Shown piece by piece: positions 1 through 64,000 of a stretch of 64,000 nt of DNA. Positions within the stretch are counted from its first letter, which is position 1. Each line of letters begins with the position of its first letter. The notes under the pieces are model-generated. The model was not told the origin of the DNA. It saw only the letters and a program-made list of their open reading frames with translations, and searched no databases. The DNA is from Sinorhizobium psoraleae (GTDB taxonomy: Bacteria > Pseudomonadota > Alphaproteobacteria > Rhizobiales > Rhizobiaceae): positions 1,170,577-1,234,576 of the forward strand of contig NZ_JABEKV010000001.1 in assembly GCF_013283645.1 (NCBI RefSeq), in the 5' to 3' direction. The translations under genes and the position numbers were made by a program.

Positions 1-706
1 CGAAGCTGTCCTCCACGGCACGGCGCAACAACGTGCCCGGCGGCTGGAAAACCCAGTCGTAGCCCGGCAAGTCGTCGGCATTGGCGGATGGCTTGTCGAG
101 CAGGGGATGGCCCTCGCGAACGATAAGGCAGACTTCCTCGAAGCCGATCTCAACCAGATTGAAGAGACGCGGATTGAGATCGTCCGGGATGCGGCCGACG
201 ACGAAGTCGTGGCGTGCCGCCAGGAGCTCGCGTGTCAGCACATTGCTGTTATCGATCTGCACATTGATCTCGATGCCGGGATAGGCGGTCGAGACCTGGC
301 GGATGGCTGGTACGGCTAGATTGAGGGCGGGGCCGGTCACCGAGCCCAGCGATACCGAACCGCCGCTGCCGGTCTTCAATTCATTGATCTCGCGGGCGGC
401 CTCGCGCAGTTCGAGAAAGATCGTGCGTGCCCGCCGTGCAAGCGCCTCGCCATAACGGGTCAGTTCGACGCCGCGCGCGACGCGTTCGCAGATCGGCGCC
501 TTCATGATTGCTTCGATCTCGGCCAGCATGCGCGATGCCGCCGGTTGCGAAATGCCGAGCGAATCCGCTGCCGTGCTGATGCGACGGTGATCTTCGATCG
601 CCAGGATGAGTCTCAGATGATTGATCTTCAGCCCGGACCGCAACAGGCCGGTATCGAGGAGCTCGTCCGCCATGCCGATGGCGTTCGCCCTGCTGTCCAC
701 TGTCAC
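1..706 (-). CDS. gbpR: LysR-family regulator GbpR, partial (C-terminus beyond window)
   Basis: The minus-strand frame encodes a LysR-type regulator whose C-terminal part lies outside the window. Near the N-terminus it has the winged-helix segment (INHLRLILAIEDHRRIS, then AADSLGISQPAASRMLAEIE), followed by the start of the inducer-binding domain. It is transcribed divergently from chvE, the arrangement known for gbpR in Agrobacterium, where the protein controls chvE in response to galactose and arabinose. The start is uncertain: GTG at 706 and a second GTG shortly after it are in frame, and ATG at 673 is the first methionine that keeps the whole helix-turn-helix. The ATG at 725 is in a different frame. 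Family call is firm; the specific name rests on the neighbourhood. Confidence 0.85.
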   Translation of the reverse strand, partial: MTVDSRANAIGMADELLDTGLLRSGLKINHLRLILAIEDHRRISTAADSLGISQPAASRMLAEIEAIMKAPICERVARGVELTRYGEALARRARTIFLELREAAREINELKTGSGGSVSLGSVTGPALNLAVPAIRQVSTAYPGIEINVQIDNSNVLTRELLAARHDFVVGRIPDDLNPRLFNLVEIGFEEVCLIVREGHPLLDKPSANADDLPGYDWVFQPPGTLLRRAVEDSF

Positions 707-762
707 GACACGGTTCCGTTTTCATAAAGTTTCAATAATCACACTCTTTTTGCGTGGTATAC

Positions 763-792
763 CAATTATGATATGCATGCAAATCGATATTG
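763..792. promoter_or_regulatory. Imperfect 30-bp dyad in the gbpR-chvE intergenic region, candidate GbpR operator
   Basis: The dyad is centred on GCATGC (775-780), with flanking GAT/ATC and outer CAAT (763-766) and ATTG (789-792) arms. It sits between the divergent gbpR and chvE genes, where a LysR regulator would bind. A TTGACA hexamer follows at 796-801, but no convincing -10 is visible at standard spacing. The rest of 707-973 is AT-richer leader DNA ending in a GGGAGAG ribosome site ahead of chvE. The operator role is inferred. Confidence 0.45.
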
Positions 793-973
793 TATTTGAC
801 AGTTATGTCGATTGATTCCAGTTTCCCTTCGATGCGCCAGTGCATGCGGGAGTATGTGGGGCCGGGAGGGCTTTCCTTCACCTTGAACCACCGCCGGGGA
901 CCAGCTCTCCGCGCCGGTGGATCGCTGCGCATAAGACGGGGCCTGCCGGCTTCAACACTTAGGGAGAGATCTG

Positions 974-2041
974 ATGAAATTGATTACTTCGCTTCTCGCA
1001 GCCGCGGCGATTTCCGTCGCGTCCTTCGCTGCGCCGGTTTTCGCGCAGGACAAGGGGACGGTCGGCATCTCCATGCCGACCAAGACGTCGACGCGCTGGA
1101 TCTCCGATGGCGAGACCATGGAGAAGCTTTTCAAGGAAGCCGGCTACACGCCGGACCTGCAGTTCGCCGATGACGATATTCCGAACCAGCTCGCCCAGAT
1201 CGAGAACATGGTCACCAAGGGCGCCAAGGTCCTCGTGATCGGCGCCATCGACGGCACGACGCTCTCCGACATCCTGCAGAAAGCAGCCGACGCCGGCGTC
1301 AAGGTCATCGCTTACGACCGTCTGATCCGCGACTCGGGCAATGTCGATTATTACGCGACCTTCGACAACTTCCAGGTCGGCGTGCTCCAGGCGACGTCGC
1401 TCGTTGAAGGCCTGAAGCTCGACGGCGCCACCGAGCCGAAGAACATCGAACTTTTCGGCGGTTCGCCGGACGACAACAACGCCTTCTTCTTCTATGACGG
1501 CGCGATGTCGGTTCTGCAGCCGCTGATCGACAGCGGCAAGATTGTCGTGAAGTCCGGACAGGTGGGTATGGATCAGGTCGGCACCCTGCGTTGGGACGGT
1601 GCCGTTGCTCAGGCCCGCATGGAAAACCTGCTGTCGTCCACCTACACCGATGCCAAGGTCGATGGCGTTCTCTCGCCCTATGATGGCCTCTCCATCGGCA
1701 TCATTTCGGCTCTGAAGGGCGTCGGCTATGGCTCCGGCGACATGCCGATGCCGATCGTCACCGGTCAGGATGCGGAACTGCCGTCGGTCAAGTCGATCCT
1801 TGCCGGTGAACAGTATTCGACCGTCTTCAAGGACACCCGCGAACTCGCCAAGGTCACGGTCAACATGGTCAACGCGATCATGGATGGCAAGGAGCCGGAA
1901 GTGAACGATACCAAGACCTATGAAAACGGTGTCAAGGTCGTTCCGTCCTACCTCTTGAAGCCTGTTTCGGTGAACAAGTCCAACGCCAAGGAAGTCCTTG
2001 TCGGCTCGGGCTATTACACCGAAGACCAGATCAACAACTGA
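974..2041 (+). CDS. chvE: Sugar-binding periplasmic protein ChvE
   Basis: This 355-residue protein starts with a cleavable signal peptide (cleavage expected near APVFAQ, residues 20-25) and continues as a type I periplasmic sugar-binding protein ([66 protein letters not shown]). It matches ChvE of Agrobacterium and Rhizobium, which binds galactose, glucose, arabinose and related aldoses. ChvE delivers them to the GguAB transporter and, in Agrobacterium, to the VirA sensor. A GGGAGAG ribosome site precedes the ATG. gguA and gguB follow, separated by a strong hairpin terminator that probably limits their expression relative to chvE. Confidence 0.95.
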
Positions 2042-2057
2042 TCCCGTCGAACATGGA

Positions 2058-2085
2058 GGGTCCGCGATCCGTTGCGGACCCTTTT
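2058..2085 (+). terminator. Intrinsic terminator/attenuator between chvE and gguA
   Basis: A perfect 8-bp stem, GGGTCCGC (2058-2065) with GCGGACCC (2074-2081), is followed by TTTT. It begins 16 bases after the chvE stop codon and precedes gguA on the same strand. Partial read-through would give excess binding protein over transporter, a common arrangement in ABC operons. Confidence 0.8.
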
Positions 2086-2138
2086 ATCTGGGCGAGGGAG
2101 TATGTAATCTCTCGCAGACTGCCGCTGGAATGCTGAAC

Positions 2139-3674
2139 ATGGACAATATCATTCTCGAAATGCGGGGTATCACCAAGACGTTTCCGGGCGTCAAGGCGCT
2201 GGACAATGTCAGCTTCAAGGTCCGCGAAGGTGAAATTCACGCCCTCGTCGGAGAAAACGGTGCCGGCAAGTCGACCTTGATGAAGGTGCTGAGCGGCGTC
2301 TATCCCGCCGGAACCTACGAGGGTGACATCCACTATGACGGCGAGGTGCGCCGCTTCAGCACGATCTCGGACAGCGAGCACCTCGGCATCATCATCATCC
2401 ATCAGGAACTGGCGCTCGTCCCGCTGTTGTCGATCGCCGAAAACATCTTTCTCGGCAACGAGATCGCCAGCAAAGGCGTGATCCAGTGGCCGCAGACCTT
2501 CGCCCGCACGCAGGAACTCTTGAAAAAGGTGGGCCTGAACGAGTCGCCGGCGACGCTCATCACCGACATCGGCGTCGGCAAGCAGCAACTGGTTGAGATC
2601 GCCAAGGCGCTTTCCAAAAAGGTTCGGCTGCTGATCCTCGACGAACCGACAGCCTCGCTCAACGAGAACGATTCCGACGCGCTTCTGAAGCTGCTCATGG
2701 AATTTCGCAAGCAGGGCATGACCTCGATCATCATCTCGCACAAGCTGAACGAAATTAAGAAGGTCGCGGACCAGATCACCATCCTGCGTGACGGCGGCAC
2801 GGTGGAAACGCTCGACTGTCACAAGGAAGACATCAGCGAGGACCGGATCATCAAGGGCATGGTCGGTCGCGCCATGGAAGATCGCTATCCGCCGCGCGAG
2901 CCGACGATTGGCGACACGCTGCTCGAGGTCAAGAACTGGAACGTCTACCACCAACATCACCGCGACCGGCAGTTCCTGCACGATGTCAGCTTCAACGTCC
3001 GCGCCGGCGAGGTCGTCGGCATCGCCGGGCTGATGGGCGCCGGCCGCACCGAAACGGTGATGAGCATCTTCGGCAAATCGTGGGGCCACAAGATCACCGG
3101 CGAGGTGAGCATGCGCGGCAACCCGGTGGACGTGAGCACGATTCCGCGCGCTATCAAGGCGGGCCTTGCCTATGTCACCGAAGACCGCAAGCAACTCGGT
3201 CTCGTGCTGATCAACAACATCAAGGATAACACGACGCTTGCCAACCTGAGCGCGGTCGCGTCGAGCGGCGTCATCGATGAGCGCAAAGAGCGAAAGGTCG
3301 CTGCAGACTATCGCGCGAAGCTCCGGATCCGCTCGCATTCGATCTATCAGGAGACGGTCAACCTGTCGGGCGGCAACCAGCAGAAGGTGGTGCTTTCCAA
3401 GTGGCTGTTCACCAACCCCGAAGTTCTCATACTCGATGAGCCGACACGCGGTATCGACATCGGCGCCAAGTATGAAATCTACACAATTATCAACCAACTC
3501 GCGGCCGAGGGCAAAGGCATCCTGATGATCTCGTCGGAGATGCCGGAACTGCTCGGAACCTGCGATCGCATCTATGTCATGAACGAAGGGCGCATCGTGG
3601 CAGAGCTTTCCAAGGAAGAAGCAAGCCAGGAATCCATCATGCGCGCCATCATGCGTTCAGGGGAGAAACACTAA
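2139..3674 (+). CDS. gguA: Sugar ABC transporter ATP-binding protein GguA
   Basis: A duplicated ABC ATPase of about 511 residues, typical for CUT2-class sugar importers. Domain 1 has Walker A (GENGAGKST) and Walker B ([10 protein letters not shown]). Domain 2 has a degenerate Walker A-like loop (GLMGAGRTE), the signature LSGGNQQKV and Walker B ([12 protein letters not shown]). The start is set at ATG 2139, nine bases after another in-frame ATG at 2130; GGAA just upstream fits 2139 and the length matches GguA. The frame stays open upstream into chvE, but that part is not the gene. Its stop overlaps the gguB start by one base (TAATG), indicating translational coupling. It energises import of ChvE ligands. 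Confidence 0.93.
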
Positions 3675-4888
3675 TGGTCGCCGATACGAGCACCCACACC
3701 ACCAAACCGTCGATCGGGGACTATCTCAGGAACAACATCCGCGAATACGGCCTCCTGGTCGCACTCGTGATCATCATGTTGTTCTTCCAGTTCGTGACCG
3801 ACGGCGTTCTCTTCAGGCCTGTCAACATCACGAACCTGGTACTGCAGAACTCGTTTATCGTCATCATGGCGCTGGGCATGCTGCTGATCATCGTCGCCGG
3901 CCATATCGACCTTTCCGTCGGCTCGATCGTGGCCTTCATCGGCGCGATCTCGGCGATCATGCTGGTCAAATGGCAGGTGCATTTCGCGATCGTGGTGCCC
4001 GCCTGTCTGATCCTCGGCGGCATCATGGGGGCCGCGCAGGGCTACTGGGTCGCGTACCAGAAGATTCCATCGTTCATCGTCACGCTTGCGGGCATGCTGG
4101 TTTTCCGCGGTCTCACCTATGTCGTGCTCGGCGGACGCCCGATCGGGCCGTTCCCGAAGGAGTTCCAGCTGCTTTCGACGGGCTTCATTCCGGACTTCCT
4201 GTCGCTTTCGGATCCGGCGACCAGCCTCATCAAGAACTATGTGGCGCTGATTGCGGTCATGGCGCTGGTGGCCTATGCCATCTATGCCGGCTTCCGCAAT
4301 CGCCGGATCAACGAGCAGCACGGAACCGAGAACGAGCCCTTCGTCTTCTTCGCGATCCAGATGGCGGTCATCGGCGTCGTGGCCCTGTTCCTCGGCTTCC
4401 AGCTCTCAACCTATCGCGGCCTGCCGAACGTTCTCATCGTCATGGGCGTGCTGATCGCCTTGTACACGTTCATCACGACGCGTTCGACGATCGGCCGCCG
4501 GATCTATGCCATGGGCGGCAACGAGAAGGCGGCCAAGCTCTCCGGCATCAACACCGAACGGCTGACCTTCTATGCTTTCGTGAACATGGGCGCGCTCGCT
4601 GCCCTTGCCGGCATGATCATCACGGCGCGGCTGAACTCGGCGACCCCGAAGGCCGGCGTCGGCTTCGAACTCGACGTGATCGCTGCCTGCTTCATCGGCG
4701 GGGCATCGGCATCGGGTGGCGTGGGCAAGATCACCGGTGCGGTGATCGGCGCCTTCATCATGGGTGTGATGAACAACGGCATGTCGATCATGGGCATCGG
4801 CATCGACTACCAGCAGTTGATCAAGGGCCTCGTGCTGCTCGCAGCCGTGTTCTTCGACGTCTACAACAAGAACAAAGGCAAGGGCTGA
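3674..4888 (+). CDS. gguB: Sugar ABC transporter permease GguB
   Basis: A 404-residue polytopic membrane protein of the CUT2 (BPD_transp_2) permease family, with about ten hydrophobic segments. The family loop is seen near YAMGGNEKAAKLSGINTERL, and the glycine-rich C-terminal segment CFIGGASASGGVGKITGAVIGA is typical of these permeases. It is coupled to gguA by a one-base overlap and should form the inner-membrane channel of the ChvE-GguAB system. An internal soluble loop (RNRRINEQHGTENEPF) interrupts the membrane segments, as expected for the long GguB/XylH-type permeases. Confidence 0.93.
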   Translation: MVADTSTHTTKPSIGDYLRNNIREYGLLVALVIIMLFFQFVTDGVLFRPVNITNLVLQNSFIVIMALGMLLIIVAGHIDLSVGSIVAFIGAISAIMLVKWQVHFAIVVPACLILGGIMGAAQGYWVAYQKIPSFIVTLAGMLVFRGLTYVVLGGRPIGPFPKEFQLLSTGFIPDFLSLSDPATSLIKNYVALIAVMALVAYAIYAGFRNRRINEQHGTENEPFVFFAIQMAVIGVVALFLGFQLSTYRGLPNVLIVMGVLIALYTFITTRSTIGRRIYAMGGNEKAAKLSGINTERLTFYAFVNMGALAALAGMIITARLNSATPKAGVGFELDVIAACFIGGASASGGVGKITGAVIGAFIMGVMNNGMSIMGIGIDYQQLIKGLVLLAAVFFDVYNKNKGKG

Positions 4889-4979
4889 CCGGGTCTCCGA
4901 TCAGCCTTCACCAGAAACAGAAACGGGCGGCTCAACGCCGCTAGGTTGGGTGGCGCGAGTCACCCTCGGACAGCGCATT

Positions 4980-5051
4980 GCCTGCGTCATGAATGGGTGC
5001 AGCAATTCAAAGTGTCACAGCGACCCTTGTGCTTCTGGCACGGCGCTGTAG
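4980..5051. repeat. Palindromic mosaic repeat (CAGCG/CGCTGTAG family), copy 1
   Basis: The core reads GCAGCAATTCAAAGTG, then CACAGCGACCCTTGTGC, a short spacer and GCACGGCGCTGTAG. It is one copy of a dispersed family also found at 37115-37217, 48577-48632, 58494-58589 and, inverted, at 60505-60604. The right-hand palindrome is well preserved; the left-hand one is degenerate here. It fills most of the gguB-gguC gap and resembles published rhizobial intergenic palindromic elements. Confidence 0.75.
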
Positions 5052-5072
5052 GTCGAGAGGAAGGACAGGAAC

Positions 5073-6068
5073 GTGCTAATTTCTCAGGTCAGGAAGGAAG
5101 ATGGATCGATCGCCGTCGCGGTTCGCTCGCCGGGTGAGATGGCTCGCGCCGTCAAGGGAGCGGAAAGCGTCTATGCGTTGGCAATGGAGGCGGCCAATGC
5201 CGGCAAGAGCCTCAAGGAGGTGCTCGACGCCCGCGGTTTGGGCGACGAGATCGATCTCGAGAAGGCCTATGCGGAAGGCCGGCTTCTTTCGCCGATTACA
5301 CATCCCGATCCGGCGCATCTTCATCTGACCGGCACGGGCTTGACCCATCTCGGATCGGCCGCGACCCGCGACGCCATGCACAAGAAGACGACCGAGGCGG
5401 CGGAAGAGACGCTGACCGATTCGATGAAGATGTTCCGCATGGGTATCGAGGGCGGCAAACCGAAGCCTGGTGAAACGGGCATTCAACCGGAATGGTTCTA
5501 CAAGGGCAACGGCACCTCGGCCGTTGCGCCCGGTCACGCCCTGGTTTCCCCGGCCTTTGCCGAAGATGGCGGCGAGGAGCCGGAAATGGCCGGCATCTAC
5601 GTCATTTCCGACAAGGGTATGCCTTACCGTATCGGCTTTGCCGTCGCCAACGAGTTTTCCGACCACAAGACAGAGCGGGTCAACTATCTCTGGCTCGCCC
5701 ATTCGAAGCTGCGCCAAGCGAGCTTCGGGCCGGAAATTCGCATCGGTATGGCGCCGGAGGATATCCGGGGCACGTCCCGCATCCTGCGGGGCGGCAAGGT
5801 CCTTTGGGAGAAGCCGTTCCTTTCGGGCGAGGCGAACATGTCGCACAGCTTCGCAAACCTCGAGCATCATCATTTCAAGTACGAGCTCTTCCGCGTGCCG
5901 GGCGATGTCCATGTGCATATGTTCGGAACGGCGACGCTTTCCTTCGGCGACGGTATCCGCACGGAGGAGGGGGATATTTTCGAGATCGAGGCCGCCGGTT
6001 TCGGCCTGGCGCTCCGCAATCCGCTGGCGATCGCCGGCGATAAAGAGATCACCATACATCAGCTCTGA
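5073..6068 (+). CDS. gguC: GguC family protein (AraD1-type)
   Basis: A 331-residue protein matching the GguC/AraD1 family found downstream of chvE-gguAB in Agrobacterium and rhizobia. Recognisable parts are HLHLTGTGLTHLGSA, EWFYKGNGT, the central AVANEFSDH and HHHFKYELFRVPG. The fold is thought to resemble fumarylacetoacetate hydrolases. I know of no firm biochemical assignment, but its position before a ketoglutarate-semialdehyde-type dehydrogenase and a sugar-acid dehydratase suggests a step in pentose-acid breakdown. The start is GTG with an AGGAAGGACAGGA ribosome site; the nearest upstream structure is a repeat, not coding. Confidence 0.85.
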   Translation: MLISQVRKEDGSIAVAVRSPGEMARAVKGAESVYALAMEAANAGKSLKEVLDARGLGDEIDLEKAYAEGRLLSPITHPDPAHLHLTGTGLTHLGSAATRDAMHKKTTEAAEETLTDSMKMFRMGIEGGKPKPGETGIQPEWFYKGNGTSAVAPGHALVSPAFAEDGGEEPEMAGIYVISDKGMPYRIGFAVANEFSDHKTERVNYLWLAHSKLRQASFGPEIRIGMAPEDIRGTSRILRGGKVLWEKPFLSGEANMSHSFANLEHHHFKYELFRVPGDVHVHMFGTATLSFGDGIRTEEGDIFEIEAAGFGLALRNPLAIAGDKEITIHQL

Positions 6069-6140
6069 TATATCTGATATAGGAGCCCGAGACCGCGACG
6101 GGCGGTCGAACGCGACAGAAGACAAGGAGGCTTAAGGCCC

Positions 6141-7574
6141 ATGACACTTCACCAGAACCTGATTGCCGGCGAATGGGTCGGCACGGACGGCGTTGCCAAT
6201 ATCAATCCGTCGAACACCAACGACGTTATCGGCGATTACGCCCGGGCGAGCGCCGACGACGCGAAGGCCGCGATCGCTGCGGCGAAGGCAGCGTTCCCGG
6301 CCTGGTCGCGCTCCGGCATCCTCGAGCGCCACGCGATCCTGAAGAAGACCGCCGATGAGATCCTGGCGCGCAAGGATGAGCTTGGCCGGTTGTTGTCGCG
6401 CGAAGAGGGCAAGACGCTTGCCGAGGGCATTGGCGAGACGGTGCGCGCCGGCCAGATCTTCGAATTCTTTGCCGGCGAGGCCTTGCGGCTTGCCGGCGAG
6501 GTACTGCCGTCGGTCAGGCCGAATATCGGCGTCGAGATCACCCGCGAGCCGGTCGGCGTCGTCGGCATCATCACCCCGTGGAACTTCCCGATCGCCATTC
6601 CCGCCTGGAAGGTCGCTCCGGCGCTCTGCTATGGCAACACGGTCGTGTTCAAGCCGGCAGAGCTGGTACCGGGCTGTTCGTGGGCGATCGTCGATATCCT
6701 CCACCGCGCGGGTCTGCCGAAGGGTGTGCTGAACCTCGTCATGGGCAAGGGCTCCGTCGTCGGGCAGGCGATGCTCGACAGCCCGGACGTTCAGGCGATC
6801 ACCTTCACCGGTTCGGTCGGCACCGGCAAACGCGTGGCAGCCGCCTCGGTCGAGCACAACCGCAAATTCCAGCTCGAAATGGGTGGCAAGAACCCGTTCG
6901 TCGTGCTCGACGATGCCGATCTTTCGGTCGCCGTCGAGGCCGCGGTCAATTCCGCCTTCTTTTCGACCGGCCAGCGCTGCACCGCCTCCTCGCGGATCAT
7001 CGTCACCGAGGGCATCCATGACCGGTTCGTCGCAGCCATGGGCGAGCGGATCAAGGGTCTCGTTGTCGACGACGCGCTAAAGGCCGGCACCCATATCGGC
7101 CCCGTGGTCGATCAGAGCCAGCTCAACCAGGACACCGACTATATCGCCATCGGCAAAAAGGAGGGCGCCAAGCTCGCCTTCGGCGGTGAGCTGATCTCGC
7201 GCGACACGCCCGGCTTCTATCTGCAGCCGGCGCTGTTCACCGAAGCTACGAATGAGATGCGGATCTCTCGCGAAGAAATCTTCGGGCCGGTAGCGGCGGT
7301 GATCCGGGTGAAGGACTACGATGAGGCGCTCAGCGTCGCCAACGACACGCCGTTCGGGCTCTCCTCCGGCATCGCCACCACCAGCCTCAAGCATGCGACG
7401 CATTTCAAGCGCAATGCCGAGGCCGGCATGGTGATGGTCAACCTGCCGACGGCGGGCGTCGATTTCCACGTGCCCTTCGGCGGCCGCAAGGGCTCGTCCT
7501 ACGGTTCGCGCGAGCAGGGCAAATACGCCGCTGAATTCTACACAACAGTCAAGACAGCCTACACGCTGGCTTGA
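6141..7574 (+). CDS. NAD(P)+-dependent aldehyde dehydrogenase, probable 2,5-dioxopentanoate dehydrogenase
   Basis: A 477-residue aldehyde dehydrogenase. Visible motifs are PWNFPIAIPAWKVAPAL, the cofactor-loop region FTGSVGTGKR, the general base in LEMGGKNP and the catalytic cysteine in FFSTGQRCTASSR. The ending (VDFHVPFGGRKGSSYGSREQG) is typical of alpha-ketoglutaric semialdehyde dehydrogenases. With the adjacent IlvD/Edd dehydratase it would complete non-phosphorylative pentose degradation to 2-oxoglutarate. The start has a strong AAGGAGG site eight bases upstream. Substrate is inferred from context; succinate-semialdehyde activity cannot be excluded. Confidence 0.85.
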   Translation: MTLHQNLIAGEWVGTDGVANINPSNTNDVIGDYARASADDAKAAIAAAKAAFPAWSRSGILERHAILKKTADEILARKDELGRLLSREEGKTLAEGIGETVRAGQIFEFFAGEALRLAGEVLPSVRPNIGVEITREPVGVVGIITPWNFPIAIPAWKVAPALCYGNTVVFKPAELVPGCSWAIVDILHRAGLPKGVLNLVMGKGSVVGQAMLDSPDVQAITFTGSVGTGKRVAAASVEHNRKFQLEMGGKNPFVVLDDADLSVAVEAAVNSAFFSTGQRCTASSRIIVTEGIHDRFVAAMGERIKGLVVDDALKAGTHIGPVVDQSQLNQDTDYIAIGKKEGAKLAFGGELISRDTPGFYLQPALFTEATNEMRISREEIFGPVAAVIRVKDYDEALSVANDTPFGLSSGIATTSLKHATHFKRNAEAGMVMVNLPTAGVDFHVPFGGRKGSSYGSREQGKYAAEFYTTVKTAYTLA

Positions 7575-7580
7575 AGACTT

Positions 7581-7630
7581 AGAGCGGGATGCGGGCGGAA
7601 AACCGCGCACACTTTTCCTCATCCCGCTCT
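7581..7630. repeat. Inverted repeat AGAGCGGGAT...ATCCCGCTCT, copy 1
   Basis: AGAGCGGGAT at 7581-7590 pairs with ATCCCGCTCT at 7621-7630. Inside is a conserved GCGGAAAACCGCGCACACTTTTC segment containing its own small hairpin. A second copy lies at 37224-37270. It occupies the gap between the aldehyde dehydrogenase and the dehydratase and could act as an RNA hairpin in the transcript. Confidence 0.7.
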
Positions 7631-7679
7631 CAAGCCCACGTGATTTCGCCCGCTGACATGCGGGGTTAAAGAGGAAACG

Positions 7680-9425
7680 ATGAAGAAGAAAGCTGAGTGG
7701 CCGCGCAAACTCCGTTCGCAGGAATGGTTCGGCGGTACGGGCAAGAATGCCATCATGCATCGCTCCTGGATGAAGAACCAGGGGCTACCCGCCGATACCT
7801 TCGATGGCCGGCCGATCATCGGCATTTGTAACACCTGGTCCGAGCTCACGCCGTGCAACGCGCATCTGCGTGACCTTGCAGAGCGCGTAAAGCGCGGCGT
7901 CTATGAGGCAGGCGGCTTCCCGGTGGAATTTCCTGTCTTCTCGACGGGGGAAAGCACACTCAGGCCGACGGCGATGATGTTCCGCAACCTCGCGGCCATG
8001 GATGTCGAAGAAGCGATCCGCGGCAACCCGGTCGATGGCGTCGTGCTGCTCGGCGGCTGCGACAAGACCACGCCCAGCCTTCTGATGGGGGCGGCGAGCG
8101 TCGACATTCCGGCGATCGTCGTCTCCGGCGGACCGATGCTCAACGGCAAATGGCGTGGCAAGGATGTCGGCTCCGGTACCGCCGTCTGGCAGTTTTCCGA
8201 AATGGTCAAGTCCGGCGAGATGTCGCTTGAGGAGTTCATGGACGCCGAGCAGGGCATGGCCCGTTCGGCGGGAAGCTGCATGACCATGGGTACGGCCTCG
8301 ACCATGGCGTCGATGGCCGAAGCGCTCGGCATGACGCTCTCCGGCAACGCCGCCATCCCAGCAGTCGACGCGCGCCGTCGGGTAATTTCGCAGCTCACCG
8401 GCCGGCGCATCGTCGAGATGGTCAAGGAAGACCTGAGGCCTTCCGACATTCTGACGAAGCAGGCCTTCGAAAACGCCATCCGCGTCAATGGCGCGGTCGG
8501 CGGTTCGACCAATGCCGTGTTGCACCTGCTCGCCCTTGCCGGGCGCGTCGGCGTCGATCTTTCTCTCGATGATTGGGATCGGCTCGGCCGCGACGTGCCG
8601 ACGATCGTCAACCTCCAGCCGTCGGGCAAGTACCTGATGGAGGAGTTCTATTACGCCGGCGGCCTGCCGGTCGTCATCAAGGCCGTGGCCGAGATGGGGC
8701 TTCTGCACAATGACGCAATCACGGTCAGCGGCGACACCATCTGGAACGACGTCAAGGGCGTCGTCAACTACAACGAAGACGTGATCCTGCCGCGCGAAAA
8801 GGCGCTGACGAAGTCGGGCGGCATCGCGGTGCTGCGCGGCAACCTTGCCCCGAGGGGAGCGGTGCTGAAGCCCTCCGCCGCATCGCCGAACCTCATGCAG
8901 CACAAGGGCCGCGCGGTCGTCTTCGAAAGCATCGAGGACTATCACGCGCGCATCAACCGTGAAGATCTCGACATCGACGAGAACTGCATCATGGTGCTGA
9001 AATATTGCGGTCCAAAGGGATATCCCGGCATGGCCGAGGTCGGCAACATGGGCCTGCCGCCGAAGGTCTTGAAGAAGGGCATCACGGACATGATCCGTAT
9101 TTCCGATGCGCGCATGTCGGGAACGGCCTACGGCACGGTTATCCTTCACACGGCACCCGAAGCCGCGGAGGGGGGGCCGCTGGCGCTCGTCGAAAACGGC
9201 GACCTGATCGAAGTCGACATCCCGAACCGCACGCTTCACCTCGACGTTTCGGACGAGGAGCTTGCCCGCCGCCGCGCGGCCTGGGTCTCGCCGGTTCAGC
9301 CGCTGACTGGCGGTTACGGCGGGCTCTACATCAAGACCGTTATGCAGGCGGACACCGGTGCCGACCTCGACTTCCTCGTCGGCGCGCGCGGCGATCGCAT
9401 CCCGATGGACCGCGACAGCCATTGA
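7680..9425 (+). CDS. araD: IlvD/Edd family dehydratase, probable L-arabinonate dehydratase
   Basis: A 581-residue member of the IlvD/Edd Fe-S dehydratases. Three cysteine sites expected for the cluster are visible: CNTWSELTPCN near residue 44, GGCDKTTPS near 124 and GSCMTMGTAS near 198. Length and sequence resemble the rhizobial pentonate dehydratases (L-arabinonate/D-xylonate) more than IlvD itself. The neighbouring sugar importer, gguC and semialdehyde dehydrogenase support conversion of L-arabinonate to 2-keto-3-deoxy-L-arabinonate. A ribosome site (AAGAGGAAACG) precedes the ATG. Exact sugar acid is inferred; D-fuconate or D-xylonate are alternatives. Confidence 0.82.
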   Translation: MKKKAEWPRKLRSQEWFGGTGKNAIMHRSWMKNQGLPADTFDGRPIIGICNTWSELTPCNAHLRDLAERVKRGVYEAGGFPVEFPVFSTGESTLRPTAMMFRNLAAMDVEEAIRGNPVDGVVLLGGCDKTTPSLLMGAASVDIPAIVVSGGPMLNGKWRGKDVGSGTAVWQFSEMVKSGEMSLEEFMDAEQGMARSAGSCMTMGTASTMASMAEALGMTLSGNAAIPAVDARRRVISQLTGRRIVEMVKEDLRPSDILTKQAFENAIRVNGAVGGSTNAVLHLLALAGRVGVDLSLDDWDRLGRDVPTIVNLQPSGKYLMEEFYYAGGLPVVIKAVAEMGLLHNDAITVSGDTIWNDVKGVVNYNEDVILPREKALTKSGGIAVLRGNLAPRGAVLKPSAASPNLMQHKGRAVVFESIEDYHARINREDLDIDENCIMVLKYCGPKGYPGMAEVGNMGLPPKVLKKGITDMIRISDARMSGTAYGTVILHTAPEAAEGGPLALVENGDLIEVDIPNRTLHLDVSDEELARRRAAWVSPVQPLTGGYGGLYIKTVMQADTGADLDFLVGARGDRIPMDRDSH

Positions 9426-9450
9426 TGGGCCTGCTGGCGCGTTCTGGTTT

Positions 9451-9563
9451 GCCCCTCACCCTAGCCCTCTCCCCGCAGGCGGGGAGAGGGGACTGGGAGG
9501 TTGCGACGAGTCTCCTTCGCCCCGCTTGCGGGGAGAAGGTGGCCGGCAGGCCGGATGAGGGGC
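9451..9563. repeat. Bipartite palindromic repeat (CCCTCTCCCCGC family), copy A
   Basis: It consists of GCCCCTCACCCTAGCCCTC and a CCCCGC..GCGGGG hairpin, then a second hairpin CCTTCGCCCCGCTTGCGGGG, ending in GGCCGGATGAGGGGC. The outer ends are complementary (GCCCCTCA / TGAGGGGC). Full copies in the opposite orientation occur at 32935-33048 and 35425-35575, with a fragment at 53601-53632. It resembles the RIME-type elements of rhizobia, though I could not check the name. It lies between the convergent araD-like gene and the transglutaminase gene. Confidence 0.8.
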
Positions 9564-9597
9564 AAACGCGGACGTCACACCCGCAATGCCTCGCCAG

Positions 9598-10425
9598 CTA
9601 TTGGCTCTGACTCTGGCTCTGCGTCTGCACCTGCTTCTCGACCGTTACGGCCACCTTCAGCGTTTCGCTGGCCGCGCCGTGCACCAATCCGGAAATCGGC
9701 GCGGCATCCCGGTAGCATAGGCCCGAGGCGATGCGGACATAGCGGTCGTCCGGGCAGACCTTGTTTGCGGCGTCGAAGCCAACCCAACCGAGGCCGGCGA
9801 GATGGACCTCCGCCCAGGCATGACTCGCCGTCTGCTCGGGATGGCCTTCCATCATAAGATAGCCGGAGAGATAACGGGCGGGGAGGCCGAGCGAGCGTGC
9901 GGCGGAAATCAGGATATGGGCATGATCCTGACAGACACCCTTGCCGCGCTCCAGGGCCTCTTCTGCGGTGGTCTCGGTTCGCGTGTCGCCGGGCTTGTAT
10001 TCGACCGTTTCGTGAATGATCGCCATCAGTGAATGCACGCGCTCGAGGTCGGTTTCGCCTTCGGCCGATTTCGCGAGATCGCGGATCAGCTTCCCCGCTC
10101 TGCTGAGCGGTGTTTCGCGCGCATAGAGCCACAGCGGCACGTAGGAGTGATGCGGACCGAAAACACCGGCGCGATCCTCCGTCTCGACCTCGCCGCTTGC
10201 GACGATCCGAATGGCCGTGCGGTCTCCTTCGATGCTGACGAGATGCGTGCGATTGCCGAAGTGGTCGTCGTAGGATACCTCGACCGCCGCGCCCTCGACG
10301 CGCGTCTGCCAGTTCAGGACCGTCTGGCCGACCTGCGTCGTCGGTGTCAGACGCAGCCGCTGCAGGGCATATTGCACCGGTTCATCGTAGTGGTATTCGG
10401 TCGTGTGGCTGATTTTCAGGTGCAT
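9598..10425 (-). CDS. Transglutaminase-like cysteine protease family protein
   Basis: A 275-residue protein with an N-terminal beta-sandwich segment (MHLKISHTTEYHYDEPVQYALQ) and a transglutaminase core. The catalytic Cys is in GKGVCQDHAHI, the His in ASHAWAEVHL and the Asp in WVGFDAAN. This is the bacterial COG1305 form that travels with alpha-E and circularly permuted ATP-grasp proteins, as it does here; the gap to the alpha-E gene is only 16 bases. The family is proposed, not proven, to cleave or join peptide bonds on a product of the ATP-grasp partner. The C-terminus ends in an odd Gln-Ser run. The start is set at the ATG with an AGGAG-like site (10425). Confidence 0.88.
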   Translation of the reverse strand: MHLKISHTTEYHYDEPVQYALQRLRLTPTTQVGQTVLNWQTRVEGAAVEVSYDDHFGNRTHLVSIEGDRTAIRIVASGEVETEDRAGVFGPHHSYVPLWLYARETPLSRAGKLIRDLAKSAEGETDLERVHSLMAIIHETVEYKPGDTRTETTAEEALERGKGVCQDHAHILISAARSLGLPARYLSGYLMMEGHPEQTASHAWAEVHLAGLGWVGFDAANKVCPDDRYVRIASGLCYRDAAPISGLVHGAASETLKVAVTVEKQVQTQSQSQSQ

Positions 10426-10441
10426 CTTCTTCTCCTGAAGC

Positions 10442-11383
10442 TCAGTGGTAGAACCGATAACCGTCGGAGATTTCCTGCCCCAGACGGTTGTTGTCGCTGA
10501 TGAACTCCTCGAGATATTCGTGCAGCCCATGGTCCATGATGTTGGTGATCGAGCGGCTGCGCAGCGACGCGAGCGTCTGTTCGGCCGTCGCGTGGGCGGC
10601 GTGCGTTTCGCCGTACTCCCGCGCAAGATAGCCGAGATTGCTGACGATCTTCTCGTAGCAATAGGCGAGCGAGCGCGGCATGCGGCCATTGGAAATCAGG
10701 AAGTCGGCGATGTTCGATGGCCGCAATTCGGCGTCGTAGACCCAGCCATAGGCGCGATGGGCCGAGACGGAACGCAGGATCGATTCCCACTGCACATTGT
10801 CCATCGAAGAGCCGACGGCGGCGACGGCCGGCAGCAGCACATAATATTTCACGTCGAGAATGCGCGCCGTATTGTCCGCCCGCTCGATGAAGGTTCCGAT
10901 GCGCGAGAAGTTGAAGATCTCGTTTCTGAGCATGGTGCCATGGAAGGCCCCGCGGATGAGACCGGCGCAGCGCTTGATCGTGTCGATGATCTCCGGCAGA
11001 TCGGCGGGCCGCGCCTTCTTCGCCAGCATCGCCTTCATCTCGATCCAGCATTCGTTGGTCGCCTCCCAGGTCTCGCGCGTCAGCGCCGTGCGGACCATGC
11101 GGGCGTTGTGGCGGCCCGCCTCGATGCAGGACATGACGCTCGACGAATTGGCGCGGTCGCGCAGCAGGAAGTCGATGGCATCGCTGCTCGTCAGCGTGTC
11201 GTGCACCTCGTCATAGAGTTCGCGCACACCGGCGCTCTGCAGCACGCCGTCCCAGTCATCCTCGGTCGCTTCGCTGCGGGTCAGCGACATGCGCAGGCCC
11301 GCATCGATCAGGCGGGCGCCATTCTCCGCGCGCTCGATATAGCGGAACATCCAGTAGAGGCCGTTCGCAGTTCTTCCCAGCAT
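10442..11383 (-). CDS. Alpha-E domain-containing protein (DUF403)
   Basis: A 313-residue all-helical protein of the alpha-E family. The diagnostic beginning is MLGRTANGLYWMFRYIERAENGARLIDAG, and a repeated equivalent appears around FSRIGTFIERADNTARILD. Such proteins occur almost only with circularly permuted ATP-grasp and transglutaminase partners, and comparative genomics (Iyer and co-workers) placed them in a putative peptide-synthesis or protein-tagging system. It lies between those two genes with gaps of 16 and 4 bases, clearly one operon. No enzymatic role is established. Confidence 0.9.
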   Translation of the reverse strand: MLGRTANGLYWMFRYIERAENGARLIDAGLRMSLTRSEATEDDWDGVLQSAGVRELYDEVHDTLTSSDAIDFLLRDRANSSSVMSCIEAGRHNARMVRTALTRETWEATNECWIEMKAMLAKKARPADLPEIIDTIKRCAGLIRGAFHGTMLRNEIFNFSRIGTFIERADNTARILDVKYYVLLPAVAAVGSSMDNVQWESILRSVSAHRAYGWVYDAELRPSNIADFLISNGRMPRSLAYCYEKIVSNLGYLAREYGETHAAHATAEQTLASLRSRSITNIMDHGLHEYLEEFISDNNRLGQEISDGYRFYH

Positions 11384-11387
11384 CGCG

Positions 11388-12797
11388 TCAGTCCTCCAGT
11401 ACCCAGGTGTCCTTCGTGCCGCCGCCCTGGCTGGAATTCACCACCAGCGAGCCGGCCTTCAAGGCGACGCGCGTCAAGCCGCCGGGGATGATCTGCACCT
11501 TGTCGGAGACGAGCACGTAGGGACGCAGGTCGACGTGGCGAGGGGCGATTCCCTTGTTGACGAGGATCGGAACGGTGGAGAGCGACAAAGTCGGCTGGGC
11601 GATGTAATTGCCCGGGCGCGCTTTCAGCTTCTCGGCGAAGATGGTCCGCTCCTTTCTTGTCGCCGTCGGGCCGACGAGCATGCCGTAGCCGCCGGAGCCG
11701 TGGACTTCCTTGATTACGAGTTCCTCGATGTGTTCGAGCACGTATTTGAGGCTCAGCGGCTCCGAACAGCGCCAGGTCGGCACGTTTTCGAGTAAGGGCT
11801 TGCGGCCGGTATAGAATTCGACGATCTCCGGCATGTAGGAATAAATCGCCTTGTCGTCGGAAATGCCGGTACCGGGCGCATTGGCGATGGTGATGTTGCC
11901 AGCGCGATAGACGTCCATGATGCCGGGAATGCCGAGTGCGGAATCCGGGCGGAAGGCGAGGGGATCGAGGAAATCGTCGTCGACGCGGCGGTAGAGCACG
12001 TCGATCGCCTCGTAGCCGCGCGTCGTGCGCATCTTAACCTTGCCGTCGATGACACGGAGATCCGAGCCCTCAACCAGCTCGACACCCATCATGTCCGCAA
12101 GGAAGGCGTGTTCGTAGAAGGCGGAATTGTAGATGCCGGGGGTAAGCACAGCGACGCGCGGCTTTCCGCTGCAGCCGGGCGGCGCCAGCGAGGCGAGGCT
12201 TTGGCGAAGCAGATAGGGATAATTCTCGACCGGCCGCACGCGGTTCTGATGAAACAGTTCCGGGAACATCTGCATCATGGTTTCCCGGTTTTCCAGCATG
12301 TAGCTGACGCCGGACGGTGTGCGGGCGTTGTCCTCCAGGACGTAGAACTGATCTTCGCCGGTGCGCACGATATCGGTGCCGACGATGTGCGTGTAGACGC
12401 CGCCCGGCGGCCTGAAGCCGATCATTTGCGGCAGGAAGGCGTCGTTCTTTTCTATCAGTTCGCGCGGGATGCGGCCGGCGCGGACGATCTCCTGCTTGTG
12501 GTAGATGTCATCGAGGAAGGCGTTGAGGGCGATGACCCGCTGTTCGATGCCTTGCGCCAGCTTGCGCCACTCTCGGCCGGAAATGATGCGGGGGATGAGG
12601 TCGAAGGGGATGAGCTTTTCGGAGGAGTCTGCGTGTCCGTAGACCGCGAAGGTAATGCCCGTCTTGCGGAAGATGTTCTCTGCTTCCCTGGATTTCGCTA
12701 TGAGCCGATTTCTGTCCTGGCTGGCATACCATTCATTGTAGGTCGAATATGGCTGGCGCGGACTGCTGTCCGCATTCATCATTTCGTCAAATGCCAA
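11388..12797 (-). CDS. Circularly permuted type 2 ATP-grasp protein
   Basis: About 469 residues of a circularly permuted ATP-grasp enzyme. Visible features are FAVYGHADSSEKLIPFDLIPRI near the start, YVLEDNARTPSGVSYMLENR, the GSGGYGMLVGP loop and a C-terminal SLVVNSSQGGGTKDTWVLED. ATP-grasp enzymes join a carboxylate to an amine, so it is the likely ligase of the three-gene module. I favour the TTG at 12797, which gives a protein beginning AFDEMMNAD after an AAGGGG ribosome site. ATG at 12824 is in frame but has no ribosome site. It is the first gene of the operon. Confidence 0.88.
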   Translation of the reverse strand: MAFDEMMNADSSPRQPYSTYNEWYASQDRNRLIAKSREAENIFRKTGITFAVYGHADSSEKLIPFDLIPRIISGREWRKLAQGIEQRVIALNAFLDDIYHKQEIVRAGRIPRELIEKNDAFLPQMIGFRPPGGVYTHIVGTDIVRTGEDQFYVLEDNARTPSGVSYMLENRETMMQMFPELFHQNRVRPVENYPYLLRQSLASLAPPGCSGKPRVAVLTPGIYNSAFYEHAFLADMMGVELVEGSDLRVIDGKVKMRTTRGYEAIDVLYRRVDDDFLDPLAFRPDSALGIPGIMDVYRAGNITIANAPGTGISDDKAIYSYMPEIVEFYTGRKPLLENVPTWRCSEPLSLKYVLEHIEELVIKEVHGSGGYGMLVGPTATRKERTIFAEKLKARPGNYIAQPTLSLSTVPILVNKGIAPRHVDLRPYVLVSDKVQIIPGGLTRVALKAGSLVVNSSQGGGTKDTWVLED

Positions 12798-13048
12798 AGG
12801 CGTGGTCCCCTTATTTTTGACCATTTGAGTACAATGGTTGATGCAATGCAAGAAGCGTGCACATTCGCGGATCAAGAATTTTCGAGCTGCCTTCGATGTC
12901 TTTCCCGACGCGCTTGCCGCCGTCGCGAACGGCCGAAAATCCGCAGCCGGCGGTGGTTTTGTTCCGGGCGACTCTCCGCGAGCGTCAGGAAATCAGCAGA
13001 TGCTTGAAATTTGAGCATTTCGGCGGGCAGGCGATGGGAGGAAGCGAC

Positions 13049-13510
13049 ATGGTGATATCGTTCGAAATCACGGAACGGCCGGCGCAGAGGATCACCGGTC
13101 ACCTCTGGGAGGGCACCTTTGTCGAAGCGGCCGACGGCGCCGTCCGCCGCCTGATCGCCGAGACGCAGGAACGTCGCCGGCGTGCTTATCCGCACGATCA
13201 TTCGGCGCTTATCGGCCTCTCCTGGAACGACCGGTCAGACGGATTCCGCTATCTTATCGGTTATGTGGGCGAAGACGACGGAACCTTCACCCAGCCGCAG
13301 CATGTGGACCTGCCGGCCATGCGTCTGGCGACGACGATCCATCGTCCTGAAAGCTCGGACGTGTTCGTGGATTACCGGAAGATGTTCGATTGGATCGCCG
13401 CCGAGGGGCACGTCGTCGATACGACGCATCTCCACTATCGCGAGGAATACGAGGCTGGTTTCGTTTCGCCCTCGACATCATCGCTGCGGCTGATGGTTCC
13501 GATCCGCTGA
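13049..13510 (+). CDS. GyrI-like effector-binding domain protein
   Basis: A 153-residue protein resembling the stand-alone GyrI-like/AraC effector-binding domain. It starts VISFEITERPAQRITGHLW and contains ALIGLSWNDRSDGFRYLIGYV and an acidic-aromatic C-terminal stretch (VDTTHLHYREEYEAGF). These domains bind small hydrophobic or cationic ligands. The start at ATG 13049 follows GGGAGGAAG; upstream sequence in the same frame is not protein-like. It stands alone and is divergent from the ATP-grasp operon. Specific ligand unknown. Confidence 0.7.
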   Translation: MVISFEITERPAQRITGHLWEGTFVEAADGAVRRLIAETQERRRRAYPHDHSALIGLSWNDRSDGFRYLIGYVGEDDGTFTQPQHVDLPAMRLATTIHRPESSDVFVDYRKMFDWIAAEGHVVDTTHLHYREEYEAGFVSPSTSSLRLMVPIR

Positions 13511-13636
13511 TTTAAGCATCAGAAAAATTGCTTTGACCGATGGCGGCCTGCACTTTATCGCGACTCGCGTATCAGCATTGCGACCTTCTGCATCCGGATG
13601 ATTCGTCGCGATAGTCCCCGGCCCACGGAAAAATCG

Positions 13637-14518
13637 ATGACGCTTGCCCGTCTGGCTCCGGCCATCTTCGTTCTGCTCTGGTCCACCGGCTGGGTTGTCG
13701 CCAAATATGCGGCCTTTTTCGCCGATCCGCTCACCTTTCTTGTGCTGCGTTATGCCTTTGCGATCCTGCTGTTCATCGGCTTCTGCGTCGCGACGGGCGC
13801 GCGCTGGCCGCGCTCCTGGCCGGTGATCGGGCATGCCATCGTGTCGGGAATGTTTCTCCACGGCCTCTATCTCGGCGCCGTGTGGTGGGCGATCGGGCAG
13901 GGCGTGCCGGCGGCGATTTCCGGCATCATCGCCGGATTGCAGCCGTTGATGACCGCGGCCGTCGCGCCGCTCCTGATTGGTGAAAACTTGACGCGGCAGC
14001 AACAGATCGGGCTGGTGCTCGGCTTTTTCGGCATTGCGCTTGCTGTGCTGCCGAAGATGGTGGCGATCGATACCGCAACGACACCGATCCAGATCCTGCC
14101 CGTCGTCATCAATGTTCTGGGCATGGCGGCGGTCACCTACGGCACGCTTTACCAGAAACGGCATCTCCAAAATGGAGACATCCGTGCGATCGCGACGCTG
14201 CAATATGCCGGCGCCCTGATCGTCACCATTCCCCTTGCGCTGGCGCTTGAGGATCTGCACGTGACCTGGAACCTGCAGCTTGTCGCCGCGCTCGCCTGGT
14301 CCGTGCTCGGCCTGTCGATGGGCGCGATTGCGCTCCTCCTCTATCTCATCCGCCGCGGACAAGTATCGCGGGCCGCGTCGCTGATCTACTTGGTTCCGCC
14401 GCTTGCGGCCGTCCAGGCGGCGCTTTTCTTCGGCGAGGCGCTAACGCTGCCGATGGTTGTCGGCACGGTGATTGCCGTCGCCGGCGTCTATCTCACCAAT
14501 CGCAAACAGCGGGCATAA
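13637..14518 (+). CDS. EamA/DMT-family transporter
   Basis: A 293-residue integral membrane protein with ten predicted hydrophobic segments in two EamA repeats (for example IFVLLWSTGWVVAKYAAFF at the start and YLVPPLAAVQAALFFGEAL near the end). This is the drug/metabolite transporter fold, usually an exporter of amino acids or metabolites. Substrate cannot be read from sequence. The start is ATG 13637 with a weak GGAAAAA site. It is followed directly by a terminator shared with the convergent helicase gene. Confidence 0.85.
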   Translation: MTLARLAPAIFVLLWSTGWVVAKYAAFFADPLTFLVLRYAFAILLFIGFCVATGARWPRSWPVIGHAIVSGMFLHGLYLGAVWWAIGQGVPAAISGIIAGLQPLMTAAVAPLLIGENLTRQQQIGLVLGFFGIALAVLPKMVAIDTATTPIQILPVVINVLGMAAVTYGTLYQKRHLQNGDIRAIATLQYAGALIVTIPLALALEDLHVTWNLQLVAALAWSVLGLSMGAIALLLYLIRRGQVSRAASLIYLVPPLAAVQAALFFGEALTLPMVVGTVIAVAGVYLTNRKQRA

Positions 14519-14521
14519 AAA

Positions 14522-14550
14522 ACGGCGGGCCTCAACGACCCGCCGTGCTT
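14522..14550. terminator. Bidirectional intrinsic terminator
   Basis: The stem ACGGCGGG (14522-14529) pairs with CCCGCCGT (14539-14546). It is preceded by an A-rich stretch and followed by GCTTTAT, so it can work for both the EamA gene (plus) and the DEAD-box helicase gene (minus) that converge on it. Confidence 0.75.
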
Positions 14551-14571
14551 TATCAAATAGCGCCTTGTCGA

Positions 14572-16104
14572 TCAGCCCTGATGGCCGCGATTGCTGCCAC
14601 CGGCGCCGCGACGCATGCCTTGGCCACGGTGCTCGCCGCCCTGACCCTCGGGGCGTCCGCCCCTGTTGCGGTCACGCCATTCGCCCTGCTTCTGGCCGGG
14701 ACGACCGTGGTGCTTCTTGCCTTCGTGATTGCGGTTGCCTTCCGAACGGCCGTCGCTGTGAGGCTGGCCGGCGGTACGCTGGCCACGGCGTTCCTGCTGC
14801 GGACGGTCGTCGCGCAGCAGGTCGTCGCCGGCAAAGCTGCTCGGAGCCAGCGCCGACTGGCGTGCCGGACGTTCGCGATGCGGGCGCCCTTCCTGGCGGT
14901 GACCGCCGCCGTTGCCACGATGCTGGCCATTACCGCGGCCACCGCGTCCCTTGGAAGGACGCGCCTGGTCGGCGGGTGCCTCGCCGCTGGCTACAGCAAT
15001 GTTGATGCCCATCAGCTTCTCGATGTCGCGCAGAAGGCGGATCTCGTCCGGCGCGCAGAAGGCGATGGCGATGCCGTCGCGGCCGTTGCGGGCCGTTCTG
15101 CCGATGCGGTGGACATAGGCGTCCGGAACTTCCGGCAGGTCGTAGTTATAGACATGCGTGACGCCTGGAATGTCGATGCCCCGAGCGGCGACGTCGGTTG
15201 CAACGAGCACGCGGATTTCGCCGTCGCGGAAGGCTTTCAGCGCACGCTCGCGCTGGCCCTGGCTCTTGTTGCCGTGGATCGAGGCGGCCTTGAAGCCGAC
15301 GTGGTCCAGATGCTTCATCAGCTTCTCGGCGCCGTGCTTGGTGCGGCTGAAGATCAGCGACAGGCCGTCGGGATTGGCCGTCAGCGTCTGCTTGAGGATT
15401 ACCGTCTTCAGGTCCTTGCCCGGAACGAAATGGACATATTGCTCGACCTTGTCGGCGGCCTTGCCCGGAGGCGTGACCTCGACCTTGACCGGATCAGTCA
15501 GGTACTCGCCGGCAAGCTCTGCGATCTGCTTCGGCATGGTTGCCGAGAAGAGCAGGGTCTGGCGGTTCTTTGGCACGAGCTTCGATATCTTGCGCAGGTC
15601 GTGGATGAAGCCGAGGTCGAGCATCTGGTCGGCCTCGTCGAGGACGAGATAGCGGCCCTGCGTCAGCGTGACCGCCTTGCGGGCGACGAGATCGAGCAGG
15701 CGACCGGGGGTCGCGACCAGAATGTCGACGCCACGGGCGAGCTGTTCGGTCTGCTTGTTGATCGAGACGCCACCGACGACGACGCCGATCTTGAGCGGGC
15801 TCTTCTTTACAAAAAGCTTCAGGTTGGCGGCGATCTGGTTCACCAGTTCGCGGGTCGGTGCGAGCACGAGAGCGCGGATGTTACGCGGATCGGGACGTTT
15901 ACCGTCGGCAACGAGCTTCTCGATCATCGGCAGGCCAAAAGCAGCGGTCTTGCCGGTGCCCGTCTGTGCGAGGCCGATGAGATCATGGCCTTTCAAGACC
16001 AGCGGAATGGCCTGCGCCTGGATCGGCGTCGGCTTTTCGAAACCATTGGCGGAGAGTGTCGCCAGAATATGCTCGGAAAGACCAAGCGCTTTAAAAGTGG
16101 ACAA
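14572..16104 (-). CDS. DEAD-box ATP-dependent RNA helicase
   Basis: A protein of about 510 residues with the full DEAD-box motif set: Q-motif region PTPIQAQAIP, motif I AQTGTGKT, Ia APTRELV, II VLDEADQML, III FSATMP, IV-V SLIFSRTKHG and VATDVAARGIDIPG, and VI HRIGRTARNG. The C-terminal 120 residues are a basic Gly/Arg/Gln/His-rich tail, typical of RhlE-type cold-adaptation and ribosome-assembly helicases. I prefer the TTG at 16104 (product begins STFKALGLSEHIL) after GAAAGG; a TTG at 16128 is also in frame. RhlE is the closest E. coli relative by layout, but orthology is not claimed. Confidence 0.9.
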   Translation of the reverse strand: MSTFKALGLSEHILATLSANGFEKPTPIQAQAIPLVLKGHDLIGLAQTGTGKTAAFGLPMIEKLVADGKRPDPRNIRALVLAPTRELVNQIAANLKLFVKKSPLKIGVVVGGVSINKQTEQLARGVDILVATPGRLLDLVARKAVTLTQGRYLVLDEADQMLDLGFIHDLRKISKLVPKNRQTLLFSATMPKQIAELAGEYLTDPVKVEVTPPGKAADKVEQYVHFVPGKDLKTVILKQTLTANPDGLSLIFSRTKHGAEKLMKHLDHVGFKAASIHGNKSQGQRERALKAFRDGEIRVLVATDVAARGIDIPGVTHVYNYDLPEVPDAYVHRIGRTARNGRDGIAIAFCAPDEIRLLRDIEKLMGINIAVASGEAPADQARPSKGRGGRGNGQHRGNGGGHRQEGRPHRERPARQSALAPSSFAGDDLLRDDRPQQERRGQRTAGQPHSDGRSEGNRNHEGKKHHGRPGQKQGEWRDRNRGGRPEGQGGEHRGQGMRRGAGGSNRGHQG

Positions 16105-16372
16105 TGCATATACCTTTCGGGGCGCCAAGCGCTCTCGCCGGAACAGCAGGATGCGGTTCCGGTGTCGTCTGGCGTCAAGAACCCCGCGTGAATTGGGAAC
16201 TTGTGGGTTAAAGAAAAATCGTCAAGCGCCTGTGCTGCCGCCGATTTCGGCGAATGTTTGCGCTTTTCCTTCTTCACGGCTTGAAAGTGGTTGCCGAGGG
16301 CGCGCTCACGCGGCGGCCGGAAGGTGACGCTGCGACCATGTCGTTGTTTTGGCCGAAAAAGTCAAGGTCTAA

Positions 16373-16392
16373 CTTTTCGCACGTGCGAAAAG
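16373..16392. repeat. Perfect 20-bp palindrome after the alkylation repair gene
   Basis: CTTTTCGCACGTGCGAAAAG is fully self-complementary and lies 11 bases beyond the stop of the frameshifted repair gene. It could be part of a terminator for the minus-strand genes or a dispersed rhizobial repeat. The remainder of 16105-16402 holds the upstream leader of the helicase and no gene I can support. Confidence 0.5.
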
Positions 16393-16402
16393 CGGTTCGA
16401 TT

Positions 16403-17502
16403 TCAGTCGATCACCAGTTCGAAATCGGCGTCGGCCATCGGTTGACCATTGATCAGAACGACAAGCTTGTGCGTGCCGGCATAGTAGCGCCGCGTCGTGA
16501 TCGGGCGGATCGGATGGCGTTTTTCGATTTCGAAGGTCGCACCCGGTTCGAGCGTCATTGTCGCCCACTTGAATACTTTCGGTGACATCGAGCCGTTTGC
16601 CTTCTGGTGATGCACGGCGTAATCGATCATCACTCGTCGTTGGGCGATGCCGGAATTGCGTATTTCGAGATCGAATTGAAGATGCTGGCCGAAGCGGACG
16701 AGCGATGTTCCGAGCGTCAGGCCGGTATCGATGCCCGACAGAGCACCGAAACCGAAATTGGCCAGTGCTTCCGCATGCCCTTGCTTCAGCAGGGTGCGGG
16801 AAGCATGGCGGAGCAGCCTCAGGCGTTCCGGCGATGCGCCGTCAATATGCGCGGCGACGAAATGCGCGACGAGATCCGGATGATCCTTGGCGTGTCATTG
16901 AGGCTGTTGGCGACGGAGCGGCGAACGTACTCTTCCGGGTCGTCGATCAGCGCACCGAGGATCGGAAGGATAGGTTGCGGATCGCGGATGAGTTCGGGCA
17001 GTCGCATGGCCCACGGCAGGCGCGGGCGCGTGCCCTCGCTCGCCAGCCGCCGGACATGATGATTGCTGTCGCCCGTCCAGCCGGAGATCGTCGCCAGCGC
17101 TCGCTGCTGATCCCGATGGATGAAGGCGCGGATGCCGAATTCCGCAGTGAAATGCGGCGTCAGGCGGCGCAGAAGCGAGAGCGAGAGTTCGAAATGGTCG
17201 AGGCCGCGGGCGGCGATGAACTGGTTGACCGGAAGAAGTGCCCAGCCGGTCAGCCCCGGCGTGATGTCTCGCGGCAGCGCGTGTTGCAGAATCTCGGCGG
17301 CGGCAGGGAAATCTTCGGGCAGCGTTTGAAAAAGGGCGTCGCGGATCCGCAGCGATCGCTGCATTAGTTCGAGCGAATCGAGGCCGTCGCTTGCAAGCGC
17401 GATGAAGCGGTCGTGGTCGAATGCCGGCGCATACCGGCCCAGATGCTTGGCGAGTTCAAGAACGACGCCTGGATGCAGCAGGTTCTTCAGAGGGTCTGCC
17501 AT
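16403..17502 (-). pseudogene. DNA alkylation repair protein (HEAT-like, AlkC/AlkD type), broken by one missing base
   Basis: The N-terminal part (from 17502, MADPLKNLLHPGVVLELAKHL) reads as a HEAT-repeat DNA glycosylase of the AlkC/AlkD superfamily up to DDPEEYVRRSVANSLND. The frame then shifts. Reading on from 16891 in the next frame gives AKDHPDLVAHFVAAHIDG and continues without a stop through LLKQGHAEALANFGFGALSG to the end FELVID at 16403. The two parts together make about 366 residues, the length of intact rhizobial relatives. At 16892-16893 a codon expected before GCC AAG has only two bases (AC), so one base is missing. As it stands it gives a 227-residue product with a nonsense tail. 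This may be a recent mutation or an assembly error. Confidence 0.88.
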
Positions 17503-17524
17503 AGGTCGGGGCCGTCTTCTCTGC

Positions 17525-17824
17525 TCAAATCTGCCGTTCGGTGACGAAGTGCTGCATCAGTCTTACCCGCGTGATCGCCGCCATATACGGAGTAAATTCC
17601 GGGTCATTCAGCACCCGCTCGCCGGCGGCCTCGGCGGCATCGAGAGTTTCCCATTCGACCAGGTCGGCGAGCAGATCGTTCATTTCGCAGGCAGTCACGG
17701 CGCGCCACGAGACGAAGCCGGGATAGCGGGATACGGCCTGCATGGCGCGGCTGCGAGCGACGAGTGCTGCCTTCTTGTCCCTCACGGTGCAGAGTGCGAG
17801 TTCGAGAACACGTTGGGCCGTCAT
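17525..17824 (-). CDS. Small dimeric alpha/beta-barrel protein (antibiotic-monooxygenase-like)
   Basis: A 99-residue protein starting MTAQRVLELALCTVRDKKAAL, with PGFVSWRAV and ADLVEWETLDAAEAAGERV. This pattern fits a ferredoxin-like ABM/stress-responsive barrel in which two copies pair. Function is unknown; relatives include monooxygenases without cofactor. A very good ribosome site (AAAGGAGGCAACG) sets the start. It is transcribed away from the WYL-type regulator, with 84 bases between the starts, so that regulator probably controls it. Confidence 0.75.
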   Translation of the reverse strand: MTAQRVLELALCTVRDKKAALVARSRAMQAVSRYPGFVSWRAVTACEMNDLLADLVEWETLDAAEAAGERVLNDPEFTPYMAAITRVRLMQHFVTERQI

Positions 17825-17908
17825 CGTTGCCTCCTTTTTCAACACAGCTTGACTAAACCACACTCCAACTGCCAGCCTTATGGCCATAGTGTTTGTGGAG
17901 GTGAAATC

Positions 17909-18583
17909 ATGCGGCCCGCAGATCGGCTGTTTCGCATTATTCAACTCCTGCGTGCGTCTGGCAAGGCTATGACGGCGCGGGAGATCGCTGAAAAAATGGA
18001 AGTCGCGCCGCGCACCATCTATCGCGACATGGAACACCTGATGGCATCGGGGGCGCCGATCGATGGTGAGCGCGGCGTGGGTTACCTGCTGCGCGAGGCT
18101 TTTGATGCGCCGCCGCTCACCTTCACCTTCGAGCAACTGGAGGCAATCGCATTTGGCGCCCGCGCCGTTCAGATGCTTGGGGACAGGCGTCTGGCGCAGG
18201 CCGCCCGTGAAGCGATAGAAAAGATCGGACATGGATTACCGCCAGATCATGCAAAAAGGTTGAGGGAAGCACCGTTGAGGGCCTTCCGCTCGGCAGTGCA
18301 GCCCGATCCGCCTCTGCTGCTCGGCGAAATACGTCAGGCGGTTGCGACCAGGCGGAAGCTGCACGTGACGTACGAAAGCCTTGCAGAACTTACGTCGGAG
18401 CGTACAATTTGGCCGCTCGGCCTTAGCGTTTTCGGGCACAACTGGCTGCTCACGGGTTGGTGCGAATTGCGCCAGGACTTCCGTGATTTTCGGGTTGATA
18501 GGATCACTTCGCTCACGATCGAGCGGGAGCAATACGAACCAACACCGGAGCGCAGCTTCGACGCCTATCTTGCCCGAATATAG
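17909..18583 (+). CDS. YafY-family transcriptional regulator (HTH + WYL domain)
   Basis: A 224-residue regulator with an N-terminal HTH_11 domain (MRPADRLFRIIQLLRA, then TAREIAEKMEVAPRTIYRDMEHL). The WYL-type sensing domain contains HVTYESL.., TIWPLGLSVFGHNWLLTGWCELR and FRDFRVDRI. Proteins of this family commonly repress a divergent neighbour, here the small barrel protein gene. The start at ATG 17909 follows GGAGGTGAA. An open frame extends further upstream but crosses the divergent gene and is not used. Ligand unknown. Confidence 0.88.
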   Translation: MRPADRLFRIIQLLRASGKAMTAREIAEKMEVAPRTIYRDMEHLMASGAPIDGERGVGYLLREAFDAPPLTFTFEQLEAIAFGARAVQMLGDRRLAQAAREAIEKIGHGLPPDHAKRLREAPLRAFRSAVQPDPPLLLGEIRQAVATRRKLHVTYESLAELTSERTIWPLGLSVFGHNWLLTGWCELRQDFRDFRVDRITSLTIEREQYEPTPERSFDAYLARI

Positions 18584-18703
18584 TCCGGTCGCGCGCACTG
18601 CGTGTGAAAGATTTCAGCAGAAGGGAACTTGGAACGGCTTCGGTCGTTCTGCCCTGATGACCTTCACCGACCTATCTGCCATCGACGACACGGGGAGAAA
18701 AGA

Positions 18704-19153
18704 GTGCGGAACCGGATTTGGATACTGGCAGCCGACGGAAACACGGCGCGCATCGTCAAGGATGTGAACCTGCTGAAGGACGGACGACAGCAACCGGAAG
18801 TGGAGATGTTTCAGATCGAAACCAAGCGTGCCAAGGACATTATGGCCGATAAACCCGGCCGCAGCCATTCGTCGGTTGGCTATGGTCGTTCGGCGATGGA
18901 ATACAGCAGCGATCCGGTCCGCGAGGAGCAGCACCGATTCGCCATGGAGATCGCCGGGAAACTCGACCACTATGCGCTCGAGCACGCCTTCGAGAACCTC
19001 GTGATCTGCGCCGCGCCCAAGACGCTGGGCGACCTCAGGAAGCTGCTTTCCCACCAAGTCAAGGAAAAAACCCTTGCGGAGATCGATCGCAACTGCGTCG
19101 CCGTGCCGACGGACCAACTGATCGCGACCGTCCGTTCAGTGGTATTTCCTTAG
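18704..19153 (+). CDS. Host attachment family protein
   Basis: A 149-residue protein beginning (GTG) RNRIWILAADGNTARIV, with QQPEVEMFQIETKRAKDIMADKPGRS and a C-terminal FENLVICAAPKTLGDLRKLL..VAVPTDQL. It matches the family annotated as required for attachment to host cells (baeRF family 12-like), whose fold resembles release-factor eRF1 domains. The attachment role comes from plant-associated bacteria and is not proven for most members. GGGGAGAAAA ahead of GTG 18704 supports this start; no ATG fits better. Confidence 0.82.
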   Translation: MRNRIWILAADGNTARIVKDVNLLKDGRQQPEVEMFQIETKRAKDIMADKPGRSHSSVGYGRSAMEYSSDPVREEQHRFAMEIAGKLDHYALEHAFENLVICAAPKTLGDLRKLLSHQVKEKTLAEIDRNCVAVPTDQLIATVRSVVFP

Positions 19154-19154
19154 A

Positions 19155-19187
19155 TCATTTCATTGTCTCGTTGAAACATTGAAATGA
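19155..19187. terminator. AT-rich inverted repeat between convergent genes
   Basis: TCATTTCATTG (19155-19165) faces CATTGAAATGA (19177-19187), identical arms but for one base. It begins at the stop codon of the host-attachment gene and lies between it and the convergent MttB-type gene. It could be a weak terminator or protein-binding site; there is no clean T-run. Confidence 0.4.
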
Positions 19188-19291
19188 CTTAAGTTACTGA
19201 AACTGCGCAGTTCCGGAGGGAAACCGTTAGACACTTTTCCTGAAGCTGGATCAGCGCAGCCTGCCGGTAGTTCTGCCACCGCGGCGTTCCG

Positions 19292-20872
19292 TCAGAAATC
19301 CGTCGGGACGCCGCCTTCCTGCTTGCGCCTGGCGACGAAAGCATCGAGCTCTTCTTCTATCGCCGGATCGAGCGGCGGGCGCTCGTATTCGTTGAGCTTC
19401 TGCTTGAAGACACGGTTGGCATGGTCGTAGGTGGTCGGTCGGCCCGCTTCCGTCCAGGTCTCGAAATTCCGCCAATCGGAAAGGATCGGCGAGTAGAACG
19501 CCGTTTCGTAGCGCTGAAGCGTATGCATCGTGCCAAAGTAATGTCCGCCTGGGCCGACGTCGCGTACGGCATCGAGACCGAGCGCATCGTCGCTGACGTC
19601 GAGCGGCTGGAGGAATTCGGCAACCATCTGCAGCATGTCGACATCAAGAATGAACTTCTCGAACGAGGCCGTCAGGCCGCCCTCGGTCCAACCGGCGGCG
19701 TGCATGACGAAATTGCCGCCGCCCTGTGTCAGCGCCCAGAGGGAAAGCGCCGATTCATAGGCCGCCTGCGCGTCGAGCGTGTTCGCGGCGTTGGTGTTGG
19801 ATGTACGGTAGGGAATGTTGTATTTGCGGGCGAGCTGCCCGCCGGCGATAACGGCTTTCATGTATTCCGGTGTTCCGAATGCCGGTGCACCGGTCTTCAT
19901 GTCGACGTTCGAGGTGAAGCCGCCATACATGACGGGCGCGCCTTTGCGCACCATCTGGGTAAAGGCGATGCCGCAAAGCGCCTCGGCGTTCTGCTGCACC
20001 AGCGCCCCGGCAATGGTGACCGGGGCCATGGCTCCGGCAAGTGTGAAGGGAGTGACGACGACCACCTGGTTGCGCGACGACATCTCGATGATACCCTGGA
20101 GCATCGGGCCGTCGAGGCGAAGCGGCGAAGATGTGTTGATGATGGTGAAGAGCGACGGCTCCCGCTCCATCTGCTCCATGGAGACGCCGCGGCCGATGCG
20201 GGCGATTTCGATCCCGTCGGTGTTGCGCTGGCGACCGAGCGAATAGACATGAAAGACCTTGTCAGTCAGCTTCACCATGTCCGAGAGGCAGTCCAGGTGA
20301 CGGACCGAGGCATGGAGGTCGACCGGCTCGACCGGATAGCCGCCGGTGGTGTGGACGATGTCGTAGGACTGCGCCAGCTTCACCAGTTTGCGGAAGTCCT
20401 CTTGGTTGCCGGTCCGCCGGCCGCCCTCGCGATCGGCAACGAAAGGGGCGCTGGCGATCTGCGCGAAAACGAGGTTGTTTCCGCCGATCTCGACATTGCG
20501 CGCGGGATTGCGTGCATGCATGGTGAACGCGGCGGGAGCCGAGGCGACCATCTCCATGATCAGACCGCGATCGAAGCGGACGCGATCGGTGCCCGGCGTC
20601 ACATCCGCGCCGGCGGCTTTCATGCGATCGCGCGCCTCAGGCAGGATGATGTCCATGCCGATTTCTTCGAGGATGGTCAGGGAAGCGTCGTGCACCGATT
20701 CGAGTGCATCTTCCGAGAGCACCGTCGACTTTGCCAGCGTATTGACAAGGTTGAGATATTTCGTGGCCGCCGGCTTTCGTGTCCGTTCCGCGCCGCGGCC
20801 GCCGGGCCGACGCCGCCGCTCCAACGGTGAAGTGTCGCCTGCCGCAGCATCCCGGACGTGATTGTCGGTCAT
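19292..20872 (-). CDS. Trimethylamine methyltransferase (MttB) family protein, non-pyrrolysine type
   Basis: A 526-residue COG5598 protein: a variable basic N-terminus, then TVLSEDALESVHDASLTILEEIGM, the TIM-barrel region with VHTTGGYPVEP, SSPLRLDGPML and MYGGFTSNVDMKTGAPAFGTPEY, and YRTSNTNAANTLDAQAAYES. The frame has no internal amber codon, so it is not a pyrrolysine enzyme; characterised non-Pyl relatives (MtgB) demethylate glycine betaine. No corrinoid protein gene is adjacent. The start is ATG 20872; the frame is open further upstream but overlaps mnmD, which is the real gene there. Substrate unknown, probably a quaternary amine. Confidence 0.87.
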   Translation of the reverse strand: MTDNHVRDAAAGDTSPLERRRRPGGRGAERTRKPAATKYLNLVNTLAKSTVLSEDALESVHDASLTILEEIGMDIILPEARDRMKAAGADVTPGTDRVRFDRGLIMEMVASAPAAFTMHARNPARNVEIGGNNLVFAQIASAPFVADREGGRRTGNQEDFRKLVKLAQSYDIVHTTGGYPVEPVDLHASVRHLDCLSDMVKLTDKVFHVYSLGRQRNTDGIEIARIGRGVSMEQMEREPSLFTIINTSSPLRLDGPMLQGIIEMSSRNQVVVVTPFTLAGAMAPVTIAGALVQQNAEALCGIAFTQMVRKGAPVMYGGFTSNVDMKTGAPAFGTPEYMKAVIAGGQLARKYNIPYRTSNTNAANTLDAQAAYESALSLWALTQGGGNFVMHAAGWTEGGLTASFEKFILDVDMLQMVAEFLQPLDVSDDALGLDAVRDVGPGGHYFGTMHTLQRYETAFYSPILSDWRNFETWTEAGRPTTYDHANRVFKQKLNEYERPPLDPAIEEELDAFVARRKQEGGVPTDF

Positions 20873-21006
20873 GAAAGATCCATCCCGCGTTTCCGATGAA
20901 TCTCTGTCGCAGATTTTTGTGCTTCGTGCCCCCGCCATTTGCGACAGTTCACTTCGTCGGACGGGGCCAAGGCTGAAAAACACGGCTGCCGCCGGCGTGG
21001 CCGCGA

Positions 21007-21726
21007 TCAGCGCTTGTCGCCGCGCAGCATCTCGCGTTTGCCAGCAAAGCCCGGCCGACGTTCCACGATGAAGCCGGCTGCCTCGAGGTTCCTTCGGACG
21101 AAGCCGGCCGCGGCATAGGTCGCGAAGGTGCCGCCGGACGCGGTCCTGTCGAACACCATCTGCATCAACTCCTGTGACCACATGTCCGGATTGCGGGAGG
21201 GCGCGAAGCCGTCGAGATACCACGCGTCGAAAGTGTGTTCCGATGCGCCGAGACTCTCGAGCGCCGGCCCGCAGACCACCGTCAATAGCACCCCATCCGA
21301 GAAGTCGAGATCGACGCGGCCTCCTGGCGTTTGCGGCCAGTTGGCGACGAGCGCCCGTCTTTCCTCGGAAATTTCCGGCCAGTGAGAAAGGGCGCGATCG
21401 GTATCGGCCGCTCGCATCGGAAATCGCTCGAAGGAGATGAAGTGGAGGCGCTTGCCCGCGGCCGGCGCCTTTTTCCACCGCCGCCAGGTTTCGCAGAAAT
21501 TGAGACCGGTGCCGAAGCCGAGCTCGCCGATCGTGAAGGCGCTGCCCGCGTGCCAGCGCGCGGGCAGTCGGTTGCCGTCAAGGAAGACATGGCCGCATTC
21601 GAGCCGCCCGTCCGTTCGGCAATAAAAGTGATCGCCAAATTCCTTTGAATAGGGCATATCGCCGTCATGCCATTCGAGGCTTTGCTGCGATGGCGGATGG
21701 CTCTGGCGGAGTTCGGTTCCAGTCAT
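21007..21726 (-). CDS. mnmD: tRNA 5-methylaminomethyl-2-thiouridine methyltransferase MnmD
   Basis: A 239-residue SAM-dependent methyltransferase. It begins with the MnmD substrate region (LEWHDGDMPYSKEFGDHFYC), has the SAM loop IGELGFGTGLNFCETW, then DAWYLDGFAPSRNPDMWSQELM and a C-terminal TFATYAAAGFVRRNLEAAGF. It performs the last methylation of mnm5s2U at the tRNA wobble position. In E. coli this domain is fused to an FAD oxidase in MnmC. Here it is a separate gene, divergent from an MnmC2-like oxidase, with only 38 bases between the two starts. Confidence 0.92.
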   Translation of the reverse strand: MTGTELRQSHPPSQQSLEWHDGDMPYSKEFGDHFYCRTDGRLECGHVFLDGNRLPARWHAGSAFTIGELGFGTGLNFCETWRRWKKAPAAGKRLHFISFERFPMRAADTDRALSHWPEISEERRALVANWPQTPGGRVDLDFSDGVLLTVVCGPALESLGASEHTFDAWYLDGFAPSRNPDMWSQELMQMVFDRTASGGTFATYAAAGFVRRNLEAAGFIVERRPGFAGKREMLRGDKR

Positions 21727-21764
21727 GAGATGCCGATAGTTCTCCGACCCGAAAAGGTCAACCG

Positions 21765-22907
21765 ATGAGCGAAGTTTTGATAGTCGGCGGCGGCATCATG
21801 GGGCTTTGGGCCGCATTGACGGCTGGTCGGGCCGGCATCGCAACTTGCCTGGTCGAACGCAAGAGCATGGGCGCTGGCGCAAGCGGCGGCCTGCTCGGCG
21901 CCCTGATGCCGCATATGCCCGACCGATGGAACGCAAAGAAACAATTCCAGTTCGATGCGCTGGTGTCCCTCGAAGACGAGATCGCCGAATTGCAGGAAAC
22001 GACGGGTCTCTCCGCGGGTTACCGGCGCTGTGGCCGGGTCATGCCGCTCGGCAAGCCACATTTGAGAGAGATCGCTCTCGGTCACGAGCAGGACGCTGCG
22101 AGGCACTGGGTTTCAGGTGAGCGCCGGTTCCACTGGCACATCGGGGATGTGGACGCTGGCTGCGACTGGCCGGCGGCGGAGGCGGCGCCTTTCGGTATCG
22201 TCCACGACACGCTCGCCGCGAGAGTGGCGCCGCGACGCCTCCTGCGGGCGCTCGAAGCAGCGCTTACGCGTTTGCCCCATATTCGGGTGGAACAGGGGGC
22301 CGAGATTGCATCGCTCGATCCTCGTCGCAGGCGGCTCTCGCTCGCTGACGGCAGAGCAGTATCCTTCGGCCATTGCATTCTCGCCGCCGGGGCCGAAAGC
22401 TTTGGCTTGATCGACCGCCTGGCGCTTTCGGCACAGGCGCCGAGCGGCAACGCAGTCAAGGGGCAGGCGGCGTTGCTCGGCGCAGACGTAGATCCCGCCA
22501 TGCCGATCATCTTCACCGATGGGCTCTACATCGTTCCGCATGAAGATGGTCATGTGGCGGTCGGCAGCACCAGCGAGAACCGGTTCGACGAGCCGTTCTC
22601 GACCGATGCTCAACTGGATGCGCTGATACGGCGCGCCGAAGCCTTGGCGCCCGCCTTGCGCGGCGCGCAGGTGATCGAGCGTTGGGCCGGGCTGCGCCCG
22701 AGGGCGACGGGACGTGAGCCGATGGTCGGTCGCCATCCGGATTATGACAATCTCTCCGTGCTGACCGGCGGCTTCAAGGTCAGCTTCGGTATGGCGCATG
22801 TCCTGGCGCGGATCGTGGTCGACGAGATGCTGGGACGGCCGACCAACGATCTCCCGGAATCGTTTACGTGCGCCCAGCACATCACAGCGCTGCGGCAGCT
22901 TGTATAA
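21765..22907 (+). CDS. FAD-dependent oxidoreductase, MnmC2/DAO-like
   Basis: A 380-residue flavoprotein of the DAO family. The dinucleotide-binding motif VLIVGGGIMGLWAAL is at the N-terminus, followed by GAGASGGLLGALMPHMPDRWN and, near the C-terminus, GLRPRATGREPMVG and LSVLTGGFKVSFGMA. The second region resembles the MnmC oxidase domain, which removes the carboxymethyl group from cmnm5s2U. Placement back-to-back with mnmD supports that role, but glycine/D-amino-acid oxidases share the same layout. Its stop is 7 bases from the stop of the convergent glycosyltransferase gene. Confidence 0.8.
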   Translation: MSEVLIVGGGIMGLWAALTAGRAGIATCLVERKSMGAGASGGLLGALMPHMPDRWNAKKQFQFDALVSLEDEIAELQETTGLSAGYRRCGRVMPLGKPHLREIALGHEQDAARHWVSGERRFHWHIGDVDAGCDWPAAEAAPFGIVHDTLAARVAPRRLLRALEAALTRLPHIRVEQGAEIASLDPRRRRLSLADGRAVSFGHCILAAGAESFGLIDRLALSAQAPSGNAVKGQAALLGADVDPAMPIIFTDGLYIVPHEDGHVAVGSTSENRFDEPFSTDAQLDALIRRAEALAPALRGAQVIERWAGLRPRATGREPMVGRHPDYDNLSVLTGGFKVSFGMAHVLARIVVDEMLGRPTNDLPESFTCAQHITALRQLV

Positions 22908-22914
22908 AATGCTC

Positions 22915-24015
22915 TTAACCCATTGCTCGCCGTATGGTTTTTGACAGCGCAGTCAGGAACGCGGGGCGGGATGATGCAACGAGCTTCCAGGAGAGCACCG
23001 ATGTCGCCGCCTGCCGTGGAAGCAGGCCGACTGCAAGGAACCAAAGCGCTTCGACAGCGCGCCTGCGGATCGAGTAATTCATCGCAAGACTGGCAGTTGC
23101 CCCGGCTGTCGCCAGGCGCAGCCGAGAGTCGCCTCTGACCGGGTGCCGAGTCTGCTCGATGCACAAGGACGCAAGCCGCTCTTCAAGGTGGGTCGGGTCG
23201 TGCAATGCGATTCCGGGCTGCAATTGCGATCCGGCGGCCGCGGCCTGAGTAGAAAGAGCCTCGAGGCGGCAGAAATCATGTTGCACGCGCCAACGGGCAC
23301 GTTCGGCCAGTTTTTCGGCGAAAAGCGAGTGATTGGAACCATGCATGCGGTACGCGCCGAGACAGACGTCGGTGGCCTGAACCCGCCCATGCAGCGGCGC
23401 CACAGTTGCAAGATAGCCATCGGCTCCCTGCCTGAATTTCGCTTCGGGCATCGGCATGACCGCTTCCAGGGCGGAACGGGCAAAGGCAAGGCCGCTTGTC
23501 ACCGTCGTCTGATAACGCCCGCGATGAAACAGCTTCGGCGTCACGTCGCCCGTATCGAACGGCTGCTCCGGTGGCGGGAAGATATCCATGATCTTTTCTC
23601 GTTCATCAACGAGATGGAGCCTGAACTGAAATTGCGCGGTCGAAGCCTCCCAAGCGTTGACGACCTCCGACACGGCGTTCGGGTAAAGATAATCGTCGGC
23701 ATCCAGGAAGAACACGATGTCGCCAACGCTCGCGGCGAAACCGGTGTTAAAGGCGGCCGCATGTCCGCCGTTTGCCGCTCTGAGACAGGGACGGATCCTG
23801 CTGCCGTATGACCTGATGACATCGGGCGATTCATCCGACGAGGCATCGTCGACGACAATTACCTCCGTGCGCGGATAATCCTGAGCCAGGGCACTGTCGA
23901 CACAGCGCCTGAGAAAGCGCGAATAGTTATAGTTGGAGATGATGATTGATACAGAAGTTTGGTCCAGCAAAGCTTGCCCTCGCTCTGATCCCCGCTTTTC
24001 GCTTCGGTTACTCAT
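22915..24015 (-). CDS. Glycosyltransferase family 2
   Basis: A 366-residue GT-A fold glycosyltransferase. SVSIIISNYNYSRFLRRCVDSAL opens the nucleotide-binding fold, VIVVDDASSDES and the NGGHAAAFNTGF loop follow, and FFLDADDYLYPNA carries the metal-binding DxD. Acceptor recognition is in the C-terminal half (CLGAYRMHGSNHSLF), and a hydrophobic C-terminal stretch may contact the membrane. It would add a sugar to a surface polysaccharide or lipid, but no polysaccharide cluster is adjacent. No donor can be inferred. Confidence 0.87.
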   Translation of the reverse strand: MSNRSEKRGSERGQALLDQTSVSIIISNYNYSRFLRRCVDSALAQDYPRTEVIVVDDASSDESPDVIRSYGSRIRPCLRAANGGHAAAFNTGFAASVGDIVFFLDADDYLYPNAVSEVVNAWEASTAQFQFRLHLVDEREKIMDIFPPPEQPFDTGDVTPKLFHRGRYQTTVTSGLAFARSALEAVMPMPEAKFRQGADGYLATVAPLHGRVQATDVCLGAYRMHGSNHSLFAEKLAERARWRVQHDFCRLEALSTQAAAAGSQLQPGIALHDPTHLEERLASLCIEQTRHPVRGDSRLRLATAGATASLAMNYSIRRRAVEALWFLAVGLLPRQAATSVLSWKLVASSRPAFLTALSKTIRRAMG

Positions 24016-24191
24016 GCCTGAGTGTAAGCGGTCGGTCGCCGGGATCTCGCCTGGAGACTACAAGGCATTGGTCCTCCCACGGGCGGCCGGTGCCAACCTT
24101 CAAAGGAAACCGCGGGTGGATTTCCTTCGGCGCGGCGGTGCTATGAACGGCAGGCTGCTGCCTTGCACCATTTGCGCGATTTTTCCGCGCT

Positions 24192-24443
24192 TCAAAGTAC
24201 GCGCTGCTTAGTAACTGCACTCATTGTGTTTACAATAGGGCCCCCCGCGCATTGGCGCCGGACACGGGTGCTGCTTGAGCGGGTCCGACGCCGCGTGTTC
24301 CATTGTTCGTCTTGCCCTGCATAACAGGTGCCGCAGAACGCCAGCTTGTTTCCTCGGCCGCTTTTGAACGACCGATTCACGACCTCGTGCCGAACCTCCA
24401 ACTTCGTCAATCTGTCACGCAAATCACCTAATAGGCGGGCCAT
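24192..24443 (-). CDS. Candidate small basic protein (uncertain)
   Basis: An 83-codon minus-strand reading frame starting ARLLGDLRDRLTKLEVRHEVV, with GNKLAFCGTCYAGQDEQW in the middle and an Arg/Ser-rich tail. A GGAAG ribosome-like site lies 7 bases before the ATG at 24443. I do not recognise it. It sits in the otherwise empty 24016-24467 interval, 24 bases from the divergent DUF1045 start. The first half looks protein-like, the second half does not, so it may be chance. No other gene is visible in that interval. Confidence 0.22.
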   Translation of the reverse strand: MARLLGDLRDRLTKLEVRHEVVNRSFKSGRGNKLAFCGTCYAGQDEQWNTRRRTRSSSTRVRRQCAGGPIVNTMSAVTKQRVL

Positions 24444-24467
24444 CGACGGACTTCCGGAGCTTGCGCC

Positions 24468-25268
24468 ATGCGTTACGCCATTTGTTTCACCCCGCCTATA
24501 GGGGACCCGCTGTCGGCAGTTGCCGCCAGTTGGCTCGGGCGTAACGTCTATTCGGATGAGCCGACGGAACTGCCTTCCGTCGCCGGATTGAGCGTCTCGG
24601 AGATCGCCTTCCACACGGCGGTGCCGCGCCGTTTCGGCTTTCATGCGGTGGTCATGGCACCGTTCTGCCTCAACCCGGATACTGACGAAACCGAGTTGCT
24701 GAAGGCGCTGATGCACTTCGCCGGCGCCGAGGCGCCTTTGGAAATCGCGGGGATGGAGGTCGCGCGCTTCAGCCAATGCTGGGGACTGGTGCCGCAGGTG
24801 CCGAGCCAAGAGATGCACCTGCTCGCCGCCCGCGTCGTGCAGGCGTTCGACAGGTTCCGCGCGCCGATGAGCGAGGACGAGATCGAGCGGTGCGACCCGG
24901 ATCGCCTGACGGCGCCGCAATTCACCAACCTTCATCGCTGGGGCGATCCCTATGTTATGGACGAGTATCGCTTTCACATAAAGCTGACCGGCGCCTTGAA
25001 CCCGGAGACTGCCCGGCGCATGGAAGCGCCGCTCCGGGAACTTTTCCAGCCGCATCTCGAAAGGCCGCTGGCGATCGGCAGTCTTGCCTTGTTCGTCGAA
25101 CAGGGTCCCGGCGCGCCGATGCGGGTCCATTCGCAACATCCGCTCGGCAAGATCTCCGCCCGTTCGCGCGACGGCGGGGCGAAACGGCCGGTGGTGGAAA
25201 GCCTGGCCGAAGGGCGCGCTGTCGCACCGATCCCCTTCATCATGGCCTCCTTGCTCGCGGGGCGCTAG
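24468..25268 (+). CDS. DUF1045 domain protein
   Basis: A 266-residue DUF1045 protein, a family related to 2H phosphoesterases/RNA-ligase-like folds. It begins MRYAICFTPPIGDPLSAVAASWLGRN and carries two H-x-hydrophobic motifs typical of the fold, FGFHAVVMAPF and YRFHIKLTGAL. The family is best known beside phosphonate genes, but here it is the first gene of a plus-strand purine catabolism operon, ahead of puuE. GGAG precedes the ATG. Its reaction is unknown. Confidence 0.85.
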   Translation: MRYAICFTPPIGDPLSAVAASWLGRNVYSDEPTELPSVAGLSVSEIAFHTAVPRRFGFHAVVMAPFCLNPDTDETELLKALMHFAGAEAPLEIAGMEVARFSQCWGLVPQVPSQEMHLLAARVVQAFDRFRAPMSEDEIERCDPDRLTAPQFTNLHRWGDPYVMDEYRFHIKLTGALNPETARRMEAPLRELFQPHLERPLAIGSLALFVEQGPGAPMRVHSQHPLGKISARSRDGGAKRPVVESLAEGRAVAPIPFIMASLLAGR

Positions 25269-25348
25269 GCGCCTCTTGCGGACGTCAAATTCATCTCGAC
25301 AATCCGGTTCGCGGTGCTACCGTTCCGGAAAAGTCGAAGGGTGATTTG

Positions 25349-26278
25349 ATGGCAGAGACTTCCTATCCGCGCGATCTTGTAGGCTACGGACGCACGCCGC
25401 CGCAGCCACGCTGGCCGGGCGATGCGCACATCGCCGTGCAGTTCGTCCTGAACTACGAGGAGGGCGGCGAAAGTTGCATTCTCGATGGCGACCCGGCCTC
25501 CGAATGCCTGCTGTCGGAGATCGTCGGAGCGCAGCCCTGGCAAGGGCAGCGCAATCTCAACATGGAGTCGATCTATGAATATGGCTCCCGTGCCGGCTTC
25601 TGGCGGCTGTGGCGCATGTTCACGAGCCGCGGTGTGCCGCTCACTGTCTATGGCGTGACGCTTGCAATGGCGCGCAATCCGGAAGCGGTCGCGGCGATGA
25701 AGGAGGCAGGCTGGGAGATCGCCAGCCACGGGCTGCGCTGGCTCGAATATAGGGATTTCCCGGAAGAGGTGGAGCGCGAACATATCCGGGAGGTGGTTCG
25801 CCTGCACACGGAGCTGACCGGCGAGAGGCCGCTCGGCATCTATCAGGGCAAGCCGTCGGTCAACACATTGAAACTCGTGCTGGAGGAGGGTGGTTTTCTC
25901 TATTCCTGCGATTCCTATGCGGACGAGCTTCCCTATTGGGTTCCCGGATTGGCCGCCGACAAGCCGCATCTCATCATTCCCTATACGCTCGACGCCAACG
26001 ACATGCGCTTTGCGACCAATCAGGGATTCAATTCCGGCGACCAGTTCTTCACCTATCTGAAGGACACGTTCGACGTGCTCTATGCGGAGGGCAGGGAAGG
26101 CAGCCCGAAGATGATGAACATCGGCCTGCATTGCCGCCTCGTCGGCCGGCCCGGCCGCGCCGCCGCGCTCGCGCGCTTCATCGATTACGTGATATCTCAC
26201 GAGAAGGTCTGGGTGCCGCGCCGCATCGACATCGCGCGTCACTGGTACGATCACCACAAGCCGGAAAGCCCATGCTGA
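25349..26278 (+). CDS. puuE: Allantoinase PuuE (polysaccharide-deacetylase fold)
   Basis: A 309-residue metal-independent allantoinase. It begins with SYPRDLVGYGRTPPQPRWPGDAHIAVQFVLNYEEGGE and has the NodB-fold segments EIASHGLRWLEYRDFPEEVEREHI and GIYQGKPSVNTLKL, with a C-terminal HEKVWVPRRIDIARHW. Length and sequence fit PuuE, which hydrolyses (S)-allantoin to allantoate and lacks the zinc triad of true deacetylases. Its stop overlaps the next start by one base (TGATG). Start chosen at ATG 25349, where similarity to PuuE begins. Confidence 0.93.
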   Translation: MAETSYPRDLVGYGRTPPQPRWPGDAHIAVQFVLNYEEGGESCILDGDPASECLLSEIVGAQPWQGQRNLNMESIYEYGSRAGFWRLWRMFTSRGVPLTVYGVTLAMARNPEAVAAMKEAGWEIASHGLRWLEYRDFPEEVEREHIREVVRLHTELTGERPLGIYQGKPSVNTLKLVLEEGGFLYSCDSYADELPYWVPGLAADKPHLIIPYTLDANDMRFATNQGFNSGDQFFTYLKDTFDVLYAEGREGSPKMMNIGLHCRLVGRPGRAAALARFIDYVISHEKVWVPRRIDIARHWYDHHKPESPC

Positions 26279-26781
26279 TGTCCGAAAGGGAGGCCTTCGT
26301 CAGCCGCTTCGGCGGTGTCTTCGAGCATTCGCCGTGGGTGGCGGAGCGTGCCTATGACCGCGCGGCCTCCGTCGGGTTGACGGCCGGCAACGTCCACTCG
26401 GCGCTGTGCAACGCATTCCGCGCGGCGTCTCCGGCTGAGCGCCTTGCGGTTCTGCGAGCCCACCCGGATCTTGCCGGCAAGCTCGCAATTGCCGGCAAGC
26501 TCACCGCCGATTCGCGGGCCGAGCAGGCGTCCGCCGGACTGGACCGGCTTTTACCCGAGGAGCATGCGCGGTTCACCGCGCTCAACAAGGCCTATACGAA
26601 GAAATTCGGCTTCCCCTTCATCATTGCGGTCAAGGGGCTGACGAAGGACGATATTCTCGCCGCCTTCGAAACGCGGATTGACAACTCGGCGGAAGAGGAA
26701 TTTGAAATCGCCTGCGCGCAGGTGGAGCAGATCGCCCGGCTGCGGCTCAGATCCATGCTGCCCGGAGATGAAAATGCCTGA
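26278..26781 (+). CDS. uraD: 2-oxo-4-hydroxy-4-carboxy-5-ureidoimidazoline (OHCU) decarboxylase
   Basis: A 167-residue OHCU decarboxylase. The N-terminal ERFVSRFGGVFEHSPWVAERAYDR-type segment (read SEREAFVSRFGGVFEHSPW) is followed by RAHPDLAGKLA, the family's catalytic-His region, and YTKKFGFPFIIAVKGLTKDDIL. It makes (S)-allantoin from OHCU, the step after UraH. The start is either ATG 26278 (coupled to puuE by TGATG, with GGAAAG at good spacing) or ATG 26272 (two residues longer). Confidence 0.92.
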   Translation: MSEREAFVSRFGGVFEHSPWVAERAYDRAASVGLTAGNVHSALCNAFRAASPAERLAVLRAHPDLAGKLAIAGKLTADSRAEQASAGLDRLLPEEHARFTALNKAYTKKFGFPFIIAVKGLTKDDILAAFETRIDNSAEEEFEIACAQVEQIARLRLRSMLPGDENA

Positions 26782-26856
26782 GCGTGCCGTTGCTGTCTTG
26801 TCCGTCTGCGCGTGGGCGTCGTGCCACCCGCCTGTACGCTTCGGAGCCGAAGCCTG

Positions 26857-27354
26857 ATGGCGCGCCTGCTTTCGATCGAGCCCCTGACGAAACAGACTTT
26901 CGCCCCGTTCGGGAGCGTCATCGAGGCCGATCCGGCCTCCATGCGCTACATCAATGGCGGCAACACCGAGCGGTTTCATGCCCTCGCGCGGGCCGAGGTG
27001 ACGGGCGAGGGCGCCGGAGTAATCATCAACATCTTTCGCGGCCAGCCGCGCGCCTTCCCCTATGCCGTCACGATGATGGAGCGCCACCCACTCGGCAGTC
27101 AGAGCTTTTCGCCGCTCGATGATCGGCCCTGGCTCGCGGTGGTGGCGGAGGATGAAGGCGGGCGTCCGGGCCGGCCGCGTGTTTTTCTGGCGAGCGGGCG
27201 ACAGGGCGTCAATTACGGCCGCGATGTCTGGCATCATCCACTGATGTCGGTCGGAGCGGCGAGTGATTTCATCGTCGTCGACCGCGAAGGGCCGGGCAAC
27301 AATCTGGAAGAATTCTTCTACGACGAGCCCTTCGTCATCCCCGATCCCTTCTGA
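26857..27354 (+). CDS. allA: Ureidoglycolate lyase
   Basis: A 165-residue AllA-type protein starting [23 protein letters not shown], with [63 protein letters not shown] and a C-terminal [14 protein letters not shown]. It splits (S)-ureidoglycolate to glyoxylate and urea, the end of the ureide branch. An upstream allantoicase would be needed to make its substrate; none is in this window. The 75-base gap from uraD holds no other gene. Confidence 0.92.
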
Positions 27355-27367
27355 AGGAACCGAATCG

Positions 27368-27730
27368 ATGAGCAAGACCGGGCGACTTACCACCCACGTG
27401 CTCGATACCGCGCTCGGCAAGCCGGCAGAGGGCCTCAGGATCGATCTCTATTGGCTGGAAGGCGAGGAGCGGCAACTGATCCGCACGGTCCACACGAACA
27501 GCGACGGGCGCGTCGACGGGCCAATGGTCGAGGGCATCGGCTTCATGCCGGGCAATTATGAACTGGTCTTCCACGCCGGCGACTATCTCAGGACAACCGG
27601 CGTCGTGCTTCCGAGGCCGGCCTTCCTTGACCTCATCCCACTGCGTTTCGGGATCGCCGACCCCGAAAGCCACTATCATGTGCCGCTGCTGCTCTCGCCC
27701 TACGGCTATTCCACCTACCGCGGAAGCTGA
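27368..27730 (+). CDS. uraH: 5-hydroxyisourate hydrolase (transthyretin-related)
   Basis: A 120-residue HIU hydrolase ending in the diagnostic YRGS tetrapeptide. Other signature parts are [16 protein letters not shown] at the start and [28 protein letters not shown] at the end. It opens the ring of 5-hydroxyisourate made by urate oxidase. It lies 13 bases after allA and its stop abuts the stop of the convergent lldD-like gene with no gap. Confidence 0.94.
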
Positions 27731-28867
27731 TCACTCGGCGAGAATGTCGCGGCTCACGTCGGTGATGTTGCGCTTGCCGCAGAGTGCCATGGTGACGTCC
27801 ATCTCCTTGCGGATGATGTCGAGCGCGAGTGTCACGCCCGCCTTGCCCATGGCACCGAGGCCGTAGAGGAAGGGGCGGCCGATAAAGGTGCCCTTCGCGC
27901 CGAGGGCAATGGCCTTCAACACATCCTGGCCGGAACGGATGCCGCCGTCGATATGGACTTCGATGTGATGCCCGACCGCATCGACGATGCGCGGCAGCAT
28001 GCTGATCGACGACGGCGCGCCGTCGAGCTGGCGGCCGCCGTGGTTCGAGACGACGATCGCGTCGGCACCGGTCTTGGCGGCCATCTTCGCATCCTCGGGA
28101 TCCAGAATCCCCTTGAGGATCAGCGGGCCGCCCCAGCGCTCCTTGATCCACTCGACATCCTTCCAGGAGAGCTGCGGATCGAACTGCTCGTTGGTCCAGG
28201 CGCCCAGCGAGGAAAGATCGGTCACGCTTTTGGCGTGGCCGACGATATTGCGGAAGGTGCGCCGCTTGGTGCCGAGCATCTTCATGCACCAGCGCGGCCG
28301 CGTCGCCATCTGCCAGAGGTGCTTCGGCGTCATCCGCGGCGGCGCCGAAAGGCCATTGCGCAGGTCCTTGTGGCGCTGGCCGAGGATCTGCAGATCGAGT
28401 GTCAGGACCAGCGCCGAGCATTTGGCGGCCTTTGCGCGGTCGATCAGGTTCAGCACGAATTCGCGCTCGCGCATCACGTAGAGCTGGAACCAGAAGGGCT
28501 TGGTCGTGACCGAGGCGACATCCTCGATGGAGCAGATGCTCATGGTCGAAAGCGTGAAGGGGATGCCATAGGCCTCCGCCGCCTGTGCGGCCAGCATCTC
28601 GCCGTCGGCGTGCTGCATGCCGGTGAGGCCGGTCGGGGCAAGCGCAACCGGCATCGACACCTTGTGGCCGATCATCGTCGTTTCCAGCGAGCGGTTGCTC
28701 ATGTCGACCAGAACCCGCTGACGCAGCTTGATCTTGGCGAAATCCTCCTCGTTGGCGCGATAGGTTCCCTCCGTCCAGGCGCCGCTGTCGGCATAGTCGA
28801 AGAAAAGCTTCGGAACACGCCGCTTGGCGAGCGCCTTGAGATCGCGGATTTCCAGGATTTGCGTCAT
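27731..28867 (-). CDS. FMN-dependent alpha-hydroxy-acid dehydrogenase (L-lactate dehydrogenase-like)
   Basis: A 378-residue member of the FMN alpha-hydroxyacid oxidase family. LFFDYADSGAWTEGTYRANEEDFAKI opens it; the substrate/flavin segment PVALAPTGLTGMQHADGE, LTLDLQILGQRHKD, the catalytic SNHGGRQLDGAPS and IDGGIRSGQDVLKAIALGAKGTFIGRPF follow. By similarity it is LldD-like, oxidising L-lactate to pyruvate in the membrane. Because it sits between the two arms of the purine cluster, another 2-hydroxyacid is conceivable. The start ATG 28867 has GAAGG upstream; a second ATG pair 18 bases earlier is in frame. Confidence 0.88.
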   Translation of the reverse strand: MTQILEIRDLKALAKRRVPKLFFDYADSGAWTEGTYRANEEDFAKIKLRQRVLVDMSNRSLETTMIGHKVSMPVALAPTGLTGMQHADGEMLAAQAAEAYGIPFTLSTMSICSIEDVASVTTKPFWFQLYVMREREFVLNLIDRAKAAKCSALVLTLDLQILGQRHKDLRNGLSAPPRMTPKHLWQMATRPRWCMKMLGTKRRTFRNIVGHAKSVTDLSSLGAWTNEQFDPQLSWKDVEWIKERWGGPLILKGILDPEDAKMAAKTGADAIVVSNHGGRQLDGAPSSISMLPRIVDAVGHHIEVHIDGGIRSGQDVLKAIALGAKGTFIGRPFLYGLGAMGKAGVTLALDIIRKEMDVTMALCGKRNITDVSRDILAE

Positions 28868-28940
28868 GGGAACAGCCTTCATCAATGCATGATTGTGCAG
28901 CCATTATCATGTTTTGGAGAGGCTTGTAATAGCTGCCACG

Positions 28941-28984
28941 GAGAAGAGGTCAAAAAAATTGACCTCTTCTCGAAGAGCTTTTTT
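28941..28984. terminator. Long perfect hairpin with T-run between lldD-like gene and guaD
   Basis: A 13-bp perfect stem runs GAGAAGAGGTCAA (28941-28953) against TTGACCTCTTCTC (28959-28971), with a loop of five A. It is followed on the plus strand by a second small hairpin (GAGC, six T, GCTC). It begins just past the guaD stop and is probably that gene's terminator, although it could also act for plus-strand transcripts. Confidence 0.65.
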
Positions 28985-28986
28985 GC

Positions 28987-30303
28987 TCAGTTTGCGTCGA
29001 GCGACGACTTGACTGGCTTGCCCGCAACATAGGTTTCAACGATCGCCCGATCGTCGCCCATTGTCTGGAGCAGGAAGAGCTCATCGGCCAGCGAATTGAC
29101 CACTTCGGCACGCAGCGCCATCGCCGGCGTCGCCGCCATGTTCAGCACTGTCAGGTCGGCATCGGTGCCCGGCTCCAGCGTGCCGATGCGATCGACGAGC
29201 GACAGCGCTTCGGCATTGCCGCGGGTCATCATGTAGAAGCTGTCGAACGGGTTCAGCCGCTCGCCCTGCAATTGAAGGATCTTGTACGCCTCGTCGAGCG
29301 TCTTCAGCATCGAGTAACTGGTGCCGCCGCCGATATCGGAGGCGACCGAAACCCGCACCGGCCTCTGCCGCCGCGTGAGCGCCCGCAGCGGGAACAGGCC
29401 GGAGCCGAGGAAGAGGTTCGACGTCGGGCAGAAGACCGCGACGGAGCCGCTCTCGCTCATGGCATCGGCCTCGCGATCGGAAAGATGGATGCAATGGCCG
29501 AAAAGGCTTTTCGGCCCGAGCAGGCCGTAGCGGGCATAGACGTCGGTGTAGTCCTTCGCTTCCGGATAGAGTTCGCAGGTGAAAGTGATTTCGTCGCGGT
29601 TTTCGGAAAGATGCGTCTGGATATGCAAGTCGGGGAATTCGCCGGCGAGCGATTTCGCGACCTCCATCTGCTCCGGGGTCGATGTGATGGCAAAGCGCGG
29701 CGTGATGGCGACGTGGTTGCGGCCCTTGCCGTGCCAGTCGGCGATGACCGCGCGCGTCTCGTCGTAGCTCATCTGGGGCGTGTCGAGCAGGCCCTGCGGT
29801 GCGTTGCGGTCCATCATCACCTTGCCGGCGATCATGCGCATGTCGCGCTTCAGGCTTTCGGCGAAAAAGGCATCGGCGGAGGCCTTGTGGACAGAGCAAT
29901 AGGCCGTCGCCGTCGTCGTCCCGTGGCGGATCATCTCATCGAAGAAATGAATGGCGATCCGTTCGGCATGCGCAGTTTCGACGAAGCGGCATTCCTCGGG
30001 AAAGGTGTAGGTGTTCAACCATTCGAGCAGGTTGGCCGCATAGGAGGCCATCACCTGCATCTGCGGGAAGTGAAGATGCGTGTCGATGAAGCCGGGCGTG
30101 ATCAGGTGCGGACGGTGGTCGATCTCCGTGACACCGTCGGGCGCTGCGGCCTTGACTACCCCGTACGGGCCGGACGCCTTGATCACTCCGTCCCCGATGA
30201 GCAGCGCGCCATCGCTCTCGTAGGAATAGGCAGCGCTGTCGTCGATGGCGTGCGGGGCACGGGTGAAGCTTAGCAGGCGGCCGCGAATGAGGGTGGATGT
30301 CAT
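28987..30303 (-). CDS. guaD: Guanine deaminase
   Basis: A 438-residue amidohydrolase-family guanine deaminase. Metal-binding HLHFPQMQVMASY follows PGFIDT; further on are HGTTTATAYCSVH, THLSENRDEI, FGHCIHLSDREADAM and VASDIGGGTSYSML. It converts guanine to xanthine, feeding xanthine dehydrogenase. Its ATG at 30303 overlaps the puuD stop as ATGA, so the two are translationally coupled. An open frame extends upstream within puuD but is not the gene. A hairpin terminator lies just after the stop. Confidence 0.94.
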   Translation of the reverse strand: MTSTLIRGRLLSFTRAPHAIDDSAAYSYESDGALLIGDGVIKASGPYGVVKAAAPDGVTEIDHRPHLITPGFIDTHLHFPQMQVMASYAANLLEWLNTYTFPEECRFVETAHAERIAIHFFDEMIRHGTTTATAYCSVHKASADAFFAESLKRDMRMIAGKVMMDRNAPQGLLDTPQMSYDETRAVIADWHGKGRNHVAITPRFAITSTPEQMEVAKSLAGEFPDLHIQTHLSENRDEITFTCELYPEAKDYTDVYARYGLLGPKSLFGHCIHLSDREADAMSESGSVAVFCPTSNLFLGSGLFPLRALTRRQRPVRVSVASDIGGGTSYSMLKTLDEAYKILQLQGERLNPFDSFYMMTRGNAEALSLVDRIGTLEPGTDADLTVLNMAATPAMALRAEVVNSLADELFLLQTMGDDRAIVETYVAGKPVKSSLDAN

Positions 30304-31532
30304 CGTGTCTCCCCGACGGCGCTTTCGAACCAGGCAGTCAACAGCCTGCGTTCGTCCGCCGTCATATCGGTTATGTTGCCGGGCGGCATGGCATGGCTGC
30401 GCCCGGCCTGGATATAGATTTCGCGGGCACGGGCGGCAATCTCGGCGTCGCTTTCGAGTATGACGCCGTTCGGCGCCCGGGCAATGCCTTCGTAGACGGG
30501 TTCGGCCGCGTGACACATGCTGCAGCGGGTCGAGATCGTATCCTTCACCGCCGGAAAATGCGCGTTGTCGGCGAAGCGCTTGAAGGCCGGCGCGGCCTCG
30601 GCCCGGTCCTCGCCGGTCAACACCTTAGGCACCGTCGAGAGCCACATAATCAGGATGAAGAGGATCACGGTGACGATCCAGGTCCAGGTCGGCTCGCCTT
30701 TGCGCGCATGGGTGGTGTTGAACCAGTGGCGGATGGTCACGCCCATCAGGAAGACGAGCGCTGCGATGATCCAGTTGAAGGCCGTCGCGAAGGCGAGGGG
30801 GTAGTGGTTCGACAGCATGAAGAAGATGACGGGGAGTGTCAGATAGTTGTTGTGGAGCGAGCGCTGCTTGGCCTGGGCGCCGAGCTTCGGATCCGGCGTG
30901 CGGCCGGCGATCAGGTCGGCGACGACGATCTTCTGGTTGGGAATGATGATGAAGAACACGTTCGCCGACATGATGGTCGCGGTGAACGCGCCAAGGTGCA
31001 GGAAGGCGGCGCGGCCGGTGAATACCTGCGTATAGCCCCAGGCCATGGCGACCAGCACGACGTACAGCAGCGCCATCAGCCCCCACGTGTTCTTGCCGAT
31101 CGGCGATTTGCAGAGCAGATCGTAAAGGACCCAGCCAATCCCGAGCGAGGCGAGCGAGATCACGATCGCCGTGGTCGCCGAGATATCCAGCACATGGCGG
31201 TCGATCAGGAAGAGATCGGCGCCGCCGTAATAGACGATGCAGAGCATGGCGAAGCCGGAGAGCCACGTCATGTAGGATTCCCATTTGAACCAGGTGAGAT
31301 GCTCCGGCATCGTCGTCGGTGCGACGAGGTATTTCTGGATATGGTAGAAGCCGCCGCCATGCACCTGCCATTCCTCCCCATAAGCGCCTGGCGGCAGGTG
31401 GTCGCGCTTCACCAGGCCAAGATCGAGCGCGATGAAATAGAAGGATGAGCCGATCCAGGCGATCGCCGTCACGACGTGCAGCCAGCGAGCGGCGAAGGCC
31501 AGCCATTCCCAGGCAATGGCGAATTCGTACAT
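30300..31532 (-). CDS. puuD: Membrane-bound cytochrome c urate oxidase PuuD
   Basis: A 410-residue protein with about eight transmembrane helices (from EWLAFAARWLHVVTAIAWIGSSFYFIALD) and a C-terminal cytochrome c domain containing the heme site CSMCH, followed by MPPGNITDMT, a possible sixth-ligand Met. This is the PuuD family shown (Doniselli and colleagues) to oxidise urate to 5-hydroxyisourate using an electron-transport partner instead of O2-dependent soluble uricase. It is coupled to guaD and lies across from uraH-uraD-puuE, which fits exactly. It should act at the inner membrane with the c-domain periplasmic. No soluble uricase gene is present. Confidence 0.93.
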   Translation of the reverse strand: MYEFAIAWEWLAFAARWLHVVTAIAWIGSSFYFIALDLGLVKRDHLPPGAYGEEWQVHGGGFYHIQKYLVAPTTMPEHLTWFKWESYMTWLSGFAMLCIVYYGGADLFLIDRHVLDISATTAIVISLASLGIGWVLYDLLCKSPIGKNTWGLMALLYVVLVAMAWGYTQVFTGRAAFLHLGAFTATIMSANVFFIIIPNQKIVVADLIAGRTPDPKLGAQAKQRSLHNNYLTLPVIFFMLSNHYPLAFATAFNWIIAALVFLMGVTIRHWFNTTHARKGEPTWTWIVTVILFILIMWLSTVPKVLTGEDRAEAAPAFKRFADNAHFPAVKDTISTRCSMCHAAEPVYEGIARAPNGVILESDAEIAARAREIYIQAGRSHAMPPGNITDMTADERRLLTAWFESAVGETR

Positions 31533-31727
31533 TCAGGTCCCCTTTTTTCTCTCCGTTGACGTACCTTGCGAAAAAAAGCGGAAACGGGGAAGGGGCGTTC
31601 TCGGCGATCCAGCGAGCCTTTGCGAAGGTCGACCTCAATGCTCGTCGTGCATTAAGTGTGCATTCCGAAAATATGTATGAAAACAATGTCCCAACATCCG
31701 CGCGTGAATTCCTTGCCGCGACAGGCT

Positions 31728-32627
31728 TTAGGCGCCGCCATCCTGTTTGAACTCCGCGAGGATCCAGTCGCGAAAGTTGCGGATCTTTGCGACGTTGCGC
31801 CGTGCATGCGGGTAGACCAGCCAGTAGTCGTGACCATCGCTGCCGCGCAGGTCGAAAGGCTGATAAAGCCGACCGAGCGCGACGTCATCGGTGTAGAACT
31901 GGGGAGTGAGGATCGCCACGCCTTGCCCCGCGATTGCAGCGCCCGCCTCGAAGGCCTGGGCGCCGAGCCGTGTCGGAACCCGGCTCTTGAGATCCGGATC
32001 GGGGACGCCGGCAGCGCGAAACCACTGTGGCCACCAACGATCTTGAGGGTCGATGATGCGAAGCTTCAAGAGGTCTCTCGGTTTGTTCACTCCGCCGATC
32101 GTCGAAGCGAGCGCCGGACTGAGCATCGGCGTAAACTCCACTTTCATCAGTCTATGGCTGACGAGACCCGGCCAATCGCCCAACCCGGACCGGATCGCCA
32201 AGTCCACTGCCTCTTTGCTGAAATCGATCATCGCATCGTTCGCCGACAGGCGGACGGCAATGTTGGGATGGGCGAGTTGGAACGTGCCGATATGGCGGGC
32301 GAGCCATTGCGATGCGAAGGTCGCGGTCGAACTGATGAGCAGGGCGGACGCTGCATCGCCGCGTGCCGTGGCAACCGCCTCCTGCAGCATCTCGAACGCC
32401 TCCGTCAACCTGGGCGCCAGCCGTTGGCCGACTTCCGTCAGCGTGATTTGGCGCGGGCGTCTCAGAAACAGCGGCTCGCCGATATTCTCCTCGATGAGCT
32501 TGATCTGATAGCTGACGGCCGTCTGGGTCATGCCGAGCTCGTCGCCCGCTTTGGTGAAGCTGCCGAGGCGGGCGGCCGCCTCAAAGACCCTCAGCGCATT
32601 GAGCGGGAACTGCTTGGACATCTTCAT
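31728..32627 (-). CDS. LysR-family transcriptional regulator, GcvA-like
   Basis: A 299-residue LysR regulator. The HTH is FPLNALRVFEAAARLGSFTKAGDELGMTQTAVSYQIKLIEE, followed by a substrate-binding domain (SSTATFASQWLARHIGTFQLAHPNIAVRL). The layout is that of the GcvA subgroup. It sits between puuD and xdhB and is divergent from a small protein gene, so it may regulate purine genes on either side; this is an inference from position. ATG 32627 has an AAGAGAA site eight bases upstream; two other methionines nearby are possible. Confidence 0.88.
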   Translation of the reverse strand: MKMSKQFPLNALRVFEAAARLGSFTKAGDELGMTQTAVSYQIKLIEENIGEPLFLRRPRQITLTEVGQRLAPRLTEAFEMLQEAVATARGDAASALLISSTATFASQWLARHIGTFQLAHPNIAVRLSANDAMIDFSKEAVDLAIRSGLGDWPGLVSHRLMKVEFTPMLSPALASTIGGVNKPRDLLKLRIIDPQDRWWPQWFRAAGVPDPDLKSRVPTRLGAQAFEAGAAIAGQGVAILTPQFYTDDVALGRLYQPFDLRGSDGHDYWLVYPHARRNVAKIRNFRDWILAEFKQDGGA

Positions 32628-32728
32628 GGATAAGTTCTCTTGATGCATACAGACGGATGTTCGATTGGAATTCGAGCATCTTTGGCGCCATGCTGCAAGT
32701 CAAATTCAGCAATTCCTAAGGTGCCAAA

Positions 32729-32920
32729 ATGACTTGTGACGCATTGGAACATCCTGAAAGAAAAGTGTTTCTTTCCATCGACCCGATTTCGCGACTGGCT
32801 TCGGTCCTCTTTCGCCCGAATCCGGAACTGGACATCAGGATCTTATCCGATCACATGAAAAGAGACATGGGTTTCATGGATTGGGGCGCGCCCCGACGGG
32901 AGGACGAGATGCTCCGGTAG
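32729..32920 (+). CDS. Small conserved-looking protein, divergent from the LysR gene
   Basis: A 63-residue open frame: TCDALEHPERKVFLSIDPISRLASVL, then PNPELDIRILSDHMKRDMGFMDW. The segment IRILSDHMKRDMGF resembles the end of DUF1127 proteins (LSDRxLRDIGI), but the family is not certain. It has an AAGG site before ATG and lies 101 bases from the start of the LysR gene, the classic place for a regulator's own target. It ends just before a palindromic repeat. Confidence 0.55.
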   Translation: MTCDALEHPERKVFLSIDPISRLASVLFRPNPELDIRILSDHMKRDMGFMDWGAPRREDEMLR

Positions 32921-32934
32921 GAGCAAGATTGGTC

Positions 32935-33048
32935 GCCCCTCATCCGGCCTGCCGGCCACCTTCTCCCCGCAAGCGGGCGAAGGGGACTCGCGGGGCCGCC
33001 TTAGTTCCCTCTCCCCGTCAGGACGGGGAGAGGGTTAGGGTGAGGGGC
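32935..33048. repeat. Bipartite palindromic repeat (CCCTCTCCCCGC family), copy B
   Basis: Inverted relative to the 9451 copy: starts GCCCCTCATCCGGCCTGCCGG, with CTTCTCCCCGCAAGCGGGCGAAGG and CCCTCTCCCCGTCAGGACGGGG hairpins, ends TTAGGGTGAGGGGC. It lies 14 bases beyond the stop of xdhB and is in the same orientation as copy C on xdhB's other side. Confidence 0.8.
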
Positions 33049-33062
33049 CGTCTTCGGACGCC

Positions 33063-35399
33063 TCACATCCGTCTCAGCCGTTCTACCGCCATCAAAATCC
33101 GTTCCGGCGTCGCCGGCGTATCGAGGCGCGGGCACTCGCGGTAATCGGCGACGCTGGCGACTGCCATGGATAGCGCCTCGAGCACAGAGATCGGCAGCAT
33201 GAAGGGCGGTTCGCCCACAGCCTTCGATCGCCCGATGGTCTTTTCGGCATTCTCGGACCAATCGGCGAGACGGACGTTGAAGATCTTGGGCCGGTCCGAG
33301 GCGAGCGGAATCTTGTATGTCGAGGGCGCATGCGTCCTCAAACGTCCCTTTTCGTCCCACCAGAGCTCTTCCGTGGTCAGCCAGCCCATGCCCTGGACGA
33401 AACCGCCCTCGATCTGACCGAGATCGATCGCGGGATTGAGCGAGCGGCCGACATCGTGCAGCACATCGACGCGGTCGACGAGGTATTCGCCAGTCAGCGT
33501 GTCGATCGAGACCTCGGAGACAGCGGCGCCGTAGGCGAAATAATAGAAGGGCGTGCCGCGCCCGGTGGCGCGATCCCAGTGGATCTTCGGCGTCTTGTAG
33601 AAGCCGGCAGCAGATAGCTGGATGCGTGCCATGTAGGCCTGGCGGATGAAGTCCGCGAAGGGCACGAGCTCTTCGCCGATCTTCACGTGGTTCGCCACGA
33701 AGGTGACCCGTTCGGCGGTCGTCTGCCAGCGCTCGGCGGCGAAGGCGACGAGGCGGTCCTTGATCTGGCGGGCCGCGTCGAAGGCAGCCATGCCGTTCAG
33801 GTCCGAGCCGGAAGAGGCGGCGGTTGCCGACGTGTTCGGCACCTTGCCTGTCGTCGTCGCGGTGATTTTCACCCGGTCGATATCGATCTGGAAACTGTCG
33901 GCAAGGACCTGGGCCACCTTGGTGTAAAGGCCCTGGCCCATTTCTGTGCCGCCGTGATTGAGGTGAACGGAGCCGTCCTGATAGATGTGGACAAGGGCGC
34001 CAGCCTGATTGAAGGCAGTCATGGTGAAGGAGATGCCGAATTTCACCGGAGTGAGGGCAATGCCTTTTCGGATCACCCGGCTCGATTTGTTGAAGTCGAT
34101 GATCGCTGCCCGGCGCGCCTGATAGTCGGCGCTGGTCTCCAACTCGCCGACGATCCGGTGGATAATATTGTCTTCGATCTTCTGGTGGTAGGGCGTGACG
34201 TCGCGGCCCGAGCCCTTTTCTCCGTAGAAGTTGAGCTTGCGGATTTCGAGCGGATCCTTGCCAAGGGCATAGGCGATCTCCTCGATGATGCGCTCGGCGC
34301 CGACCATGCCCTGTGGCCCGCCGAAACCGCGATAGGCGGTGTTGGACACCGTATTGGTTTTAAGCGGCTGCGACGTCAGCTTCACATGCGGATAGAAATA
34401 AGAGCTGTCCGCATGGAAGAGCGCCCGGTCGGTCACCGGACCGGAGAGATCGGAAGAGTAGCCGCAACGGGCGGCATAGTTCGCATGGACGGCATGGATG
34501 CGCCCTTCGTCATCAAAGCCGACATCGTAATCGACGAGGAAGTCGTGGCGTTTGCCGGTCGCCATCATGTCGTCGTCGCGGTCCGGACGGAATTTCACGG
34601 CGCGGCGGAGCTTCCGCGCAGCAACGGCAGCGAGTGCGGCGAACTGGTTGCCCTGCGTTTCCTTGCCGCCGAAGCCACCGCCCATGCGGCGGACGTTCAC
34701 CGTCACGGCATTCGACGGCACGCCAAGCACATGCGCGACCATGTGCTGGATTTCGCTTGGATGCTGCGTCGAGGACCAGACGGCCATCTCGTCGTCTTCG
34801 CCGGGAATGGCCAGGGCTATGTGACCTTCCAGATAGAAGTGCTCCTGGCCGCCGATCCGCATCTGCCCCTTCAGCCGGCGCGTTGCGCGCTCCAGTTCCG
34901 CTTCCGCGTCGCCGCGCTGTAACGTCAGCGGCTGAGTCACAAGCTCGCCACCCTGGGCCATGGCGTCGGTAACGTCGATCAGGTGCGGCAGGTCGCGATA
35001 AGTGATCTTGGCAAGTCGTGCGGCGCGCCGCGCGATGTCGCGCGTTTCGGCGATCACGGCGAAGGCCGGCTGGCCATGAAACTGCACGCGTCCGTCGGCC
35101 AGCACCGGCTCGTCATGCAGGTGGCTCGGGCTGATGTCGTTCGAATGCGGCATGTCGCTTGCGGTCAGCACGCAGACGACACCGGGCAACGCGGCGACCG
35201 CCGAGAGGTCCATCTCCAGGATCTCGGCATGAGCGCGATCGGTGAGGCCCAACGCACCATGCAGCGTGCCGGCTGGCTCCGGCATGTCATCGATATAGTC
35301 CGCCGTTCCCGCGACGTGCTTGTGGGCGCTGTCGTGGCGCAGCCGTGTGTGCATCGGGCCCGCGATGGTGGTCTGCTCTTCGAAGGTGGACTTATCCAT
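33063..35399 (-). CDS. xdhB: Xanthine dehydrogenase molybdopterin-binding subunit
   Basis: A 778-residue large subunit of bacterial xanthine dehydrogenase. Molybdenum-cofactor motifs visible are RRMGGGFGGKE, TAYRGFGGPQGM, GTEMGQGLYTKV and GEPPFMLPIS with the catalytic Glu region. It hydroxylates hypoxanthine and xanthine to urate. It is downstream of xdhA (207 bases, containing a repeat). The xdhC chaperone gene that normally follows is absent; a repeat and a small ORF take that place. The S. meliloti bdhA-xdhA2-xdhB2 order is the same. Confidence 0.93.
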   Translation of the reverse strand: MDKSTFEEQTTIAGPMHTRLRHDSAHKHVAGTADYIDDMPEPAGTLHGALGLTDRAHAEILEMDLSAVAALPGVVCVLTASDMPHSNDISPSHLHDEPVLADGRVQFHGQPAFAVIAETRDIARRAARLAKITYRDLPHLIDVTDAMAQGGELVTQPLTLQRGDAEAELERATRRLKGQMRIGGQEHFYLEGHIALAIPGEDDEMAVWSSTQHPSEIQHMVAHVLGVPSNAVTVNVRRMGGGFGGKETQGNQFAALAAVAARKLRRAVKFRPDRDDDMMATGKRHDFLVDYDVGFDDEGRIHAVHANYAARCGYSSDLSGPVTDRALFHADSSYFYPHVKLTSQPLKTNTVSNTAYRGFGGPQGMVGAERIIEEIAYALGKDPLEIRKLNFYGEKGSGRDVTPYHQKIEDNIIHRIVGELETSADYQARRAAIIDFNKSSRVIRKGIALTPVKFGISFTMTAFNQAGALVHIYQDGSVHLNHGGTEMGQGLYTKVAQVLADSFQIDIDRVKITATTTGKVPNTSATAASSGSDLNGMAAFDAARQIKDRLVAFAAERWQTTAERVTFVANHVKIGEELVPFADFIRQAYMARIQLSAAGFYKTPKIHWDRATGRGTPFYYFAYGAAVSEVSIDTLTGEYLVDRVDVLHDVGRSLNPAIDLGQIEGGFVQGMGWLTTEELWWDEKGRLRTHAPSTYKIPLASDRPKIFNVRLADWSENAEKTIGRSKAVGEPPFMLPISVLEALSMAVASVADYRECPRLDTPATPERILMAVERLRRM

Positions 35400-35424
35400 G
35401 CCTCGGCCTCCGTTCGAAGCGCTC

Positions 35425-35575
35425 GCCCCTCATCCGCCTGCCGGCACCTTCTGCCCGTAAGACGGGGAGAAGGGACATCCCGGCAGCTCCGTCATCCCTC
35501 TCTCGTATCAAGGAGCAGGCGGCAAAACTCGCGTCCCCTCTCCCCGCGAGCGGGGAGAGGGCTAGGGTGAGGGGC
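35425..35575. repeat. Bipartite palindromic repeat (CCCTCTCCCCGC family), copy C
   Basis: The longest copy: starts GCCCCTCATCCGCCTGCCGGC and ends CTAGGGTGAGGGGC, with about 40 extra bases between the two hairpins. It fills most of the xdhA-xdhB gap. Copies B and C are direct repeats that bracket xdhB about 2.5 kb apart. Confidence 0.8.
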
Positions 35576-35606
35576 AACCCCAGCCCAGAAAAATCGAAGC
35601 TAGCAC

Positions 35607-37103
35607 TCATGCCACCTCCTCGAACCGCCGCAACTGAGCCTTCTCGCCGGTGCTTTCGAGGAAGAAGCGCATCAGCAGGTTCTTTGCCGCCAGCATGCGA
35701 TAGGCGCTCGTGGCGCGCCAGTCGTTAATCGGCTGGTAGTCGGTATCGAGAGCCGCCTGTGCAGCGCGAATGGTTTCCTCGCTCCAGCGCTGCCCGATGA
35801 GGGCAGCTTCCGCGGCCTTCGCGCGCTTCGGCGTGGCGGCCATGCCTCCGTAGGCGATGAGGGCGGTGCGGACGTGATTGTTCTCGTCAAGCGCGACGCG
35901 GAAGGCGCCGAGCAGTGCGGAGATGTCCTCGTCGCGGCGCTTGGAGAGCTTGTAGGCGGCGAAGTGGTCACCGTGCAACGCAGGAACGAAGATGCTTTCG
36001 ACGAATTCGCCCGGCTTGCGATCCTGCCTGCCGTAGGCGATGAAGAAATCCTCGAGCGGCAGCGTGCGTGTGCCGTCCTTCGAACCCAACGTGACCGCTG
36101 CCCCGAGGACGATCAGCGGCGGCGGGCTGTCGCCGATCGGCGAGCCGTTGGCGATGTTGCCGCCGATCGTGCCCATGTTGCGGACCTGTTCGCCGCCGAT
36201 GCGGTCGATGAGTCTGCCGAAGGCTGGGTAGGCGCTGGAGAGGGCGTCGAACGCGGCCGTATAGCTCACGCCGGCGCCGATCGTCAGGCCGGCTTCCGTG
36301 CGGTCGATCCGTTGCAGCTCGGCGATGCCGTTGATGAACACCGCCGGATTCAGCGTTCGCATCTGCTTGGTCACCCAGAGACCGACGTCGGTTGCGCCTG
36401 CGACGATCGTCGCGGTAGGATGTTCCGAGAGAACGGTGGCGAGACTGGCAGCGTCGGCGGGCACGATTAGACAGTCTTCGCCCTTACCGACAACGATCGT
36501 TTCCTGCGGCTGCAAAGCCTTCAGCCGCGCGGTGACCGCTTCCCGGGTGCGCATGATCGGATCGAAAATCGCGGATGGGTGTTCGCGCGCCGCGGCTTCC
36601 GCCGCGCGCACGATCGGCTCATAGCCGGTGCAACGACAGAGATTGCCTTGCAGCGCCTTCTCGATCGCGGCTCGGCTCGGGTTGTCGTTCGTCAGCCACA
36701 GGCCATAGAGCGACATGACGAAGCCCGGCGTGCAGAAGCCGCATTGTGAGCCGTGAAGATCGACCATTGCCTGCTGCACTGGATGGAGCGTGCCGTCCTT
36801 GGCCGCGAGGTGCTCGACGGTCACGACATGCGTCGCGTTCAGCGAACCGACGAAGCGGATGCAGGCGTTGACGCTTTCATAGACGAGCCTTTCGCCGCCC
36901 TGGCCGTCCTTCGCGAGGCGGCCGACGAGCACGGTACAAGCGCCACAATCGCCTTCGGCGCAACCTTCCTTGGTCCCGGTCAGCCGGCGCTCCAGCCTGA
37001 GAAAGTCGAGCAATGTCGCGGTCGGCGCGACTTCCGAAACGGCGACTTCCGTGTCGTTCAGGATGAAGCGGATGCTGTCGGCTGCCTGTGCCATGCCTGT
37101 CAT
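35607..37103 (-). CDS. xdhA: Xanthine dehydrogenase small subunit (2Fe-2S and FAD)
   Basis: A 498-residue subunit. The N-terminal [2Fe-2S] domain has CAEGDCGAC, the second [2Fe-2S] domain has CGFCTPGFVMSLYGL and NLCRCTGYEPI, and the FAD domain has IVAGATDVGLWVTKQM and EQVRNMGTIGGNIANGSPIGDSPPPLIVL. It passes electrons from the XdhB molybdenum centre to NAD+. It is the second gene of the bdhA-xdhA-xdhB order, 165 bases after bdhA, the gap being filled by two palindromic repeats. ATG 37094 is an alternative start. Confidence 0.94.
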   Translation of the reverse strand: MTGMAQAADSIRFILNDTEVAVSEVAPTATLLDFLRLERRLTGTKEGCAEGDCGACTVLVGRLAKDGQGGERLVYESVNACIRFVGSLNATHVVTVEHLAAKDGTLHPVQQAMVDLHGSQCGFCTPGFVMSLYGLWLTNDNPSRAAIEKALQGNLCRCTGYEPIVRAAEAAAREHPSAIFDPIMRTREAVTARLKALQPQETIVVGKGEDCLIVPADAASLATVLSEHPTATIVAGATDVGLWVTKQMRTLNPAVFINGIAELQRIDRTEAGLTIGAGVSYTAAFDALSSAYPAFGRLIDRIGGEQVRNMGTIGGNIANGSPIGDSPPPLIVLGAAVTLGSKDGTRTLPLEDFFIAYGRQDRKPGEFVESIFVPALHGDHFAAYKLSKRRDEDISALLGAFRVALDENNHVRTALIAYGGMAATPKRAKAAEAALIGQRWSEETIRAAQAALDTDYQPINDWRATSAYRMLAAKNLLMRFFLESTGEKAQLRRFEEVA

Positions 37104-37114
37104 TCCGTGGCTAC

Positions 37115-37217
37115 TGCATGTTTTCTCAATCGTATAACCGATTTAAGGATAAAACATGCAGCAATTCAAAGTGCTGCAGCGTCCTTTGCGCTTCCGATAA
37201 GAAGTGCGGCGCTGTAG
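37115..37217. repeat. Palindromic mosaic repeat (CAGCG/CGCTGTAG family), copy 2, complete
   Basis: Left palindrome TGCATGTTTT (37115-37124) with AAAACATGCA (37151-37160), then GCAATTCAAAGTG and the right palindrome CTGCAGCG (37174-37181) with CGGCGCTGTAG (37207-37217). This is the best-preserved plus-strand copy, a two-hairpin unit of about 100 bases. It lies between xdhA and bdhA. Confidence 0.85.
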
Positions 37218-37223
37218 ACCGGC

Positions 37224-37270
37224 GGAGCGGGGTGCGAGCCGAAAACCGCCCACACTTTTCATCCCGCTCT
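37224..37270. repeat. Inverted repeat GGAGCGGGGT...ATCCCGCTCT, copy 2
   Basis: Second copy of the 7581-7630 element (inner part CCGAAAACCGCCCACACTTTTC). It directly abuts the preceding mosaic repeat and overlaps the bdhA stop codon by two bases, so it forms the 3' hairpin of bdhA transcripts. Confidence 0.75.
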
Positions 37271-38045
37271 ATTGCGCGGTCCAGCCGCCATCCATCGAGA
37301 CATGCGTGCCGGTGATCTGCGCGGCATCATCGCTCGCAAGATAGAGCGCCAGCGATGCCACCTGCTCGACGGTGATGAATTTCTTGGTCGGCTGGCCCTT
37401 GAGCATCACGTCGTTCACCACCTGCGCCTCGGTAATGCCGCGCGTCCTCGCCTGGTCCGGAATCTGCTTCTCGACAAGCGGTGTCAGTACGTAGCCGGGG
37501 CAGATCGAGTTCGCGGTGATGCCGTTTTCCGCGACTTCCAGCGCGACCGTCTTCGTCAAGCCCATGACACCATGCTTGGCCGCCACATAGGCGGACTTGA
37601 ACGGCGAGGCGACGAGCCCATGCGCGGAGGCGATATTGATGATACGCCCCCAGCCTTTCGCCTTCATGCCCGGGAGAGCGGCGCGGATTGTGTGGAAGGA
37701 GGAAGAGAGATTGATGGCAATGATCCGGTCCCATTGTTCGACCGGAAAATCCTCGACCTTCTCGACGTATTGCACGCCGGCATTGTTGACGAGGATATCG
37801 ACGCCGCCGAAGCGTGCCGCCGCAGTCGCCATCAGATCGGCTATCTCGTCCGGTTTGGTCATGTCAGCCGGATGGTAGATGGCGGTGCCGCTTCCGAGAC
37901 CGGCGACCTCGTCCGTCACCGCCCTGATCTCGTCCGGCGCCCCGAAGCCGTTCAACACGATATTGGCGCCGGTTTTCGCGAAAGTCTTGGCAATCGCCAG
38001 CCCGATGCCGCTCGTCGAACCCGTTATGACCGCAGTTTTCGTCAT
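37269..38045 (-). CDS. bdhA: D-3-hydroxybutyrate dehydrogenase
   Basis: A 258-residue short-chain dehydrogenase. The NAD-binding ITGSTSGIGLAIAKTFAKTGA is followed by LVNNAGVQYVEKVEDFP, catalytic Ser-Tyr-Lys as NIASAHGLVASPFKSAYVAAKHG, and the C-terminal GTHVSMDGGWTAQ. The long IPDQARTRGITEAQVVNDVMLKGQPTKKF insertion is the mark of bacterial 3-hydroxybutyrate dehydrogenases. It oxidises 3-hydroxybutyrate from PHB breakdown to acetoacetate. In S. meliloti bdhA heads a mixed operon with xdhA2-xdhB2 (work of Charles and colleagues), and the same order is seen here. Confidence 0.95.
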   Translation of the reverse strand: MTKTAVITGSTSGIGLAIAKTFAKTGANIVLNGFGAPDEIRAVTDEVAGLGSGTAIYHPADMTKPDEIADLMATAAARFGGVDILVNNAGVQYVEKVEDFPVEQWDRIIAINLSSSFHTIRAALPGMKAKGWGRIINIASAHGLVASPFKSAYVAAKHGVMGLTKTVALEVAENGITANSICPGYVLTPLVEKQIPDQARTRGITEAQVVNDVMLKGQPTKKFITVEQVASLALYLASDDAAQITGTHVSMDGGWTAQ

Positions 38046-38250
38046 TCTCGTTCTCTCCCTCGCGATGCCGCCCGATCTCATCGGTTCGAGCGGTTGCGGG
38101 CGGAGGCCGCTGCGCCTTCCTCGTTCCGCCCTCGGCCCGGTTCTGCAATGCAACAGCGTCAACCTACGCGGAAAAATATGGGAGTGACAATTGTGTTTTT
38201 CAGATTGCCGACGCAGATTTGGCACCGTTCGCAGGGGCGATGAAGTTGCG

Positions 38251-38291
38251 TTTCGTTTTCGTTTGACATTCGTTTTTTCATCGTATTGAAG
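38251..38291 (+). promoter_or_regulatory. glpK promoter region with TTTCG repeats (candidate GlpR/DeoR-type site)
   Basis: TTTCGTTTTCGTTT (38251-38264) and a further ATTCGTTTTTT (38269-38279) give phased TTCG units of the sort bound by DeoR-family GlpR repressors. They overlap TTGACA (38263-38268) and a weak TATTGA. The glpK start is 60 bases downstream. Assignment is by pattern only. Confidence 0.4.
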
Positions 38292-38350
38292 TTTTGCGAA
38301 TGTCGGCTTTGAGGAAGGCGCGACGTCGAGGTAAGGCCGGGGAGGGGCGC

Positions 38351-39844
38351 ATGGGCGAATATATTCTCGCGATCGATCAGGGCACGACATCGAGCCGGGC
38401 GATCGTTTTCGACCGCAAGCAGAAGGTCGCCGGCGTCGGCCAGAAGGAATTCAGGCAGCATTTCCCGAAGTCGGGCTGGGTCGAGCACGACCCGGAAGAA
38501 ATCTGGCAAACGGTTCTCTTCACCGTCAAGGAGGCGATCGGAAACGCGGGTATTTCCGCAAGCGAGATCGCCGCGATCGGCATCACGAACCAGCGCGAGA
38601 CGGTGGTCGTCTGGGAGCGGGAGACCGGCAAGCCGATCCACAATGCGATCGTCTGGCAGGATCGCCGCACGGCGCCTTTCTGTGAAAAGCTGAAGAAGCA
38701 GGGACTCGAAAAGACCTTTGCGAAGAAGACGGGTTTGCTGCTCGATCCCTATTTCTCAGGCACGAAGCTCAACTGGCTGCTTTCGAACGTGAAGGGGGCG
38801 CGGGTGCGCGCGGCAAAGGGCGAGCTTTGCTTCGGCACGATCGACACTTTCCTCATCTGGCGGCTCACCGGCGGTAAGTCCTTCGCCACGGACGCGACCA
38901 ACGCATCGCGCACGCTCCTCTACAACATCGCCGACAATGCCTGGGACGACGACCTGCTCGATATTCTGCGCGTTCCGCGGGCGATGCTGCCAGAGGTCAA
39001 GGATTGCGCCGCCGACTTCGGCGTGGCTGATGCAGCGCTCTTCGGGGCGGCGATCCCGATCCTCGGCGTTGCCGGCGACCAGCAGGCGGCGACGATCGGT
39101 CAGGCCTGCTTCATGCCCGGCATGCTGAAATCGACCTATGGCACCGGCTGCTTCGCCCTGCTCAACACCGGCAGCGACATCGTCCGCTCAAAGAACCGCC
39201 TGCTTACCACCATCGCCTATCGTCTCGATGGCGAAACCACCTACGCGCTCGAGGGTTCGATCTTCGTTGCCGGTGCGGCCGTGCAATGGCTGCGCGATGG
39301 TCTCAAGGTGATCAAGGCGGCCCCGGACACCGGCACGCTTGCCGAGAGTGCAGATCCCTCGCAGGACGTCTATCTCGTTCCGGCCTTTACCGGCCTCGGC
39401 GCGCCGCACTGGGATCCGGACGCGCGCGGCGCGATCTTCGGCATGACCCGGAACACGGGCCCGGCGGAGTTTGCCCGGGCCGCGCTCGAAGCTGTCTGCT
39501 ACCAGACCCGAGATCTGCTCGAGGCCATGCACAAGGACTGGCGTAACGGCGGCAAGGAAACGGTGCTGCGGGTCGACGGAGGCATGGTCGCGTCCGACTG
39601 GACGATGCAGCGCCTCTCCGATCTGCTCGACGCGCCGGTTGATCGTCCCGTGATTCTCGAGACGACGGCGCTTGGTGTTGCCTGGCTCGCCGGAAGCCGT
39701 GCCGGTATTTGGCCAAGCCAGGAGGAGTTCGCGAGGTCCTGGGCGCGCGACCGGCGCTTCGAGCCGACGATGGACGAGGTGACACGCAAGGGGAAGCTCA
39801 AGGGCTGGCGCAGCGCGGTCAAGAGGACGTTGATCGCGGCTTAG
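38351..39844 (+). CDS. glpK: Glycerol kinase
   Basis: A 497-residue FGGY-family kinase. [16 protein letters not shown] is the phosphate-1 loop, [30 protein letters not shown] the glycerol-binding region, and [36 protein letters not shown] the second ATPase half. It phosphorylates glycerol to sn-glycerol 3-phosphate. It is a single-gene unit divergent from bdhA, with a GGGGAGGGGCGC ribosome site before ATG 38351. No glpD or glp transporter genes are adjacent. Confidence 0.96.
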
Positions 39845-40113
39845 GTGGCAGCGTTTCGCCTGTGCTTCTGCCGGGCTCGTTTACAAAACGCGTAACGCGG
39901 ACATCTGCGGATGGCAGCAATAAGGCGCTGCTGCCGAGCATTGATGATTCGATGCATCTCCGATGGGATATGGGAATTTCAAGAATGCCCTTGGTGCTGC
40001 TTGCGCAATCCGAACTCCCGGGCATTGCGCGAGAAGGCGCGCCAGGTCTCGGTAACGCCGGCCTGTAGACGGTCGCTTGCTCTATCGAACATCGTCACGT
40101 CGGCGGTTGGGAC
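39845..40113. other. Non-coding stretch between glpK and the ArsR-family operon
   Basis: I see no supported gene here. A 37-codon minus-strand frame (39979-40092, product begins FDRASDRLQAGVTETWRAF) looks protein-like but has no ribosome site and stops early, so it may be a remnant of a longer gene. Confidence 0.4.
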
Positions 40114-40144
40114 TTGACTCACGTATAGCTCGATAGCTATACGT
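40114..40144 (+). promoter_or_regulatory. Promoter with overlapping operator for the ArsR-type gene
   Basis: TTGACT at 40114-40119 and CTATAC at 40137-40142 are spaced by 17 bases. The spacer and -10 are covered by an inverted repeat with 10-base arms, ACGTATAGCT (40121-40130) and AGCTATACGT (40135-40144). A repressor bound here would block RNA polymerase. The downstream gene encodes an ArsR-family protein 32 bases later, so autorepression is likely. Confidence 0.7.
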
Positions 40145-40175
40145 TGATCAATAGCCAGCAGGGTATCGATCCCAG

Positions 40176-40499
40176 ATGTCGAACACTCACGACATGCTCT
40201 TTAGAACGCTTGCCGATCCGACTCGGCGGGCTCTCTTTGAACGCCTATGCCGCGAAGGGGAAAGGACCGTCGGAGCCCTGACGGCGCGGGCCGGGGTCTC
40301 GCAACCGGTCGTCTCAAAGCATCTCGGGGTCCTGAAGCAGGCCGGATTGGTGCGCGACCGCCACGAAGGTCGCCACACATACTACAGCGCCCAACTCGGC
40401 GCGCTTGCCCCTCTGGTCGACTGGACGAGCCAGATGGCCGGTTTCTGGCAAAGCCGCTTCGACGACCTCGAAGACCTACTGAAAAGGATGGACCAATGA
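40176..40499 (+). CDS. ArsR-family regulator (SdpR-like)
   Basis: A 107-residue winged-helix protein: MLFRTLADPTRRALFERLC, recognition helix VGALTARAGVSQPVVSKHLGVLKQAGLV, wing DRHEGRHTYYSAQ. There is no cysteine cluster for metal binding. Pairing with an AHSA1/SRPBCC gene, which overlaps it as ATGA, is the common SdpR-type arrangement. It probably binds the inverted repeat just upstream. Confidence 0.9.
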   Translation: MSNTHDMLFRTLADPTRRALFERLCREGERTVGALTARAGVSQPVVSKHLGVLKQAGLVRDRHEGRHTYYSAQLGALAPLVDWTSQMAGFWQSRFDDLEDLLKRMDQ

Positions 40500-40924
40500 A
40501 CGAAACGTCCGAAACGCGCTCTGTCGTGGTCGAACGCGAGATCCCTCATCCGCCGGAAAAGATCTGGCGTGCGCTCACCCAGCCACACCTGGTCGAGGAG
40601 TGGCTGATGAAGAACGATTTCAAACCTGTCGTGGGCCACCGTTTCAATCTTCGCGGAGACTGGGGTGGAGTATTGGACTGCGAGGTCCTTGCCGTGGAGC
40701 CGAACAAAAAGCTGACCTACACCTGGAATTTCGCCCACGAGGATCCGGCTTACGATTTGAAGAGCGTGGTTACTTTCACACTCATCCCAACGAGCACGGG
40801 GACCCAGCTGCGCATGGAGCAGTCGGGCTTCCGACCGGAACAGCGGCAGGCGTACGGAGGCGCCAACGCGGGATGGCAGCAGTTCCTTGCGAATCTGGAG
40901 CAGGTCCTGGCGAGGATGGATTGA
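40496..40924 (+). CDS. SRPBCC (AHSA1-like) domain protein
   Basis: A 142-residue START-fold protein: SVVVEREIPHPPEKIWRALTQPHLVEEWL, then FNLRGDWGGVLDCEVLAVEPNKKLTYTW and a C-terminal YGGANAGWQQFLANLEQVL. These cup-shaped domains bind hydrophobic ligands. The start overlaps the ArsR stop by four bases. Ligand and role unknown; the operon includes a small membrane protein downstream. Confidence 0.88.
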   Translation: MNETSETRSVVVEREIPHPPEKIWRALTQPHLVEEWLMKNDFKPVVGHRFNLRGDWGGVLDCEVLAVEPNKKLTYTWNFAHEDPAYDLKSVVTFTLIPTSTGTQLRMEQSGFRPEQRQAYGGANAGWQQFLANLEQVLARMD

Positions 40925-40995
40925 AGTCTGCCGCACCGTCCGAAATGGGCCCGTGAGGCCCGATTCACTGCGCTTCATGCTAGTGGGAGGTCTCA

Positions 40996-41223
40996 ATGAA
41001 CTGGAATATGTGGATTCGGCAAATCCACCGCTGGTTGTCCATCGCCTTCACGGTGACCGTGATCGCCAACTTCGTCACCATGGGCCTGGGGGAGCCTCCT
41101 GTCTGGGTGGTCTATTCGCCACTGCTCCCGCTCTTCCTGCTGCTGTTCACCGGCCTCTACATGTTCATGTTGCCGTACGCTATGAAGTGGCGTGGCGGTC
41201 GGCCTACTGCTGCAATGAAGTGA
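40996..41223 (+). CDS. Small two-helix membrane protein
   Basis: A 75-residue protein starting MNWNMWIRQIHRWLSIAFTVTVIANFV, with a second hydrophobic stretch PLLPLFLLLFTGLYMFMLPYA. The RQIHRWLSI beginning recalls PepSY-type membrane proteins. It is 71 bases after the SRPBCC gene with a GGGAGGTCTC site, probably part of the same operon. Function unknown. Confidence 0.72.
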   Translation: MNWNMWIRQIHRWLSIAFTVTVIANFVTMGLGEPPVWVVYSPLLPLFLLLFTGLYMFMLPYAMKWRGGRPTAAMK

Positions 41224-41317
41224 ACACTCCCGTTGGAAACGGTGCGTTTCCTCAACGCGCATTTGCGGCTCGATGTGATGCCAACTATTTCTGTGCAAAC
41301 AGCAACAGGAAGGCATC

Positions 41318-42379
41318 ATGGAACTCGGGCTTTACACATTCGCGGACGTCGATCCCAATGCGATCGACAAGGGTGCCGAAGGACGGAGACGCCTCGCCAA
41401 CCTCCTTGAAGAGATTGAGCTTGCCGACCAGGTCGGGCTCGATGTCTTCGGGCTCGGCGAGCATCACCGGCCGGACTATGCGGCCTCGGCGCCGGCAGTC
41501 ATCCTGGCAGCCGCTGCGTCCCGCACAGCCAAGATCCGGTTGAGCAGCGCGGTAACGGTGCTGAGCTCGGACGATCCGGTACGGGTCTTCCAGCAGTTTT
41601 CAACGCTCGACCTCCTCTCCAACGGCCGCGCCGAGATCATGGCGGGCCGAGGCTCCTTCATCGAGTCCTTCCCGCTCTTCGGCCAGTCGCTCGACGACTA
41701 TGACCAGCTCTTCTCCGAAAAGCTGGATTTGCTGCTGGCGATCCGGGAGACCGAGAAAGTCACCTGGTCGGGCGAGTTGCGTCCGCCGATCAACGACCGT
41801 GGCGTCTATCCGCGTCCGCTGCAGGATCCGCTGCCGCTCTGGATCGCCGTCGGCGGCACGCCGCAGTCGGTCGCTCGGGCCGGCGCGCTCGGCTTGCCGA
41901 TGGCGCTTGCCATCATCGGCGGCGAACCCCGCCGTTTCGCGCCGCTCTTCGATCTCTATCGCGAGGCGGCGCGCCGCGCCGGTCAGGACGTCGCGAAGCT
42001 GAAGACGAGCATCAATGTTCACGGCTTCATCGCCGACACGACGGAGAAGGCGGCTGACCAGTTCTACGGACCGCAGGCGGAAGTCATGAACCGGATCGGC
42101 CGTGAACGTGGCTGGGGACCGACGAACCGCGCCCACTTCGACCAGGCGCGCAGCGCGACCGGCAATCTCTTCCTCGGCGATCCCGAAACCGTGGCCGAGA
42201 AGATCGTCGCGCACCAGAAGCTGTTCCGCAACGACCGCTTCCTGCTGCAGATGGCAATCGGTCCGATGCCGCATGACCAGATCATGCGTGGCATCGAGCT
42301 TTATGGAACCAGGGTGGCGCCGCTGGTCAGGAAGGCGTTGGCCGAGGAAGGCGAGCGGTCTCAACCAGCGAGCGCGTGA
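41318..42379 (+). CDS. LLM-class flavin-dependent oxidoreductase (luciferase-like)
   Basis: A 353-residue bacterial luciferase-like monooxygenase: [93 protein letters not shown], then [30 protein letters not shown]. The substrate cannot be read. It lies 94 bases after the small membrane protein and may or may not share its transcript. AGGAAGG before the ATG. Confidence 0.9.
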
Positions 42380-42446
42380 GTGCGCACCGCCGACGCTGGA
42401 ATATTCGGCTTCGACACGCTACATCTACGCGCGAAAGCGAGACACC

Positions 42447-43196
42447 ATGACCCTCAACAATGATGAAGACCTGCTCCGATTGAAGGAGATCGGCCGCATC
42501 TGCGCCAATGCGCTCCAGGCAATGGGCGAGGCGCTTGAACCCGGCATCACGACGGCGGAACTCGATGCGATCGGCCGCAAGGTTCTGGAGGATGCCGGCG
42601 CGCGCTCGGCGCCGGAGCTCTGCTACCGCTTTCCCGGCGCGACCTGCATCAGCGTCAACGAGGAGATCGCCCATGGCATTCCGGGCACCCGCGTGATCCG
42701 CGCCGGCGACCTCGTCAACATCGATGTTTCGGCCGAGAAGGACGGCATCTTCGCCGATACCGGCGCTTCCTTTCCGGTGTCGCCGGTGACCGCAGCAGTC
42801 GACAGGCTTTGCCGTGATGGCAGGCGCGCCATGTGGGTCGGATTGAAGCAGGTACGTCCGGGTCAATCCCTGGCGGCGATCGGCAATGCCATCGGCGACT
42901 TTGCCCGTAAGAACCGCTATTCGCTCGTGACCAACCTTGCGAGCCACGGCATCGGCCGTTCGCTGCATGAAGAGCCGGGCGAGATCGCCACCTGGCCGGA
43001 CCCGTCCGAGCGGCGACACATGACCGATGGCATGGTTTTCACCGTGGAGCCGTTCTTGTCGACGGGCGCCCACTGGGCGGAAGGCGGAGACGATGACTGG
43101 ACGCTCTACAGCGAGCCGCGCGCTCCGACGGTGCAGTATGAACATACCGTCGTCGTCACGCGCGGCGGGCCGCTGGTCGTGACTTTGCCGGGCTGA
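42447..43196 (+). CDS. map: Type I methionine aminopeptidase
   Basis: A 249-residue methionine aminopeptidase. The metal ligands are visible in order: two Asp in NIDVSAEKDGIFADTG, His in NLASHGIGRSLHEEPG, Glu in FTVEPFLS and Glu in TVQYEHTVVVT. It removes the initiator Met. The N-terminus lacks the zinc-finger extension. Its isolated position next to the LLM oxidoreductase suggests an accessory copy rather than the housekeeping map, but this cannot be confirmed here. The start is at ATG 42447; the open frame before it is not protein-like. Confidence 0.9.
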   Translation: MTLNNDEDLLRLKEIGRICANALQAMGEALEPGITTAELDAIGRKVLEDAGARSAPELCYRFPGATCISVNEEIAHGIPGTRVIRAGDLVNIDVSAEKDGIFADTGASFPVSPVTAAVDRLCRDGRRAMWVGLKQVRPGQSLAAIGNAIGDFARKNRYSLVTNLASHGIGRSLHEEPGEIATWPDPSERRHMTDGMVFTVEPFLSTGAHWAEGGDDDWTLYSEPRAPTVQYEHTVVVTRGGPLVVTLPG

Positions 43197-43289
43197 CGCT
43201 CGCCCGATCCCGTGGACCGTTCGATTCCTTCAATAGGACCTTCAATTATAGTCATTTGTCGTCTTCTTGCTGCGGTGCAATAAGAGACC

Positions 43290-44588
43290 ATGAGCACGCT
43301 TCACAAAATGCCGGACCGCGATCATCTCTCTGCGAAGCAAACCGGTGGCGGCTTTCATGACGTGAAGCACCGCGGGGGCGAAGAGACGCCGTCGTCCATC
43401 GCGTATCCAGCCCCAAGCGGCAACCTCGCGGCAACGGCGGTTGCCGGCGCCATTGCCATGGCGGTTGCCATGGGCTTCGGCCGGTTTTCCTACACGCCGA
43501 TTCTCCCGGCGATGATGGCGGATGCGGGGCTCTCGCCGCGGGACGCTGGGCTGATTGCGTCGGCGAATTTCGTTGGCTATCTCGCTGGCGCCGTGCTTGC
43601 GGCCTATGGCTGGGCTCATGGTCGCGAACGGTGGATCGGCCTCGCCGCGCTCGCGGCGACGACGCTGTTGCTCGCCGCCATGGGGATGACATCCTCCGTG
43701 CTCGCTTACTCGGTCATTCGTTTCATCGCCGGCCTCGCCAGCGCCTTTGCGATGATCTTCATATCGGGAATCGTGCTGGGCGAGGGGCTGCGCGCCAGAT
43801 CGGAGCATGTGCCGTCGGTGCATTTCGGTGGCGTCGGCCTCGGCATCGCCCTTTCCTCGATCTGTGTCTGGGCCGCGCCGCTTGCGGCCGCCGGCTTCTC
43901 CACGTCGCAAGGAGACTGGTTCACCGGTGCGCTGGTCGCGCTTGTGGGCACGATCGTCGTGGGGGCGCTGCTGCCGCGCGGTCATCTCGCTGCGAGCGGG
44001 GGGAAACGCGAAGGGCCGCTGACGTGGACGCGGCCGTTGACGGTCGTGACGCTCAGCTACGGCTTCTTCGGCTTTGGCTATGTGATCACCGCCACGTTTC
44101 TCGTCGCCATGGCCCGGGATGCCAGCGGCGGTCACAGCGTCGAATTCCTCGCTTGGCTGCTGACGGGCGCGAGTGCCGCAGTCTCGATTTACCTCTGGCG
44201 CTTTGCCGTGCCGCGCTTCGGGCTTGCGGGCGTCTACGCCATCGGCCTGCTGGTGGAAGCCGCCGGGCTGGTTCTGACCGTGTCGTTGCCCTTGCCCTTC
44301 GCTCCGCTCGTAGGCGGCTTGATGCTCGGCGCTACCTTCATGATGATCACAGCTTACGGCCTGCAGATCGGCCGGCGCCTTGCCCCGGAAAGCCCGCGCC
44401 GGGCGCTTGCCTTGATGACCGCAGCCTTCGGCATCGGCCAGATCGTCGGGCCGCTCGTCGCCGGTTGGCTTGCCGAACGGACCGGCGATTTTACCTTGCC
44501 GACGCTGGTCGCGGCCGTAGTGCTGTTTTGCTGCGGAACCGTAGTCGTGCTTGAACTTCGCAAGATCAGCGCCGCCCTGGAACGCTGA
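43290..44588 (+). CDS. YbfB/YjiJ-family MFS transporter
   Basis: A 432-residue twelve-helix transporter. A hydrophilic N-terminus of about 45 residues precedes AVAMGFGRFSYTPILPAMMADAGLSPRDAGLIASANFVGYLAGAVLA, the YbfB/YjiJ hallmark. The middle LPRGHLAASGGKREGPLTWTRP is the cytoplasmic loop between the two six-helix halves. Substrate is unknown. The start codon at 43290 is tentative because the N-terminal extension is unusual; a later start inside it is possible. Confidence 0.88.
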   Translation: MSTLHKMPDRDHLSAKQTGGGFHDVKHRGGEETPSSIAYPAPSGNLAATAVAGAIAMAVAMGFGRFSYTPILPAMMADAGLSPRDAGLIASANFVGYLAGAVLAAYGWAHGRERWIGLAALAATTLLLAAMGMTSSVLAYSVIRFIAGLASAFAMIFISGIVLGEGLRARSEHVPSVHFGGVGLGIALSSICVWAAPLAAAGFSTSQGDWFTGALVALVGTIVVGALLPRGHLAASGGKREGPLTWTRPLTVVTLSYGFFGFGYVITATFLVAMARDASGGHSVEFLAWLLTGASAAVSIYLWRFAVPRFGLAGVYAIGLLVEAAGLVLTVSLPLPFAPLVGGLMLGATFMMITAYGLQIGRRLAPESPRRALALMTAAFGIGQIVGPLVAGWLAERTGDFTLPTLVAAVVLFCCGTVVVLELRKISAALER

Positions 44589-44679
44589 TATTCGCCGCCG
44601 TTCGGTTGATTTTGCGGAAAATTGTGAACAAGCGCAGCTTGATGAAATAACAGTAACATTCACATTACCTAATTGTTGC

Positions 44680-44698
44680 CTAGGGCGATTTGCCCTAG
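44680..44698. promoter_or_regulatory. Hairpin in the bacA upstream region
   Basis: CTAGGGC (44680-44686) and GCCCTAG (44692-44698) form a 7-bp stem with a GATTT loop, 58 bases before the bacA start. It could lie in the 5' leader or be an operator. The region 44589-44755 holds no gene. Confidence 0.4.
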
Positions 44699-44755
44699 TT
44701 TCGGCACATCAGGGGGCAAGTCATTGTCCCTCATCAGAAGCGAGAGTGCCGCACC

Positions 44756-46018
44756 TTGTTCCAATCCTTTTTCCCCAAGCCGAAGCAATTCTTCATTTCC
44801 GTCACCGTATGGTCGCTGTTAACCATTGCCTTCTGGTATAGCTGGGGCGAAAGCATGGGAGCAGCTTTTGGGCTCCCGCCATTGGCGATTGACGCGCCGC
44901 CCATTGTCGGCATTTCCGCGTTCTGGTCGCCGGCCTTCCTGTGGTTTTACATCTACTTTGCCGTCATCGTCGGGCTTTTCACCGCGTTCTGGTACGTCTA
45001 TTCGCCGCATCGTTGGCAGACCTGGTCTATCCTGGGGTCGGCTCTGATCCTTTTCGTCACCTATTTCCAGGTTCAGGTGAGTGTCGCGATCAACAACTGG
45101 TACGGCCCCTTCTGGGACCTGGTGCAGGCAGCGGTTTCGAAGTCGGCAGTGGTGACCGCCGAGCAGTTCTACGGCGAGATCGCCACCTTCCTGGCGATTG
45201 CAATGGTGGCCGTCGCTGTTGCGGTCATGACGCGCTTCTTCGTCAGCCATTACATCTTCCGCTGGCGCACCGCGATGAACGAATATTACATGGACAACTG
45301 GGGCAGGCTTCGCCATATCGAAGGTGCCTCGCAGCGCGTCCAGGAAGACACGATGCGTTTCTCGACCACCGTCGAGGGGCTCGGCGTCAGCCTGATCGAC
45401 AGCGTCATGACGCTGATCGCGTTTACGCCGGTGCTGATCCGACTGTCGGCCAACGTCACGGAGCTTCCGATCGTCGGCATCATTCCCTATCCGCTGGTAA
45501 CGGCCGCCGTGCTCTGGTCGCTGTTCGGCACGGTGTTCCTGGCTCTCGTCGGCATCAAGCTGCCGGGGCTGGAGTTCCGCAATCAGCGCGTGGAGGCCGC
45601 CTATCGTAAGGAACTCGTCTACGGCGAGGATCACGCCGACCGCGCCCAGCCGCCGACGGTCGCCGATCTGTTCGACAATGTCCGCCGGAACTATTTCCGG
45701 CTTTACTTCCACTATCTCTATTTCAATATCGCCCGCATCTTCTACCTGCAGATCAACAACATCTTCTCGTTGCTGATCCTGGCTCCGTCGATCATCGCCG
45801 GCAAGATTTCCCTCGGCGCCCTGAACCAGATTTCCGGTGCATTCGGCCAGGTAACGTCTTCGTTCCAGTATCTCGTCAACTCGTGGCCGACGATTGTCGA
45901 ACTGCTCTCGATCTACAAGCGCTTGCGCGCCTTCGAAGCGATCCTCGACGAGGAGCCGCTGCCGGAGATCGATCAGCAGTTCATCGAGGTCGGCGGCAAG
46001 GAAGAACTGGCGCTCTGA
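44756..46018 (+). CDS. bacA: Peptide transporter BacA (SbmA/BacA family)
   Basis: A 420-residue inner-membrane protein matching BacA. It starts (TTG) [29 protein letters not shown], has about seven to eight transmembrane helices, and the central [35 protein letters not shown] and [41 protein letters not shown] blocks that define the SbmA/BacA fold. BacA imports host NCR peptides and other peptides and is needed for bacteroid survival in S. meliloti-Medicago. GAGAG lies ahead of the TTG start. A strong terminator follows at once. Confidence 0.95.
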
Positions 46019-46028
46019 AGGACGGCAA

Positions 46029-47039
46029 TCAGAAGGCGGAGCGATCCGCCTTCTTTTTTGCGTCCTCGATAAGGGGATGCGCCTCCGCGTAGCTGACGCA
46101 GGCGACATCCGGCTTGCCGCAGGTCTCGGTCAGGAACCGGTCAAGCGCGCGCCAATAGGCGCCGCCATTCATCTCGACGAAATGGAAGCCGAGCTGAAGT
46201 GGAACGCGGCCGCCGTCATATTCCTTGCGGAAAGCCTCGCGGTAGGCCGCAAGCGTCCGTTCTTCGAAGACCGCGCTGTTCTTCTTGTTTTCGACGCCCA
46301 TCGAATGACGGACGAAGAGATTGTAATCCATGCCGATCACCGGCCGATGCGACGGGCCTTCGGGAATGAGGGGCAGGCCGAAACGCGGCAGGCCGTCCTG
46401 CACCGACGGCCAGCCGGGGCCTTTGGTGACGAGGCTTGCGTCATAGGTGAAGCCGAACGCCTTCAGCGCCGGCAGCAGACCGTCGCTCAATGAGAGATAG
46501 GGCGCGCGGAAGCCCTTGATGCCGGTTCGCGCAAAGTCCGCCCAGCCTTGCGGCTCGGCTTCCGCCTTGCCGGCCTTCTTCCAGGCGCCGGCCACTGCCT
46601 CGCGGAACGCAGTGAATTCGCGCTGCCAATCGGTCTCGCTCCAGCCCTTCCCGTCGAAATGGCCGCATGCGTGGCTGCCGATATCGTGTCCTTCGAGGCG
46701 AGCATGCCAGATATGGCCGGCGCGAACAGCGATCTCCTCGCGGCTTTGCGCAAAGCCGACATTGGAGCGTCCCGCCTTCTGCCCCGGCGCCTTGTAGATC
46801 TCTTTTCCGTCGGCCTTCGTCATCAGGAAGGTGCAGGAAAGGAAATAGGTGAAGTGGGCGCCGGTGCGCTTTGCCAGGGCGAGGCTCTTCTCCCAGAGCG
46901 CATTGTCATGCGCGCCGTCGAACGAGACGATCACGAGCTGCTTGTTCGCCGGCGCCGCTGCCTCGGGTGTCGGAGGCGGGGCGGCTGCTGCGAGGACGGG
47001 AAAGAGACAAAGGGAGAGCGTAAGGGCGTTGCGGGTCAT
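46029..47039 (-). CDS. Secreted polysaccharide deacetylase family protein
   Basis: A 336-residue protein with a signal peptide (ALTLSLCLFPVLAAAAPP) and a NodB-like deacetylase fold: LVIVSFDGAHDNALWEKSLALAKRTGAHFTYFLS, HDIGSHACGHFDGKGWS and GIKGFRAPYLSLSDGLLPAL. Conserved Asp and paired His of the metal site appear in SFDGAHD and GSHACGHF. It is predicted periplasmic. Substrate unknown. The last codons form bacA's terminator. Confidence 0.83.
   Translation of the reverse strand: MTRNALTLSLCLFPVLAAAAPPPTPEAAAPANKQLVIVSFDGAHDNALWEKSLALAKRTGAHFTYFLSCTFLMTKADGKEIYKAPGQKAGRSNVGFAQSREEIAVRAGHIWHARLEGHDIGSHACGHFDGKGWSETDWQREFTAFREAVAGAWKKAGKAEAEPQGWADFARTGIKGFRAPYLSLSDGLLPALKAFGFTYDASLVTKGPGWPSVQDGLPRFGLPLIPEGPSHRPVIGMDYNLFVRHSMGVENKKNSAVFEERTLAAYREAFRKEYDGGRVPLQLGFHFVEMNGGAYWRALDRFLTETCGKPDVACVSYAEAHPLIEDAKKKADRSAF
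46031..46059 (+). terminator. Intrinsic terminator of bacA, overlapping the 3' end of the opposing gene
   Basis: AGAAGGCGGA (46031-46040) pairs with TCCGCCTTCT (46045-46054), loop GCGA, followed by five more T. It begins 13 bases after the bacA stop. The same bases encode the last residues and stop of the convergent deacetylase (KKKADRSAF), so the hairpin is built into that coding sequence. Confidence 0.9.
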
Positions 47040-47185
47040 TTCCGGGGCATCTTGGGAGAATCAGTAAAGGATTTGTTCGTGTCGTCCCTTCTTCAACAAT
47101 GCGGCAATCCTTTGATCCATCTGGCAATTCGCGATCGATACCGCTATGCCTTGGTAAACAAATGGATAATTGCGGCGGGTAAAAC

Positions 47186-47773
47186 ATGGCGCTTCTGGTT
47201 CTAGGCATTGTGATCTTTATGGGCATCCACCTCGTTCGAAGCTTCGCGCCCGGCGTTCGCGCAGCGGTGATCGAGCGAAGCGGTGTCGGAACCTGGCACG
47301 CGATCCACGCGATCTCGGCGATCGTCGGCCTCGGTCTTATCGCCGTTGGCTTCGACCAGGCGCGCGCGACGACCGGTGTCCTCTACACGCCGCCGGTCTT
47401 CCTTGCTCATATCGCCCTGACACTGATGCTGATCGCCTGCATCTCTCTCGCCGCCGCCTTCCTGCCGCCCGGCAAGATCCGCGTCGTAACCAAGCACCCG
47501 GCCATTCTCGCCATCAAGATCTGGGCGCTTGCTCATTTGCTTGCCAACGGCGAGACGTCCTCGGTCCTGCTCTTCGGCGCCTTCCTGGCCTGGGGCGTCA
47601 TTCTCCGGATATCGATGAAGAAGCGCTGGCGGGCCGGCGAGATCAGCTATCCGACCTTTGTTTCCTATCGCTACGATGTCGGCGCGATCCTGATCGGCGC
47701 GGCGCTCTTCGTTGCAATTGTCTGGAAGCTGCACGAACTGGTGATCGGCGTAGCACCCATCGCCATCGGCTAA
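47186..47773 (+). CDS. NnrU-family membrane protein
   Basis: A 195-residue protein with six hydrophobic segments starting ALLVLGIVIFMGIHLVRSFAPGVRAAV, then WHAIHAISAIVGLGLIAVGFDQAR and HPAILAIKIWALAHLLANGE. It is NnrU-like, first noted in denitrification clusters, where its precise role is unclear; many non-denitrifiers have it. The start codon ATG 47186 is the only one that preserves the first helix. Confidence 0.88.
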   Translation: MALLVLGIVIFMGIHLVRSFAPGVRAAVIERSGVGTWHAIHAISAIVGLGLIAVGFDQARATTGVLYTPPVFLAHIALTLMLIACISLAAAFLPPGKIRVVTKHPAILAIKIWALAHLLANGETSSVLLFGAFLAWGVILRISMKKRWRAGEISYPTFVSYRYDVGAILIGAALFVAIVWKLHELVIGVAPIAIG

Positions 47774-47861
47774 ATGATCTTCTCCCCCTTACAAGCGGCG
47801 CAAAATCGGGTAGAAGGCGCAAAATTCTCAGCATGAAGGCCGGGCAGCCGGAACACAGGAC

Positions 47862-48530
47862 ATGGCGAACCAAGACGACAGCTTTATCCGCGAGGTCAAT
47901 GAGGAACTCCGTTCGGACCAGATGAAAGCCATCTGGACGCGCTTCGGCGGGCTGATCGTTGCGCTGGCCGCCCTGATCGTTCTGGGCACCGTCGGCAAGG
48001 TCGGCTACGATTACTGGCAGGAAACGTCCTCGTCGCGGTCCGGCGATGCTTTCCTCGCCGCGCTCAATCTCGCCCGCGAGAACAAGTCGGACGAGGCCTT
48101 TGCGGCGCTGACCACTCTGGAGAAGGACGGCTACGGCTCCTATCCCGTACTAGCGCGGCTCAGGACCGCAACCCTGCAGGCGCAGAAGGGCGAGACCGAT
48201 GCGGCGATCGCCGCCTTCTCCGACATCGGCAAGGATACCCGCATTCCGCCGGCGCTGCGCGATGCGGCGCGCCTGCGCGCGGCCTATCTGCTCGTCGACA
48301 ACGGAACCTACGAGCAGGTGTCGTCCGAGGTCGAGCAACTGGCAGTTCCGCAAAACACGATGCGCCATTCTGCCCGCGAAGCGCTCGGTCTTGCCGCTTA
48401 CAAGGCAGGCGACTTCGCCAGGGCGAAGAGCTGGTTCCAGCAAATCACAGACGACAAGGAGAGCCCGCGCGGCGTCATGGGTCGTGCGCAGATGCTGCTT
48501 GACGTAATCGCTGCGGGCGGCAAAGCCTAG
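47862..48530 (+). CDS. YfgM-like membrane-anchored TPR protein
   Basis: A 222-residue protein: N-terminal [23 protein letters not shown], one transmembrane helix ([19 protein letters not shown]) and a periplasmic helical region with TPR-like repeats ([25 protein letters not shown] and so on). It corresponds to E. coli YfgM, a partner of the SecYEG-associated PpiD chaperone. E. coli has yfgM-bamB-der; here der follows with bamB absent from the gap, which instead holds palindromic repeats. Confidence 0.85.
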
Positions 48531-48632
48531 CGCATCGGCCCGAAAATCGGACCCGATTTTCGGAAAGCACGATGCGTAGACTCAAAGAGTTACAGCGTCC
48601 TTTGTGCGTCCTAAAGGACGCACGGCGCTGTA
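48531..48632. repeat. Composite palindromic repeat between yfgM-like gene and der
   Basis: First half: CGCATCG at 48531-48537 and CGATGCG at 48570-48576 enclose CCGAAAATCGG ACCC GATTTTCGG. Second half: CTCAAAG, then TACAGCGTCCTTTGTGCGTCC, a short loop, and GGACGCACGGCGCTGTA, the right half of the mosaic family at 37115. The left palindrome differs from that family, so this is a mosaic. It lies 24 bases before der. Confidence 0.82.
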
Positions 48633-48655
48633 AGAGCGGAAACGGATATTTCAAG

Positions 48656-50089
48656 ATGAGCTTTACCGTCGCCATCGTCGGGCGCCCCAATGTCGGCAAG
48701 TCCACCTTGTTCAACCGCCTGGTTGGCAAGAAGCTGGCGCTCGTCGACGATACGCCGGGCGTCACCCGCGACCGCCGTCCAGGCGACGCCAAGCTCGTCG
48801 ATCTCAAGTTTCGTATCATCGATACGGCCGGTCTCGAACAGTCGGCGCCCGAGAGCCTGCAGGGCCGCATGTGGGCGCAGACCGAGGCGGCGATCGACGA
48901 GGCCGACCTTTCGCTTTTCGTGATCGATGCGAAGGCTGGATTGACGCCCGCCGACGAAACGCTCGCCGAAATGCTGCGTCGCCGCGGCAAGCCGGTCATC
49001 GTCGTCGCCAACAAGGCCGAAGCGCGCGGCTCCGATGGCGGCTTCTACGACGCCTTCACGCTCGGTCTCGGCGATCCTTGCCCGATCTCGGCCGAACATG
49101 GCGAGGGCATGCTCGACCTGCGCGACGCGATCGTTGCCGCGCTCGGCGAGGAGAGGGCATTTCCGCCGAAGGACGACGTGGCGGTAACCGACGTCGATAT
49201 CCGCCCGACCGCTCCGGGCGAGGGGGCGGAGGACGAGGACGCAGAGCCCGCCTACGACGAAACGAAGCCGCTGCGCGTGGCGATCGTCGGCCGGCCGAAT
49301 GCCGGCAAGTCGACGCTGATCAACCGCTTCCTCGGCGAGGACCGGCTGCTGACCGGGCCAGAGGCAGGCATCACCCGCGATTCGATCTCCGTCGAATGGC
49401 AATGGCGCGGCCGGACGATCAAGATGTTCGATACGGCCGGCATGCGCCGTAAGGCAAAGGTCCAGGAAAAGCTCGAAAAGCTCTCGGTCGCCGATGCGCT
49501 GAGGGCGATCCGCTTTGCCGAGACCGTCGTCGTCGTTTTCGACGCCACGATCCCATTCGAGAAGCAGGACCTGCAGATCGTCGACTTGGTGCTTCGCGAA
49601 GGGCGGGCGGCTGTGCTCGCCTTCAACAAATGGGATCTGGTCGAGGATTGGCAGGCGGTTCTGGCCGATCTTCGTGAAAAGACCGAGCGCCTCTTGCCGC
49701 AGGCACGCGGCATCCGCGCGGTACCGATTTCCGGCCATACGGGCTATGGCCTCGACCGGCTGATGCAGGCGATCATCGACACCGACAAGGTGTGGAACCG
49801 GCGCATCTCCACGGCGCGGCTCAACCGCTGGCTCGAAGCGCAACAGGTACAGCATCCGCCGCCGGCCGTTTCCGGCCGCCGGCTCAAGCTCAAATACATG
49901 ACGCAGGTGAAGGCCCGTCCGCCGGGCTTCATGATTTCCTGCACGCGTCCCGATGCGCTGCCGGAATCCTACACCCGATATCTCATCAACGGGCTTCGTA
50001 ACGATTTCGACTTGCCCGGTGTGCCGATCCGCGTGCATTTCCGAGCGTCGGAGAATCCTTACGAATCGAAGGCACGCAAGAAGCGCTGA
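48656..50089 (+). CDS. der: Ribosome-associated GTPase Der (EngA)
   Basis: A 477-residue tandem GTPase. Domain 1 has P-loop GRPNVGKST, switch and DTAGLEQ, and NKAE. Domain 2 has [15 protein letters not shown] and NKWD, joined by an acidic linker ([15 protein letters not shown]). The C-terminal KH-like domain ends [13 protein letters not shown]. It is an essential 50S ribosome assembly factor. Start at ATG 48656; the open frame upstream is the palindromic repeat. Confidence 0.97.
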
Positions 50090-50213
50090 CCGCCTGACCG
50101 GTCATCGAAACGGTGGATTGTCTTGCCGGCGGCGAACGGGACGATCGTCGTTTACTCGAAGAATTCCCAAATATACATCTGCATGGGGACAGCCGAAACG
50201 AGGGGATTCGCCG

Positions 50214-51863
50214 ATGGCGACAGCATCGAGGTCAGGTGACGACTGGTGGCGCGGCGCGGTGATCTACCAGGTCTATCCGCGCTCCTTCCAGGACACCGAC
50301 GGCGACGGCATTGGTGATCTTCGCGGCGTCACGCGGCGACTTCCGCATATCGCCTCGCTCGGCGTCGACGCGATCTGGCTGTCGCCCTTCTTCACCTCGC
50401 CGCAGGCCGACATGGGCTATGATGTCTCCGACTATTGCGGCGTCGATCCGATGTTCGGCACGCTTGCCGATTTCGACGCCATGCTGGCCGAAGCGCATCG
50501 CCTCGGGCTGAAAGTGATCATCGATCAGGTCATTTCGCACAGCTCGGACCGCCATCCTTGGTTCGTCGAGAGCCGGTCGAGCAGAAGCAATTCCAAGGCT
50601 GACTGGTACGTCTGGGCGGATCCGAAGCCGGATGGGACGGCGCCGAACAACTGGCTTTCGATTTTCGGCGGCCCGGCCTGGGAATGGGACGGCGTGCGCA
50701 AGCAATATTACATGCACAATTTCCTCTCGTCGCAGCCGGATCTGAATTTCCACAATCCGGAGGTCCAGGAAGCCCTGCTGTCGACCGTCCGCTTCTGGCT
50801 GGACCGGGGCGTCGACGGCTTCCGACTCGATACCGTGAACTTCTATTTCCACGACCGGCATCTGCGCGACAATCCTCCGCTCGTTCCCGATCCCGAGGCG
50901 ACCAGCAACGATGCGCCGGACGTCAACCCCTACGGCATGCAGGACCATCTCCACGATAAGAGCCAGCCGGAAAACATCGCCTTCCTCACGAGGCTGCGGG
51001 CGTTGCTCGATGAATATGGCGGCCGCACCACGGTGGGCGAAGTGGGGGACGGTGCCCGTTCGCTGAAGACGGTCGCCGCCTATACCAGCGGCGGCGACAA
51101 GCTGCACATGTGCTACACCTTCGATCTTCTCGGACCGGAGTTCACCGCAACGCATATCCGCCGATGCGTCGAGAACTTCCAGGCCGTGGTGACCGACGGC
51201 TGGGTCTGTTGGGCCTTCTCCAACCACGATGTCATGCGCCATGTCAGCCGCTTCGTGCGGGATGAGGCGGAGAGGGAGCGGGTGGCGAAACTGGCGATCT
51301 CGCTGCTTTCGGCCCTGCGCGGCTCCATCTGTCTCTATCAGGGCGAGGAACTGGGCCTGCCGGAGGCAGAACTTGCCTTCGAGGAACTGCGCGATCCCTA
51401 CGGAATCCGCTTCTGGCCGGCCTTTAAAGGCCGTGACGGTTGCCGCACGCCGATGGTCTGGGAGGGGGATCTCGCCAACGCCGGATTTTCCGCTGGGATC
51501 CCCTGGCTGCCGGTGCGCGGCGAACAGCGGATGCTGGCCGTCGATGCGCAGGAAAACATCTCGGGATCGGTCCTGGAACATTATCGCTCTACGCTCGCCT
51601 TCCGGCGCCTGCACGCACCGCTTCTCGACGGCGACATGGGGTTTGTTGCCTCCAATCAGGACATTCTGGCCTTCATACGGGAGAAGGACGGTGAGCGGCT
51701 GCTCTTCGTCTTCAATCTCACACGGGAGCCGCAGACCGTTCAGCTTTCGACCGGAACGACTGTCGCAGAGGTGCTGCCGATGCCCGGATTTGCGCCCGCC
51801 TTCGCAGAGAGCGCAATCATGCTCTCCGGCCTCGACGTCTTTTGTGGCAGGCTGCGAGCCTGA
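50214..51863 (+). CDS. GH13-family alpha-glucosidase (AglA-like)
   Basis: A 549-residue alpha-amylase-superfamily glucosidase: WWRGAVIYQVYPRSFQDTDGDGIGDLRGV, VIDQVISH region, nucleophile Asp in GVDGFRLDTVNFY, acid Glu in TTVGEVGDG, and FSNHDVMRH. Length and motif text fit the Sinorhizobium AglA-type enzymes that cleave sucrose, trehalose or maltose-like sugars. No agl transport genes are next to it, so it is free-standing. The start ATG 50214 follows GAGGGG. A stop-to-stop gap of only 3 bases separates it from the convergent adenine deaminase gene. Confidence 0.9.
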   Translation: MATASRSGDDWWRGAVIYQVYPRSFQDTDGDGIGDLRGVTRRLPHIASLGVDAIWLSPFFTSPQADMGYDVSDYCGVDPMFGTLADFDAMLAEAHRLGLKVIIDQVISHSSDRHPWFVESRSSRSNSKADWYVWADPKPDGTAPNNWLSIFGGPAWEWDGVRKQYYMHNFLSSQPDLNFHNPEVQEALLSTVRFWLDRGVDGFRLDTVNFYFHDRHLRDNPPLVPDPEATSNDAPDVNPYGMQDHLHDKSQPENIAFLTRLRALLDEYGGRTTVGEVGDGARSLKTVAAYTSGGDKLHMCYTFDLLGPEFTATHIRRCVENFQAVVTDGWVCWAFSNHDVMRHVSRFVRDEAERERVAKLAISLLSALRGSICLYQGEELGLPEAELAFEELRDPYGIRFWPAFKGRDGCRTPMVWEGDLANAGFSAGIPWLPVRGEQRMLAVDAQENISGSVLEHYRSTLAFRRLHAPLLDGDMGFVASNQDILAFIREKDGERLLFVFNLTREPQTVQLSTGTTVAEVLPMPGFAPAFAESAIMLSGLDVFCGRLRA

Positions 51864-51866
51864 GGC

Positions 51867-53594
51867 TCACCCGATCAGCGTGAACTTATCCACGTCGACC
51901 AGCCCACGATCCGAAATCTTCAGGTGCGGGATCACCGGCAGCGGCAGGAAGGCAAGTTGCAGGAACGGTTCCTCGAGTGTGGCGCCGAGCGCGAAGGCGG
52001 CATGGCGCAGGTGATGCAGGATGTCGCGCACCCGTTCGTAGCATTCGAGGCTCATCAGGCCGGCAATCGGCAGCGCGATCTCGCCGGTGACCCTGCCGTC
52101 CTCGACAACGACGAAGCCGCCCTTGATCTCGCCGAGGCGGTTTGCGGCGAGCGCCATGTCCTCTTCGTTGACGCCGACCACGCAGATATTGTGGCTGTCG
52201 TGACCGACCGTCGAGGCAATTGCGCCCTTCTTCAGGCCGAAGCCCTGGACGAAGCCGTTCGCGTGGTTGCCGTTGACGCCGTGGCGCTCGATGACGGCGA
52301 CCTTGATGATATCTCGGCCGAGGTCGACTCCGGTTTGGTTTCCTTCGGCGGGCAGGTGGAAGCGCCGGTGTTCCGTGATGATCTTGCCGGGCAGGACGCC
52401 GATCACCGAGGTGTGACCTTCAGCATAGGGAACCGCGAAGACGGCCGCCTTGACCTCACCCGCCTTGACACTGTCGAGCCCGACCGGCTCGACCGGCTTG
52501 CGCGTGGCGAAGAGCGCATCCGTTACCCGCCTCCCGGCGGAAAACACGATCTCGGCCTTGCAGTTTTCGAGGCTGTCGATGACGACGAGGTCGGCGCGCC
52601 AGCCCGGCGCGACGAGGCCCCGATCCATAAGGCCGAAGGCGCGAGCGGCGGAAATCGAGGCGGCGCGATAGATCGCCAGAGGCTCGACGCCGGCCGCGAT
52701 CGCGGTGCGGATCATGTGGTCGAGATGGCCCTGTTCGGCGATATCGAGTGGGTTACGGTCATCTGTGCAAAGCGCAAGGTAGGGCGACAGCCGCTCGGTG
52801 ATGATCGGCATCAGGGCATTGAGGTCCTTGGAGACGGACCCTTCGCGCACGAGAATGTGCATGCCCTTGCGGATCTTTTCGAGCGCCTCTTCCGCGGACG
52901 TGCATTCATGATCGGTGCGGATGCCGGTTGCGAGATAGCCGTTCAGTTCCTTGCCGGAGAGAAGCGGCGCGTGGCCGTCGATGTGGCCTCCCTGGAATGC
53001 ATCGAGCTTCGCCAGGCAGACCGGATCCTTATGGACGACGCCTGGAAAGTTCATGAACTCGGCCAGGCCGATAACCTTCGGATGATGGCGAAAGGGCACG
53101 AGACGCTCGATCGGCAGGTCGGCGCCGGCCGTTTCGAGATGTGTCGCCGGCACGCAGGACGAAAGCTGGACGCGGATGTCCATGATCGTTTCCACCGCTG
53201 AATCCAGAAAGAACTGGATGCCGTCTGTGCCAAGCACGTTGGCGATCTCATGCGGGTCGCAGATGGCCGTCGTGATGCCGAGCGGTAGAACGCAGCGGTC
53301 GAATTCGTGCGGGGTGACGAGCGAGGATTCGATGTGCAGATGCGTATCGATGAAACCCGGAACGACGATGCGCCCGGTGATGTCGATTTCCTCGCGTCCC
53401 TGATAATCGCCGTAGGTGCCGACGATGCGATCGCCGCAAATGGCGATGTCGGAGGCAACGAGTTCACCGGTGACGAGATCGAAGAAGCGCCCGCCCTTGA
53501 GCACCACGTCTGCCGGGGCGCGGCCCACGCCCTGATCGATGATACGTTCCAACATCTCGGACATGCGCGCGCTCCGCTTCTTTGCTTCGATCAT
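51867..53594 (-). CDS. ade: Adenine deaminase
   Basis: A 575-residue amidohydrolase of the adenine deaminase type: [46 protein letters not shown] carries metal ligands, followed by [26 protein letters not shown] and a C-terminal [20 protein letters not shown]. It deaminates adenine to hypoxanthine, feeding xanthine dehydrogenase. It stands apart from the main purine island. Two starts are possible: ATG 53594 (AGAGGG site formed by a repeat fragment) or ATG 53564 (GGAG site). Confidence 0.93.
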
Positions 53595-53600
53595 AAGAAT

Positions 53601-53632
53601 AGCCCTCTCCCCGCGCCGGGGGAAAGGGTCGA
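53601..53632. repeat. Fragment of the CCCTCTCCCCGC palindromic repeat
   Basis: AGCCCTCTCCCCGCGCCGGGGGAAAGGG is one hairpin half of the family seen complete at 9451, 32935 and 35425. It lies between the aminotransferase and adenine deaminase genes and supplies purine-rich bases that may serve as the deaminase ribosome site on the minus strand. Confidence 0.6.
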
Positions 53633-53651
53633 GAAAGCATGATGTCGAAGC

Positions 53652-54980
53652 TCAGATGTTGTTCTTCAGAACGTCTCGCAGCTTGTCGAACAATTCGTCG
53701 ATCTGCTGCTTCTCGATGATGAGCGGCGGTGACAGCGCGATGATGTCGCCGGTCGTGCGGATCAGCAGCCCCTTCTCATAGGCTTTCAGGAAGGCGGAGA
53801 ATGCCCGCTTCGTCGGCTCTCCTGCGATCGGTTCCAGTTCGATCGCGCCGATCAGGCCGATGTTGCGGATGTCGATGACATGCGGGCAGTCCTTGAGCGA
53901 ATGCAGCGCTTCTTCCCAATAGGAGGCGAGCTCAGCGGCGCGTGTCAGCAGGCCTTCTTCCTTGTAGGTATCGAGCGTGCCGAGCGCCGCGGCGGAGGCG
54001 ATCGGGTTGCCGGAATAGGTATAGCCGTGGAAGAACTCGATCAGATGTTCCGGCCCGGTCATGAAGGCATCGTGGATCTCCGACGTCACGAAGACGGCAC
54101 CCATCGGGATCACCCCGTTGGTGAGACCTTTCGCGGTGGTGATGATGTCCGGCTTCACGTCGAAGTACTGCGCGGCAAAAGGCGTGCCGAGGCGGCCATA
54201 TCCGGTGATGACCTCGTCGAAAATCAGGAGGATGCCGTGCTTGGTGCAGATTTCGCGCAGCTTCTGCAGATAGCCCTTCGGTGGGATGAGGACGCCGGTG
54301 GATCCCGCAACGGGCTCGACGATGACGGCGGCGATCGTCGAGGCGTCATGCAGGGTGACGATCCGCTCCAGTTCGGTTGCGAGATCGGCGCCATGCTCCG
54401 GTTCTCCACGGGTGAAAGCATTCTTGGCCGGAAGATGGGTATGCGACAGGTGGTCGACGCCGGTCAGAAGCGTGCCGAACATCTTGCGGTTGGCGACGAT
54501 GCCGCCGACCGAAATACCGCCGAAATTGACGCCGTGATAGCCGCGCTCGCGGCCGATCAGCCGGAAACGGGAGCCGTTGCCTTTCGCGCGATGGTAGGCA
54601 AGCGCGACCTTCAGGGCCGTATCGACCGATTCGGAACCCGAGTTCGTGTAGAGAACATGGTTCATGCCTTCGGGCGCGATGTCTACGAGCCGGTTGGCAA
54701 GCTCGAAAGCTTTCGGATGGCCAAGCTGGAAAGCGGGCGCATAGTCGAGTTCGCCGGCCTGCGCGCGGATAGCTTCGGTGATTTTCGGGCGGCAGTGGCC
54801 CGCATTGACGCACCAGAGTCCCGCCGTCCCGTCCAGCACCGTGCGACCGTCATGGGTCGTGTAGTACATGTCCTTGGCGCCGACGAAGAGGCGCGGCTCT
54901 TTCTTGAATTGCCGGTTGGCCGTGAACGGCATCCAGAAGGCGCGCAGATCGTTCGGCGTGGTGTTCAATCGGTTCGACAT
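53652..54980 (-). CDS. Class III omega-amino-acid:pyruvate aminotransferase
   Basis: A 442-residue PLP enzyme of class III. It begins SNRLNTTPNDLRAFWMPFTANRQFKKEPRLFVGAKDMYYTTHDGRTVLDGTAGLWCVNAGHCRPKI; the phosphate site is TNSGSESVDTALKVA, LIFDEVITGYGRLG holds the PLP-binding Asp, and the Schiff-base Lys is in TTAKGLTNG. It resembles beta-alanine/omega-amino acid-pyruvate transaminases. The start at ATG 54980 has AGGAGAACAGG; an earlier in-frame ATG at 55022 is unlikely. Substrate unproven. Confidence 0.9.
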   Translation of the reverse strand: MSNRLNTTPNDLRAFWMPFTANRQFKKEPRLFVGAKDMYYTTHDGRTVLDGTAGLWCVNAGHCRPKITEAIRAQAGELDYAPAFQLGHPKAFELANRLVDIAPEGMNHVLYTNSGSESVDTALKVALAYHRAKGNGSRFRLIGRERGYHGVNFGGISVGGIVANRKMFGTLLTGVDHLSHTHLPAKNAFTRGEPEHGADLATELERIVTLHDASTIAAVIVEPVAGSTGVLIPPKGYLQKLREICTKHGILLIFDEVITGYGRLGTPFAAQYFDVKPDIITTAKGLTNGVIPMGAVFVTSEIHDAFMTGPEHLIEFFHGYTYSGNPIASAAALGTLDTYKEEGLLTRAAELASYWEEALHSLKDCPHVIDIRNIGLIGAIELEPIAGEPTKRAFSAFLKAYEKGLLIRTTGDIIALSPPLIIEKQQIDELFDKLRDVLKNNI

Positions 54981-55160
54981 GTCCTGTTCTCCTCGGCGGA
55001 TCTGATTGCTGGCGGTGCCCAATGACGGCCAGGTCGGATTCTTTTACCCGTTGGTCAAACTATCAGCGCGCCCGATAGCGTCAAGCCTGCGGCTTTTGCG
55101 TCCCGGCGCCAAGTTTTTCGAGAGAACGATGGGCGGCGCCTCCCGGCTCGCCAAAATATA

Positions 55161-55190
55161 AGCCCCCCGCGTGATTGTTCGTGGGGGGCT
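55161..55190 (-). terminator. Intrinsic terminator downstream of nolR
   Basis: AGCCCCCC (55161-55168) pairs with GGGGGGCT (55183-55190), loop 14 bases. On the minus strand it is followed by a TATATTTT stretch. It lies 36 bases after the nolR stop and before the aminotransferase gene in the same direction. Confidence 0.82.
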
Positions 55191-55226
55191 TCTCAGAATG
55201 TCCAGCGTGGCGGACGTATTGGGAGT

Positions 55227-55583
55227 TTACGCCGATTTGCGGACGAGGATTTTTTCTTCCACGGCATTGTTGTCTTCACCGTAGATCTCTGCGAGGGCGC
55301 CCAAAATCTTCATGACCGCGCCAGAGGAACTCGAATAATAGATCGTCTGGGCGTCACGACGGGTGCTTACCAGATTCTGGGCACGCAATTTCGAAAGATG
55401 CTGAGAAAGAGCCGACTGGCTCAGCCCAACCTTGTTGGCCAATGCGCCGACCGCCAGCTCTTCCTTTGTGAGAGAGTCGAGGATGAGGAGGCGTTTCGGA
55501 TTTGCCATGGCCGAAAGGAAACCGGCTGCTATTTCGGCTTCCTCGTGTTTTTCAGGCGGAAGAGGCTGCATTGCGTGCTCCAT
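55227..55583 (-). CDS. nolR: Nodulation/global regulator NolR
   Basis: A 118-residue ArsR-family winged-helix protein essentially identical to S. meliloti NolR in its core (EIAAGFLSAMANPKRLLILDSL, VGALANKVGLSQSALSQHLSKLRAQNLVSTRRDAQTIYYSS, ending VRKSA). NolR is a dimeric repressor of nod genes and a wider regulator of growth and symbiosis genes, and represses itself. The variable part lies near IYGEDNNAVEEK. A consensus NolR box lies just upstream. The start is the ATG at 55583; the first Met of the conserved beginning MQPLPPEKHEEA is 4 residues later. Confidence 0.96.
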   Translation of the reverse strand: MEHAMQPLPPEKHEEAEIAAGFLSAMANPKRLLILDSLTKEELAVGALANKVGLSQSALSQHLSKLRAQNLVSTRRDAQTIYYSSSSGAVMKILGALAEIYGEDNNAVEEKILVRKSA

Positions 55584-55627
55584 GCGAAAATTACATCACA
55601 CGTAGTTATGATTGACGAAGCACGATA

Positions 55628-55643
55628 ATTAGCCGTGATGCAT
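55628..55643. promoter_or_regulatory. NolR-binding box upstream of nolR
   Basis: ATTAG, nine bases (CCGTGATGC), then AT, matches the published NolR consensus (A/T)TTAG-N9-A(T/A) exactly. It lies 45-60 bases upstream of the nolR start and supports autoregulation. It is also close to the 3' end of hugZ. Confidence 0.8.
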
Positions 55644-55690
55644 AAAAGGGCAACCACCCAGTGCGAAAAATGGGGGTAGCTTGGCGCCGA

Positions 55691-56434
55691 TTAACCGTAA
55701 AGTTTTTTCAGAAGCGGCCGCAATTCCCCCGGATACTGGATAGATGCCTCGAATTCGAGGCGCCTCAGCCGCTCCCCGTCGGAAAGGTCGAGGCCGGCTG
55801 CGTCGAGGCCAACGATCTTCCAGTCGCCGTCCGGCGCGCGGCAATGGACGGTCGCGTAGTGCTTCACGGCGCCGGCATGGTCGGCATTCATGTGCTCGAT
55901 CGCGCTCTCCTCCATTTCGGCGAGCGCGGCCGCGGCCGGTGAAGCGATGGCGAGATCTTCGGCCGTCAGCACATAGGCGCGGCCGAAGCCGCCGTTAAGG
56001 CTTGCCCTGAGCGGCTGCAGGCGGAAGAAGCCGAAATCGGGAAAGTCGACATAGAGCTTGGCCTTGGGGTGGCGGCGGACGAAGCGCGCGCGAATGCGGG
56101 CATGAGCCTCGGAATCGTGCGGAACCTCTTCGGCTTCGCATTGGACGGTAAGGCGCGGGTGGGCGAGCGGATCGCCCTTGCCGGGCTCGCCCGCCAGTAG
56201 CGACGCGCGCCGGTCGGCGAGCAGCGCCTGCGTGTGCGTTGCAAGCCGCGAGACGAGTACCACCGGCGCGCCATCGATGTCGATGCCGATCAGGATGCGG
56301 CTTACGAAGGGGAAGCCGCTGCTTTCGGGCTCGATGACGGCGAGCGCGCCACTTTTCGCCGAGCGAAGCAGTACCCGGGCAAGCTTGCGCGCCTCATCGT
56401 CGGTTTCGCGCAATACGTTAGGTTTGTCGCTCAT
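55691..56434 (-). CDS. hugZ: HugZ-family pyridoxamine 5'-phosphate oxidase-like protein
   Basis: A 247-residue protein: N-terminal split-barrel flavin/heme-binding domain (KLARVLLRSAKSGALAVIEPESSGFPFVSRILIGIDIDGAPVVLVSRLATHTQ) and a C-terminal DUF2470 domain (SAIEHMNADHAGAVKHYATV). HugZ homologues degrade or bind heme for iron use; no other heme genes are adjacent. The start ATG 56434 follows GGAGGCGAG; the open frame further upstream is not the gene. Confidence 0.87.
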   Translation of the reverse strand: MSDKPNVLRETDDEARKLARVLLRSAKSGALAVIEPESSGFPFVSRILIGIDIDGAPVVLVSRLATHTQALLADRRASLLAGEPGKGDPLAHPRLTVQCEAEEVPHDSEAHARIRARFVRRHPKAKLYVDFPDFGFFRLQPLRASLNGGFGRAYVLTAEDLAIASPAAAALAEMEESAIEHMNADHAGAVKHYATVHCRAPDGDWKIVGLDAAGLDLSDGERLRRLEFEASIQYPGELRPLLKKLYG

Positions 56435-56473
56435 GACTCGCCTCCTTTCGCTGCCTGCCACCCCGAACAATGA

Positions 56474-56501
56474 AAAGCCCGGAGCGGTCGCTCCGGGCTT
56501 T
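56474..56501 (-). terminator. Intrinsic terminator after choV
   Basis: AAAGCCCGGAGC (56474-56485) pairs perfectly with GCTCCGGGCTTT (56490-56501), loop GGTC. On the minus strand the stem is followed by TTTTCATTG. It closes the cho operon 22 bases after the choV stop. Confidence 0.88.
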
Positions 56502-56523
56502 ATTGGCCGTTCGGCGCGTTGCG

Positions 56524-57573
56524 TCAACTTTTGTTGCGGTGACGCGTCAGGCCCTCGACGACGTTTTGCGCATCGATCGTGCCGACCACCGAGCCGTTGT
56601 CGACGACGCCGATGCTGCCCGGCTGTCGGGACATGGCATCCAGAATGTCGACGAGTGGAGTGGTCAGCTTCGCCGTTGCAGTCACGCCGGCAATTGTGGC
56701 GCCTCGTTCGACGCCGGTTCGCATGACGTCTTTCGCCGTCAGCATGGTGATCGGGTTCATATGCTGGACGAAGTCGGCCACGTATTGGTTCGCCGGGTTT
56801 TTCACGATCTCCTGAGGCGTGCCGCACTGGATGATGCGCCCGCCCTCCATAATGGCTATGCGGTTGCCGATGCGGAAGGCTTCATCGAGATCGTGGCTCA
56901 CGAAGATGATCGTCTTCTTCAGTCGCCGCTGGAATTCGAGCAGTTCATCCTGCAGGCGGGTGCGGATCAAGGGATCGAGCGCCGAGAATGGCTCGTCCAT
57001 CAGAAGGATGGGTGCACCGGTCGCAAAGGCGCGGGCAAGTCCGACGCGCTGCTGCATGCCGCCTGAAAGCTCGTTGACTTTGCGGTCCGCCCATTTCGTC
57101 AGATTGACCAGATCGAGCTGTTCGCCAACGCGTTTTTTTCGCTCCGCCTCCGGCATGCCTGCGAGTTCGAGACCGAAGCCGACATTGTCGGCGACGGTCC
57201 GCCAGGGAAGAAGAGCGAACTGCTGGAACACCATCGAGACCGTATGCATGCGGAAGTCGCGCAGCAACTTCGCGGTACAGCGATAGGGGTTCAGCGAACC
57301 GTTCCCGGTCTTGATCTCGACTTCGCCACGCACGACGGGCGCAAGGCCGTTGACGGCTCTAAGCAGGGTCGACTTGCCGGATCCGGAGAGGCCCATCAGG
57401 ACCAGGATCTCGCCTTCGTTGATCGTCAGCGAAGCGCCGGCGACGCCGAGCACCAAGCCTGTGGCCGCGCCGATTTCGTCGCGACTTTTCCCCTGGTCGA
57501 CCATCTGCAGGGCGGCTTGCGGGCTCTTGCCGAAGATGATGTCGACATTCTTGAAAACGACGGCGTCGGTCAT
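56524..57573 (-). CDS. choV: Choline ABC transporter ATP-binding protein ChoV
   Basis: A 349-residue ABC ATPase of the OpuAA/ProV type. A Q/D-rich N-terminal extension (GKSPQAALQMVDQGKSRDEIG) typical of this group is followed by Walker A GLSGSGKST, signature LSGGMQQRVGLARAF, Walker B ILLMDEPFSALD and a C-terminal CBS-like region (VMRTGVERGATIAGV..IGVVDNGSVVGTIDA). It overlaps the choW stop by four bases (ATGA). With choX and choW it is the high-affinity choline importer. Confidence 0.94.
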   Translation of the reverse strand: MTDAVVFKNVDIIFGKSPQAALQMVDQGKSRDEIGAATGLVLGVAGASLTINEGEILVLMGLSGSGKSTLLRAVNGLAPVVRGEVEIKTGNGSLNPYRCTAKLLRDFRMHTVSMVFQQFALLPWRTVADNVGFGLELAGMPEAERKKRVGEQLDLVNLTKWADRKVNELSGGMQQRVGLARAFATGAPILLMDEPFSALDPLIRTRLQDELLEFQRRLKKTIIFVSHDLDEAFRIGNRIAIMEGGRIIQCGTPQEIVKNPANQYVADFVQHMNPITMLTAKDVMRTGVERGATIAGVTATAKLTTPLVDILDAMSRQPGSIGVVDNGSVVGTIDAQNVVEGLTRHRNKS

Positions 57574-58415
57574 GCGCCTTCTCCTTCGTCGGACGAGCGG
57601 AACAGACGATCGAGAACGATGGCGAGGATGACGATGCAGAGGCCGGATTCGAAACCCCGGGCGATATTCACCGTGTTCAGCGCCCTGAGGACCGGCACGC
57701 CGAGGCCGTCGGCACCCACCAGGGCGGCGATCACGACCATCGAGAGTGACAGCATGATTGTCTGGGTAAGTCCGGCCATGATCTGCGGCATAGCGAAAGG
57801 CAGTTCCACCTTGCGCAGCACCTGCCATGGCGTGGCGCCGAAGGACTCGGCTGCCTCGACCAGGGACGGCGGCGTGGAGATGATGCCGAGGCGGGTCAGC
57901 CGGATCGGTGCGGGGATGGCGAAGATGACCGTGGCGATCAGGCCCGGCACCATGCCGAGCCCGAAGAGGATCAGCGCCGGAATGAGATAGACGAAGGTCG
58001 GGATGGTCTGCATGAGATCGAGGATCGGACGCATGATCGAGTAGATCCAGGCGCGCCGCGCCGCCGCAATGCCGAGAGGAACGCCGACAGCCATGCTGAC
58101 GAAGCTCGCCGCGAGCACCAGCGCCAGCGTTTCAGTCGTCTCCTGCCAATAGCCCTGGTTGATGATCAGCAGCAGCCCGAGACAGGTGAAGAGAGCAATG
58201 CCGATCGAGCGGCGGAACCACCAGGCAAGCGCCGTGACGACGACGACAACGATGAGCGGGTGAGGCGTCTGGAGGATATAGAGCAGGACGGCCACGACGG
58301 CCGACAGGAAGTTTGCGAGCTGATCGAAGAACAGTTCGAAATTCGTTGTCAGCCAATCGACGAACGCCTTGGCCCAGCCCCCGATGGGGATGCGGTATTC
58401 AGTCAGAAATTCCAC
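57570..58415 (-). CDS. choW: Choline ABC transporter permease ChoW
   Basis: A 281-residue membrane protein with six or more helices. The permease loop reads EAAESFGATPWQVLRKVELPFAMPQIMAGLTQTIMLSLSMVVIAALVGADGLG, typical of ProW/OpuAB proteins. It overlaps choV by four bases and is separated from choX by 177 bases that contain a strong terminator and a mosaic repeat, so its expression depends on read-through. Confidence 0.94.
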   Translation of the reverse strand: MEFLTEYRIPIGGWAKAFVDWLTTNFELFFDQLANFLSAVVAVLLYILQTPHPLIVVVVVTALAWWFRRSIGIALFTCLGLLLIINQGYWQETTETLALVLAASFVSMAVGVPLGIAAARRAWIYSIMRPILDLMQTIPTFVYLIPALILFGLGMVPGLIATVIFAIPAPIRLTRLGIISTPPSLVEAAESFGATPWQVLRKVELPFAMPQIMAGLTQTIMLSLSMVVIAALVGADGLGVPVLRALNTVNIARGFESGLCIVILAIVLDRLFRSSDEGEGA

Positions 58416-58466
58416 GAACTTGGATCCCTCTCGTCAGGGTCAAAAACCGGATCGCGCTAAGCGGTG

Positions 58467-58490
58467 AAAAAAGGCGGGGTGGTCCCCGCC
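58467..58490 (-). terminator. Intrinsic terminator/attenuator between choX and choW
   Basis: On the minus strand, GGCGGGG (58490-58484), loop of four, CCCCGCC (58479-58473), then six T (58472-58467). It stands downstream of choX and upstream of choW in the same operon, as expected for lowering choWV relative to choX. Confidence 0.82.
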
Positions 58491-58493
58491 CGC

Positions 58494-58589
58494 TGCATGT
58501 TTCGGTAATCGGAGCCGACAAAAACACGCAACAATTTTAAACTGCTACAGCGACCTTTGTGCGCCGCCGGAACGCATGGGTGCTCCAGC
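58494..58589. repeat. Palindromic mosaic repeat (CAGCG/CGCTGTAG family), diverged copy
   Basis: TGCATGTTTCGG..CCGACAAAAACACGCA is the left half; AACAATTTTAAACTGCTACAGCGACCTTTGTGCG is the right half, whose closing arm has decayed (CGCATGGGTGCTCCAG). It ends four bases before the choX stop on the minus strand. Confidence 0.7.
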
Positions 58590-58592
58590 CGA

Positions 58593-59552
58593 TCACAGAC
58601 CAAGAGCGGTCTTCACCGCGGCCAGTCCGTCGCCGCCATCCTTGGTGGTGACACCGGCAAGCCAGGTATCGAGAGCCGTCGGATTGGCCTTGAGCCATGC
58701 CGCCGCAGCTGCCTCCGGCTCTTCGCCGTCGTTCAGGATCTTGCCCATGATCTCGTTCTCCATCTGGAGCGAGAATTTCAGGTTCTTCAGCAGGGCACCG
58801 ACGTTGGGGCATTCGGTCGTGTAGCCGGCGCGCACGTTGGTGTGCACCGTCGCTCCGCCGAAGTTCGGGCCGAAGATGTCATCGCCGCCGGACAGATAGC
58901 TGAGCTTGAAATTGGCGTTCATCGGATGCGGCTCCCACCCGAGGAAGACGATCGGCTCGCCGTCCTTTTCGGCGCGGGCGACCTGCGCCAGCATGCCTTG
59001 CTCGGAGGATTCGACCACTTCGAAACTCTTGAGATCGAAGGTTCCCTTTTCGACCATGTCGATGATGAGACGGTTGCCGTCATTGCCCGGTTCGATCCCG
59101 TAGATCTTGCCTTCCAGCGCGTCCTTATGCGCCGCGATATCCTTGAAATCCTTGATGCCGAGTTCCGCGCCCTTGGCGTTGGTCGCGAGCGTGTACTTGG
59201 CGCCTTCGAGGTTCTCGCGCACGGTTTCGACCGACTTGTCCTCGCGATAGGGCGCGAGGTCGGCTTCCATCGTCGGCATCCAGTTGCCGAGGAAGACGTC
59301 GATGTCCTTGTTCTTCAGCGAAGTATAGGTAACGGGAACCGACAGGACCTTCACATCCGTCTCGTAGCCGAGGCCCTTGAGGATAGTCGTCGCAGTTGCG
59401 GTCGTTGCCGTAATGTCGGTCCAGCCCACGTCGGAGAAACGGACGGTGCTGCAGCTTTCCGGTTCGGCCGCGGCCACATTTCCGGCGGTCAGGGCGGCCA
59501 TGCAAACGGCACCAGCCAGCATGAATTTGATCGAGTGCATCCTTATCATCAT
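58593..59552 (-). CDS. choX: Choline-binding periplasmic protein ChoX
   Basis: A 319-residue substrate-binding protein with a signal peptide (SIKFMLAGAVCMAALTAGNVAAAEP). The mature part has STVRFSDVGWTDITATTATATTILKGLGYETDVKVLSVPVTYTSLKNKDIDVFLGNWMPTMEADLAPY and IVFLGWEPHPMNANF, giving the aromatic residues expected of the quaternary-amine cage. It matches S. meliloti ChoX. The start ATG 59552 follows GGGGAACGACA; three later in-frame Met are possible. A 17-base palindrome lies upstream and may be its operator. Confidence 0.94.
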   Translation of the reverse strand: MMIRMHSIKFMLAGAVCMAALTAGNVAAAEPESCSTVRFSDVGWTDITATTATATTILKGLGYETDVKVLSVPVTYTSLKNKDIDVFLGNWMPTMEADLAPYREDKSVETVRENLEGAKYTLATNAKGAELGIKDFKDIAAHKDALEGKIYGIEPGNDGNRLIIDMVEKGTFDLKSFEVVESSEQGMLAQVARAEKDGEPIVFLGWEPHPMNANFKLSYLSGGDDIFGPNFGGATVHTNVRAGYTTECPNVGALLKNLKFSLQMENEIMGKILNDGEEPEAAAAAWLKANPTALDTWLAGVTTKDGGDGLAAVKTALGL

Positions 59553-59632
59553 TGTCGTTCCCCTGCCTCTGATTATTGTTTTAGCCAAACACCAATGGAG
59601 CCTGAATTCAAGCGCCTTGATGTCGAAGGAAG

Positions 59633-59649
59633 TGTATTGCGTCAATACA
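59633..59649. promoter_or_regulatory. Inverted repeat upstream of choX, candidate operator
   Basis: TGTATTG-CGT-CAATACA is a perfect 7+7 inverted repeat 81-97 bases upstream of the choX start. It is the only strong dyad in 59553-59866, a 314-base gap that otherwise holds no gene, between divergent choX and tdk. The protein that binds it is unknown; a choline-responsive regulator is one guess. Confidence 0.5.
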
Positions 59650-59866
59650 TTGAGGGGATGCACAATGCGACGCCGGATGTCGCAATGTTCATGAAATAGG
59701 AGCCTTTTGGCGTCGCGCGCTTGCGTCAACACGCGGGCGTTTCGCTTGGCTGCCCGGTTTGGGGAACCACGTGGGAGATGAAAATCTGTGGGTCACGCCG
59801 ACGTGCTCTGGTCATCGGCCACAAGCCCCGTCATGAAGCGGATTATGAAGTCCGGAGACGGGAAAC

Positions 59867-60454
59867 ATGGCCAAACTCTATTTCAGCTATGCGACGATGA
59901 ATGCGGGCAAGAGCACGCTGTTGCTGCAGGCCTCCTACAATTATCAGGAGCGCGGCATGCGCGTGGTGATGCTCATCGCCGCCTTCGACGACCGCGCCGG
60001 CGCCGGCCGCATCTCTTCACGCATCGGGTTGACATCGGAGGCGATCCCGTTCAACGCGGATGACGACCTCTACGCGCTTGTGGAGAGGCTGAACGTCGAC
60101 GGTTCCGGCGAGATCGCCTGTGTTTTCGTGGATGAGGCACAATTCCTTGGCGAGAACCAGGTCTGGCAACTCGCGCGCGTCGCCGACCGTCTCAGCATCC
60201 CGGTTATGGCCTACGGCCTCAGAACCGACTTCCAGGGCAAGCTCTTTCCCGGTTCAATGGCGCTGCTTGCAATCGCGGACGAGTTACGCGAAGTCAGGAC
60301 GATCTGCCATTGCGGGCGCAAGGCGACGATGGTCGTGCGCCTCGATGGCGCCGGTAACCTCGTGCGCGAAGGCGCGCAGGTGGATGTCGGCGGCAACGAA
60401 AAGTACGTTTCCTATTGCCGCCGTCACTGGGAAGACCGGATGCATGACGGTTGA
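59867..60454 (+). CDS. tdk: Thymidine kinase
   Basis: A 195-residue type II thymidine kinase. AKLYFSYATMNAGKSTLLLQASYNYQERG carries the P-loop, FVDEAQFLGENQVWQL the Walker B/general base, and CHCGRKAT with YCRRHWE the zinc-binding cysteines. It phosphorylates thymidine in the salvage pathway. The start has a GGGAAAC site. Monocistronic. Confidence 0.95.
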   Translation: MAKLYFSYATMNAGKSTLLLQASYNYQERGMRVVMLIAAFDDRAGAGRISSRIGLTSEAIPFNADDDLYALVERLNVDGSGEIACVFVDEAQFLGENQVWQLARVADRLSIPVMAYGLRTDFQGKLFPGSMALLAIADELREVRTICHCGRKATMVVRLDGAGNLVREGAQVDVGGNEKYVSYCRRHWEDRMHDG

Positions 60455-60504
60455 CGCTGTCCGTTGTCTGCGCGCTGAGCGCCGTAGTCACGCGCGTTTG
60501 CTTC

Positions 60505-60604
60505 CTACAGCGCCGCGCGCCTAGTCAGACGCGCAAAGGTCGCTGTAGAACTTTGAGTTTTTGCATGATTTTGTCCTTATCGATCCGATTTAAGGAATCA
60601 TGCA
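60505..60604. repeat. Palindromic mosaic repeat (CAGCG/CGCTGTAG family), inverted complete copy
   Basis: Reversed orientation: CTACAGCGCCGCGCG..CGCGCAAAGGTCGCTGTAG, then ACTTTGAGTTT, and TGCATGATT..AATCATGCA as the other palindrome. Both hairpins are intact. It ends immediately before the AGGAGG ribosome site of the cytochrome c gene, so it forms much of that gene's 5' leader. Confidence 0.85.
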
Positions 60605-60621
60605 GGAGGGAATTCAAGCTC

Positions 60622-61008
60622 ATGCATCGGTTTGGCGTTGTCGCCTTTCTTCTTTTTTATCTCGGCGCATCAGATGGGTTCGCTGGCGGGGATGCAAAAG
60701 CGGGAGCGGCGGTCTTCAAGAAGTGCGCCGCCTGCCACACGGCAACCGAGCCCGCACACCGCGTCGGCCCCACGCTGATGGGCGTGGTCGGTCGTCCGGC
60801 GGGCTCGCTCGCCAACTACGACTATTCCGACGCGATGAAGGCGCTTGGCGCCGAAGGCAAGGTGTGGGACGAGGCGACGCTTTCAGAATATCTCCTCAGT
60901 CCCAAAGCCATGGTTCGCGGCACGAAGATGAGCTTTCCGGGCCTGAGAAAGCCCGCCGAAATCGCCGACGTGATCGCCTATCTCAGGGACCCTTCGGCTG
61001 CACGATAG
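60622..61008 (+). CDS. Class I c-type cytochrome
   Basis: A 128-residue exported cytochrome c: signal peptide (HRFGVVAFLLFYLGASDGFA), heme site CAACH at about residue 36-40, VGPTLMGVVGR and the axial Met in GTKMSFPGLRKPAEIADVIAYL. It is similar to mitochondrial-type cytochrome c2 and could accept electrons from periplasmic domains such as that of PuuD; that link is speculative. AGGAGG lies 13 bases upstream of ATG 60622, a rather long spacing. Confidence 0.88.
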   Translation: MHRFGVVAFLLFYLGASDGFAGGDAKAGAAVFKKCAACHTATEPAHRVGPTLMGVVGRPAGSLANYDYSDAMKALGAEGKVWDEATLSEYLLSPKAMVRGTKMSFPGLRKPAEIADVIAYLRDPSAAR

Positions 61009-61186
61009 ACGGTCGCTGCCATCGCCTGTCCTTTCTTCGGCAGTTTGGGTGAAAAAGCCTGCCTGCGACACTTGTTCTGACCGGCTAAACATCCTTTATA
61101 TAACTGCAATCGAAGGCTGAATAATCCGGCATGCCGATGCGGCTGCCCGTCCCGATCGAAGGGAGGCCGGATTAAAGGGGGATGGA

Positions 61187-62275
61187 ATGGCAACTCTTCA
61201 GAATTTTGACGCGGAAATCGAAAAGACGAGGGGTGTCGTCGAAGAGATGCGCGGCAAGCTCGAACAATCTGGCGTTGTCCTCGAGCAGTTCGCCAAGGCC
61301 GACACCAAACTCGGCGACGTCAACTTCGATATCGAAAACGCCCGCATCCAGGATGTGATCAACCAGCAGAAGGTGATGGAAGCCAACATCGCGGATCTTA
61401 TCATCGGGCTGGAGGATGCGACCAACGTCTTTGGCTCCGAATTCGAAAGCATGAAGAGCTATACCGGCTACGAGAAATTCATCGGCATGTTCTCCAAGCA
61501 GAAGATGCAGCGATTGCGGACCGATCGCGTGCGCAACATGTCGCTTGCAGGCAACCTGCAGGAACTTCTCGTCAAATCCGATACCATCGTCGGTATCCTC
61601 AAGGACCAGAGAGCGATCCTCGACCAGCGCTACAAGACGTCCGAGCAGAGCCTCATCAAGGTGATCGACCGCCGCAAGGGCACGATGGCGGCGCTTGAGC
61701 AGGTTCAGAAGCGCATCGAGGAACTCAACCCGCTATTGCTCGACATCGAGAACCGGATCGCCGCTTCGACTGACCAGAAGACGAGAACGGAGCTGGAAGG
61801 TGAGCGGTCGACGCTTGCGACGGAATATAACGAGAAGCAGGCGAAGGAGCAGGAACTGCTCGCCGAGAGCCAGACGCTCGAGCGCTACACCTCGATGTTC
61901 CAGACCTTCGTCGATTCCCTCAACAACCAGATCGCGGCCCAGAACACGTTGATCAACAAGCTGACGATCGATACCGAACAGCGCATCGTGCTTTACAAGT
62001 CGCTGGAGGATTCGTTGAAGACCGCGGCTCAGCAGGATGTCGCGCACAAGATCAACACGCTCGGAAGCCAGGTCGATACCGCCGCCGAAGAGACCATGGC
62101 CGGCATCGGTGCGGCGGCGCAGCGTCACATCGGCGACCTGCTCGAAATGCATGAAAAGAACATGCTCGCCACGCAGGATATCCAGCGGCGCAAGAAACTG
62201 GCCGACGATGCCTTCGCCCGTCGCTTCCAAACGGTGATGGACAAGCACAATGCGGCAAACTACGTGAAGCAGTGA
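61187..62275 (+). CDS. Unassigned coiled-coil protein, first gene of a three-gene operon
   Basis: A 362-residue, almost wholly alpha-helical, charged protein with no signal peptide or membrane helix. Heptad-like stretches run through IEKTRGVVEEMRGKLEQSGVVLEQFAKADTKL, a middle part with a short conserved-looking GYEKFIGMFSKQKMQRLRTDRVRNMSLAGNLQELL, and QTLERYTSMFQTFVDSLNNQIAAQNTLINKLTIDTEQR near the end. The overall shape recalls TelA-type (toxic anion resistance/Tel) proteins, but the match is by shape only. Start ATG 61187 after GGGGGATGGA. It is 61 bases before the next gene. Confidence 0.75.
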   Translation: MATLQNFDAEIEKTRGVVEEMRGKLEQSGVVLEQFAKADTKLGDVNFDIENARIQDVINQQKVMEANIADLIIGLEDATNVFGSEFESMKSYTGYEKFIGMFSKQKMQRLRTDRVRNMSLAGNLQELLVKSDTIVGILKDQRAILDQRYKTSEQSLIKVIDRRKGTMAALEQVQKRIEELNPLLLDIENRIAASTDQKTRTELEGERSTLATEYNEKQAKEQELLAESQTLERYTSMFQTFVDSLNNQIAAQNTLINKLTIDTEQRIVLYKSLEDSLKTAAQQDVAHKINTLGSQVDTAAEETMAGIGAAAQRHIGDLLEMHEKNMLATQDIQRRKKLADDAFARRFQTVMDKHNAANYVKQ

Positions 62276-62336
62276 TCGGCAAGGCGGCAATGACCAGATT
62301 TCCGACCGCCTTTCGGCGCCTGCCGAGGGATTAGGC

Positions 62337-63485
62337 ATGAACACCGCCGCATCCGTAGCCGTACGGCAATATTTCACCTCCATCCGGTCCGCGCTCGCGG
62401 GGCTCGAGCTGTTTCTCGGCGACCGCAATTCACCGCTTTACCGCAACACGGTGGTGGGCGAGGTCATCGTTCCCTATCTCGCCCGGTTGAAGTCCTCGAT
62501 CGCCTGCTGGGAGAATCGCATCGGTTTCGTCGAACGGTTCCGGATTTCACGCGCTGAAAGCGGCTTCCCGGTGTTCCAGAATGTGCTGGAGCTGGAAAAC
62601 GACCGGCAGAGTGCGGAAAAGCGTCTGGCGAGCATTCCTCCTGCCGATGCGCTCCGCGAGGAGATGGCCGACTTCATACTCAGGCAGAAGGCGTTTCCGG
62701 AGGTGCTGCAAGCCCGCATGGCCGAAAGGCTCTACCTCGAGCAGATCGGCAAGGGCGATATATTCTCGCCCTTCATCCTGCCGGAGACGATCCGGGTCGC
62801 GGTCAACCCTAAGACGATGAGGCCCTATTACGTCGTCTCCTGGGGCGCCTTCGACGGCACCCAGACGCTCCCCATGGTTTACATGGCGACGATCGAGGAT
62901 TCGTCGGAAAAGATCGTCGAGATGTTGGTTACGCGTGACGGCAAGCTCAATCCGGACATCGAGATTCCACTGCCGGTCGGCGGTCTGCTCAACCCGGAAC
63001 TTGCGAGCCGCTTCGATGACTTCGCCTCGAAGAACAGCGCCTATTCGCTGACGCCGGTGACGATCGCCACGAATCTCGACAAGGATTTCCCGGAACTCCA
63101 TCCGAAACAGCTTCGGCGCATCGTGCTCGGCCCCTTCTATTCGGCCGGGATCACCGAGAATAATGCCAGGATCAACGACATCCTTTCCAAAGTGCGCAAG
63201 ACGGAAAATGCCTGGCTTTTGACCTGGACGGTGCAGGAGGTTTTCTCCAAGGCCGAGCGTCCGGCGGAGCGCGGCTTCTGGTCCTCGACGCCGGCGCAGG
63301 AGGAGTTTCACATCGATACGGACAATCTCGAGGCTGCCCGGATGGGCGTCAGCTCTTACGAAAAGCATGCGCTCGTGCCGCACGATGCCTATCAGGCGCT
63401 CTACGCCGCGGGCGAAGCCGGTGAGGTTTTCGGGGACTACAAGGTGCACGTGATTTCCGGCAACCAGGTGGTGAGCGAGGTTTGA
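62337..63485 (+). CDS. Unassigned cytosolic protein, second gene of the operon
   Basis: A 382-residue soluble protein I do not recognise. The N-terminal third is helical (SVAVRQYFTSIRSALAGLELFLGDR, LARLKSSIACWENRIGFVERFR), then a more globular part with PFILPETIRVAVNPKTMRPYYVVSWGAFDGTQTLPMVYMATIEDSSEKIVEML and VTIATNLDKDFPELHPKQLRRIVLGPFYSAGIT. There are no cysteine clusters or nucleotide loops. It ends 2 bases before the next ATG. The start ATG 62337 is preceded by GAGGGATTAG. Confidence 0.7.
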   Translation: MNTAASVAVRQYFTSIRSALAGLELFLGDRNSPLYRNTVVGEVIVPYLARLKSSIACWENRIGFVERFRISRAESGFPVFQNVLELENDRQSAEKRLASIPPADALREEMADFILRQKAFPEVLQARMAERLYLEQIGKGDIFSPFILPETIRVAVNPKTMRPYYVVSWGAFDGTQTLPMVYMATIEDSSEKIVEMLVTRDGKLNPDIEIPLPVGGLLNPELASRFDDFASKNSAYSLTPVTIATNLDKDFPELHPKQLRRIVLGPFYSAGITENNARINDILSKVRKTENAWLLTWTVQEVFSKAERPAERGFWSSTPAQEEFHIDTDNLEAARMGVSSYEKHALVPHDAYQALYAAGEAGEVFGDYKVHVISGNQVVSEV

Positions 63486-63487
63486 CC

Positions 63488-64000
63488 ATGACGCTGAATA
63501 CCGGCCTGACGACGCTGCACGAGGACGATATCGCGAAGCATCAGGCGACAGCCCAGAGCCTTGTCACCAAGCTGGTCATCCTCGAACGGGACGACGCATC
63601 CGGGGGAACGCCGCTCGCCGGCACCGGCCGTCGCTTTGTCTCGACCGTTTCGACCGGCGGGCAGCGCCGCACGCGCGAGATCGAGCTTCAGCGCACGATC
63701 CAGTCGGTGCGCGGTGCCGATCCGCTCTTTTCGCCGGCCCAGCATGCCGTCCTTTACCGGACGCGCCGGGGCATTCAGGTCGCGCTTGCCGTCGCCGACG
63801 TCTTCGGGCGGCAGACGAATCTCGAGCAATTGCAGGCGCGCAACGCCACTGCGCCGCTCGGCGGCGAGGAGGCGAGCCAATTCAAGCGGTTGCTTTCGGC
63901 CGCCGCCTATGTCGCCGCCTTCACGCTCGCGGCCTATCTGGGCGCGACGCTGCAGGGAGAAGGCGAGCCTGTCGATGATGCGTCAGAGCCGGATTTTCTC
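63488..64000 (+). CDS. Unassigned protein, third gene of the operon, partial (C-terminus beyond window)
   Basis: 171 codons, still open at the window end. It begins TLNTGLTTLHEDDIAKHQATAQSL, has a basic segment TGGQRRTREIELQRTIQSVRGADPLFSPAQHAVLYRTRRG, and a hydrophobic stretch LLSAAAYVAAFTLAAYLGATL that could be a transmembrane helix, followed by an acidic run. Two bases separate it from the previous stop, so the three genes are one transcript. Not recognised. Confidence 0.7.
   Translation, partial: MTLNTGLTTLHEDDIAKHQATAQSLVTKLVILERDDASGGTPLAGTGRRFVSTVSTGGQRRTREIELQRTIQSVRGADPLFSPAQHAVLYRTRRGIQVALAVADVFGRQTNLEQLQARNATAPLGGEEASQFKRLLSAAAYVAAFTLAAYLGATLQGEGEPVDDASEPDFL

Follow-up and report, generated by a model that had tools for sequence, protein, structure and literature searches.

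An AAA+ ATPase operon conserved in rhizobia and a candidate site of contact on its coiled-coil first product

The last genes of the window, by which we mean the whole 64,000-base stretch of Sinorhizobium psoraleae DNA analysed here (bases 1170577-1234576 of its contig), begin an operon whose continuation was read on the contig. The operon consists of five genes, designated A-B-C-D-E, the first three of which fall within the window (Table 1). Three tightly spaced genes on the plus strand, with gaps of 61 and 2 bases, had been described in an earlier reading made from the window's sequence alone (hereafter the sequence-only reading), and the open reading frames bear this out; completed from the contig beyond the window, C reaches 638 residues. 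Upstream of A lie tdk and a cytochrome c gene and downstream of E lies fhs, and the surroundings also hold choline transport genes, DUF1993 and an extensin-like gene. The host genome is 7.43 Mb in size, with its nearest named relatives in Sinorhizobium/Ensifer, and its B is 99% identical to the counterpart in Sinorhizobium sp. 8-89. Sequence scans of the locus detected no excess of promoter-like sites (0 versus 1.8 in shuffles) or of terminator-like sites (7 versus 6.9 in shuffles).

Table 1. Genes and features of the operon; positions refer to the window unless another record is named
Feature	Position	Strand	Description	Basis
Gene A	61187..62275	+	coiled-coil protein of 362 aa that opens the operon	ORF; orthologues in order at 79/80 loci
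A codons 273-294	62003..62068	+	includes SLKTAxQQxxAHxIN; putative site at which the C/B/D machine docks	conservation and gap analysis
Gene B	62337..63485	+	382 aa, without Pfam match	ORF, 61 bases after A
B residues about 150-310	62784..63266	+	faint T-fold likeness	VIA-align on predicted fold
Gene C	63488..64000	+	AAA+ ATPase, codons 1-171 of 638; continues past the window	start ATG 63488, 2 bases after B
C residues 135-153	63890..63946	+	borderline hydrophobic segment	19-residue hydropathy mean 1.69; 1.22-1.75 in four relatives
Gene D	L002:7454-8743, outside the window	+	DUF6638, 429 aa, 49 bases after C	
Gene E	L002:8747-9973, outside the window	+	DUF2333, 408 aa, 3 bases after D	

Using B as the query, we fetched 80 rhizobial loci, and in 79 of these A, B, C and D follow one another in order on one strand, which excludes a chance arrangement. 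E lies close behind D in 78 of the 79 ordered loci, the remaining one (L073) ending at a contig edge, and at most 5 bases separate B from C in 69 of the 79. That adjacent genes share a function, as the sequence-only reading proposed, is strongly supported by this kept gene order together with the co-occurrence of the genes. Within the window's family C was found in 116 of 199 genomes and A in 124, including all 116 that are positive for C. The eight family genomes with A and without C comprise six carrying a diverged A-like gene (A'; three from genus g2, two from g5 and one from g246), an unfinished assembly (G404, 68% complete) in which A is present, C was not found and the contig stops inside B, and one genome (G314) whose A match sits inside a 1623-residue frame at E 5.6e-4 and is taken as spurious.

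The conserved core of the operon is ABCD. In addition to the rhizobial loci, the four genes stand in order in six other genomes (L103-L108), four of which belong to family f16, one to another family within the same taxonomic order and one to another class; identities to the window's proteins are 41-43% for A, 27-33% for B, 48-52% for C and 31-34% for D. Two Vibrio records also have ABCD in order (A 37, B 30, C 39 and D 26% identity), and the plasmid collection has four Vibrio records with C. A sample of 299 genomes from across the phylum has C in 20, and D in those same 20. In the class to which G050 belongs, 165 genomes yielded C in G050 alone, the genome from which the query was taken. One Rhizobiaceae assembly (L081) has a split operon, with ABC together and E (1255-113) and D (2557-1274) on the opposite strand, several kilobases upstream. 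Two plasmid-labelled records of 3.7 and 3.5 Mb (L131, CP090106.1, and L228, NZ_CP104131.1) carry the locus; since it sits with tdk and fhs in L131, as it does in the window, these may be mislabelled chromosomes.

The sequence-only reading could name no motif in these genes, a fair statement for the window itself, since C reaches its Walker A motif only after base 64000. C matches the AAA family (PF00004) at E 2.2e-10, with 41.5 bits against a curated cut-off of 21.2, and its nearest solved relatives, at weak E-values, are an i-AAA protease, AFG2 and proteasomal ATPases. Motifs were counted over 104 distinct complete C sequences: Walker A (GDGxPGTGKT) and a pore-loop-like YQGKS are present in all 104, Walker B occurs as GFGT(I/V)DD(V/I)DQ in 102, and the sensor-1 and arginine stretch is found in 101-103, depending on the pattern used, with one of the exceptions (L063) reading out of frame at that place. 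We take YQGKS to be the pore loop, and name the sensor and arginine residues, from alignment with proteasomal ATPases and general knowledge. The sequence match to these classical AAA ATPases (AFG2, the proteasomal ATPases and the i-AAA protease) is weak but consistent; C shares with them Walker A, YQGKS and the sensor-1/arginine stretch, but it has N- and C-terminal regions of its own, its own gene partners A, B and D, and DD rather than DE in Walker B. The Walker B consensus is hhhhDE, in which the Glu is catalytic. The second acid of C is Asp, not Glu, and Asp-Asp in place of Asp-Glu is unusual in an active AAA+ motor; the Asp may still serve, and with Asp replacing Glu the turnover of ATP by C may be slow. 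The single likely membrane helix assigned to this gene by the sequence-only reading is only borderline (Table 1), and a clearer segment is present in E, where the 19-residue hydropathy mean is 1.87 here and 2.34 in one relative.

Neither A nor B, the 382-residue protein that the sequence-only reading called unfamiliar, is convincingly matched by a model of Pfam, NCBIfam, PADLOC or PHROGs. The strongest Pfam match in 14 relatives of A, to a eukaryotic coiled coil at E 0.0018, concerns one member only, and the profile of A retrieves two coiled-coil designs from solved structures at E 0.45-0.51. A is predicted to be all-helical, at low confidence (mean pLDDT 63). The structures that VIA-align lists for A, including VIPP1 and a TelA-LXG toxin chain, have scores usual for any helical bundle and were given no weight; the TelA of that toxin chain is a different TelA, and absence from a structural fold list excludes no family. 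Twelve relatives of B returned no family match better than E 0.048, and the single match of the B profile to solved structures, a Csm6 chain at E 0.049, is not believed. The predicted structure of B is of moderate confidence (mean pLDDT 73.6), and the likeness of its second domain to the T-fold proteins uricase, dihydroneopterin aldolase and GTP cyclohydrolase (Z ≤7.1, rmsd 3.9, 124 residues) is below the trust level that VIA-align advises. Foldseek with B reached a best E of 0.18, and its top row lies outside the T-fold group.

D matches DUF6638 (PF20343) at E 2.2e-74, above the curated cut-off, and its profile has no match among solved structures; E matches DUF2333 (PF10095) at E 5e-17 (62.3 bits, cut-off 22). 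Both are families without assigned function. Our literature search found no paper on DUF6638, and the one paper found on DUF2333 describes it as conserved but uncharacterised (PMC5256989). The fifth position is occupied by DUF2333 in rhizobia and by DUF1523 after D in L103-L107, and in Vibrio mfd comes after D; next to ABCD, no relative of DUF2333 turned up in Vibrio, in L103-L108 or in L130, L132 and L133. DUF2333 occurs in 68 of the 299 genomes across the phylum, many of them without ABCD, and in eight DUF2333 regions without ABCD there is no A-like gene nearby. Because DUF2333 occurs without ABCD and ABCD without DUF2333, E is not an obligate part of the system, and its role as an obligate fifth subunit is ruled out.

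The space between C and D is 49 bases in the window's genome. Across the 80 loci, counting the window's contig and with both genes on the plus strand, it exceeds 300 bases in 54 and is 150 bases or less in 25. This space is an insertion slot inside a conserved operon, taking up toxin-antitoxin or DUF559 genes. In the representatives read, ParE-type toxins stand there beside an HTH gene in L033 and beside an RHH-like frame in L032; L028 has an RHH gene, L079 a Phd-type antitoxin and L017 a DUF559 nuclease. A hydrophobic protein of 111-120 aa lies between C and D in two genomes of f16 (L104, at 8565-8927, and L107), and that of L104 has no Pfam match.

When A is compared in ten-residue blocks over representatives that range from rhizobia to Vibrio, conservation peaks at 281-290 (0.85), inside the 273-294 stretch, with 271-280 and 221-230 next (both 0.83). 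Of 91 complete sequences of A, 90 carry the pattern SLKxAxQQxxAHxIN, or 89 of 90 when only distinct ones are counted, the full set including near-identical and a few duplicate sequences; the exception (L075) has undetermined letters at this place. A plasmid copy in Rhizobium leguminosarum (L133) has C as well as the 273-294 stretch of A.

The query that finds C in 116 of the 199 family genomes finds it in none of the 60 g2 genomes, and all 60 keep A'. Thirty of these A' loci were read (L188-L217): DUF2333 follows A' in all 30, no relatives of B, C or D lie in the stretches read, the SLKxAxQQxxAHxIN pattern is present in 0 of the 30, and the alignment places the gap in every one at exactly residues 273-294 of A. 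Among the remaining 30, one (G107) was read and agrees, and for the other 29, represented by profile-match limits only, the match ends at 271-278. Genus g5 (L179, L219) has tdk, A' and DUF2333, without B, C and D and without the 273-294 stretch. In g246 the operon is complete in one species (L220), and a second species (L218) has only a diverged A' with DUF2333 behind it. The stretch is present in none of the three A' from g5 and g246. In all five fully read g2 and g5 regions tdk precedes A', with fhs downstream in two (L176, L178), an arrangement that equals the window's own gene order minus B, C and D. A' looks to be under selection; the NG86 dN/dS values from three comparisons are 0.19, 0.31 and 0.33, the last two being rough since dS exceeds 1. 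The losses are few events: those in g2 and g5 are perhaps one, as the tdk-A'-DUF2333 order is common to both, and that in g246 is a second, separate one because species with the full operon and with A' only share a single genus.

Our preferred, though tentative, reading, to which we give a little less than an even chance, is that the products of ABCDE form one conserved and uncharacterised AAA+ remodelling machine, in which the motor C would engage A through residues 273-294 and E would tether A. AAA+ ATPases of the kind to which C belongs are expected to form rings and to thread protein through the pore. C would accordingly be the ATPase motor, probably a ring threading protein through its pore, with B and D as dedicated adaptor or scaffold subunits, and A would be an elongated coiled-coil partner gripped by the motor near its C-terminus, at residues 273-294 and perhaps to about 311. 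Hydrolysis of ATP would pull on, unfold or disassemble A or its cargo. In rhizobia E, through its single membrane segment, would anchor A at the inner membrane; in five loci of other families D is followed by a DUF1523 gene instead. Since the stretch is missing where B, C and D are missing, it is most simply explained as the place where A would meet the C/B/D machine, the rest of A working with DUF2333, an account drawn from loss patterns of few events. The data show the gene order, the orthology, the co-occurrence, the AAA+ motifs and this shared absence; the physical interaction, the threading, the membrane tether and the direction of action are inferred from them and from what is general in the family. 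The main alternative to a docking site is that the stretch was lost by drift once B, C and D were gone, and it could also make contact with B, D or a substrate.

A narrower version of the remodelling machine takes as its working analogy Vps4, the AAA+ ATPase that acts with ESCRT-III. DUF2333 or DUF1523 would anchor assemblies of coiled-coil A to the inner membrane, and C, with B and D as adaptors, would grip SLKTAxQQxxAHxIN and dismantle them; with the motor lost, A would lose the grip and stay as a scaffold with DUF2333. The two systems are alike in combining an AAA+ motor with a helical partner and in the proposed grip near the C-terminus, but C is without an MIT domain, only AAA-type Pfam models matching it at E up to 10. 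As to the ESCRT-III/PspA proteins, A has no detected similarity to PspA (profile-profile probability ≤2.0%, in a comparison whose PspA-PspA control was weak at only 58%). We consider this version rather unlikely.

In three genera the A'-DUF2333 pair persists although B, C and D are absent. Together with the dN/dS values of A' (0.19-0.33 in three comparisons), this would also fit an independent envelope scaffold made of A and DUF2333, with BCD standing apart as an AAA+ unit whose only part is to regulate or recycle that scaffold. Outside rhizobia, however, A accompanies BCD with no DUF2333 relative found adjoining, and the eight DUF2333 regions free of ABCD are without an A-like gene, and we hold such a scaffold to be fairly improbable. 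Defence against phage or plasmid invasion, with ABCD sensing or countering the invader, A acting as its sensor or effector and C regulating it as the AAA+ protein, is suggested by patchy presence (C in 116/199 family genomes) and by the toxin-antitoxin and DUF559 genes gathered in the C-D slot. Yet PADLOC returned only weak matches, of the AAA domain of C to TRIP13 and IetA models, and 0 homologues of C were found in 50,697 phage records; the operon is highly conserved and in many rhizobia holds a fixed position between tdk and fhs rather than forming a shifting island. We judge a defence or stress role to be distinctly unlikely.

The sequence-only reading had suggested a possible membrane- or stress-associated complex, for example of the Tel/Ter type, and had likened A to TelA (PF05816). 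Its membrane link is plausible by way of E, but the Tel/Ter identity fails. A is long and helical and resembles TelA in length, but it is without sequence or profile similarity to it: a Pfam scan of A reaching to E 10 does not list PF05816, nor is it among the weak families listed for 14 A relatives (25 of 36), and the A-TelA profile-profile comparison gave 0.3-1.4% probability, against 88.4 and 99.9% in TelA-TelA controls. TelA was not found in the window's genome, and no Ter or Tel genes lie nearby, either on its own contig, where the neighbours read past base 64000 hold none, or at the annotated S. meliloti locus (17.9 kb). Tellurite or toxic-anion resistance with A as a TelA relative is therefore hardly credible to us. 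Some genomes that hold ABCD, for example G071, have a TelA gene elsewhere.

Among these explanations we favour the AAA+ remodelling machine. This four-gene AAA+ system, widespread among rhizobia and extending to other families and to Vibrio, has no name or role in the literature searched. The short stretch of A that is missing together with B, C and D provides a precise candidate for the site of contact, and an entry point to the function of the system. From the order of S. meliloti tags, SMc02733 may be gene B. Fragment F9 of a S. meliloti DNA-binding screen for ChvI, a symbiosis regulator, lies inside SMc02733 (PMC3687685).
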